Origin: an uncultured Lachnospiraceae bacterium
GTDB taxonomy: Bacteria > Bacillota > Clostridia > Lachnospirales > Lachnospiraceae
NCBI GenBank assembly: GCA_947630485.1
Contig: CANRHU010000038.1
Coordinates: forward strand, 1 to 35,874
Reading direction: 5' to 3'
DNA length: 35,874 nt
A program made the translations under genes and the position numbers. Of the stretch, positions 1 through 35,874 are shown in pieces; the first letter of the stretch is position 1; each line of letters opens with the position of its first letter. Under the pieces are notes generated by a model. It saw nothing but the letters and a program-made list of their open reading frames with translations, did not search any database and was not told the DNA's origin.

Positions 1-1
1 C

Positions 2-64
2 CCTGAAATCGTGGGGGAGAATACCGGAGAAGCCGACGAGGCGGGAGATTCCGATAAAGAATGA
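2..64 (+). CDS. 3' end of an unidentified gene
   Basis: An open frame enters from the left edge and ends at TGA 62-64. Only 20 residues are visible, ending ...GEADEAGDSDKE, so the protein has a strongly acidic C-terminal tail. This is too little to name the product. It is called coding because the frame is open to the edge and no start is available inside the window, but a chance open frame cannot be excluded. Confidence 0.45.
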   Translation, partial: PEIVGENTGEADEAGDSDKE

Positions 65-76
65 GACAGAGCGCTG

Positions 77-143
77 CGGGCGCTTTGCTTGCATGGAAAC
101 AGAAACAGAGCGTTACTGACGCCCTGCTTGCACGGAAACAGGA
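77..143 (+). repeat. Tandem units of a dispersed noncoding repeat
   Basis: Two imperfect units lie head to tail. The first has TTGCATGGAAACAG (90-103) followed by GCGTTACTGACGCC (109-122), and the second has TTGCACGGAAACAG (128-141). The same arrangement, with GCATGGAAA and then GCGTTACTGGCGC, occurs on the minus strand at 8535-8579. The block lies between the end of the partial gene and the terminator of the hemolysin III gene. Confidence 0.55.
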
Positions 144-174
144 CGGGGTGCCGCGGTATTGCGCGGCACCCCGT
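143..174 (-). terminator. Perfect GC-rich hairpin after the hemolysin III gene
   Basis: ACGGGGTGCCGCG pairs perfectly with CGCGGCACCCCGT around a 6-base loop, giving a 13-bp stem. It lies 23 bases past the stop codon of the minus-strand hemolysin III gene. The following T-tract is weak on either strand, so it may work as a terminator or only as a 3'-end stabiliser. Confidence 0.6.
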
Positions 175-196
175 TCAGATGAAGCCGGATAAGAGG

Positions 197-862
197 CTAT
201 GCGACAAACTGATACATCATCACGTAGTGGCAGAAGCTTCCTCCCATGACAAACAGATGGAAAATTTCATGGGAACCGAAATTTCTGTGTTTGGAGTTAA
301 AGATCGGCAGTTTCAGCGCGTAGATCACGCCGCCCACGGTGTAGATCAGTCCGCCCGCCAGCAGCCACCAGAAAGCGGCCTTGGGAAGCGCCTGTACAAT
401 GCGGGTAAACGCCAGGACGCAGACCCAGCCCATGGAGATGTAGAGGACGGATGAGAACCATTTCGGGCAGGTGATCCAGAGAGCCTTGATCAGAATGCCT
501 ACGATGGCGATCGTCCAGACCAGAGCCAGAAGCGCCCAGCCGGTGCGGTCCCCCAGCACAACCAGACAGACCGGCGTGTAGGTGCCGGCGATCAGGATGA
601 AGATCATCATATGGTCGATCTTGCGTAGCACCCGGTTCACGGTCGGCGAGATATCAAAGGTGTGATAGATGGTGCTGGCCGCGTACAGAAGAATCATGCT
701 GACGATGAAGACGGCCAGCGCGCCCTCGGCAAAAAGTCCGGTCTCCCTGTGCGCCTTTAAGAGAAGAGGCGTCGCGGCCAGTATGGCGAGAACCATTCCG
801 ATAAAGTGGGTGATGGCGCTGCCTGGGTCTTTAATCTTGAATTTTTTTGATGTTGAATACAA
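197..862 (-). CDS. Hemolysin III family membrane protein (YqfA/TrhA, PAQR-like)
   Basis: Integral membrane protein of about 221 residues, matching the usual length of the hemolysin III family (progestin/adipoQ receptor-like superfamily). About seven hydrophobic segments are visible. Family metal-site signatures are present: STIYHTFD near the N-terminal third and, close to the C-terminus, GSHEIFHLFVMGGSFCHY with paired His residues. The family has been linked to membrane energetics and fluidity, and true hemolysis is doubtful. I place the start at TTG 860-862, because the GAGGTGAT ribosome binding site lies over the upstream GTG at 869-871, leaving that GTG inside the Shine-Dalgarno. The gene stands alone, divergent from the pseudouridine synthase gene. 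Confidence 0.9.
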   Translation of the reverse strand: MYSTSKKFKIKDPGSAITHFIGMVLAILAATPLLLKAHRETGLFAEGALAVFIVSMILLYAASTIYHTFDISPTVNRVLRKIDHMMIFILIAGTYTPVCLVVLGDRTGWALLALVWTIAIVGILIKALWITCPKWFSSVLYISMGWVCVLAFTRIVQALPKAAFWWLLAGGLIYTVGGVIYALKLPIFNSKHRNFGSHEIFHLFVMGGSFCHYVMMYQFVA

Positions 863-916
863 TATTATCACCTCGATATGATTGCATATGGTTTTTAAAA
901 CTACTTGTCACGTATA

Positions 917-945
917 GTATATTCCTTTCTGACAAAAAAAGCAAT
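917..945 (-). promoter_or_regulatory. Possible sigma-A promoter of the hemolysin III gene
   Basis: On the minus strand a TATACT -10 (922-917) lies 17 bases downstream of a poor TTGCTT -35 (945-940). Placement about 55 bases before the TTG start is sensible, but the -35 match is weak. Confidence 0.35.
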
Positions 946-1031
946 ACTTAAACGAAAAATTTGTGATGGTTTGTGACTGCGCGTTGGGACGCGCCGGAAA
1001 ATCAGCCGCCGCGGCGAAACGGAGTGCAAAA

Positions 1032-1895
1032 ATGCCGGAAATTTTTTATGAAGATCGGGATATCATAGTTGTGAAGAAGCCGGCAGGGGTGGAATCCCAG
1101 GCCCGGCATTCGTTTGAGCCGGATATGGTCAGCGAAATCCGCCGCCATATCTGCGGCTCTTTTCCGAACGGTGTTCCGAACGGCGGACGGCCAAATCTCC
1201 GGCAGCCGTCCGCAGCCTCAGCTGCCTCCAAAAGTCACCATATATCCACATCCGGAACGGAGCCTTACGTGGGCGTTATCCACCGTCTTGACAAACCGGT
1301 ATCCGGGATTATGGTTTACGCGAAGACGAAGGAGGCCGCCGCGGCTCTCAGCGCCCAGATTCAGGCGGGCCGCGTGAAAAAAAGATATCATGCCGTCGTA
1401 TGCGGCAGATGTGTGGATAATGTGGGTAACTTTGTGGATTACTTGTTGAAAGACCCGAGGGAGAACGTGTCGAAAATTGTGGAAAAGGGGATAAACGGAG
1501 CGAAGCGTGCCGAACTAAAGTATTGTGTGCTTGGAGTTTTGGAGGAATCGCCGCATACGCTTCCCGCCTGGGCCGGTTCGGGTCCGCTGTCGCTTGTGGA
1601 GATCGAACTGCTCACCGGCCGCCACCATCAGATCCGTGTACAGTTTGCGGGGCATGGTCTGCCGCTTTGGGGAGATACCCGTTACGGGAGACAGATCAAA
1701 CAGGAGGAAGCGGCCCCGGGGCGCGGGCGGAATTTTGTGTCCCGTCAGCTGGCCCTGTGCGCCTGCGGCCTTGCCTTTGTACATCCTTCCACCGGAAAAG
1801 TTCTGACATTTTCGATGAGGCCGGAGGGAGCGGTTTTCGGACTTTTCGGAGATGCCGGGCCGCGGGGAGAGCTGGGAATGAAACCGCATACATAA
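1032..1895 (+). CDS. RluA-family RNA pseudouridine synthase
   Basis: About 287 residues. It converts specific uridines in rRNA or tRNA to pseudouridine. The opening IFYEDRDIIVVKKPAGV is the typical RluA-type start without an S4 domain. The catalytic motif HRLDKPVSG is at residues 84-92, with D87 as the expected catalytic aspartate, and ELLTGRHHQIRVQF is the second conserved block. A family-atypical low-complexity stretch of about 35 residues (near 43-80) precedes the catalytic motif. I chose ATG 1032 because GGAG (1021-1024) sits 7 bases upstream; the frame extends to 963 without a credible ribosome binding site. The target uridine cannot be told from sequence alone. Confidence 0.88.
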   Translation: MPEIFYEDRDIIVVKKPAGVESQARHSFEPDMVSEIRRHICGSFPNGVPNGGRPNLRQPSAASAASKSHHISTSGTEPYVGVIHRLDKPVSGIMVYAKTKEAAAALSAQIQAGRVKKRYHAVVCGRCVDNVGNFVDYLLKDPRENVSKIVEKGINGAKRAELKYCVLGVLEESPHTLPAWAGSGPLSLVEIELLTGRHHQIRVQFAGHGLPLWGDTRYGRQIKQEEAAPGRGRNFVSRQLALCACGLAFVHPSTGKVLTFSMRPEGAVFGLFGDAGPRGELGMKPHT

Positions 1896-2000
1896 AAAGC
1901 GGCTTTTGTGCCATACTGAATAATGTACAAAGGAAGTACGAATCAGAAACAGGTGAGTCCATGGTTCAGCCATGTAAGACACTGAAGACAGAGAAGCAAA

Positions 2001-2020
2001 GGGGGCCGCGCGCGGCCCCC
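2001..2020. terminator. Bidirectional hairpin between convergent genes
   Basis: GGGGGCCGCG pairs perfectly with CGCGGCCCCC. The outer base of the hairpin (2020) is the last base of the stop codon of the minus-strand AraC gene. It is followed on the plus strand by TATTTTG, so it can also end the pseudouridine synthase transcript 106 bases downstream of that gene's stop. Confidence 0.65.
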
Positions 2021-2874
2021 TATTTTGAAATCAGTTTATTTTCATTCCGCCATTCTCTCGGCGAAACCCCATATACGTTCTTGAACGCCCTTGAGAAATG
2101 CAGCTGACTCGGGTAACCTACGGCGTTGCTGATATTGCCGATGGAGAGACTGGTCAGCTTCAAAAGTTCCGCCGCCTTGCTCATGCGGTAGCTGATCAGG
2201 AATTCCTGGGGCGTTTTGCCCACCGCGTCGCGGAATATCTTGCCGAAATAGCTGCGGTTTAAGTTGCAGAAGGACGCGATATTTTCCACGGAGATGTCGT
2301 TCTGGAAATTCTGCTCGATAAACGACAGCGCCTCCCGCACATAAAAGTCCTGGAGCTTGCCGGTCTGTACCAGCTGCCTGGCGGACGAGGAACGGGTCAG
2401 ATAGTCCAGAAACAGATACAGGTGCCCGATTAGGTGGAACGGCGACTGGTCCGGATTCTGGGCGATGTAGAGCATCTCGTTCTTAAGCTCCATACTCAGC
2501 TCGCGCGTATCGGCATGGTAGATGGGAGAGTCTGCCGTCAGACCTGCCAGTTCCAGCGCTTCCTTTACCTTCAGACCGTCGAATTCCACCCAGGTGTACT
2601 CCCAGGGATGGTGTTCGTCCGCGCAGTAGGATGTGATTTGTTTGGGAAAGGTCATAAAGCCGTTGCCGCTTTTCAGATGGTACTCGCGTTTCTCACCGTC
2701 CGAAGCCATGGCGGTCAGCGTCCCTGCGCCGGAAATTACATAGTAGAACAGATAATGACTGCGGGAGCAAGGCCCGCAGGCATGGAGAGGTTCACACTGC
2801 TCCCACCCATATTGATATAAACTCAGATCAACGAACCTCTCATTTGGGAAAATGGAAAACAGGACGTTGCTCAT
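2020..2874 (-). CDS. AraC/XylS-family transcriptional regulator
   Basis: A 284-residue sugar-type AraC regulator. The N-terminal half has a cupin-like ligand domain (HYLFYYVISGAGTLTA, then FMTFPKQITSYCADEHHPWEYTWVEFDG). The C-terminal ~100 residues form two helix-turn-helix units: SVENIASFCNLNRSYFGKIF, and the second ending in the family signature GYPSQLHFSRAFKNVYGVSP. The start at ATG 2874 has AAAGGAG 8 bases upstream, and the longer frame to 2916 lacks support. It is divergent from the amylosucrase-like gene, with a 383-bp shared region carrying direct repeats, so it probably regulates that gene in response to a sugar. The ligand is unknown. Confidence 0.9.
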   Translation of the reverse strand: MSNVLFSIFPNERFVDLSLYQYGWEQCEPLHACGPCSRSHYLFYYVISGAGTLTAMASDGEKREYHLKSGNGFMTFPKQITSYCADEHHPWEYTWVEFDGLKVKEALELAGLTADSPIYHADTRELSMELKNEMLYIAQNPDQSPFHLIGHLYLFLDYLTRSSSARQLVQTGKLQDFYVREALSFIEQNFQNDISVENIASFCNLNRSYFGKIFRDAVGKTPQEFLISYRMSKAAELLKLTSLSIGNISNAVGYPSQLHFSRAFKNVYGVSPREWRNENKLISK

Positions 2875-3098
2875 AATTCTGGCTCCTTTCGTCGGCACAT
2901 GGCCCATGCAGAACAATAATACTTAGAAATGTTCAACGTAACGCACATAAAATCAGTCGAAAATTCGGGATCCGATTGTGAAATATTACATAAGCTACTA
3001 ACGTCCACTTTCATTATATACCCAAAAGTGATTGAATAGCAAGGTATATCGACAAAAGCGGCATTTCGGCATATTTTCCGCTGCGGATTATCATTTAC

Positions 3099-3173
3099 GG
3101 CAGAAATCGATGGATTCTTTTTATCCTGCGGAAATCGTGAGGTAAATTGCAAGCCGACGTGCGGAAATCGTGA
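3099..3173 (+). promoter_or_regulatory. Direct-repeat operator candidate for the AraC regulator
   Basis: TGCGGAAATCGTGA occurs exactly at 3127-3140 and again at 3160-3173, 33 bases apart (about three helical turns). A weaker relative, GGCAGAAATCGATG, lies at 3099-3112. AraC-family proteins bind direct repeats on one face of the helix. The proximal copy ends 23 bases before the -35 of the downstream promoter, a typical activator position. Confidence 0.6.
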
Positions 3174-3196
3174 ATGACCGGAATGTGTCAAGCTGA

Positions 3197-3225
3197 TTGA
3201 CAGTCCCGGAACAAAATGATAGAAT
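3197..3225 (+). promoter_or_regulatory. Sigma-A promoter of the amylosucrase-like gene
   Basis: A perfect TTGACA -35 (3197-3202), 17-base spacer and TAGAAT -10 (3220-3225). The expected transcript start is near 3232, leaving a short leader of about 25 bases before the ribosome binding site region. Confidence 0.75.
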
Positions 3226-3257
3226 TGCAGAAATATCAATTTTGAGGAAGTGAAAAC

Positions 3258-5090
3258 GTGGAGGAGAAGAAGGACATTTTCAAAGAGCGTTTGGCAAAGC
3301 ATTACGATGAGCTGAAATGGCTTTACATGGAATTATATAATGACGAGACCCGTTTTATCGAACTCTGCGAAAACCTGAAGGGATTTTTTGACGCCAGAAA
3401 GGTTTCTCTGAAAACCCTTGATGCGAAGCGGGAGGCGGATCCGGAGTGGTTCCGGGGAAGCGGCATACTGGGCATGATGATGTATGTAGGGCAGTTTGCC
3501 GGAAATTTAAAAGGCGTGGCCGGGCATCTGGATTATGTAAAATCCTGCGGCGTCAATTATCTGCATCTGATGCCCCTGATGGAGTCGCCGGCGGGAAGGT
3601 CTGACGGCGGCTATGCGGTGGCGGATTTCCGCAAGGTGCAGGAAGAGCTGGGGACGGTAGAGGATCTGGAAGAGCTGGCGGATCAGTGCCATGGGCAGGG
3701 GATCAGCCTGTGCCTGGATTTTGTCATGAACCACACTTCGGAGGAGCATGAGTGGGCCAGACGGGCGCGGGCCGGGGAGAAGGAGTATCAGGACCGGTAC
3801 TTCTTCTATGACACCTGGGAAATTCCGATGCAGTTTGAAAAAACCGTTCCCCAGGTGTTTCCGACGACGGCGCCGGGGAATTTCACCTGGCTGCCGGACG
3901 TGGGCAAACATGTGATGACCTCCTTTTATCCGTACCAGTGGGATCTGAATTACGCGAATCCGGTAGTATTTAACGAGATGGTTTATAATTATCTGTTCCT
4001 GACGAACCTGGGAATCGATGTGATCCGTCTGGACGCGGTGCCCTATATCTGGAAAGAGCTTGGGACCACCTGCCGGAATCTGCCGCAGGTACATACGCTG
4101 GTGCGCATGATGCGCATGATCGGGGAAGTGGTGTGCCCCGGAACGCTCCTGCTTGGAGAGGTGGTCATGGAGCCGGTCAAGGTGGCGCCGTATTTCGGAA
4201 CTGTGGAGAAGCCGGAATGCCACATGCTCTACAATGTAACCACGATGGCGACGATCTGGCATACGGTGGCGACGCAGGATGTGCGGCTTTTGAAAAAGCA
4301 GCTGGATACCGTGTACCGTCTGCCGCAGGAATATACATTTTTAAACTACCTCCGCTGCCATGACGATATCGGTTGGGGATTGGATTACGACACGCTGGCA
4401 GGCTGGGGGATGCAGCAGGTGCCGCACAAACAGTTTTTGAATGATTTCTTTACCGGGAAGCTGGATGACAGTTTCAGCCGCGGCGAACTTTATAACAATG
4501 ATCCGATTACCCGCGACGCCCGTTTCTGCGGGACGACGGCGTCCATGTGCGGCGTGGAGAAGGCCGGATTCTGCGGAGATGCGCACGGCATGGAACGGGC
4601 GCTCCGTCTGGATGTGATGCTGCATGCGTTTATGCTGTTCCAGGCCGGAATCCCGGTAATCTACAGCGGCGACGAGGTTGGCCAGGTGAATGATTATACC
4701 TATAAGGATGATCCGGAGAAGCGGATGGATTCCCGGTATATTCACAGGGGGACGTTCCAGTGGAATCTGGTGAAAAATATCGGCAGACCCGGTACGGTGC
4801 AGGAGCAGCTGTTTACGGCGCTTCGGAAGCTGGAGACGCTGCGGGCGGCGCATGAGGCGTTTGAGACCCATGCGGAGGCTGAGACCTGTGAGAGCGGAAA
4901 CGACGGCGTTCTGATGCTCAAAAGAACCGGAAAGAAGGAGACGCTGGTTGGAATCTTTAATTTCCGTCGGGAGATACAGGGCATAGACTGGGCGGAGACC
5001 GGAAGGGATCTGCTGACGGATGAGCCTGTGGGAAAAGACGGGAAGGTATGGCTTAGACCCTTTGATTTTGTGTGGGCGGTTCTTGACTAG
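3258..5090 (+). CDS. Amylosucrase-like GH13 alpha-glucosyltransferase
   Basis: A 610-residue glycoside hydrolase family 13 enzyme closest in motifs to amylosucrase (subfamily GH13_4), which splits sucrose and transfers glucose to an alpha-glucan. An N-terminal helical region (about 1-65) precedes the barrel. Visible signatures are RSDGGYAV (114-121), DFVMNHTSEEHEW (154-166), GIDVIRLDAV with nucleophile D259, LLGEV with acid/base E301, and CHDDIGW with D369. The late DSRYIHR motif matches the amylosucrase DSRWAHR block that holds the pocket arginine, and S-D-G-G holds its aspartate partner. It starts with GTG 3258 behind GAGGAAG (3244-3250). It carries no signal peptide, so it is cytoplasmic and needs sucrose import from elsewhere. 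Hydrolysis or phosphorolysis of sucrose remains possible. Confidence 0.85.
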   Translation: MEEKKDIFKERLAKHYDELKWLYMELYNDETRFIELCENLKGFFDARKVSLKTLDAKREADPEWFRGSGILGMMMYVGQFAGNLKGVAGHLDYVKSCGVNYLHLMPLMESPAGRSDGGYAVADFRKVQEELGTVEDLEELADQCHGQGISLCLDFVMNHTSEEHEWARRARAGEKEYQDRYFFYDTWEIPMQFEKTVPQVFPTTAPGNFTWLPDVGKHVMTSFYPYQWDLNYANPVVFNEMVYNYLFLTNLGIDVIRLDAVPYIWKELGTTCRNLPQVHTLVRMMRMIGEVVCPGTLLLGEVVMEPVKVAPYFGTVEKPECHMLYNVTTMATIWHTVATQDVRLLKKQLDTVYRLPQEYTFLNYLRCHDDIGWGLDYDTLAGWGMQQVPHKQFLNDFFTGKLDDSFSRGELYNNDPITRDARFCGTTASMCGVEKAGFCGDAHGMERALRLDVMLHAFMLFQAGIPVIYSGDEVGQVNDYTYKDDPEKRMDSRYIHRGTFQWNLVKNIGRPGTVQEQLFTALRKLETLRAAHEAFETHAEAETCESGNDGVLMLKRTGKKETLVGIFNFRREIQGIDWAETGRDLLTDEPVGKDGKVWLRPFDFVWAVLD

Positions 5091-5229
5091 GCCGATACGG
5101 CTGTCTGCGCAGTCCGGGAAAGTATCGGAACCGACAGAATAAGTGTTGGCAAAACCGTCCATAATCTAAAAAGATTTATCTGCCGAATCCTTTGGAAAGA
5201 ACCGGCAGATGGGGAAGGACTTTCGGATT

Positions 5230-6267
5230 ATGGACGATAAAGGCAAGAGAATACTGCGAATCCTGGGAGTCGCTGGGGGAGTATATCTGATTTTTAAGTA
5301 TATACTGCCGCTTACGGCTCCTTTTGTATTTGCGGCGGCCGCGGCCGTTGTCTTAAAGCCATCGGCGGAAAAGCTCTCGGAAAAGCTGCGGATTCGGTGG
5401 CGCGGACGCCAGTTCGGCGTGTCGCCCTGTATGGCAGCTCTTCTGGAGCTGGTTCTGCTCCTGAGTCTTCTGGGCGCTGCGGCGTATGCGGGCGGGAGGC
5501 GGCTTTGTCAGCAGGTCATGCTCTTTATGGAACGGATGCCGGAATGGCTGGCGCAGCTGAACCGGTGGCTCACTGGCATGTGCCATATGGTGGAGGAACG
5601 GCTGACGCTTAAGGAAGATACGATGGTATATCTGGCCCAGGACATGATTCTGGGACTGGGAGACCGGATGAAGCAGGGCATGATGCCCTATCTGATGGGA
5701 AATTCCATGTCGCTGGCCCAGGAGACCTTGGGACTTGCCGTCGTCGTGATTCTGTTTGCTTCGGGGGTGATGCTGTTTGTCAGGGAGATGGACGGGATCC
5801 GTCAGCGGCTGGAGGCCTCGGCCTTCCGGGAAGAGTTCGCCCGGATTGGACAGGTGCTGGGGGTGGTCGGACGCGCGTATCTCCGGGCGCAGGGAATCAT
5901 ACTGATTTTTACAATGCTTCTGTGCGCGGCAGGGCTGTTTTTGCTGAAAAATCCCTATTATATTTTAGCCGGAATCGGCCTGGGGCTGCTCGACGCGCTG
6001 CCGCTTTTTGGTACGGGGACGGTGTTCGTGCCATGGGCTTTGTTCTGCTTTTTGCGGGGGAAATGGCGGCGGGGACTGTTTCTGCTGGTACTTTATATGG
6101 CCTGCTATTTTCTGAGGGAAATTCTGGAAGCAAAGCTGTTGGGGGATAAGGTGGGGCTTTCGCCTCTTGAGACCCTGGTTTCGATCTATGTGGGGCTTAG
6201 GCTCTTTGGTATCCCCGGCGTGCTTCTGGGTCCTGTGGGGACGCTTCTCATAAAGGAATTTATATAA
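5230..6267 (+). CDS. AI-2E/YtvI-family integral membrane protein
   Basis: A polytopic membrane protein of about 345 residues in the AI-2E transporter superfamily (PF01594), nearest in length and style to the sporulation protein YtvI. It has paired N-terminal hydrophobic helices, a soluble central stretch rich in Met/Glu/Arg (about 80-165), and several C-terminal helices. A GLLDALPLFGTGTVF motif and a final GIPGVLLGPVGTLLIKEF are typical of the family. ATG 5230 has GGGGAAGGA 10 bases upstream; ATG 5209 is an alternative with a weaker site. The substrate is unknown and a role in sporulation is inferred only from the family. It follows the GH13 gene after about 140 bases. Confidence 0.82.
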   Translation: MDDKGKRILRILGVAGGVYLIFKYILPLTAPFVFAAAAAVVLKPSAEKLSEKLRIRWRGRQFGVSPCMAALLELVLLLSLLGAAAYAGGRRLCQQVMLFMERMPEWLAQLNRWLTGMCHMVEERLTLKEDTMVYLAQDMILGLGDRMKQGMMPYLMGNSMSLAQETLGLAVVVILFASGVMLFVREMDGIRQRLEASAFREEFARIGQVLGVVGRAYLRAQGIILIFTMLLCAAGLFLLKNPYYILAGIGLGLLDALPLFGTGTVFVPWALFCFLRGKWRRGLFLLVLYMACYFLREILEAKLLGDKVGLSPLETLVSIYVGLRLFGIPGVLLGPVGTLLIKEFI

Positions 6268-6290
6268 AAATGGGCAGGCCTGTCCGCAAA

Positions 6291-6866
6291 TCAGTTCAGC
6301 AGGTTTCCGCGCCTTAACGTATACCGGATCGCGCTTCCAAGCGTCAGCGCGATGGCAATTTTGGCTGCGTCGCCGGGTAGATACGGGATTGCTCCCATGG
6401 CCAGGGCCTCAAAAAAGGTCAGACGCATCTGATAGGCCAGCCACAGGGAGCCGAACAGATATAAAAGGGCAGTACCGGCGATCATGCCGGTCACCGCGGG
6501 AACTTTCTTTCCGTGAAAATGGTCCACAAAACAGCCCTCCGTGACCGCCAGAAACAGATACCCAAGCATATAGCCCCCGGTCGGTCCTGCCACTTTGGCA
6601 AATCCGCCGGAAAATCCAGTGAATACCGGAAGTCCGGCCAGTCCGAGAAGAAGATAGGCGACGCAGCTGATAAGTCCGAGCTTCAGACCCAACACGTAGA
6701 CGGTGAGATAGATAGCCAGGCTTCCCAGGGAAATGGGAACCGGCGAAATGGAAATAGGAAATGAAATCGGCCCCAGAATGCAGATTACCGCGATCATGAG
6801 CGCGGTGAGCGTCATTTCGCGGATGTTTAAAAAGGGTCTTTCTGTCGCTTTGTCTGATGAATGCAT
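6291..6866 (-). CDS. bioY: BioY biotin transporter, ECF substrate-binding component
   Basis: A 191-residue S-component of an energy-coupling-factor importer that captures biotin; it would use shared EcfAA'T modules encoded elsewhere. About six membrane helices are visible, with family blocks GPISFPISISPVPISLGSL, GLAGLPVFTGFSGG, GPTGGYMLGYLF and the C-terminal AIPYLPGDAAKI. The ribosome binding site AAGGAGG lies about 10 bases before ATG 6866. Its promoter overlaps a biotin-repressor-type operator. No biotin synthesis genes are in the window, so it is a stand-alone salvage gene. Confidence 0.95.
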   Translation of the reverse strand: MHSSDKATERPFLNIREMTLTALMIAVICILGPISFPISISPVPISLGSLAIYLTVYVLGLKLGLISCVAYLLLGLAGLPVFTGFSGGFAKVAGPTGGYMLGYLFLAVTEGCFVDHFHGKKVPAVTGMIAGTALLYLFGSLWLAYQMRLTFFEALAMGAIPYLPGDAAKIAIALTLGSAIRYTLRRGNLLN

Positions 6867-6907
6867 GATTAAAAATCCTCCTTACGGTCAGGTTTGCATT
6901 TATGGTT

Positions 6908-6936
6908 ATTATACAGGTCGGTTCGCATATTGTCAA
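6908..6936 (-). promoter_or_regulatory. Consensus sigma-A promoter of bioY
   Basis: On the minus strand TTGACA (6936-6931), a 17-base spacer and TATAAT (6913-6908) match consensus exactly. A promoter this good normally needs repression, which fits the overlapping BirA-type operator. Confidence 0.85.
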
Positions 6937-6961
6937 CATATAATTAAAATAAAGTTGACAT
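6930..6961. promoter_or_regulatory. BirA-type biotin operator
   Basis: TTGTCAAC (6930-6937) and GTTGACAT (6954-6961) form a near-perfect inverted repeat separated by 16 AT-rich bases. This is the size and style of the bacterial biotin repressor box (TTGTnAAC-N14-16-GTTnACAA). The left half contains the -35 of bioY, so BirA loaded with biotinyl-AMP would block the promoter. Confidence 0.75.
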
Positions 6962-7126
6962 TTGCAAACGAACAGTTTCAGGATGACAAATGGCGGGGAA
7001 TATGATAAACTGATTACAGTATGCGGAGACGGCAGTGCCCTGCGCTGTGGCGGAGAGATGGTTCCTGTGCTGCGGTATGTGCGGCGGCCCGCATCAAATT
7101 TTTGTGTGGAAGAAGGAGAGGCAGAG

Positions 7127-8494
7127 ATGAAACTGACAGCGAAAGAGAAGGCGTCCTACGGTCTGGGGGCTGTGGGAAAGGACATGGTTTATATGCTGTC
7201 CGCCAGTTATATCCTGTACTATTATCAGGATATTCTGGGCGTCAGCGCCATCGCCATGGGTATGATCCTGATGGCGGCGAGGGTGTTCGACGCGTTTAAC
7301 GACCCGATCATGGGGGTCATCGTGGCGAAGACCCGCACGAAATGGGGGAAGTTCAGGCCGTGGCTTTTGATCGGTACGGTGACGAACGCAGTGATCCTGT
7401 ATTTTATGTTCGCGGCGCCGCCGGCCCTGAATGGCAGCGGGCTGGTCGCCTACGCGGCGATTACCTATATTCTCTGGGGCGTAACTTACACGATGATGGA
7501 CATTCCGTTCTGGTCCATGATCCCGGCTTTCACGGAGGGCGGACAGGAGAGGGAGAGCCTGTCCACGCTGGGACGTTCCTGCGCGGGCGTCGGTTCCGCG
7601 CTTGTGACGATCATTACGATGAAGTGTGTTTACAGTCTGGGACAGGGCAATGAGCGCGCGGGCTTCGCGCGGTTTGCGCTGATTCTGGCGGTATTATTCG
7701 TTATATTCATCACGGTCACCTGTGTGTGTATCAAAGAGAAATCCACGGTGGATGTGGAGTCGCCGTCAGTGGGCCAGATGTTTAAGGCGCTTTTGCAGAA
7801 CGATCAGGCGATGACCATCGTCGTCAGCATTGTGCTGATCAACTGCTCCCTGTACATCACCTCCAACCTGGTGATCTATTTCTTCAAATATGACTTCGGC
7901 GGCGAGGCCTGGTACAACAGTTATACGCTGTTTAATACCTTTGGCGGAGGAATCCAGATTCTGTCCATGATGATCCTGTTCCCGCTGGTCCGGAAGTTCT
8001 TAAGCGCCATAAAGGTGTTTTATCTCAGCTTTTTCCTGGCGATCGTGGGGTACGCGACGCTTCTGGTCTTCATGCTTCTCAATGTGACCAGTATCTTCGC
8101 CCTGTTCGTGCCGGCCTTCTTCATCTTTGTGGCCTTCGGTATGCTGACGGTGCTGACTACCGTATTTCTGGCCAACACCGTAGATTACGGCCAGTGGAAA
8201 AATAACCGCCGCGACGAGAGCGTGATTTTCTCCATGCAGACCTTCGTGGTAAAGCTGGCAAGCGGCGCGGCGGCGCTGATCGCGGCGGTCTGTCTGTCGG
8301 TGACAAAGTTAAGCAGCGACACCTCGGAGACTGCGGCTGCGGTCGAGGCGGCCACGTCGTCCGTTATGGGACTGCGGCTGACGATGACGGTGCTTCCGAT
8401 CGCGGGCCTGCTGATCGCGATCTTCTATTTCCATAAGAAATATATTTTGACGGAGGAGAAGGTGGTGGAAATCGCGGAGGCGATCCGCGGGTAA
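7127..8494 (+). CDS. GPH-family sugar:cation symporter (MelB/YicJ type)
   Basis: A 455-residue 12-helix permease of the glycoside-pentoside-hexuronide:cation symporter family. Diagnostic motifs are ARVFDAFNDPIMGVI with the cation-site aspartates in helix II and, right after it, RTKWGKFRPWLL in the first cytoplasmic loop. The later FGMLTVLTTVFLANTVDYGQWK block is also typical. ATG 7127 is preceded by GGAGAGG; the frame extends to 6962 without a ribosome binding site and would run into the bioY operator. No hydrolase adjoins it, so its substrate cannot be read from context. A link to the GH13 gene 2 kb upstream is only a possibility. Confidence 0.88.
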   Translation: MKLTAKEKASYGLGAVGKDMVYMLSASYILYYYQDILGVSAIAMGMILMAARVFDAFNDPIMGVIVAKTRTKWGKFRPWLLIGTVTNAVILYFMFAAPPALNGSGLVAYAAITYILWGVTYTMMDIPFWSMIPAFTEGGQERESLSTLGRSCAGVGSALVTIITMKCVYSLGQGNERAGFARFALILAVLFVIFITVTCVCIKEKSTVDVESPSVGQMFKALLQNDQAMTIVVSIVLINCSLYITSNLVIYFFKYDFGGEAWYNSYTLFNTFGGGIQILSMMILFPLVRKFLSAIKVFYLSFFLAIVGYATLLVFMLLNVTSIFALFVPAFFIFVAFGMLTVLTTVFLANTVDYGQWKNNRRDESVIFSMQTFVVKLASGAAALIAAVCLSVTKLSSDTSETAAAVEAATSSVMGLRLTMTVLPIAGLLIAIFYFHKKYILTEEKVVEIAEAIRG

Positions 8495-8514
8495 GAGGCA
8501 GCGGCGCTTTTGTC

Positions 8515-8540
8515 TTACGTCAGTATGCAAAAAACGCGCC
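8515..8540 (-). repeat. Dispersed repeat, copy A (GCATACTGAC core)
   Basis: Read on the minus strand this begins GGCGCGTTTTTTGC and ends ATACTGACGTAA, matching the copies at 8900-8924, 8975-9000 and 21963-21988. It partly overlaps the terminator behind the symporter gene, so the repeat contributes one arm of that hairpin. Confidence 0.65.
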
Positions 8541-8555
8541 AGTAACGCGTTTTTT
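8529..8555 (+). terminator. Rho-independent terminator of the symporter gene
   Basis: AAAAAACGCG (8529-8538) pairs with CGCGTTTTTT (8546-8555) around a 7-base loop, with the T-run forming part of the stem. It lies 35 bases past the symporter stop and 43 bases before the proS promoter -35. Confidence 0.8.
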
Positions 8556-8579
8556 GTATTTCCATGCAGAAAAGGTGCC
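8535..8579 (-). repeat. Related repeat unit (GCATGGAAA type)
   Basis: On the minus strand this reads GGCACCTTTTCTGCATGG, AAATACAAAAAAC, then GCGTTACTGGCGCG. It parallels the plus-strand unit at 77-124. With copy A it forms a tandem pair at 8515-8579. Confidence 0.55.
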
Positions 8580-8597
8580 AATGGAACGCTTTCTGTA

Positions 8598-8626
8598 TTG
8601 ACAAAGCGGCGGAAATAGCGTAGAAT
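8598..8626 (+). promoter_or_regulatory. Sigma-A promoter of the proS leader
   Basis: TTGACA (8598-8603), 17-base spacer, TAGAAT (8621-8626). The expected start near 8633 coincides with the 5' end of the T-box leader. Confidence 0.8.
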
Positions 8627-8899
8627 CACCGTATTACTGATAGAATTCAGGCGTTGAAAGGGATTAGTAAGCCGACGCACATGACCAGAGAAGGAACCGG
8701 ATGGTGGAAGGTTCCCATGTCACCGTAAGCCGAACCGGCCCCGGAGCCTCCGTGTGAAAGCGCGGCGTATCCCCGGCGTTAGCGGGAGAAAAGAGAACCG
8801 GTTTGGCCGGCAGCGCCCTGGAAAGGAAGATGTCTTTGCGGGCGGCACGGCGGACGGTTAATCAGGGTGGTACCGCCGGAACAAGCGGATCGCGCCGAC

Positions 8900-8924
8900 G
8901 GCGCATTTTCGCATACTGACGCAG
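8900..8924 (+). repeat. Dispersed repeat, copy D
   Basis: GGCGCATTTTCGCATACTGA followed by CGCAG, in the opposite orientation to copies A, B and C. It lies inside the proS leader between the T-box sequence and the terminator, and its CGCATACTGACG can pair with copy B on the other side of the terminator. Confidence 0.6.
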
Positions 8925-8931
8925 AATTCAG

Positions 8932-8973
8932 GATCCGGTCCCTCGCCGCAAGGCGCAGGGATCGGATTTTTCT
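8932..8973 (+). terminator. T-box-controlled attenuator
   Basis: ATCCGGTCCCTCGCC pairs imperfectly with GGCGCAGGGATCGGAT around a GCAA loop and is followed by TTTTTCTTTT. It is the off-state terminator of the proS leader. Confidence 0.8.
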
Positions 8974-8974
8974 T

Positions 8975-9000
8975 TTACGTCAGTATGCAGAAAGAGTGCC
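8975..9000 (-). repeat. Dispersed repeat, copy B
   Basis: On the minus strand GGCACTCTTTCTGC followed by ATACTGACGTAA. It starts right after the T-tract of the proS attenuator and precedes the proS ribosome binding site by about 100 bases. Confidence 0.65.
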
Positions 9001-9116
9001 GATGTCATGTGTTTTGCGTTTTCGGGGCGGCCGGATATACTGTGCAGAACCGATTGTGGAGTCCCTGTGGCTGTAGGAAACAATGTCAAAACAAGATTAA
9101 AAAAGGAGAATTCATC

Positions 9117-10556
9117 ATGGCAAACGACAAGAAACTGGTGGAGGCGATCACGTCCATGGACGTGGATTTCGCCCAGTGGTACACGGATGTGGTGAAGAAG
9201 GCGGAGCTGTGCGATTATGCCAGCGTTAAGGGCTGCATGGTTATCAAACCGGCCGGCTACGCGATCTGGGAGAACATTCAGAAGGAGCTGGACACCCGCT
9301 TTAAGGCGACGGGTGTGGAGAACGTTTATATGCCCATGTTCATTCCGGAAAGTCTTCTTCAGAAGGAGAAGGATCATGTAGAGGGTTTTGCGCCGGAGGT
9401 GGCTTGGGTGACCCACGGGGGATTGGAGCCGCTGCAGGAGCGGATGTGCGTGCGCCCCACCTCGGAGACGCTGTTCTGCGATTTTTACGCGAATGATATC
9501 CACTCCTACCGGGATCTGCCCAAGCTCTATAATCAGTGGTGCTCGGTAGTGCGCTGGGAGAAGACGACCCGGCCGTTCCTGCGCTCCAGGGAGTTTTTGT
9601 GGCAGGAAGGTCACACGGCCCATGCCACGGCTGAGGAGGCCGAGGCGCGGACAGAGCAGATGTTAAATGTATACGCTGACTTCTGTGAGGAGGTTCTGGC
9701 GATTCCGGTCATCCGCGGCCGCAAGACCGACAAGGAGAAATTTGCCGGCGCCGAGGCGACGTACACCATCGAAGCCCTGATGCACGACGGCAAGGCGCTG
9801 CAGTCCGGCACCAGCCATAATTTTGGCGACGGATTTGCGAGGGCGTTCGAGATTCAGTTTGCCGACAAGGATAATACATTAAAATATGTCCATCAGACTT
9901 CCTGGGGACTTTCCACCCGCATTATCGGCGCGATCATTATGGTTCACGGCGATGACAACGGTCTGGTGCTTCCGCCCGGAATCGCGCCGACGCAGGTGAT
10001 CGTGATTCCGATCCAGCAGAAGAAGGAAGGCGTGCTGGATAAGGCCTATGGGCTGAGAGACAGACTGGCAGAGTCCGGCTTCCGCGTGAAGGTGGACGAT
10101 TCGGACAAGAGTCCGGGCTGGAAATTCAGCGAGTGCGAGATGCGCGGAATTCCGCTCCGCGTGGAGATCGGTCCGAAGGATATTGAAAACGACCAGGCAG
10201 TGCTGGTGCGCCGCGACACCCACGAGAAGATCACGGTGGCGCTGGACGAACTGGAGACGAAGGTCAGGGAACTGCTTGAGACGATCCGGAACGATATGTT
10301 CGAGAAGGCGAAGGCGCATATGGAAACGCATACCTACGAGGCGGTGGACTACGATGAGTTCGTGAAGACGATCAATGAGAAGCCGGGCTTCGTGAAGGCC
10401 ATGTGGTGCGGCTGCCGGGAGTGCGAGGACAAGATCAAAGAGGATACCGGCGTGACATCCCGCTGTATGCCGTTTAAGCAGGAGCAGCTGTCGGATAAGT
10501 GCGTCTGCTGCGGCAAGCCTGCAGCGAAGATGGTGTACTGGGGCAGAGCCTATTGA
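9117..10556 (+). CDS. proS: Prolyl-tRNA synthetase, archaeal/eukaryotic type
   Basis: A 479-residue class II synthetase that charges tRNA-Pro. It is the shorter type without the bacterial editing insertion. Class II blocks include [48 protein letters not shown] and the adenylate-site [12 protein letters not shown]. The C-terminal zinc-binding extension is present (CGCRECE ... CVCCGKPA) and ends in a tyrosine (WGRAY), as usual for this type. ATG 9117 has AAAGGAG about 10 bases upstream. It is controlled by the preceding T-box leader, and cca begins 33 bases after its stop, probably as one transcript. Confidence 0.97.
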
Positions 10557-10589
10557 TTGAAAAGTCGGAATGTGAAAGGATGCAGGTCT

Positions 10590-11813
10590 GTGGACGTGAC
10601 AATTCGCATCCCCCGCGCCGCGGAGGAGATCATCGACAAACTGAATAGACACGGTTTCGAGGCTTACGTGGTCGGGGGATGCGTGCGCGACGCGCTCCTG
10701 GGCAGGGAGCCGGGGGACTGGGATATCACGACCTCAGCCAAACCGGAACAGGTAAAGGCGGTCTTTGGGAGAACGATTGATACGGGGATTCAGCACGGTA
10801 CGGTGACGCTTCTGCGCGGAAGATGCGGGTATGAGGTGACTACTTACCGGATCGACGGAGAATATGAGGACGGACGGCATCCGAAGTCCGTGGAGTTTAC
10901 ATCAGAGTTGGTGGAGGATCTGAAACGGCGCGATTTCACAATGAACGCCATGGCCTACAATCATATCAGCGGACTGGTGGATGTGTTCGGCGGGCAGCAG
11001 GATATGAAAGAGCGTCTGATTCGCTGCGTGGGACGGGCGGAGGATCGCTTCACGGAGGATGCGCTGCGGATTCTGCGGGCGCTTCGGTTTGCGGCCCAGC
11101 TTGATTTTGAAATCGAGGCGGAGACGGAGGCGGCGGTGCGCAGGCTTGCCCCGAATCTTGTCCATGTGAGCAAGGAACGGATTCAGATGGAGCTGACGAA
11201 GCTTCTCCTATCGGATCACCCGGATCAGATCCGGAGAGTGTTTGACTGCGGGGCGGCGCCGTATGTGTCGGAGACATTTGTGAAGATCAGCCCGGAGAAC
11301 ATTTCGGTAAGTCCGCATCTTCCCGCGCGCAAAAGTTTGCGCTGGGCGGCATTTTTGCGGCATCAGGACGCGGCGGAGGCAAAGCAGATTCTGCGGGAGC
11401 TGAAACTGGATAACGATACGATTTCGGCGGCAGGAGAGCTTGTGGAATGGTGGCGGAAGCCGTTGGGTGAGACCCAGGCGGAGCTTCGGCAGGTCATGAG
11501 CCGTATGACGCCGGAGTTATTCGACGATCTGATACTGCTGAAAACGGAAGCTGCGGGCTATGATCGGATTCCGGAGACCCGTGCCGATTTGGCGCGCATT
11601 CAGGCGGATGCCGCCCAGATCCGTGCCCGCGGCGACTGTATTTCCCTGAAAACACTGGCGGTGAGCGGCGACGATCTGATTGCGGCCGGCATGAAGCCGG
11701 GAAAAGAAATGGGGGCGGTTCTGTCACGGCTTCTCCGGCTGGTGTTAGAGCACCCCGAAAAAAACACAAAAGAAGAACTGATGAAAACGATACCTGGTCC
11801 TGACAGCAGATGA
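10590..11813 (+). CDS. cca: tRNA nucleotidyltransferase (CCA-adding or A-adding, class II)
   Basis: About 407 residues. It builds or repairs the CCA end of tRNAs. The nucleotidyltransferase head shows YVVGGCVRDALLG and GDWDITTSA, with the two metal-binding aspartates, then RRDFTMNAMAYN. EDALRILRALRFAAQLDFEIE and SKERIQMELTKLL are the RNA-binding neck. I chose GTG 10590 because AAAGGA (10575-10580) is 9 bases upstream; a TTG at 10557 directly after the proS stop has none. Sitting behind proS under a T-box makes it likely that supply of mature tRNA ends responds to proline starvation. Full CCA versus A-only addition cannot be decided here. Confidence 0.92.
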   Translation: MDVTIRIPRAAEEIIDKLNRHGFEAYVVGGCVRDALLGREPGDWDITTSAKPEQVKAVFGRTIDTGIQHGTVTLLRGRCGYEVTTYRIDGEYEDGRHPKSVEFTSELVEDLKRRDFTMNAMAYNHISGLVDVFGGQQDMKERLIRCVGRAEDRFTEDALRILRALRFAAQLDFEIEAETEAAVRRLAPNLVHVSKERIQMELTKLLLSDHPDQIRRVFDCGAAPYVSETFVKISPENISVSPHLPARKSLRWAAFLRHQDAAEAKQILRELKLDNDTISAAGELVEWWRKPLGETQAELRQVMSRMTPELFDDLILLKTEAAGYDRIPETRADLARIQADAAQIRARGDCISLKTLAVSGDDLIAAGMKPGKEMGAVLSRLLRLVLEHPEKNTKEELMKTIPGPDSR

Positions 11814-11833
11814 CTGCCGCAGGACCTTTTTTT
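11796..11833 (+). terminator. Rho-independent terminator after cca
   Basis: GGTCCTG (11796-11802) pairs with CAGGACC (11820-11826), followed by TTTTTTT. The left arm lies within the last codons of cca, so the hairpin straddles the stop codon. Confidence 0.8.
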
Positions 11834-11841
11834 CGCTATGG

Positions 11842-11871
11842 TTATAATCTTCCCCATTTTCACATACTTTA
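11842..11871 (+). promoter_or_regulatory. Candidate sporulation (sigma-E-like) promoter
   Basis: TTATAAT (11842-11848), 14 bases, then CATACTTTA (11863-11871). This resembles the sigma-E pattern kmATAtt-N13-15-CATACAnT and also fits the CATAnnnTA -10 of sigma-K. No good sigma-A -35 pairs with the TATAAT. It precedes a spore-coat-type gene. Confidence 0.4.
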
Positions 11872-11906
11872 GAATAGCTATGAACAGGCCGTGTGGAGGG
11901 GTAGAT

Positions 11907-12893
11907 GTGAACGAAAAATATCTGGAAATTTTGGCCCAATATGATCTGACTGTGGAGAGTGTGCGCAAAGGCCGCAGCGGCTGCATCTGCGCGACCAGCA
12001 TCGGCCTTGTGCTGCTGTCCGAGTACCGGGGGACGCTGAAACGTCTGAATTTTGAGACGCAGGTCCTTGGCCATGTTCGGGCGAAGGGATTTGAACGCGT
12101 TGATGATTATATCCGGACATCGCAGGGGGAACTGGTTGCCGTAGGAGAAGACGGAACCCGTTATGTCCTGAAACGGTGGTTTGCGGACCGGGAGTGCAAC
12201 ATCCGGGACCGGAAAGAAGTGACGGCATTGGTTGCCCGAATCGCGGGGCTGCATCAGATTCTGAGGGAAATTGTTCCCGATCCGGACTGGAATTTGGGCT
12301 CCATCCTGACGGAGCCTGTGGAGCAGGAGCTGGAGCGCCATAATCAGGAATTGCGGCGTGCCCGCAATTATATGAAGAATAAGCACAGAAAGACGGAATT
12401 CGAACGCTGCGTCCTGAGCAATTATCCGATATTTTATGAACAGGCGGTGAAGGCGTGCGAGGGATTGAAGCAGCTGCGGCAGGCAAAAGGCGGCGCCCCT
12501 CTGTTTTTGTGTCATGGAAATCTGGATCACCATCATATTCTGGTGGGGGAGGAAGGGCCGGCGATCATTGAATTTCACCGGATGCATCTTGGGGAGCAGA
12601 TGGAGGATATCTACTATTTCATGCGCAAGGTCATGGAAAAGCATGACTGGAATGTAGCGCTGGGAAAGGAGATGCTTGCGGCCTACGACCGGATTCTGCC
12701 GATCGCTCCCGCGCAGAGAGAGCATCTCTACTGCCTTTTTCTCTATCCGGAAAAGTATTGGAAACAGATTAATTTCTATTTTAACGCCAATAAGGCGTGG
12801 ATTCCGGAGCGGAATATTGAAAAACTGAGAAATCTGGAGCGGCAGTTGGAAGACAGGGAGAAATTTTTAGAGAAAATCTTCCTTTTTCCTTGA
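11907..12893 (+). CDS. CotS-family spore coat protein, kinase-like fold
   Basis: A 328-residue member of the CotS/YutH/YsxE group, distantly related to aminoglycoside phosphotransferases and found in the spore coat of Bacilli and Clostridia. The N-lobe reads VRKGRSGCICATSIGLVLL and the middle EAxVLGHVRAKGF-like region ends in YVLKRWFADRECNIRDR, a family hallmark. In the catalytic-loop position it has CHGNLDHHHILV rather than the kinase HxDxxxxN, and IIEFHRM replaces the usual IDF, so it is probably catalytically weak or inactive. GTG 11907 has GGAGGGG 5 bases upstream. It stands alone between a terminator and pgcA. Confidence 0.8.
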   Translation: MNEKYLEILAQYDLTVESVRKGRSGCICATSIGLVLLSEYRGTLKRLNFETQVLGHVRAKGFERVDDYIRTSQGELVAVGEDGTRYVLKRWFADRECNIRDRKEVTALVARIAGLHQILREIVPDPDWNLGSILTEPVEQELERHNQELRRARNYMKNKHRKTEFERCVLSNYPIFYEQAVKACEGLKQLRQAKGGAPLFLCHGNLDHHHILVGEEGPAIIEFHRMHLGEQMEDIYYFMRKVMEKHDWNVALGKEMLAAYDRILPIAPAQREHLYCLFLYPEKYWKQINFYFNANKAWIPERNIEKLRNLERQLEDREKFLEKIFLFP

Positions 12894-12990
12894 AAATGCG
12901 CTATACTGATTCCATGAAAGCCAAGGGCGGCGCGGCGTGGGCCGGCGGCCGGCTGTAATCGGACAGGAGAACAAGGAGGATACGGTTATC

Positions 12991-14724
12991 ATGAGAGATT
13001 ATATGAAGATTTACGAAGAATGGCTGACCAATCCATATTTTGACGAGGCGACGAAGGCCGAGCTTCGCGCGATTGCGGATAATGAGGAGGAGATCAAAGA
13101 GCGCTTCTATATGGATCTGGAGTTCGGAACAGCCGGACTGCGCGGCATTATTGGCGCCGGCGTCAACCGGATGAACATTTATGTAGTCCGCCGTGCGACG
13201 CAGGGCCTTGCCAATTATATCATCAAGCAGGGAGGCGCCTCCAGGGGTGTTGCCATCGCTTATGACTCCCGTCGGATGTCGCCGGAGTTTGCCGACGAGG
13301 CCGCCAGGACGCTTGCCGCCAACGGCATTACGGCATACAAGTTCGAGTCCCTGCGCCCGACGCCGGAGCTGTCCTTCGCGGTTCGTGAACTGGGCTGCAT
13401 CGCCGGTATCAATGTAACGGCCAGCCATAATCCGCCGGAGTATAACGGCTACAAGGTTTACTGGGAGGACGGCGCGCAGTTTACGCCTCCCCATGACAAG
13501 GGCGTGACGGAGGAGGTTCTGTCTATCGAGGATTTGTCCACGGTAAAGACCATGACCGCGTCGGACGCCAAGGCTGCAGGGCTTTACAAGGTCATCGGCG
13601 CCGAGATCGACGACAAGTATATCGCGCATGTGAAAGCGCAGGTAGTGAATCAGGACGCGATTGACAAGATGCAGGACAGCATCAAGATTGTTTACACGCC
13701 GCTTCATGGTACAGGCAACATTCCGGTGCGACGCGCTCTGAAGGAAATCGGCTTTACCCATGTGCAGGTTGTTCCGCAGCAGGAGCTGCCTGACGGCGAA
13801 TTCCCGACAGTCAGCTATCCGAATCCGGAGGCGGCGGAGGCGTTTGCGCTGGGCCTTGAGATCGCGAAGAAGACTGACGCTGACCTGGTGCTGGCTACCG
13901 ACCCGGACGCTGACCGTCTTGGCGTGTATGTAAAGGACACGAAATCCGGCGAGTATATTTCTCTGACCGGCAATATGTCCGGCTCCCTGCTGTGCGAGTA
14001 CGTGCTGAGTCAGAAGGCGGCAGCGGGTAAGATCCCGGCTGACGGCGAGGTGGTCAAGTCCATCGTGACCACGAATCTGGTGGACGCTGTGGCTGCAAAC
14101 TATGGATGTAAGCTGGTCGAATGCCTGACCGGTTTTAAATGGATCGGACAGCAGGTGCTTAAGGAGGAGCGCACCGGCGTCGGCCATTATATGTTCGGCA
14201 TGGAGGAGAGTTACGGCTGCCTGATCGGCACCTATGCCCGTGATAAGGACGCGGTGAGCGCCAGCGTCGCCCTCTGCGAGGCCGCCGCCTATTATAAGAC
14301 GAAGAATATGACCCTGTGGGATGCCATGTTGGCGATGTACGAGAAGTACGGTTATTACAAGGACGCCGTTAAGTCCATCAGTCTGGCCGGTATCGAGGGT
14401 CTGGCGAAGATCCAGACGATCATGGAGACCCTTCGGAACGATGCTCCGGCTAAGGTCGGCGACTACACCGTCCTGTCCGTCCGCGATTACAAGCTGGACA
14501 CCGTGAAGGATATGGTGAGCGGAGAGGTAAAGCCTACCGGACTTCCGGCTTCCAATGTGCTTTATTACGATATGAATGACAACGCCTGGCTGTGCGTGCG
14601 TCCGTCCGGTACGGAGCCCAAGATCAAGCTGTATTACGGTGTCAAGGGGACTTCGCTGGAGGATGCCGAGGCGAAATCCGCGGCTCTGGGTTCCGCGCTT
14701 TTGGCAATGGTGGACAAGATATAA
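12991..14724 (+). CDS. pgcA: Phosphoglucomutase/phosphomannomutase (alpha-D-phosphohexomutase)
   Basis: A 577-residue enzyme interconverting glucose 1-phosphate and glucose 6-phosphate, feeding glycogen, UDP-glucose and cell-envelope sugars. Four signature regions are visible: FGTAGLRGIIGAGVNRMN, the phosphoserine loop TASHNPPEYNGYK with S145, the metal loop DPDADR (304-309), the sugar loop GMEESYG, and the phosphate loop RPSGTEPKIKLYY near the C-terminus. Length is typical of the PgcA type. ATG 12991 follows AAGGAGG by about 10 bases. A TATACT at 12902-12907 could be its -10, with a poor -35. It is monocistronic, ended by a strong terminator. Confidence 0.95.
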   Translation: MRDYMKIYEEWLTNPYFDEATKAELRAIADNEEEIKERFYMDLEFGTAGLRGIIGAGVNRMNIYVVRRATQGLANYIIKQGGASRGVAIAYDSRRMSPEFADEAARTLAANGITAYKFESLRPTPELSFAVRELGCIAGINVTASHNPPEYNGYKVYWEDGAQFTPPHDKGVTEEVLSIEDLSTVKTMTASDAKAAGLYKVIGAEIDDKYIAHVKAQVVNQDAIDKMQDSIKIVYTPLHGTGNIPVRRALKEIGFTHVQVVPQQELPDGEFPTVSYPNPEAAEAFALGLEIAKKTDADLVLATDPDADRLGVYVKDTKSGEYISLTGNMSGSLLCEYVLSQKAAAGKIPADGEVVKSIVTTNLVDAVAANYGCKLVECLTGFKWIGQQVLKEERTGVGHYMFGMEESYGCLIGTYARDKDAVSASVALCEAAAYYKTKNMTLWDAMLAMYEKYGYYKDAVKSISLAGIEGLAKIQTIMETLRNDAPAKVGDYTVLSVRDYKLDTVKDMVSGEVKPTGLPASNVLYYDMNDNAWLCVRPSGTEPKIKLYYGVKGTSLEDAEAKSAALGSALLAMVDKI

Positions 14725-14744
14725 TTGATTGTTTATCCGTATAA

Positions 14745-14776
14745 CCAGGGGCTGCTGCAAAGCAGCCCCTGGTTTT
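14745..14776 (+). terminator. Rho-independent terminator of pgcA
   Basis: CCAGGGGCTGCT pairs perfectly with AGCAGCCCCTGG around a GCAA loop and is followed by TTTT. It lies 20 bases past the stop codon. Confidence 0.9.
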
Positions 14777-14804
14777 GCAGGCGGCAGCGGGGGGTGAAGA
14801 CTGC

Positions 14805-14902
14805 GAAAAAGGCCCTGCCTGTTGCAGGACCTTTTCCGTAGGGAATGGTAGGTATATTTTAGGAAATTGTTTTAGGGGGGCCGGACGGTTTGCACCGTCC
14901 GG
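14805..14902 (+). other. Two further hairpins in the pgcA-mreB gap
   Basis: AAAAGGCCCTGC pairs with GCAGGACCTTTT (14806-14834, one mismatch), a second terminator-like hairpin. CCGGACGGT (14881-14889) pairs perfectly with ACCGTCCGG (14894-14902) but has no T-run. The rest of the 460-base gap holds an A-rich tract (14991-15063) and the mreB promoter. I see no convincing gene in it. Confidence 0.5.
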
Positions 14903-15075
14903 TATGAGTATGAAAAAGCTTTGTCTCGCGTCAGCCTCTCAGCTAGCGCATTTATACTATAGCCAAGAAATGTGTACAAAGTATGTACCCAAAATAAAAA
15001 AAGAATAAAAAGTATAAAATAATAAGGAAAGAAAAAGAAAGAAATTCGCAGAGATAAAAAACCTGAAAAACCCCC

Positions 15076-15104
15076 TTTAAAAAACGGCCCGTGTTGTATA
15101 TAAT
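15076..15104 (+). promoter_or_regulatory. Probable sigma-A promoter of the mreB-family gene
   Basis: TTTAAA (15076-15081), 17-base spacer, TATAAT (15099-15104). A long A-rich tract ends just upstream and could act as an UP-type or curved element. The resulting leader is about 75 bases. Confidence 0.6.
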
Positions 15105-15184
15105 GAAAGACAGACACCTGCCCATTCTTTTATTTCAGATAGATAGAGACGACACACCGACTCAGGATTCAGGAGGAATTAATA

Positions 15185-16186
15185 ATGATATCGAATGATA
15201 TAGGAATCGATCTGGGTACAGCCAGTATCCTTGTATATATAAAAGGCAAAGGCGTTGTTTTAAAGGAACCGTCCGTCGTTGCGATTGACCGTGATTCGAA
15301 CCGCATCATCACTTTCGGCGAGGAGGCCCGGCTGATGATTGGGCGCACTCCCGGCAATATCGTGGCGATCCGTCCGCTGCGTCAGGGCGTAATCTCTGAT
15401 TACACCGTCACTGAGAAGATGCTCAAGTATTTTATCAATAAAGCGGTGGGCCGAAAGACCCTGCGCAAACCCCGGATTGCGGTCTGCATTCCCAGCGGGG
15501 CCACGGAGGTGGAGCGCAAGGCCGTCGAGGACGCCACCTATCAGGCCGGCGCCCGCGAGGTGACGATTATTGAGGAGCCGGTTGCCGCGGCAATCGGCGC
15601 GGGAATCGATATTTCCAAGGCCTGCGGCAATATGATCGTCGATATTGGCGGCGGTACGGCGGACATCGCTGTGATTTCTCTCGGCGGAACCGTAGTCAGC
15701 GCGTCCATCAAAGTGGCTGGCGATGATTTTGACGAGGCTGTGGTTCGCTATATGCGCAAGAAGCATAATCTGCTTATCGGGGAGAGAACCGCCGAGGAGA
15801 TTAAGATCAATATCGGCGCCGCGTATCGCCGGCCGGAGATTCTGACCATGGAAGTCCGCGGCCGCAATCTGGTCACGGGCCTGCCTAAGACGATCGTAGT
15901 GACGTCCGACGAGACGCTGGAGGCGCTGCAGGAGCCGGCCATGCAGATTGTGGACGCTGTCCACAATGTACTGGAGCGCACGCCGCCCGAGCTGGCCGCG
16001 GATATCTATGACCGGGGCATTGTTCTGACCGGAGGAGGCTCTCTTTTGAGCGGTCTTGACGCGCTGATTGAGGAAAAGACCGGTATTACCACCATGATCG
16101 CGGAAGACCCGTTGACCGCGGTGGCCGTCGGCACCGGGAAGTTCATTGAATTCGGCAGGGGCGAGACGGACCGGCGGGATTTCTGA
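15185..16186 (+). CDS. MreB/Mbl-family bacterial actin
   Basis: A 333-residue cell-shape actin that forms membrane-bound filaments guiding cylindrical wall synthesis. The actin ATPase blocks are in order: phosphate-1 NDIGIDLGTASILVYIKGKG, connect-1 AVCIPSGATEVERKAVEDA, phosphate-2 NMIVDIGGGTADIAVISLGG, adenosine motif IVLTGGGSLLSGL, and connect-2 near the C-terminus. AGGAGGAATTAATA precedes ATG 15185. mreC and mreD are not next to it, so it is probably the separate paralogue type (Mbl or MreBH-like) rather than the operon MreB; the sequence alone does not settle which. Confidence 0.93.
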   Translation: MISNDIGIDLGTASILVYIKGKGVVLKEPSVVAIDRDSNRIITFGEEARLMIGRTPGNIVAIRPLRQGVISDYTVTEKMLKYFINKAVGRKTLRKPRIAVCIPSGATEVERKAVEDATYQAGAREVTIIEEPVAAAIGAGIDISKACGNMIVDIGGGTADIAVISLGGTVVSASIKVAGDDFDEAVVRYMRKKHNLLIGERTAEEIKINIGAAYRRPEILTMEVRGRNLVTGLPKTIVVTSDETLEALQEPAMQIVDAVHNVLERTPPELAADIYDRGIVLTGGGSLLSGLDALIEEKTGITTMIAEDPLTAVAVGTGKFIEFGRGETDRRDF

Positions 16187-16217
16187 GAGGAGAGAGCCTG
16201 CAAATGATAGAGAATAC

Positions 16218-16253
16218 GGTATATCCGGATGGACTGCCGGATATACCTTTTTT
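16218..16253 (+). terminator. Rho-independent terminator of the mreB-family gene
   Basis: GGTATATCCGG pairs perfectly with CCGGATATACC around an 8-base loop, followed by TTTTTT. It lies between the actin gene and recD2, so recD2 needs its own transcription start or readthrough. Confidence 0.92.
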
Positions 16254-16332
16254 AACTGTATCGGCGTGCGGAAAGAGGAAAGACGGCTTTGTCCTTTGCG
16301 GTATGGGGCGTCTGGAAGCGGGAAGGGATAGT

Positions 16333-18543
16333 ATGGCCACAGTTACCGGTTTTGTTGAGAAAATAAAATACCGAAATGAAGAAAACGGCTATTCGGTGCT
16401 GGAGGTTTCCTCTGATGGCGAGGAGTACGTTCTGGTCGGTACTTTCCATTACATAGGCGAAGGCGAGATGATCGAGGCTGTGGGAACCATGACGGAACAT
16501 CCGGTCTATGGGGAGCAGCTTTCTGTGGAATCCTACGAGATAAAATCGCCTGAGGATGCGGCGGCCATGGAACGATACCTGGCCTCCGGCGCCATTAAAG
16601 GGGTCGGCGCGGCGCTTGCGGCACGGATCGTGCGCCGGTTTAAGGCAGATACCTTTCGGGTGATCGAAGAGGAGCCGGAACGGCTGGCAGAGATTAAGGG
16701 AATCAGTGAGCGCATGGCTATGGCGATCTCGGAGCAGATGGAAGAGAAAAAGGATATGCGGCAGGCCATGATTTTTCTGCAGGGCTACGGCGTTTCCATG
16801 AATCTGGCGGCGAAGATCTATCGGGAATACGGCCTGGAAATGTATGGTATTATTCGGGAGAATCCATACCGTCTGGCGGATGATATCCCGGGCGTCGGAT
16901 TTAAGATGGCGGATGAGATTGCCCGGCGCGTCGGTATTATGGCTGATTCCGATTATCGGATCAAGGCGGGTCTTCTTTATACGCTTCTGCACGTGGCCGG
17001 GCAGGGACATACATATCTTCCGAAGGAGGAGCTGCTGCGTCAGGCGTCCGAGCTTCTTATGGTGCCGATCGAAAATATGGAAAAGCATCTGATGGATCTG
17101 CAGATGGATCGCCGAATTGTCGTAAAAGCGGAGCAGGCGGTCTATGCGTCCGCATATTACTACATGGAACTGAATACGGCCCGGATGCTTCACGACCTGA
17201 ATATCAGGGGGAATACCCCCGCGGAGGATATCCGCGACCGCCTGAACCGGATTACGGAGCAGACCGGTATGGAACTGGATCCGCTGCAGGCCCGCGCGGT
17301 GGAGGAAGCGGTGAACTGCGGGCTTTTGATTATTACAGGCGGTCCCGGTACCGGAAAGACGACGACAATCAATGCGATTATCCGGTATTTTGAGATGGAG
17401 AAGATGGAGGTTCTGCTGGCCGCTCCGACCGGCCGCGCCGCGAAGCGCATGACCGAGGCCACAGGCTATGAGGCGAAGACGATTCATCGTCTGCTGGAGA
17501 TGAGCGGCAACCCGGAGGGGGACGAATCCTTTTCTCTGCGGTTTGAGAGAAATGAGGAGAATCCGCTGGATGCGGATGTAATCATTATTGATGAGACGTC
17601 TATGGTGGACATACAGCTGATGCAGTCGCTTCTGCGGGCGGTGAACGTAGGAACCCGCCTGATTCTTGTGGGCGATGTGAATCAGCTGCCTTCTGTGGGG
17701 CCGGGCAATGTCCTGAAGGACATCATCCGCTCCGGCCGTTACCCGGTGGTTATGCTGACCCGGATCTTCCGTCAGGCGGCAGAGAGCGATATTGTTGTCA
17801 ATGCGCACAGGATCAACGCAGGGCAGCCGGTGGATCTGACAAAGCGGAGCCGGGATTTCCTCTTTATCCGCCGCGATACGCCGGACGCCATTATCGGCGC
17901 CATGCTTACCCTGATGACGCAAAAGCTGCCCGCTTATGTCCATGCGGATCCGCTGGATATTCAGATTCTGACTCCGATGCGCAGGGGGGCGCTGGGGGTG
18001 GAGAGACTCAATTCCATTTTCCAGGCCCGCTTAAATCCGCCGTCTGAGGAAAAGGCGGAGAAGGAGACGGGCGGCGTGATCTTCCGGGAGGGAGATAAGG
18101 TGATGCAGATTCGGAATAATTACCAGATCGGATGGGAAGTGCGCAATCGCTTCGGGATTCCTGTGGATACCGGTATGGGTGTTTTCAATGGAGATATGGG
18201 GATTATTCGGGAAATCAATACGTTTGTGGAGACCATGACGGTTGAGTTTGACGAGGGCCGCATGGTTGAGTATGAGTTTGGCCAGCTGGAAGAGTTGGAG
18301 CTGGCTTACGCGGTGACGATTCACAAGTCGCAGGGCAGCGAGTATCCGGCAGTGATTATTCCGGTTCACAGCGGCCCGCGGATGCTGATGACCCGCAATC
18401 TGATCTACACGGCGGTGACGCGTGCCCGCACGTGCGTCTGTCTGGTGGGCGTGCCGGGGGCGTTCCAGAGCATGGCGGACAACCAGATGGAGCAAAGGCG
18501 CTACAGCGGGCTATGTGAGCGGATTTTAGAGATTCCGGAGTGA
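16333..18543 (+). CDS. recD2: RecD2-type 5'-3' DNA helicase
   Basis: A 736-residue superfamily 1B helicase of the RecD2/RecD-like group that acts without RecBC in DNA repair and replication-fork maintenance. The N-terminal domain (1-75) is followed by helix-hairpin-helix-rich segments (VGAALAARIV, IKGISERMAMAI, IPGVGFKMADEIARRVG). The motor begins with Walker A GGPGTGKTTT (336-345). Motif Ia is APTGRAAKRM, Walker B is VIIIDETSMVD (417-426), and the C-terminal motif VI-like block is YAVTIHKSQGSEYPAVIIP. ATG 16333 follows GGGAAGGG; the frame extends to 16204, but that extension encodes the upstream terminator. Its stop precedes comFC by 62 bases. Confidence 0.93.
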   Translation: MATVTGFVEKIKYRNEENGYSVLEVSSDGEEYVLVGTFHYIGEGEMIEAVGTMTEHPVYGEQLSVESYEIKSPEDAAAMERYLASGAIKGVGAALAARIVRRFKADTFRVIEEEPERLAEIKGISERMAMAISEQMEEKKDMRQAMIFLQGYGVSMNLAAKIYREYGLEMYGIIRENPYRLADDIPGVGFKMADEIARRVGIMADSDYRIKAGLLYTLLHVAGQGHTYLPKEELLRQASELLMVPIENMEKHLMDLQMDRRIVVKAEQAVYASAYYYMELNTARMLHDLNIRGNTPAEDIRDRLNRITEQTGMELDPLQARAVEEAVNCGLLIITGGPGTGKTTTINAIIRYFEMEKMEVLLAAPTGRAAKRMTEATGYEAKTIHRLLEMSGNPEGDESFSLRFERNEENPLDADVIIIDETSMVDIQLMQSLLRAVNVGTRLILVGDVNQLPSVGPGNVLKDIIRSGRYPVVMLTRIFRQAAESDIVVNAHRINAGQPVDLTKRSRDFLFIRRDTPDAIIGAMLTLMTQKLPAYVHADPLDIQILTPMRRGALGVERLNSIFQARLNPPSEEKAEKETGGVIFREGDKVMQIRNNYQIGWEVRNRFGIPVDTGMGVFNGDMGIIREINTFVETMTVEFDEGRMVEYEFGQLEELELAYAVTIHKSQGSEYPAVIIPVHSGPRMLMTRNLIYTAVTRARTCVCLVGVPGAFQSMADNQMEQRRYSGLCERILEIPE

Positions 18544-18605
18544 GTTTGCCGTCCGGAAGAAGCCGTTATCCGAAAACGGCTGATGAGTGGAAACGAGGGG
18601 AATTT

Positions 18606-19340
18606 ATGGGAGAAGGAAAAATGGCGGCCGGATGGGGAGAGACGCTTGTGAGCCTTTTATTTCCGCGGCGCTGTCCGGTCTGCGGCGGAATCGTTCTGCC
18701 GCGGGGCGGTCTGATCTGCCCGGGATGTGTGAAGGAGCTTTCGCCGGTTCGTCAGCCGGTCTGCGCGGTCTGCGGAAAAGAGCTGGAAGCGGCTTCCCGC
18801 GAACTCTGCGGCGATTGTATGCGGCGGCCGAAGACGTTTCGGCGCAATTTCGCGTTGATGAATTACAATGCGGCCGCCAGCCGGTCCATGGCGGCTATCA
18901 AGTACAAAAATAAGAGAGAATACCTGGATTTTTATGCCGGCGCGATCTGCCGCCGTTATGGCAGGCAGCTTGCGCGGCTGGAGCCGGACTGCCTGGTGCC
19001 GGTGCCGGTTCATCCGACGCGGCTGAGGCAGCGCGGTTACAATCAGGCGGAGCTTCTGGCGGAGCGAATCGGGAAAATACTGGGGCTTCCGGTCTGCCCG
19101 GAAGCTCTCCTCCGCACCAAGAAGACGTTGCCGCAGAAGGAACTGGGTTCCGCCGAGCGTCTCCGCAATCTTCAGCAGGCCTTTGAAGCCGGACGTCTGC
19201 CGGAAGGCGCGCGGATCGTTGTGTTGGTGGATGACATTTATACCACCGGCAGTACGCTGGAAGCCTGCGCCCGCATTCTTGTCTCTATGGGGGCGCGGAA
19301 GGTCTATGGGCTGACGATCTGTATCGGACGGGGCGCGTGA
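18606..19340 (+). CDS. comFC: ComF-family amidophosphoribosyltransferase-like protein
   Basis: A 244-residue ComFC protein, associated with natural DNA uptake and single-strand DNA handling. The N-terminus has two zinc-ribbon pairs (CPVCGG ... CPGC and CAVCGK ... CGDC). The phosphoribosyltransferase-like domain includes VPVPVHPTRLRQRGYNQAELLA and the PRPP-site-like VLVDDIYTTGSTLEACA. ATG 18606 has GAGGGG 6 bases upstream; ATG 18621 is an alternative. It probably shares a transcript with recD2. The DNA uptake machine itself is not in the window, so competence cannot be inferred. Confidence 0.88.
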   Translation: MGEGKMAAGWGETLVSLLFPRRCPVCGGIVLPRGGLICPGCVKELSPVRQPVCAVCGKELEAASRELCGDCMRRPKTFRRNFALMNYNAAASRSMAAIKYKNKREYLDFYAGAICRRYGRQLARLEPDCLVPVPVHPTRLRQRGYNQAELLAERIGKILGLPVCPEALLRTKKTLPQKELGSAERLRNLQQAFEAGRLPEGARIVVLVDDIYTTGSTLEACARILVSMGARKVYGLTICIGRGA

Positions 19341-19380
19341 CGGGGGTTCCTGGGATTTATGGGGAAGCCCCGCGTTTGAT

Positions 19381-19408
19381 AAACGCCCCTGGTCCGGGAG
19401 GCGTCTTT
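19381..19408 (+). terminator. Possible terminator after comFC
   Basis: ACGCCCC and GGG(A)GGCGT form an imperfect hairpin followed by CTTTGC. The T-run is weak. It separates comFC from the rpmG promoter. Confidence 0.45.
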
Positions 19409-19471
19409 GCGGAAAGAGCCTGAAAAAGCTGCGAAAAGGGCCGAAAACGGCGAAAACGGCGAAGAAAAGGA

Positions 19472-19500
19472 TTGACGCGGCTTCCATTCTATGTTATAGT
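19472..19500 (+). promoter_or_regulatory. Sigma-A promoter of rpmG-secE-nusG-rplKA
   Basis: TTGACG (19472-19477), 17-base spacer, TATAGT (19495-19500). It is the only good promoter ahead of this block. The leader of about 95 bases before rpmG contains a nine-base T-run (19525-19534 region) without a convincing hairpin. Confidence 0.8.
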
Positions 19501-19603
19501 AGTTAAGCGAATGGAAGAAGAGGTCTTTTTTTTTGCACTAATTTTGCGGTTGGTGCCGGAAGAAAGACCGGAAGCAGACTACGAGAAAGCGGAGGTGGAA
19601 GTC

Positions 19604-19753
19604 GTGCGCACAAGAATTACACTGGCATGTACGGAGTGCAAACAGCGGAACTACAACATGACGAAGGACAAAAAGGCTCATCCGGACCGGATGGAGACCA
19701 AGAAGTACTGCAGATTCTGTAAGACACATACTTTGCACAAAGAGACGAAGTAA
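19604..19753 (+). CDS. rpmG: 50S ribosomal protein bL33
   Basis: A 49-residue ribosomal protein of the zinc-binding type, shown by CTEC and CRFC pairs. [21 protein letters not shown] is the standard opening. The start is GTG 19604, preceded by GGAGGTGG at 19591-19598. First gene of the rpmG-secE-nusG order common in Firmicutes. Confidence 0.95.
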
Positions 19754-19780
19754 TCATTTTGAGTAAAGGACGTGAAGATT

Positions 19781-19984
19781 ATGGAGAAGACAGCGAACAA
19801 GGAAAATACGCAGAAGAAGAGTTTTTTCAAGGGCGTGAAGACGGAATTCAGCAAGATTGTCTGGCCTGACCGTGAGACGGTCGGCAAAGAGACAGCGGCT
19901 GTACTGGCCTGTTCTGTTGCTCTGGGTCTGATCATTGCGATCCTGGACCTGGTGATTAAATTCGGTCTTAGCTTCATTCTGTAG
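19781..19984 (+). CDS. secE: Preprotein translocase subunit SecE
   Basis: A 67-residue single-span SecE, the essential clamp of the SecYEG channel. The amphipathic segment FFKGVKTEFSKIVWPDRETVGKET precedes one C-terminal membrane helix. ATG 19781 has AAAGGA 10 bases upstream; the GTG at 19772 is too close to that site. It lies 27 bases after rpmG and 19 bases before nusG. Confidence 0.95.
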   Translation: MEKTANKENTQKKSFFKGVKTEFSKIVWPDRETVGKETAAVLACSVALGLIIAILDLVIKFGLSFIL

Positions 19985-20003
19985 TAAGGCAAAGGTGAGT
20001 CAT

Positions 20004-20519
20004 ATGGCAGAGGCGAACTGGTATGTGGTGCATACCTATTCAGGATACGAGAACAAAGTAAAAGTCGATATTGAAAAGACCATCGAGAACCGAAGCCTTC
20101 AGGATCAGATCCTGGAGGTGTCCGTCCCCATGCAGTCGGTCGTAGAGATCAAAAACGGGGTGGAGAAGGCGGTCGATAAGAAGATGTTCCCCGGATACGT
20201 ACTCATCCACATGGTCATGAATGATGACACCTGGTATGTGGTGCGCAACACCCGCGGGGTCACCGGCTTTGTCGGTCCGGGCTCCAAGCCGGTTCCGCTG
20301 TCTGAAGATGAGATGACGAGTCTTGGCTTTATGGGCAGAGGTTTCATGGTGGATTTCGAGGTGGGAGATACGGTGGTAGTTACCTCCGGCGCCTGGAGAG
20401 ATACCGTCGGCGCGATCCGTGCGATTAATGAGCATAAGAAGACCGCGACGATCAATGTCGAGATGTTTGGCCGCGAGACTCCGGTTGAATTGGCATTCAC
20501 AGAATTGAAAAAGCTGTAA
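20004..20519 (+). CDS. nusG: Transcription termination/antitermination factor NusG
   Basis: A 171-residue RNA polymerase processivity factor. The NGN domain starts [20 protein letters not shown] and includes [13 protein letters not shown] and [13 protein letters not shown]. The C-terminal KOW domain is [22 protein letters not shown] 20004 with AAAGGTGAG upstream is preferred over GTG 19995, which lies inside that ribosome binding site. Confidence 0.96.
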
Positions 20520-20528
20520 CTGTAACAA

Positions 20529-20557
20529 GTGGGAGGGATATCCCCGACATTACCACA
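20529..20557 (+). promoter_or_regulatory. Probable L1-binding autoregulatory stem-loop before rplK
   Basis: GTGG (20529-20532) pairs with CCAC (20553-20556) and GGG (20535-20537) with CCC (20542-20544). Between them are a short GA bulge on one side and a longer CGACATTA on the other. 26 of 29 bases are shared with the element at 21039-21067. The pattern GTGGGAGG ... CCGAC ... TACCAC matches, as I recall it, the L1-binding helix of 23S rRNA. Confidence 0.7.
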
Positions 20558-20578
20558 ATATTTAGGAGGTGCCTGATT

Positions 20579-21004
20579 ATGGCAAAGAAAGTAACTGGTT
20601 ACATCAAATTACAGATCCCGGCCGGCAAGGCGACGCCGGCTCCGCCCGTAGGTCCTGCGCTGGGCCAGCACGGTGTGAACATCGTGCAGTTTACGAAGGA
20701 GTTCAACGCCAGAACCGCTGACCAGGGCGATCTGATCATCCCGGTGGTCATCACGGTTTATGCGGACAGAAGCTTCAGCTTTATCACGAAGACTCCGCCG
20801 GCAGCGGTGCTTCTGAAGAAGGCCTGCAATATCAAGTCCGGTTCCGGTACGCCGAATAAGACGAAGGTAGCATCCATTTCCAAAGACGAGCTCCGCAAGA
20901 TTGCGGAACTTAAGATGCCGGATTTGAATGCCGCAAGCGTGGAAGCAGCGATGAGCATGATCGCCGGAACCGCGAGAAGCATGGGTATCACAGTAGAACC
21001 GTAA
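20579..21004 (+). CDS. rplK: 50S ribosomal protein uL11
   Basis: A 141-residue L11, part of the GTPase-associated centre. It shows the proline-rich linker ([19 protein letters not shown]), [15 protein letters not shown] and the C-terminal rRNA-binding [18 protein letters not shown] (20564-20569) precedes ATG 20579. A candidate L1-binding stem-loop lies just upstream. Confidence 0.98.
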
Positions 21005-21038
21005 TTATGCCGCGGACGCGGAAAAGGAATGAACATTC

Positions 21039-21067
21039 GTGGGAGGGCAATCCCCGACAATACCACA
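21039..21067 (+). promoter_or_regulatory. Probable L1-binding stem-loop before rplA
   Basis: Second copy of the rplK-leader element. It differs at two bases of the small hairpin loop and one base of the internal loop, while all paired bases are kept. Its final CCACA runs directly into AAGGAGG, so bound L1 would cover the rplA ribosome binding site. Confidence 0.7.
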
Positions 21068-21082
21068 AGGAGGTTTATTGAA

Positions 21083-21778
21083 ATGAAAAGAGGAAAGAAA
21101 TACGCTGAGGCCGCGAAGCTGGTAGACCGCACGACGCAGTACGATACCGCGGAAGCGATCGCTCTGGTTAAGAAAACGGCTGTTGCTAAATTTGACGAGA
21201 CCGTAGAGGTTCATCTTCGTACGGGCTGTGACGGACGTCACGCAGATCAGCAGGTCCGCGGCGCCGTCGTACTGCCCCACGGAACAGGCAAGACCGTCCG
21301 GATCCTGGTGTTTGCCAAGGGCGCCAAGATCGACGAGGCTCAGGCTGCCGGCGCCGATTATGTAGGCGGCGAGGAACTGATCCCGAAGATCCAGAAGGAA
21401 GGCTGGCTTGATTTCGACGTTGTCGTAGCAACACCCGATATGATGGGCGTGGTTGGCCGTCTTGGCCGTATCCTGGGCCCGAAGGGCTTGATGCCGAACC
21501 CGAAAGCCGGAACCGTCACCATGGACGTGACCAAGGCGATCAATGATATCAAAGCCGGTAAAGTAGAGTACCGTCTTGATAAGACAAATATTATCCATGT
21601 GCCAGTGGGTAAAGCCTCTTTCACAGAGGAGCAGTTGGCGGACAACTTCCAGTCGCTTATGGACGCAATTTTGAAGGCAAGACCAGCCGCGCTTAAAGGC
21701 CAGTTTATCCGGAGCGCCACGATTACTACCACCATGGGCCCGGGAATCAGACTGAACGTAGCGAAGTTTGTTAGCTAA
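21083..21778 (+). CDS. rplA: 50S ribosomal protein uL1
   Basis: A 231-residue L1 of the ribosomal stalk near the E-site, and the usual translational repressor of its own operon. Typical blocks are [20 protein letters not shown], the central [20 protein letters not shown] and [12 protein letters not shown] at the end. ATG 21083 lies 9 bases after AAGGAGG. The gene ends the rpmG-rplA group; rplJ has its own promoter. Confidence 0.98.
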
Positions 21779-21803
21779 GCAATGCGGTTGCCTTACTTTC
21801 CGG

Positions 21804-21833
21804 TTGACAGTCCGGATATAGATATGTTATAAT
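21804..21833 (+). promoter_or_regulatory. Sigma-A promoter of rplJ-rplL
   Basis: TTGACA (21804-21809), 18-base spacer, TATAAT (21828-21833), both perfect. The transcript begins just before the L10 leader. Confidence 0.85.
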
Positions 21834-21850
21834 ACGCAAGGTATTGAAAG

Positions 21851-21900
21851 CCGAAGACAGCAGGTGCCGTAAGGCATAAGTTGAATACGCCTGCCGAGGA
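21851..21900 (+). ncRNA. L10 leader (rplJ autoregulatory RNA)
   Basis: CCGAAGACAGCAGGTGCC (21851-21868) and GCCTGCCGAGGA (21889-21900) are the conserved ends of the ribosomal protein L10 leader, which binds the L10-L12 complex. A terminator follows at 21930-21961, so excess L10(L12)4 should cause early termination. Confidence 0.85.
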
Positions 21901-21929
21901 CTGATACTTCACGCAAGTGTATGTTTTGA

Positions 21930-21961
21930 GTCGCTCCGTCTTTGGATGGAGCGGCTTTTTT
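21930..21961 (+). terminator. Attenuator of the rplJ leader
   Basis: GTCGCTCCGTC pairs with GATGGAGCGGC (with G-U pairs) around a short loop, followed by TTTTTT. It sits 90 bases before rplJ, so it is a conditional terminator rather than a gene end. Confidence 0.85.
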
Positions 21962-21962
21962 A

Positions 21963-21988
21963 CTAGTCAGTATGCAGGAGAAGGCGCC
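21963..21988 (-). repeat. Dispersed repeat, copy C
   Basis: On the minus strand GGCGCCTTCTCCTGCATACT followed by GACTAG. As with copy B, it begins at the T-run of a leader terminator. It is followed by GAGAGCGCTTTCTGCGCGG, which can fold back on it. Confidence 0.6.
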
Positions 21989-22050
21989 GGAGAGCGCTTT
22001 CTGCGCGGCCTCTCAATACTTCTTAAATAAAACAAGGAGGTAAACCATTC

Positions 22051-22557
22051 ATGGCAAAAGTGGAATTAAAGCAGCCAGTCGTGGAGGAGATCGCCGGTCT
22101 TTTTGACGGTGCCCAGACCGCGGTTCTGGTGGACTATCGTGGACTGACCGTGGAGCAGGACACGCAGCTGCGCAAACAGCTTCGTGAGGCCGGCGTCACC
22201 TATAAGGTCTACAAGAACACCATGATCCGCTTTGCGGCGAAGGACACTCCGTTCGAGGCGCTTGGCCCGGTTCTGGAGGGCCCGACCGCCATGGCCGTGT
22301 CCAAGACGGATGCTACGGCTCCGGCCAGAATTCTGGCTGAGTTCGGCAAGAAGACCCCGGCCCTGGAGATCAAGGGCGGCGTCGTCGAAGGAACTTACTA
22401 TGATGCGAAGGGCATGCAGACGATTGCTACGATCCCGTCCAGGGAAGTCCTTTTGGGACGTCTGTTTGGAAGTATGCAGTCCCCGATTGCAAACCTGGCC
22501 CGCGTTCTGAATCAGATCGCCGAGAAGGACAGCGCTCCCGCTGCCAGCGCAGAATAA
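22051..22557 (+). CDS. rplJ: 50S ribosomal protein uL10
   Basis: A 168-residue L10, the base of the L7/L12 stalk. AVLVDYRGLTVEQDTQLRKQLREAG and YKVYKNTMIRFA are typical of the rRNA-binding domain, and the C-terminal helix that holds L12 dimers follows. AAGGAGG lies upstream of ATG 22051. It is controlled by the L10 leader. Confidence 0.98.
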   Translation: MAKVELKQPVVEEIAGLFDGAQTAVLVDYRGLTVEQDTQLRKQLREAGVTYKVYKNTMIRFAAKDTPFEALGPVLEGPTAMAVSKTDATAPARILAEFGKKTPALEIKGGVVEGTYYDAKGMQTIATIPSREVLLGRLFGSMQSPIANLARVLNQIAEKDSAPAASAE

Positions 22558-22621
22558 GCAGCACAAAACAAGAAGCAACCATATTTATCATTTTTAGAAA
22601 ATAATAACGGAGGAAATCAAA

Positions 22622-22996
22622 ATGGCAAAGTTAACAACTGCTGAGTTTATCGAAGCGATCAAAGAGTTATCTGTTCTGGAACTGAACGAGCTGGTAAAGG
22701 CCTGCGAGGAAGAGTTTGGTGTGTCTGCGGCAGCAGGCGTCGTTGTAGCGGCGGCTGGCCCGGCAGCTGAGGAAGTAGAAGAGAAGACAGAATTCGATGT
22801 TGAGCTGACTGAGGTTGGTCCGAACAAGGTTAAGGTAATTAAGGTTGTCCGTGAGGCTACCGGCCTGGGCCTGAAGGAAGCCAAGGATGTAGTAGACAGC
22901 GCTCCGAAGGCCGTGAAGACCGGCGTTTCCAAGGAAGAGGCCGAGGAACTGAAGACCAAGCTGGAGGCCGAGGGCGCGAAGGTTACGCTGAAGTAA
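22622..22996 (+). CDS. rplL: 50S ribosomal protein bL12 (L7/L12)
   Basis: A 124-residue stalk protein. The N-terminal dimerisation region ends in a hinge rich in Ala and Glu, followed by the factor-binding domain ([20 protein letters not shown]). GGAGG precedes ATG 22622. A strong terminator follows, and rpoB does not, which is unusual for this operon. Confidence 0.98.
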
Positions 22997-23034
22997 TCTG
23001 CTCACCGTTTGGCGTGCACTTAAGATTTGACAGA

Positions 23035-23074
23035 CCGGGGCTGCTCAGAGCGATGGAGCAGTCCCGGCATTTTT
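23035..23074 (+). terminator. Rho-independent terminator of rplJ-rplL
   Basis: CCGGGGCTGCTC pairs with GAGCAGTCCCGG (one G-T pair) followed by CATTTTTC. It closes the ribosomal operon 38 bases after rplL. Confidence 0.9.
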
Positions 23075-23203
23075 CAAAACAAAAAGCACCGTGAAGGCAC
23101 AATTCGTCAGAATCCCGGAGAATCTTCTGAACGGACACTGCGGGACGCATAAAAAGGCAGCTTTTTCCGAATTTTCCGAAACTTCGGAATTGAAAACAGA
23201 CGC

Positions 23204-23232
23204 TTGACAGAACAAAAATTTTATGCTATTGT
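23204..23232 (+). promoter_or_regulatory. Sigma-A promoter of the cold shock gene
   Basis: TTGACA (23204-23209), 17-base spacer, TATTGT (23227-23232) preceded by TGC, an extended -10. It predicts a leader of about 120 bases containing the long hairpin. Confidence 0.7.
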
Positions 23233-23259
23233 CAAGTTGTATTTTGAATGATCTATTGA

Positions 23260-23321
23260 TTCACATATTTTTGTAAGTCAGTTGGCGTTCAACTGTTTTA
23301 CAAAAATATGTGAATTTTTTT
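23260..23321 (+). other. Very long hairpin with T-run in the cold shock gene leader
   Basis: A 17-bp perfect stem (TTCACATATTTTTGTAA at 23260-23276 with its complement at 23298-23314) is topped by a second 6-bp stem CAGTTG/CAACTG. It is followed at once by TTTTTTTC. It has the form of a rho-independent terminator but sits 40 bases ahead of the start codon, inside the transcribed leader. The region 23075-23203 before it holds only a small hairpin (TTCCGAA/TTCGGAA). Confidence 0.8.
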
Positions 23322-23360
23322 CAGGAGAAATGCGCACTATTTGATAGGAGGTGTACCAGT

Positions 23361-23564
23361 ATGAACAAGGGTACAGTAAAGTGGTTTAATGCGACGAAGG
23401 GTTATGGCTTCATCACCAACGACGAGACCGGTGAGGAAGTGTTCGTGCATTTCTCCGGCATTGTGGCAGAAGGCTACAAGACTCTGGAAGATGGCCAGAA
23501 GGTTACTTTTGACATGGCTGAGGGAAACCGCGGCATGCAGGCTGTGAACGTAAAGGCGATCTGA
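23361..23564 (+). CDS. CspA-family cold shock protein
   Basis: A 67-residue single cold-shock domain, an RNA chaperone. RNA-binding motifs are visible: [15 protein letters not shown] (RNP1 region) and VFVHFSGI (RNP2). AGGAGGTG precedes ATG 23361. The length is standard. The long hairpin in its leader suggests control at transcription elongation or by temperature-sensitive folding. Confidence 0.97.
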
Positions 23565-23588
23565 CATCGGTCTATTGCACAACCAGAA

Positions 23589-23621
23589 GGGGCGTCGCTC
23601 TGCGGAGGACGCTCTTTTTTT
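23589..23621 (+). terminator. Rho-independent terminator of the cold shock gene
   Basis: GGGGCGTC pairs with GACGCTCT (including G-T pairs) around an 11-base loop, followed by TTTTTTT. It lies 25 bases past the stop codon. Confidence 0.85.
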
Positions 23622-23699
23622 GCCTTTTTTCAGACCGCGTGTTCTATCCGGTCCCTGTTATGCATATCATAGTTACGATGGAGATGTGCGGGAGAGTTT

Positions 23700-24464
23700 A
23701 TGAACAGGCGGAGATGGTTTGTGGGCCGCAGACTGGCAGTCTGGTTCTGGGGAATTCTGGCGCTGGTTCTGGCGGCGGATTTCTGTTTCAATATGCGTTC
23801 AGAGAAACCGGGGACAGACAGAATGGAGCATTCGGGAGCGCTCTCTGCCGCGCAGGCGGAAGTCGCGGCTTCGGCATCTTTGGAAGGCGGCTCTCTTAAG
23901 GCAGGCAGCGCCGGAACGGTTGCGCTGACCTTTGACGACGGTCCGCATGCGGTCTGCACGCCGCGGCTTTTGGACGGCTTAAAAGAGCGGGGGGTTCTCG
24001 CGTCCTTCTTCCTGATCGGACAGAATATTGACGGAAACGAAGAGATTGTCCGCAGAATGCAGAAAGAAGGACATCTCATCGGCAACCACAGCCAGAGCCA
24101 TATGCAGCTGACGGCGGAAAATGCCCGGACAGCCTGCGAACAGATTGCGTATACCAACCAGAAGATTGCGGCGATCACCGGCGCGGAGCCGGCATACATC
24201 CGTCCGCCATACGGTTCCTGGAACGAGGAGCTGGATTCGCTGGTTCCTATGACTGTGGCCCTGTGGAATCTGGATCCGCTGGACTGGAAGAGTCAGGACG
24301 CTTCTGATATCGTCCGCTATGTGAAAAATCATGTAGGAAACGGAAGCATTATTCTGCTTCACGACGTCTATGAGACTTCGGTCGACGCGGCGCTGCGCAT
24401 TGTCGATGATCTTATGGCGGCAGGATATGAGTTTGTTACGGTTGATGAGCTTTTGGTGGAATAA
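23700..24464 (+). CDS. Membrane-anchored polysaccharide deacetylase (NodB domain)
   Basis: A 254-residue carbohydrate esterase family 4 protein that removes acetyl groups from peptidoglycan or another surface glycan. A positively charged N-terminus and one membrane segment (about residues 8-30) anchor it outside the cell. The NodB motifs are TFDDGPH (catalytic base and metal aspartates), NHSQSH (metal histidines), RPPYGSWN, WNLDPLDW and ILLHD. ATG 23700 follows GGGAGAG. It sits between the cold shock gene and rho with no partner gene; the glycan substrate is unknown. Confidence 0.92.
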   Translation: MNRRRWFVGRRLAVWFWGILALVLAADFCFNMRSEKPGTDRMEHSGALSAAQAEVAASASLEGGSLKAGSAGTVALTFDDGPHAVCTPRLLDGLKERGVLASFFLIGQNIDGNEEIVRRMQKEGHLIGNHSQSHMQLTAENARTACEQIAYTNQKIAAITGAEPAYIRPPYGSWNEELDSLVPMTVALWNLDPLDWKSQDASDIVRYVKNHVGNGSIILLHDVYETSVDAALRIVDDLMAAGYEFVTVDELLVE

Positions 24465-24480
24465 TTTGTTGAAATTGGGC

Positions 24481-24509
24481 TTCCCTTTTTCGCAAAAGCG
24501 CGTTATAAT
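24481..24509 (+). promoter_or_regulatory. Possible promoter of rho
   Basis: TATAAT at 24504-24509 with a weak TTCCCT at the -35 position (17-base spacer). It would give a leader of about 85 bases before rho. Confidence 0.45.
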
Positions 24510-24603
24510 AAGCTCATCAAGGATCTTTATCCATTTCGTTATTCGCAGATTCGTTATAGAACCCCAGGATGACAACGGAACCAATCGAGAAGGAGAGTAG
24601 GAT

Positions 24604-26397
24604 ATGCGGGAAAAATTAAAGACATTACCTTTGACGGAGCTGAAAGCCATTGCCAAATCCCAGGGCATGAAGGGCGTCAGCACCATGAGAAAGGATGATC
24701 TGATTGAACTGCTGTGTGCAAAGGCAAAGGAGATGGAAGAAGCCAGCGCGCAGCGGGAGACGGGACAGGCATTTGCGGAAGAACCGGATACGGCTGTCAT
24801 GACGGAAACTGCGGAACCCGCGTACGAGAATGCGGGAGCGTCTGCAGGGATCTCAGCGGTACGGGAGACTTCCGCTTCTTCACAGGAGACGGCCCCGCTG
24901 ACAGAGCAGCCGGCTTCTTCCGGCCGTTCTGATACGCCGCGAGAGAATTATCGGAGAATTGGAAATGAAGGGCGCCAGCAGCGTTCTGCCGGCCGTTCCG
25001 CCTATAACAACAGACAGTCTTATGGTTATAATTCCTCCGGGGTAAGGACAGATTCGTCCCGCGCCTCGTCCCCGGCCGCCAGAAACGATATGCCCCGTTC
25101 GGCGCAGCCGGCCCGTTCTGAGGTGTCCCGCCAGGTACAGCCGCAGGAGTTCGGCGTACCGGAAGCGCCCCGGTCAGATGCGCCCAAGGTGCCTTTATCC
25201 AGCATTACACCGCAGATTCAGGCGCAGTTTCCGGATCAGACGGCTCAGGATATTGTCGAGCTGGACAGCGGTATCGAGGCCAACGGAATTCTGGAGGTTA
25301 TGCCGGATGGCTTCGGTTTCATTCGCTGTGAGAATTTCCTGCCTGGCGAGAACGACGTCTATGTGGCTCCGTCTCAGATCCGCCGTTTTAACATGAAGAC
25401 CGGCGATATTCTGGTAGGGAGCCGTCGGATCAAAACCGCATCGGAGAAATTTGCCGCCCTTCTTTATGTGCGGACGATCAATGGTTATCCGCCGTCCGTG
25501 ATTGAGAAGCGTCCCAGCTTCGAGAAGCTGACCCCCATTTTCCCCAATGAACGCCTTCATATGGAAACTCCGGGCAGGCCCAACACCACGGCGATGCGCG
25601 TGCTGGATCTTCTGGCGCCTATCGGCAAGGGACAGCGCGGAATGATTGTATCGCCTCCGAAGGCCGGCAAGACGACGCTTCTGAAACAGGTGGCCCAGGC
25701 GATTACGACCAATCATCCGGACATGCATCTGATCATTCTTCTGATCGACGAGCGTCCTGAGGAGGTCACGGATATCAAGGAATCCGTGATCGGCAAAAAT
25801 GTGGAAGTCATTTATTCTACGTTTGACGAGCTGCCGGAACGTCACAAGAGAGTGTCTGAGATGGTTGTGGAGCGCGCGCGCCGCCTGGTAGAACACGGCC
25901 GTGATGTGATCATTCTTCTTGACAGCATCACACGTCTGGCCCGCGCTTACAATATCGTGGTTCCGCCCAGCGGACGCACGCTTTCAGGCGGTATGGATCC
26001 GGCTGCGCTGCATATGCCTAAGCGCTTCTTTGGAGCCGCCCGCAACATGCGGGAGGGCGGCAGCCTGACAATCCTGGCTACGGCGCTGGTCAATACGGGA
26101 AGCCGCATGGACGATGTGGTTTACGAGGAATTTAAGGGCACCGGCAACATGGAGCTGGTTTTGGACCGTAAATTATCGGAGAAGCGGATTTTCCCGGCCA
26201 TCGATATTCTGAAATCCGGCACACGCAATGATCATCTGCTTCTGACGCGCGAGGAACAGGAGGCTGTGGACATTGTCCGCAAGGCTACGAACGGTTTAAA
26301 GCCAGAGGAGGCGGTAGAGCGGATCCTGGACCTTTTCGCGAAGACGCGGACCAACCGGGAATTCATTGAGATGGCGAAAAAGATACGGTTTTTCTAG
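24604..26397 (+). CDS. rho: Transcription termination factor Rho with long disordered insertion
   Basis: A 597-residue Rho, about 170 longer than the B. subtilis or E. coli proteins. Residues 1-42 are the Rho-N SAP-like domain ([30 protein letters not shown] written in part). About 45-210 is a low-complexity stretch, first acidic and then rich in Ser, Arg, Gln, Asn, Tyr and Pro. The cold-shock-like RNA-binding domain follows ([14 protein letters not shown], 228-241), then the hexameric ATPase with [10 protein letters not shown] (351-360), [11 protein letters not shown] and the C-terminal Q/R-loop regions. GGAGAG precedes ATG 24604. Rho leads the conserved rho-rpmE-DUF1385-prmC-prfA run. Confidence 0.97.
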
Positions 26398-26420
26398 AAA
26401 TCTTTTTCCAAATTTAATAC

Positions 26421-26449
26421 TTGCATATTTGTCCGGTGTATGTTATACT
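26421..26449 (+). promoter_or_regulatory. Sigma-A promoter of rpmE
   Basis: TTGCAT (26421-26426), 17-base spacer, TATACT (26444-26449) preceded by TGT as an extended -10. It separates rpmE transcription from rho. Confidence 0.75.
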
Positions 26450-26455
26450 AAGTAG

Positions 26456-26560
26456 GCTGTTCCGCAGAAGCAGGGAGCGAGCAAATTTCGTTCTTCTCTG
26501 CGATACGGATGTAGAGAAGTGATTTTTATATCACGATTGCATAGAAGAAGACAAGTTTGA
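26456..26560 (+). other. Structured leader of rpmE, possible L31 leader
   Basis: CCGCAGAAG (about 26461-26469) can pair with CTTCTCTGCG (about 26493-26502), and a smaller AT-rich TGATTTTTATATCA fold follows (26520-26533). Structured autoregulatory leaders are known for bL31 in several phyla. I cannot confirm membership of a described family by eye. Confidence 0.4.
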
Positions 26561-26574
26561 GAGAGGTGATTGAG

Positions 26575-26784
26575 ATGAAAGAAGGAATCCATCCGAAGTA
26601 TTATCAGGCCAAGGTTACCTGCAACTGTGGGAATGAGTTTGTAACTGGTTCCACGAAGCCGGAGATCCATGTAGAGGTATGCTCCAAGTGCCATTCATTC
26701 TATACAGGCCAGCAGAAGGCTGCTGCGGCCCGCGGACGTATCGATAAGTTTAACCGCAAGTATGGTCTGAACGCAGCGAATTAG
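26575..26784 (+). CDS. rpmE: 50S ribosomal protein bL31, zinc-binding type
   Basis: A 69-residue L31 with cysteines in CNCG and [10 protein letters not shown], so it is the zinc-containing form that bacteria exchange for a zinc-free paralogue under zinc limitation. GIHPKY is the standard opening and [11 protein letters not shown] the standard end. AGAGGTGAT precedes ATG 26575. Confidence 0.97.
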
Positions 26785-26797
26785 CCGACGTACAGGG

Positions 26798-26845
26798 AAC
26801 AGGGTTGAGACTGAGTGGGATTCCACTGAGGCTCGCCCTGTTTTT
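26798..26845 (+). terminator. Rho-independent terminator of rpmE
   Basis: AACAGGG pairs with CCCTGTT and inner AGTGG with CCACT, followed by TTTTTGCG. It lies 14 bases past the stop codon. Confidence 0.85.
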
Positions 26846-26929
26846 GCGTTTTTTAATGGCAGTGGCGCGTAGTATACATGAGTGCCGGCAGGCGTCTGAG
26901 GGGCCTGCGGGAAGGGAGAAGGGCTGTAT

Positions 26930-27877
26930 ATGAAATATTCCGGCATTGGCGGTCAGGCCGTCATCGAAGGAATTATGATGAAGAATAAGGATGATTACGC
27001 GGTAGCGGTTCGTAAGCCGGACGGTGAGATTGAGGTGGTGAAAAACAGCTATGTCAGCATTACCGAGAAGGTGAAGCTGTTTTCTCTGCCGTTTATCCGG
27101 GGAATCTTTAATTTCGCGGATTCCTTAATTCTTGGTATGCGGACGCTGACATTGTCCGCCAGCTTTTTTGAAGATGATGAGACAGAGGAGCAGCCCAGCC
27201 GGTTCGAGCTGTGGCTTGATAAGGTATTTGGGGAGAAGCTTGAGAAATATCTGATGCCGGCAGTCATGGTGTTTTCCGTAATTGCGGCTGTGCTGATTTT
27301 TATGGTGCTGCCGCTTGGTCTCAGCAGACTTTTGAAACCGCTGGTTCCGTCAGACGCGCTCATGGCGTTTTTTGAGGGCCTTCTGCGGCTGGCTATTTTT
27401 ATCATATATATCAAACTGATCTCGAATATGGAGGATATCCGCCGGACCTATATGTATCACGGGGCGGAGCATAAGTGCATCAACTGCATTGAACATGGTC
27501 TGGAGCTGAATGTGGATAATGTACGCGGCAGCTCCAAGCAGCACAAGCGCTGCGGAACCAGCTTCCTGATCATCGTCATGCTGATCAGTATTGTCGTGCT
27601 CATGATGGTGCGTGTGGACGGATTTCTGATGAAACTGGTCAGCCGGATTGTGCTGATTCCGGTGATTGCGGGGATTTCCTATGAATTTCTGCGGCTGGCC
27701 GGACGCAGCGATAACGTTATTGTGAATATTCTGAGTAAGCCGGGACTTTGGATGCAGAATATGACGACCAAGGAACCGGACGACAGTATGATTGAGGTGG
27801 CGATCGCCGCTGTGGAGGCGGTCTTTGACTGGCGAGGATATCTGGCGGAGAATTTTGGCGCGGCGCCGGATACCTGA
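26930..27877 (+). CDS. DUF1385 membrane protein (YqhQ-like)
   Basis: A 315-residue protein of the DUF1385/YqhQ family, almost always near prmC and prfA in Clostridia. Opening KYSGIGGQAVIEGIMMK and the central MYHGAEHKCINCIEHG, with conserved His and Cys, are family hallmarks that look like a metal site. KQHKRCGTSFLI follows. About four membrane helices lie at roughly 105-140, 145-160, 205-225 and 230-250. It starts at ATG 26930 behind GGGAGAAGG. The biochemical role is unknown. Confidence 0.9.
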   Translation: MKYSGIGGQAVIEGIMMKNKDDYAVAVRKPDGEIEVVKNSYVSITEKVKLFSLPFIRGIFNFADSLILGMRTLTLSASFFEDDETEEQPSRFELWLDKVFGEKLEKYLMPAVMVFSVIAAVLIFMVLPLGLSRLLKPLVPSDALMAFFEGLLRLAIFIIYIKLISNMEDIRRTYMYHGAEHKCINCIEHGLELNVDNVRGSSKQHKRCGTSFLIIVMLISIVVLMMVRVDGFLMKLVSRIVLIPVIAGISYEFLRLAGRSDNVIVNILSKPGLWMQNMTTKEPDDSMIEVAIAAVEAVFDWRGYLAENFGAAPDT

Positions 27878-27896
27878 CGGAAATGGGGAGCCGGAG

Positions 27897-28958
27897 ATGA
27901 CGCTTTATCAGTTGGAGACGGAAGGGGCGCGGATATTGGCGATGGCCGGCGTCCCGGAGGCGCGCCTGGATGCCCGCAGACTTCTTCTGGAGGCATTTGG
28001 GCTTGATGAGGCGCGCTATCTGATGGAAAGGATGCAGCCGCTTCCGAAGGAAGACGGCGCGTGGGACACAGACCTGAGCATCGCCGTGAGTCCGGCGGCG
28101 GCTGAAATGCCGGCTGCCGGTGAAGGCGCTGACCGGCGAGACGGCTGTACGGCGCGCTATGGCGAGATGATTCATCGGCGCGCGGCCCGCATTCCGCTGC
28201 AGCAGATTCTGGGATGTCAGGAATTTATGGGATTGACTTTCCAAATCGATGAGCATGTGCTGATTCCGCGGCAGGACACGGAGGCGCTGGCGGAACTGGT
28301 GCTGGCGGAGCAGTCAAACCCGGACAGAAAGCTCCTGGATTTGTGTACCGGTTCCGGCTGTATCGCTGTCAGTCTGGCTGTCCGGGGCGGATATTTTGAT
28401 GTGACGGCGGCAGATTTATCGGCGGAAGCGCTGGCGGTTGCGGAGCGGAACGCGAGACGGCTGCTGGGGGACGGCTGGCGGGTTGAGACGGCATCCCCCG
28501 GATCCGACGCGGCAATTCCGGCATCCGCCTGTCGGGACGATATGACGCAGGGGGCAGGAAGGCTGCCGGAAGGCGTCAGACGGTTCCGGCTGTGCCGCGG
28601 CGATCTCTTTGAGGCGCTGCCGCAGGGAAACCGTTATGATATACTGGTTTCCAATCCGCCTTATATTGCGTCCGCGGAGATTGACGGACTTCAGCCGGAG
28701 GTTCGCGACCATGAGCCCCGTATGGCGCTTGACGGCGCGGCGGATGGGCTGACGTTTTACCGGAGGATCGCTGCCGAAGCACCGAAAAGGCTGAATCCGG
28801 GTGCGTCCGTCTATCTGGAGATTGGCTGGGATCAGGCCGAGGCGGTGAGAAAGCTGCTTTCTGCGGCCGGATTTACCCATATAGAGGTTTTTAAGGATCT
28901 GTCCGGCCTGGACCGTGTGGTGCGGGCATATGGCCCGCTTTTGAACTGTTCGTTTTAA
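27897..28958 (+). CDS. prmC: Release factor glutamine methyltransferase PrmC
   Basis: A 353-residue SAM-dependent enzyme that methylates the GGQ glutamine of release factors; its substrate gene prfA is next. The helical N-domain has [17 protein letters not shown], the SAM-binding motif is [15 protein letters not shown] (146-160), and the catalytic NPPY is at 253-256. It is about 70 residues longer than usual because of two family-atypical inserts, about 52-86 and about 197-229, both rich in Ala, Gly and Asp. ATG 27897 follows GGGGAGCC and lies 19 bases after the DUF1385 stop. Confidence 0.93.
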
Positions 28959-29038
28959 GAACAGCGCCGGCTGCGGCAGCGTGTTTGGGCAGGCGCGCAG
29001 ACAGGGACGGCAGATTCGCAGAGTCAGGAGGAATGATT

Positions 29039-30115
29039 ATGTTTGACCGTTTGGACGATATTTTGATCCACTATGAGGAATTGATGCAGGAGCTGAACAG
29101 CCCTTCCGTTACGGAGGATCAGAATCGTTTCCGGAAGCTGATGAAAGAACAGGCGGATTTGGTTCCGCTGGTGGACACCTATAAAGAATATAAGAAAGCA
29201 AACCAGGACGTGACGGAAAGTCTGGCTCTTCTCGACGAGGAGAGCGATGAGGAAATGCGTGAGCTGGCCAAGGAGGAATTGGCGGATGCCAAGGAGCGCA
29301 TCGCGGATCTGGAGAAGAGGTTAAAGGTTCTGCTCCTGCCCCGGGATCCTAACGATGATAAGAACATTATTTTGGAAATCCGTGCCGGCGCCGGGGGCGA
29401 GGAGGCCGCGCTGTTCGCGGCGGAGCTTTACCGGATGTACGCCAATTATGCGGAGAGAAATCGCTGGAAGGTGGAGATCGTAAGCCTGAATGAGAGCGGT
29501 ATCGGCGGTTTCAAGGAAGTTGTGGCCATGGTCACCGGCAAGGGCGCTTATTCTAAGCTGAAATATGAGAGCGGCGTTCATCGCGTCCAGCGCGTGCCTG
29601 AGACCGAGAGCGGCGGCCGCATTCATACTTCGACGGCTACCGTTGCGGTGATGCCGGAGGCCGAGGATGTGGACGTACAGATTGACATGAAGGACTGCCG
29701 CATTGACGTGATGCGCGCATCCGGCAACGGCGGCCAGTGTGTCAACACGACGGATTCCGCCGTGCGTCTGACGCACATTCCTACCGGAATCGTGATCTAC
29801 AGCCAGACGGAGAAATCCCAGCTGCAGAACAAGGAGAAGGCGTTCCGCCTGCTTCGTTCCAAGCTCTATGATATGGAGCTGGAAAAGCGGCAGAATTCCG
29901 AGGCGGAGGCGCGCCGCAGCCAGATTGGCACCGGCGACCGCTCCGAGAAAATCCGTACCTATAATTTCCCGCAGGGGCGCGTTACCGATCATCGGATTAA
30001 ACTGACGCTGTACCGGATCGATTCGATTATGGACGGTGATATTCAGGAGCTTTTGGATAATCTGATTTCCGCGGATCAGGCGGCGCGGCTGGCAAAGATG
30101 GGCGAGACCGCTTAA
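29039..30115 (+). CDS. prfA: Peptide chain release factor 1
   Basis: A 358-residue RF1 that reads UAA and UAG. The codon-recognition PxT motif is PET in [18 protein letters not shown], and the catalytic GGQ is in [16 protein letters not shown], the glutamine being the PrmC target. ATG 29039 lies 6 bases after AGGAGGA; ATG 29033 directly abuts that site and is less likely. It ends the conserved translation run. Confidence 0.97.
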
Positions 30116-30165
30116 GCCTCTTCCGCGGGTCTGGCCGCGCTGGCAGCGTTATTGTTTGCGCTGGC

Positions 30166-30241
30166 GGCTAAGTTCATCGGCTAAGCTGCCGCTGGGTTTT
30201 ACTGGCCAAGTTTACCGGTTAAGTTTGCCGACTAAGTTGCC
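30166..30241 (+). repeat. Degenerate ~13-bp tandem repeats before leuA
   Basis: Successive units are GGCTAAGTTCATC, GGCTAAGCTGCCG, a poor unit CTGGGTTTTACT, GGCCAAGTTTACC, GGTTAAGTTTGCC and GACTAAGTTGCC. They end 12 bases before the leuA -35. The function is unknown; they could be regulator sites or a decayed minisatellite. Confidence 0.6.
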
Positions 30242-30253
30242 GCAATAAAAATC

Positions 30254-30282
30254 TTGCCAGATAAAAATAACTGTGCTATAAT
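30254..30282 (+). promoter_or_regulatory. Sigma-A promoter of leuA
   Basis: TTGCCA (30254-30259), 17-base spacer, TATAAT (30277-30282) preceded by TGC. It predicts a leader of about 270 bases. Confidence 0.8.
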
Positions 30283-30288
30283 GTGAAA

Positions 30289-30550
30289 ACGCGCAATACA
30301 GCGGGCTATTAACGTGCTGATGCTGTATTGACCGGGAGCCCGCCTTGAGGGCGGAGATCAGTAGTTTGTGTAAGAAAAGGGATGATGAGAGATGGGGCTG
30401 GCCCAGTGAGCAAGGCGAAACTGAACATAATCAGAAAATATAGCGTGATCTACCGACTGTGCGGCTTGTCGCAGGATTTGTGATTTTGATGACAGAGTGA
30501 TATTTTGATTGAGAATGGATAAGGCTGTTCTGAGCCGCACAAGAAGGAGG
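30289..30550 (+). other. Long structured leader of leuA
   Basis: AATACAGC (30295-30302) can pair with GCTGTATT about 20 bases on, and CCGCC TTGA GGGCGG forms a tight hairpin (about 30343-30356). GTGCGGCT (30459-30466) is complementary to AGCCGCAC (30533-30540), which adjoins the ribosome binding site. A small frame of 33 codons (30382-30483) has three leucine codons in its last eight. There is no T-box sequence and no terminator T-run. Confidence 0.45.
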
Positions 30551-30557
30551 ATCAATT

Positions 30558-32228
30558 ATGTTAAATTATAAGAGATATAAACATGTACCCGCCGTAGATT
30601 ATCCCGAGCGTCAATGGCCGAATAAGATCATCGATAAGGCGCCGATCTGGTGCAGCGTTGATCTGCGCGACGGCAACCAGGCTTTGATTGAGCCGATGGT
30701 GGTCGAGGAGAAGATTGAGTTCTTCAATATGCTGGTTAAACTGGGATTTAAGGAGATTGAGGTTGGATTTCCGGCCGCGTCCCAGATTGAGTATGATTTT
30801 CTTCGCCAGCTGGTGGAGCGGAAGCTCATCCCCGATGATGTGCGCATTCAGGTGTTGGTGCAGTGCCGCGAGCATTTGCTGAAGCGTACCTTTGAGGCCA
30901 TTGAGGGCATCAAGAAGGTTATTTTCCACATTTACAACTCCACATCCACTCTGCAGCGCGACGTAGTGTTCCATAAGGATAAGGATGAGATTAAGAAGAT
31001 CGCGACAGACGCCACGGAGATGGTGCGTCAGTATGCCGAGCATTATGATGGTGATCTGCTTTTGGAGTATTCTCCGGAGAGCTTCACCGGCACCGAACTG
31101 GATTATGCGCTGGAGGTCTGTGAGGCGGTTATGGATACCTGGGGAATGGCGTCGCCGGAGCGCCCCATCATCTTTAATCTGCCGTCCACGGTCGAGATGA
31201 CTACGCCCAATGTCTACGCGGATCAGATTGAATGGATGAGCACCCATTTTAAGAATCGTGACAGTATCGTGCTGAGCCTCCATCCGCATAATGACCGCGG
31301 AACCGGCGTCGCTGCGACGGAGCTGGCCCTGATGGCCGGAGCGGACCGTGTGGAAGGCACTCTGTTCGGCAATGGAGAGCGCACTGGCAATGTGGATATC
31401 CTGACCCTGGCTTATAATATGTTTTCCCAGGGAATTGACCCGAAGCTGGAGCTGGAGGATGTCCGCGCGATCGCGGAAGTCTATGAGCGCTGTACGAAGA
31501 TGACCATTGATCCCCGGCATCCTTACGCCGGAAAGCTGGTATTCACCGCCTTTTCCGGTTCCCATCAGGATGCGATTAATAAAGGGATGCAGGCTCTCAA
31601 GGAGCGCGGCGGGGAGTACTGGGAGGTTCCTTATCTGCCTATTGATCCGTCCGATATCGGCCGTGTCTACGAGCCCATCGTGCGAATCAACAGTCAGTCC
31701 GGTAAGGGCGGCGTGGCCTTTGTCATGGATACCTTCTATGGCTTCAGGCTGCCCAAGGGCATGCACAAGGAGTTCGCGGATGTGATTCAGAAGATTTCTG
31801 AAAAGCAGGGCGAAGTTGCTCCGGAGCGGATTATGGAAGAGTTCCGCAACAATTACACGGAACGCAAGGAGCCGATGCATTTCCGGAAATGTCAGATTCA
31901 TGATACGGAACTGGCAGATGGCGGTTTTGCAACCCTCGTTTCTGTCACATATACGAATCACGGCATTGAAAAGACGTTTGAGGGTGTGGGCAACGGTCCT
32001 ATTGATGCAATGAGAAACGGACTTGAGCAGGAGCTTGGCATTGAGATCAAAGTGTTGGATTATAATGAACATGCCCTGACTTCCGGTTCCGGCGCGCAGG
32101 CCGCCTCCTACATTCATCTGATGGATGTGAAGACCGGAAAGGCCACGTACGGCGTGGGAATCAGCTCCAATATCACCCGTTCGTCCCTGCGGGGTATTTT
32201 CAGCGCGGTGAACCGGCTGTTCTATTAG
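30558..32228 (+). CDS. leuA: 2-Isopropylmalate synthase, long (type 2) form
   Basis: A 556-residue enzyme for the first step of leucine synthesis, condensing acetyl-CoA with 2-oxoisovalerate. The catalytic barrel has CSVDLRDGNQALIEPM with the metal aspartate, VGFPAASQIEYDF, and LHPHNDRGTGVAATELALMAGADRVEGTLFGNGERTGN with the metal histidines (motif given in parts). The C-terminal ~120 residues form the leucine-binding allosteric domain. The length is that of the Mycobacterium/Corynebacterium type. AAGGAGGATCAATT precedes ATG 30558. No leuBCD are adjacent, and a terminator follows. Confidence 0.96.
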   Translation: MLNYKRYKHVPAVDYPERQWPNKIIDKAPIWCSVDLRDGNQALIEPMVVEEKIEFFNMLVKLGFKEIEVGFPAASQIEYDFLRQLVERKLIPDDVRIQVLVQCREHLLKRTFEAIEGIKKVIFHIYNSTSTLQRDVVFHKDKDEIKKIATDATEMVRQYAEHYDGDLLLEYSPESFTGTELDYALEVCEAVMDTWGMASPERPIIFNLPSTVEMTTPNVYADQIEWMSTHFKNRDSIVLSLHPHNDRGTGVAATELALMAGADRVEGTLFGNGERTGNVDILTLAYNMFSQGIDPKLELEDVRAIAEVYERCTKMTIDPRHPYAGKLVFTAFSGSHQDAINKGMQALKERGGEYWEVPYLPIDPSDIGRVYEPIVRINSQSGKGGVAFVMDTFYGFRLPKGMHKEFADVIQKISEKQGEVAPERIMEEFRNNYTERKEPMHFRKCQIHDTELADGGFATLVSVTYTNHGIEKTFEGVGNGPIDAMRNGLEQELGIEIKVLDYNEHALTSGSGAQAASYIHLMDVKTGKATYGVGISSNITRSSLRGIFSAVNRLFY

Positions 32229-32273
32229 AACAGGGGAAGCGAAAGCAGAAGAGAGAGTACAGGATAGAGAAAA

Positions 32274-32311
32274 GCGTCTGGCCCATCTTGCGGGTCAGAC
32301 GCCTGATTTTT
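32274..32311 (+). terminator. Rho-independent terminator of leuA
   Basis: GCGTCTGGCCC pairs with GGGTCAGACGC (one mismatch), followed by CTGATTTTTC. It also separates leuA from the convergent choline-binding-type gene. Confidence 0.88.
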
Positions 32312-32353
32312 CATAAACGGTTGTAGAATTATAATCAACGATAGATTTACGAT

Positions 32354-33475
32354 TTACGGCGCTGGCGGCGGACTTCCGGTCATCCCCGCCTGAAGGCTCT
32401 GGCCTGAGGAGCTGCCGCCCGGACCGGGGGATGTATTTGTATTTCCCGACGCGCTCGAAGTGTTGCCGGACACAGTGCCGGGACCGTAGGATGATGATGA
32501 AGTGCCCGGACCTCCCGTGACTGTCCCTGTGGTGGTACCCGGGCCGCCTGTCACGGTTCCTGTCGTGCTGCCTGGGCCGCCGGTCGTCACGTTGCCGGAG
32601 GTTCCGCCTGGCGATGCCGCATAAGCGTTGTTTGCGACATAATATTCGCCCTTCGCGTTGAAGGAGTAGCTGATGCCGTCGATCGTCTTCGTGGTGTTCG
32701 CTACCATCTTTCCGTCATTGGCCGGATCCAGATAGTAGTATACGCCGCTCAGGTTCAGCCACCCGGTACACCGATGACCAGAGGCGTCAAAGTAATACCA
32801 ATAATTGTCAATCTCTCTCCAGTTGTTGGCTGTCATGCCTCCGGTGCTTGGCGACATATAGTATTTGTTGCCGTTGGAGTCGGTGAGCCATCCGGTCTGC
32901 ATCTTGCCGTCTGTATTCAGATAATAGTATCTGTCGTTGACTTTCTGCCATCCGGTCAGCATCTTCGCGTCGCTGCCGAACAGATACCAGTTGTCATTGA
33001 TGTATTTCCAGCCGATGGCCACCTCTCCGCTCGTTCCGTCTGCATAGTACCAGGCGTTGTCCATCTGCCACCAGAGCTTTGTCATGGCGCCGCTCGGCTT
33101 CATGTATCGGTAAATGTCGCCAATCCGCAGCCACCCCGTAATCATGGTGCCATCCTCGTACAGATAGTAGAAATCGCCGTTATAGATGATCCAGTCGCTG
33201 GCCACCATGACGCCGTTGTCCCGGAAATAATACCAGCTGTTATTGATCTGCTTCCAACCGATACTCATCTGTCCGGTGGTCAGATCCATGAAATAATAAT
33301 CGCCCGTGGTCGTGCGGAGCCAGCCCTTATGGATGGCGCCGGTCGTATCATCGTAATAGACCCATGAGCCGTTGGAATTATTCCAGCCAGCCTGAGCGGC
33401 GGAGGCCGGGCCTAAAACCAGCGCTCCCAGCATGCCGGCCAGAATCAGAGCCTGTGCCTTCTTCCGACATTTCAT
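32354..33475 (-). CDS. Secreted protein of choline-binding-type cell-wall repeats
   Basis: A 373-residue exported protein. The signal peptide is KCRKK plus a hydrophobic core ending PASAAQA (cut near residue 29). Residues about 30-285 consist of 11-12 repeats of 20-23 residues with the pattern GW...n.WYYf...G.M, such as TGWQKVNDRYYYLNTDGKMQ. These match choline-binding/cell-wall-binding repeats (PF01473 group). The last ~85 residues are Gly/Ser/Thr/Pro-rich with repeated TGGPGT and no LPxTG sorting signal or catalytic domain. ATG 33475 follows AGGAGG. It lies 91 bases downstream of the licC-licA fusion on the same strand, suggesting it binds the phosphocholine that gene helps make. Confidence 0.88.
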   Translation of the reverse strand: MKCRKKAQALILAGMLGALVLGPASAAQAGWNNSNGSWVYYDDTTGAIHKGWLRTTTGDYYFMDLTTGQMSIGWKQINNSWYYFRDNGVMVASDWIIYNGDFYYLYEDGTMITGWLRIGDIYRYMKPSGAMTKLWWQMDNAWYYADGTSGEVAIGWKYINDNWYLFGSDAKMLTGWQKVNDRYYYLNTDGKMQTGWLTDSNGNKYYMSPSTGGMTANNWREIDNYWYYFDASGHRCTGWLNLSGVYYYLDPANDGKMVANTTKTIDGISYSFNAKGEYYVANNAYAASPGGTSGNVTTGGPGSTTGTVTGGPGTTTGTVTGGPGTSSSSYGPGTVSGNTSSASGNTNTSPGPGGSSSGQSLQAGMTGSPPPAP

Positions 33476-33519
33476 ACCGTTTCCTCCTGAAAATTCGCAA
33501 TATATGCTCATTATTTTCC

Positions 33520-33528
33520 AGTATATCA
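33520..33528 (-). promoter_or_regulatory. Possible extended -10 promoter for the repeat protein
   Basis: On the minus strand TGATATACT gives TGn plus TATACT 45 bases before the start codon. The -35 is poor, so this would be a weak internal promoter in addition to readthrough from the upstream gene. Confidence 0.35.
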
Positions 33529-33566
33529 CAAAATCCATACAAGATATAGAGGTAAAATGAAAGATT

Positions 33567-35459
33567 TTATAACTTTTTTTGGAAGATTTTGCGATAATAT
33601 CGTTTGGCGTAGCGGTACATAATGATGGAGTATTCTCCGAACTCCTGCCCCAGGTAATGTTTGTACACGGTCCACAGGCTCCACAGGAAGCCGCCAAGCG
33701 CCGCGTAGGCATAGACAACGGTACGTTCCTCCTGCGACGGTTCCCGCTCCAGGTACAGGCGAATCAGCCAATCCACCTGTTCTTCGTCATAATAGGAGTA
33801 GATCGCACACATGGCGACGTCGATCAGCGGATCGCACATTCCTGCATATTCCAGATCGATCAGCTTCACTTCCCCGTCCGAAAGAAACAGGAAATTATCG
33901 GTGACACTGTCTACGTGGGCGAGAACCGCGGGGCGGTTCAGAGTATCCAGCAGATCCATCAGCTCCGTCATATGCCCCCGGACTTCCTTGTAATCCTCAA
34001 ATGGAATTTCGCCGAAACTTAGGCATAATGTTTCATAGAAACCGATCCGTTCCCGGATGTCGAAACGGTGCTTTACCGACGCTCCCGAACGGTGCATTTG
34101 CCGCAGAATTTCCATGCAACGCCGCATATCCGGTTCGCTGGATGCATCCGCGTTGCGGGAACCTTCATAATATTCCGAAATCTTGTAGCCTGTCTCCGAG
34201 TCAAAATAAACGACATGTTCGGAAATTCCAAGGGGCTTTAACGCTTCGAAGGCATCCGCCTCCTGGCGGCGGTTGATCAAAAGGCCGGTGCCGGGACCGG
34301 GAATCCGGCAGATATATGCTTTGCCATGGATGCGGAATAAGAACGACTGATTGGTCATACCCGCTTTCACGCATCGGATATCCCGGATTTCTGCTTCCGG
34401 GACATGGAATACCTGCGCAATCAGCTCCATGGCCTCGTTGTCGGAGCGGTTTTTGTATTTCGGATCGAATCCGCGCAGTTCCTCCAGGTTCTCGAATTCA
34501 TAGACAGAATCGGCCGGACGGAAGTTGACATAAAGCTCAGGAACGGATAAATGTCCGGGCTTTCCTGCCCACGAACTGTCCGGCGCAGACTGCGCGTCCG
34601 CCTGCCTGCCGAACCTGGCAGACGCAGTTCCATTTAACAATTCCTGATAAACGTGTTCCCAGTAGAGCTGTTCCGTTCCCGGCATATGATAATACGCCTC
34701 CAGAACCGGCAGAAACTGATTTAAAAATTCCGCGGAAAGATATGCCGGACCGTACATAACCCAGGCGTCGTGGCCGCCGCTTTGCACATCCAGAACCTTT
34801 CCCTTCTTATCATAAATAAAGCACCATTCTGATGTCTCCCCATCCATATAAGCTGCCGAATACCAGGAAGCGCATTCATAAGTATGGAACAGATTGTCCC
34901 GCATCCAGTGATCGGAGGCAAGCAGGTACATATTTTTTCCTCTCATGACATCTCTGGCGTGATAAACGGAAGCCAGATTATTTTTGGAGGAATATTCCGG
35001 ATTATAGAGAAGCTTTACACCATAGCGGTCGATCAGGTATTCAAATTTCTCCTTCAGATATCCGACTACAATGGTGATATTCTGAATCCCCGCTTCGTGG
35101 AGCTGGCGAATCTGCCGCTCGATCATCCGCTCCCCAAACACTTCCAATAGACCCTTTGGTGTCTCAAAGGTCAGCGGTACAAAGCGTGATCCGAATCCGG
35201 CAGCCAGGATAACCGCGCCGTCTACGCGGTACGGTTTCAGATAACTCTGCCCGTGCGCCGTCAGCTGATAAGAGCATTCGAGGCCCTTTTCGACGGCCTT
35301 CACCGTATGACTCACCGCTTCAAGCAGGCCGTCTGCTTCACATTCTTTTATAAGTCGGTTTGCCGTCCCCAGCGATACATGCAGCTCCCGGGCAAGCTCC
35401 CGCTGTGTAATCTGCGGCTTTTCCAATATATATCTGCAAACGATTCCTTTTCTGTCCAT
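33567..35459 (-). CDS. Winged helix-LicC-LicA fusion: phosphocholine cytidylyltransferase and choline kinase
   Basis: A 630-residue three-part protein. Residues 1-75 form a winged helix DNA-binding domain (ITQRELARELHVSLGTANRLI). Residues 80-330 are a nucleotidyltransferase with LAAGFGSRFVPLT and PKGLLEV (85-107) and VVGYLKEKFEYL. Those blocks closely resemble pneumococcal LicC, which makes CDP-choline. Residues 340-630 are a LicA/choline-kinase-type phosphotransferase with AHVDSVTDNFLF (H515, D517, N522) and LIDLEYAG (D535). So phosphorylation and activation of choline are joined in one chain. ATG 35459 follows GGAGGAG; a TTG 15 bases upstream is less likely. A related amino alcohol such as ethanolamine is an alternative substrate. 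No LicB or LicD is seen in the window. Confidence 0.85.
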   Translation of the reverse strand: MDRKGIVCRYILEKPQITQRELARELHVSLGTANRLIKECEADGLLEAVSHTVKAVEKGLECSYQLTAHGQSYLKPYRVDGAVILAAGFGSRFVPLTFETPKGLLEVFGERMIERQIRQLHEAGIQNITIVVGYLKEKFEYLIDRYGVKLLYNPEYSSKNNLASVYHARDVMRGKNMYLLASDHWMRDNLFHTYECASWYSAAYMDGETSEWCFIYDKKGKVLDVQSGGHDAWVMYGPAYLSAEFLNQFLPVLEAYYHMPGTEQLYWEHVYQELLNGTASARFGRQADAQSAPDSSWAGKPGHLSVPELYVNFRPADSVYEFENLEELRGFDPKYKNRSDNEAMELIAQVFHVPEAEIRDIRCVKAGMTNQSFLFRIHGKAYICRIPGPGTGLLINRRQEADAFEALKPLGISEHVVYFDSETGYKISEYYEGSRNADASSEPDMRRCMEILRQMHRSGASVKHRFDIRERIGFYETLCLSFGEIPFEDYKEVRGHMTELMDLLDTLNRPAVLAHVDSVTDNFLFLSDGEVKLIDLEYAGMCDPLIDVAMCAIYSYYDEEQVDWLIRLYLEREPSQEERTVVYAYAALGGFLWSLWTVYKHYLGQEFGEYSIIMYRYAKRYYRKIFQKKL

Positions 35460-35503
35460 GGCTCCTCCGTTCAATAACAGAAAGAATTATATTAATAATG
35501 AAC

Positions 35504-35532
35504 ATTATAGCATGGGATTTCCATATTCGCAA
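35504..35532 (-). promoter_or_regulatory. Sigma-A promoter of the licC-licA fusion
   Basis: On the minus strand TTGCGA (35532-35527), 17-base spacer, TATAAT (35509-35504) preceded by TGC as an extended -10. The leader is about 40 bases. Confidence 0.65.
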
Positions 35533-35794
35533 AGGGTTTCGAAAGATTCTTAAGGATTCCCGGGCTCATTCCCGTGTAATGGGGCTGAGATTGTATTTAC
35601 ATCCGTACAATCTAAGAAAGAAATTCGATTTTCGTAAGTTTTACGTAAGAAAATGCTTAGAGAAAAGTTATAGCATTTTCCGATGAAATATATTATACTG
35701 TGATTGTGATTGAGGGAAGGGTATTTTCTAGAAGGGAAATCCAAGGCTCGGATAACATTTTTAAAAGAAAGTTGCAAAAAATGTTAAAAAAGTA

Positions 35795-35823
35795 TTGATA
35801 ATTTCCATTATAGGAAGTATAAT
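35795..35823 (+). promoter_or_regulatory. Promoter of a gene beyond the right edge
   Basis: TTGATA (35795-35800), 17-base spacer, TATAAT (35818-35823). Downstream, TCCC and GGGA around GTACAA form a small hairpin, and AAAAAAGGAAA at the very edge looks like a ribosome binding site, so the start codon lies just outside. The 35533-35794 stretch is AT-rich with two inverted repeats (AAAATGCT/AGCATTTT and AACATTTTT/AAAAAATGTT) and no gene. Confidence 0.6.
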
Positions 35824-35874
35824 TACCTCGTAATGTAACCAAAACGGTCCCGTACAAGGGATCAAAAAAGGAAA

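Follow-up and report, generated by a model that had tools for sequence, protein, structure and literature searches.

The window analysed here, meaning the whole stretch of DNA under study, is one entire contig (C38) of 35,874 bases that ends about 0.4 kb upstream of a fusion gene on the minus strand. The fusion gene, its partner and the elements around them are as follows.

35591..35610, no strand assigned: a further palindrome upstream of the fusion gene, TTGTA-N10-TACAA
35504..35532, minus strand: promoter-like TTGCGA-N17-TATAAT, whose final T is the operator's first base
35469..35504, minus strand: probable operator TGTTCA-N25-TGAAC, exact in 79 of 80 relatives
33567..35459, minus strand: gene fusing a winged helix-turn-helix, a LicC-like cytidylyltransferase and a LicA-like choline kinase, 630 amino acids
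35319..35435, minus strand: winged helix-turn-helix, amino acids 9-47, PF13412 above cut-off
34641..35216, minus strand: LicC-like CTP:phosphocholine cytidylyltransferase domain, amino acids 82-273, phmmer match to 1jyk
33606..34394, minus strand: LicA-like choline kinase domain, amino acids 356-618, phmmer match to 4r77
33476..33566, minus strand: 91-nt intergenic gap between the fusion and repeat-protein genes
32354..33475, minus strand: exported choline-binding-repeat protein, 373 amino acids, with a Gly/Ser/Pro/Thr-rich C-terminal part

The fusion start was placed at the ATG at 35459, picked as fitting the relatives, within a full open reading frame that runs from 35474 to 33567 on the minus strand; leuA is the neighbour of the fusion in the window. 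The first-pass annotation had described LicC and LicA in a single protein, and both enzyme domains are indeed present judging from Pfam (NTP_transferase, 2e-15; Choline_kinase, 2.3e-10; APH, 1.3e-12) and from the best solved-structure matches, LicA 4r77 (1.7e-38) and LicC 1jyk (4.7e-34), which cover non-overlapping parts of the protein. What that description overlooked is the N-terminal winged helix-turn-helix, which Pfam recognises as PF13412 (HTH_24) at 8.5e-10 and 38.5 bits against a cut-off of 21.9. No description of a DNA-binding LicC-LicA fusion was found in the literature searched, which left out most subscription journals.

The gene that follows the fusion on this strand had been predicted to encode an exported protein of choline-binding-type repeats, and so it does: the repeats match PF19127 (4.9e-39) and PF01473 (3.1e-27), both over cut-off, the N-terminus is signal-like (judged by eye), and no Pfam domains besides the choline-binding repeats were found in the protein. 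Its gene begins with the ATG at 33475, the listed TTG start at 33718 being an in-frame extension, and the C-terminal tail is kept in most orthologues. No terminator-like site was found within the gap at 33476..33566. The pairing of the two genes, likewise proposed from the window alone, recurs widely, an orthologous repeat-protein gene following the fusion in 74 of the 79 loci from relatives with enough downstream sequence. The product matches the solved choline-binding proteins 2bib, 2v04 and 6jyx, and its repeats may bind choline. Two other readings of this protein were tried and set aside. Its top structure matches are repeats of large clostridial toxins, but only the repeats are common to both; and a match to TIGR04035, suggestive of glucan binding, falls under its cut-off, although the protein may have some affinity for glucan. 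Related repeats of solved structure are also found in glucan-binding enzymes and toxins.

Upstream of the fusion gene, TGTTCA-N24/25-TGAAC is found in 79 of 80 named-collection relatives, where 0.01 of 80 would be expected, with a spacer of 24 nt in 59 of the 79 and of 25 nt in the other 20. The same pattern occurs at two sites in the other 1.46 Mb (both strands), and sites with 24-nt spacers on contigs C57 and C52 of G000 lie inside open reading frames and were set aside. Among the 22 close-fusion genomes, a set that excludes G205 with its broken frames, G244 and G185 are without the exact site before the fusion. The promoter-like element scores 10 of 12 matches in a whole promoter scan that is itself near chance (6 found against 4.8), and in 72 of the 79 relatives the operator completes a perfect TATAAT. 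The pattern is probably an operator, and in the window it shares sequence with the promoter of the fusion gene. In half of the relatives (40 of 80) the second palindrome, TTGTA-N10-TACAA, lies no more than 450 nt upstream; elsewhere it occurs once in 720 kb. The genomic parts of the first-pass annotation hold up; the conserved site, like the DNA-binding domain, had escaped it.

The same site stands before a second gene. Its presence in front of a gene for a BCCT (betaine/carnitine/choline) transporter was predicted first and then found in 16 of the 18 regions read. Twenty regions had been fetched, 18 of them AT-rich (19 sites) and picked by eye before their genes were known, while L140 and L141 served as mixed-composition contrasts; a later count agrees with the choice by eye, with a spacer GC of at most 0.17 in the fetched sites and at least 0.20 at 52 other places. 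Not one of the 50 pattern places in 20 fusion-free genomes has a spacer that AT-rich, the lowest GC being 0.25 against at most 0.17. G046 has two AT-rich regions that are not in front of BCCT genes. The transporter is present in 20 of the 22 close-fusion genomes, and in 18 of these 20 the site lies directly before it; a BCCT of this kind was not found at 1e-40 in G132 and G185, and the site before BCCT is absent in G178. Counted by locus, 21 of 30 BCCT loci could be placed (9 are uncounted), and 19 of these 21 have the site, both without it coming from distant-clade genomes. No site was found in front of LicD genes. The BCCT transporter may import choline.

More distant fusions were examined in 16 genomes (six further regions, L302-L307, yielded no fusion by script). 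They keep the half-sites and the spacing, 15 of 16 within one mismatch, but carry them over the start codon, where the right half-site is partly fixed by the Met-Asn start. Their helix-turn-helix has the same residues as in the close clade, S29, G31 and N34 being invariant in 27 of 27 fusions from the two clades. This co-conservation suggests that the fusion itself would bind the operator and respond to a ligand. It also counts against the foremost rival explanation, in which the site does act as an operator for the two genes, fusion and BCCT, yet is bound by a separate regulator, the fused helix-turn-helix being otherwise used or a relic: the three residues are fixed in two clades that have half-site and spacing in common. 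Short of a dedicated search, no separate helix-turn-helix gene common to the loci stood out. A separate regulator would account for the site-bearing BCCT genes of G114, G048 and G063, in whose assemblies no fusion was found. Assembly gaps are likely in two of these, since leuA is missing too in G114 and is cut by a contig end in G063; G048 retains leuA together with the adjoining repeat-protein gene, which favours the rival. Overall we consider a separate regulator unlikely, if still worth keeping in mind.

Beyond the operator, the genomic setting bears on what the pathway makes. The first-pass annotation had asked whether licD lies elsewhere in the genome, its absence counting against the proposal; four LicD-family genes are found there, none of them in the window. 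On its own LicD is weak evidence for phosphocholine because it is present in 155 of the 250 genomes of the family, and as proof it is weakened further by the LicD genes on contigs C12 and C60, which lie near other CDP-alcohol-type genes (by eye). The genome also has 34 PF19127 repeat matches spread over many contigs. LicD occurs in 22 of 22 close-fusion genomes versus 133 of 228 others, and 20 or more PF19127 matches are present in all 22 but in 36 of the 228, comparisons in which Fisher tests ignore shared ancestry and PF19127 matches per genome saturate, only 26 candidates being scored. In some relatives the fusion, the BCCT importer, LicD and the repeat protein share one locus, LicD lying within it in three. 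Both co-occurrences, and the LicD genes inside the fusion locus, speak against a route in which CDP-choline would feed membrane phosphatidylcholine instead of a surface glycan. Such a CDP-choline route is described for Treponema denticola (PMC7368946); for the fusion studied here we regard it as improbable.

The active sites raise the question of whether choline is the substrate. It could be another amine such as ethanolamine, or, for the cytidylyltransferase domain, aminoethylphosphonate as in PntC. At two positions where pneumococcal LicC has Asp, D105 and D192, the window fusion has Ala and Glu, respectively, and PntC has Glu at the latter position (PMC6697681). The position of LicA E213 is an invariant Tyr in the fusions, and that of LicC W136 is Ser in the six distant fusions of A1. 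All of this would fit another substrate, but the four aromatics of the choline pocket, Y538, W593, W596 and Y610, are invariant in the kinase domain (the residues at LicA Y197, W251, W254 and Y268 are conserved in 27 of 27 and 36 of 36), the match to LicC is far better than that to PntC 6pd1 (1.9e-07), and the co-regulated transporter is a BCCT. In the LicC-like domain D183, W267 and E321 are invariant. A substrate other than choline strikes us as quite improbable. It is very improbable indeed that the half-sites, inverted repeats in the leader or, in the distant clade, over the start codon, act as an RNA leader hairpin, as the left half-site starts within the (mostly perfect) -10 box in the close clade and would therefore hardly be transcribed in full, and a 6-pair stem with a 24-nt loop would be weak.

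The reading we favour, and consider likely, is that of a self-regulating, NadR-like enzyme that would match choline import and activation to the supply for LicD-dependent surface phosphocholine. The kinase domain of the fusion would phosphorylate choline and the cytidylyltransferase domain would make CDP-choline, while the winged helix-turn-helix would bind the two TGTTCA half-sites, which are separated by roughly three turns of the helix. The bound sites would cover the fusion's own promoter, with the partner repeat-protein gene behind it, and that of the BCCT choline-type importer; since the sites lie over both promoters, binding would block transcription. Binding would depend on a pathway ligand (choline, phosphocholine, CDP-choline or CTP), so that import and activation follow supply. 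The LicD enzymes would then use CDP-choline to put phosphocholine on a surface glycan, on which the co-expressed repeat protein would dock. With moderate confidence we extend the proposal to Enterocloster, Hungatella, Lacrimispora and other Lachnospiraceae, in which a trifunctional repressor-kinase-cytidylyltransferase, the NadR plan built from other domains, would switch phosphocholine decoration through one operator that couples choline import, activation and a surface protein, its 24-25 nt spacing kept even as it shifted from the promoter to the start codon.

The claim is a compact one, involving a single protein and a 36-bp site at two promoters. Surface phosphocholine is recognised by C-reactive protein and natural antibodies. 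If the proposal is true, gut Lachnospiraceae control this epitope by a single protein that is choline sensor and choline-processing enzyme at once, which would offer a handle on the timing of phosphocholine display by gut Clostridia.

Among known systems, a LicC-LicA fusion is not without precedent: Kent et al. in 2004 reportedly found that a single protein of Treponema denticola combines LicC-type with LicA-type activity, although that protein is not known to have a helix-turn-helix and the product there is phosphatidylcholine. PntC, the 2-aminoethylphosphonate cytidylyltransferase, has a related nucleotidyltransferase domain with the Glu at the LicC D192 position in common, but it is a far weaker match than LicC and is fused to an aminotransferase, whereas the cytidylyltransferase of the window is fused to a choline kinase. 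The closest pathway is Lic-1 of Streptococcus pneumoniae and Haemophilus influenzae (licA, licB, licC and licD), to whose LicA and LicC the kinase and cytidylyltransferase of the fusion are related; LicD-family genes and choline-binding-type proteins are also present in this genome, and the pneumococcal choline-binding proteins have PF01473 and PF19127 repeats as the window protein does. In pneumococcus, however, the lic functions are separate genes (PMC7368946), whereas here LicC, LicA and a DNA-binding domain form one chain, and the BCCT gene has the site in common. In plan the fusion is highly reminiscent of NadR of Enterobacterales, which likewise joins an N-terminal helix-turn-helix, a nucleotidyltransferase and a kinase in one chain. 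NadR (helix-turn-helix, NMN adenylyltransferase and ribosylnicotinamide kinase) works as an enzyme of its pathway and, in addition, as a repressor of genes for transport and synthesis (PMC12421817). No NadR chain is among the PDB matches of the fusion at 1e-3, nor with a profile at 1e-5, and NadR is therefore taken as an analogue. The pathway differs and repression by the fusion is a prediction, but the NadR-like trait of a conserved putative operator at both its own gene and a transporter gene is there, and the fusion would, if the proposal holds, join NadR as another example of a single chain that unites a repressor with a nucleotidyltransferase and a kinase.

The fusion gene in the window is preceded by a probable operator and followed on the same strand by a gene for an exported repeat protein; the window comprises all of contig C38 of a 3.26 Mb genome in 118 contigs.

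35469-35504 (-), probable operator, TGTTCA-N25-TGAAC
35459-33567 (-), fusion protein, 630 aa: winged HTH, LicC-like cytidylyltransferase and LicA-like choline kinase
33475-32354 (-), exported repeat protein, 373 aa, PF19127 (4.9e-39), 91 nt after the fusion gene

The winged HTH matches PF13412 (38.5 bits, cut-off 21.9), and the nearest solved relatives of the fusion are LicA 4r77 (1.7e-38) and LicC 1jyk (4.7e-34). No terminator-like site was found in the 91-nt gap between the two genes.

A single scan of genome contigs returned 216 relatives, of which the best 80 (L210-L289) were kept; they are Lachnospiraceae assemblies, including Hungatella, Enterocloster and Lacrimispora, and it is from these that the window is assigned to Lachnospiraceae. 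In 26 of the 80 a contig break lies less than 1500 nt from the fusion start. In 79 of these best 80 an exact TGTTCA/TGAAC pair stands within 300 nt upstream of the fusion, with a spacer of 24 nt (59 loci) or 25 nt (20 loci) and none other within 10-38; seven additional half-site pairs in the relatives' loci have a spacing of 39-40. First-order Markov sequences predict 0.01 of 80 loci, and the remaining 1.46 Mb of the relatives' loci, both strands counted, hold two 24-25 nt pairs. The sole locus of the 80 lacking the site, L243 (4600-5010), has upstream DNA that seems unrelated to the corresponding DNA in its near relatives. In 72 of the 79 the site's initial T finishes a perfect TATAAT, and this overlap with the -10 box argues that binding at the site would repress. 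The centres of the half-sites lie about 30 bp apart, so that one dimer could span and hold both. Separately, 40 of the best 80 relatives have a second palindrome, TTGTA-N10-TACAA (window 35591-35610), no more than 450 nt upstream of the fusion; the remaining 720 kb of their loci contain a single copy, and there is none next to those transporter genes, described below, that were read.

Among 250 family genomes drawn, 97 have some match at 1e-10 to the whole fusion or to a single domain, and 22 of these, the window's own included, carry close full-length fusions. The site precedes the fusion in 20 of the 22 and was not found there in G244 and G185.

The same pattern marks a second target, a betaine/carnitine/choline (BCCT) transporter. 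With 20-30 nt spacers the window's genome gives 17 strand-hits, about the chance number (reversed control, 0); with 24-25 nt spacers it holds, besides the fusion site, two places within ORFs and one on contig C15 directly before a BCCT gene (PF02028, 3.5e-123; TIGR00842 above cut-off). It was predicted beforehand that AT-rich second sites in relatives would stand before BCCT transporters, and 18 regions were then read: the prediction held in 16, at all of which a separate search placed the BCCT gene, and the other two, both from G046, have no BCCT gene after the site. In G046 three AT-rich copies of the site stand away from BCCT (L130 3112; L131 2953-3064), one overlapping the start of a 238-aa ORF and two intergenic with an ABC-permease-like ORF adjoining, and these are possible further targets. 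This BCCT was found in 20 of the 22 close-fusion genomes and is directly preceded by the site in 18 of those 20; it comes directly after the fusion in G131, and no exact site was found before it in G178. Twenty genomes that lack the fusion, among them three with a distant BCCT and some with NTase-type matches, show the pattern at 50 places with a spacer GC of at least 0.25, as against at most 0.17 in the fetched sites.

Three assemblies (G114, G048 and G063) complicate this picture: they have the site before BCCT, but no fusion was found in them. Assembly gaps likely explain its absence in two of the three. The gene next to the fusion in the window, leuA, is missing in G114 and cut by a contig end in G063, whereas in G048 leuA is present and adjoins a repeat-protein gene; a second regulator besides the fusion may act on the site.

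The site can be followed into a distant clade (16 more genomes, about 40% identity), where the half-sites are again 24-25 nt apart, spanning the ribosome-binding region, with the right half-site on the predicted start codon. The site is exact in 9 of the 16 and within one mismatch in 15 (exception G090). Since half-sites and spacing recur, and HTH residues S29, G31 and N34 are invariant in 27/27 fusions, the data fit one HTH family reading one half-site in both clades; some of the right half is, however, set by a Met-Asn start. Some distant-clade loci have a second, stand-alone NTase gene immediately following the fusion and ahead of BCCT (L290 7883-8806, L291 5008-5727, L294 4529-5260).

Downstream of the fusion, 74 of 79 relatives carry a repeat-protein gene in the same orientation (median gap 116 nt). 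This partner protein has a short conserved C-terminal tail (window 32354-32400 (-)), with the pattern L-x-(P/A)-G-x-T-x-GP or variants of it; the pattern occurs in 54 of 73 complete copies, the window's copy being a variant, and is absent from all eight other repeat-type ORFs listed for the window's genome. LicD is present in 22/22 close-fusion genomes and in 133/228 of the rest; for genomes with 20 or more PF19127 matches the figures are 22/22 and 36/228. Pathway genes are clustered in three relatives.

L290, one strand: fusion, second NTase, BCCT, LicD, Pfam-less membrane protein, amidase-glucosaminidase with choline-binding repeats
L292: fusion, BCCT, polysaccharide-flippase-type protein, LicD
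L293: fusion and BCCT, facing one repeat-protein gene and LicD genes

In the window's genome the LicD genes (regions L038 6087-11283, L039 8633-10292, L040 and L041) lie, by eye, in the vicinity of an IspD/TarI-like gene on C12, a TagD-like gene on C60 and heptose-type genes on C15, and judging from such neighbours these enzymes may transfer groups other than phosphocholine. The window's right edge (35795-35874) stops just short of the apparent ribosome-binding site of a divergent gene; the nearest divergent ORF starts M(R/K)KQTK in 21 of 33 relatives listed (9 of 54 by a stricter script), and two such ORFs checked by Pfam are choline-binding-repeat proteins.

Neither the LicC/LicA-type enzymes nor LicD nor the choline-binding repeats are new in kind, and Treponema has a LicC-LicA fusion. 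Residues were mapped from alignments to solved structures or profile, with offsets computed by hand. The four aromatics that hold choline in LicA, Y197, W251, W254 and Y268 (PMC4364537), correspond to Y538, W593, W596 and Y610 of the fusion, which, like D517, D183, W267 and E321, are invariant in 27/27 fusions of both clades and 36/36 close fusions. A fixed difference from LicA is Tyr at the E213 position; at LicC D192 the fusions differ from LicC in a fixed Glu, as in PntC. The LicC D105 position is Ala in the window's fusion, and W136 is kept in 36/36 close fusions and is Ser in the six distant fusions of set A1. Our literature search found no LicC-LicA fusion that has a DNA-binding head, an operator and a BCCT target, and the main text of a survey of phosphorylcholine genes in bacteria from 2023 (PMC10434233) contains neither "fusion" nor "Lachnospir-" nor "Clostridi-". 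By analogy, the fusion is likeliest a self-regulating enzyme akin to NadR (PMC12421817).
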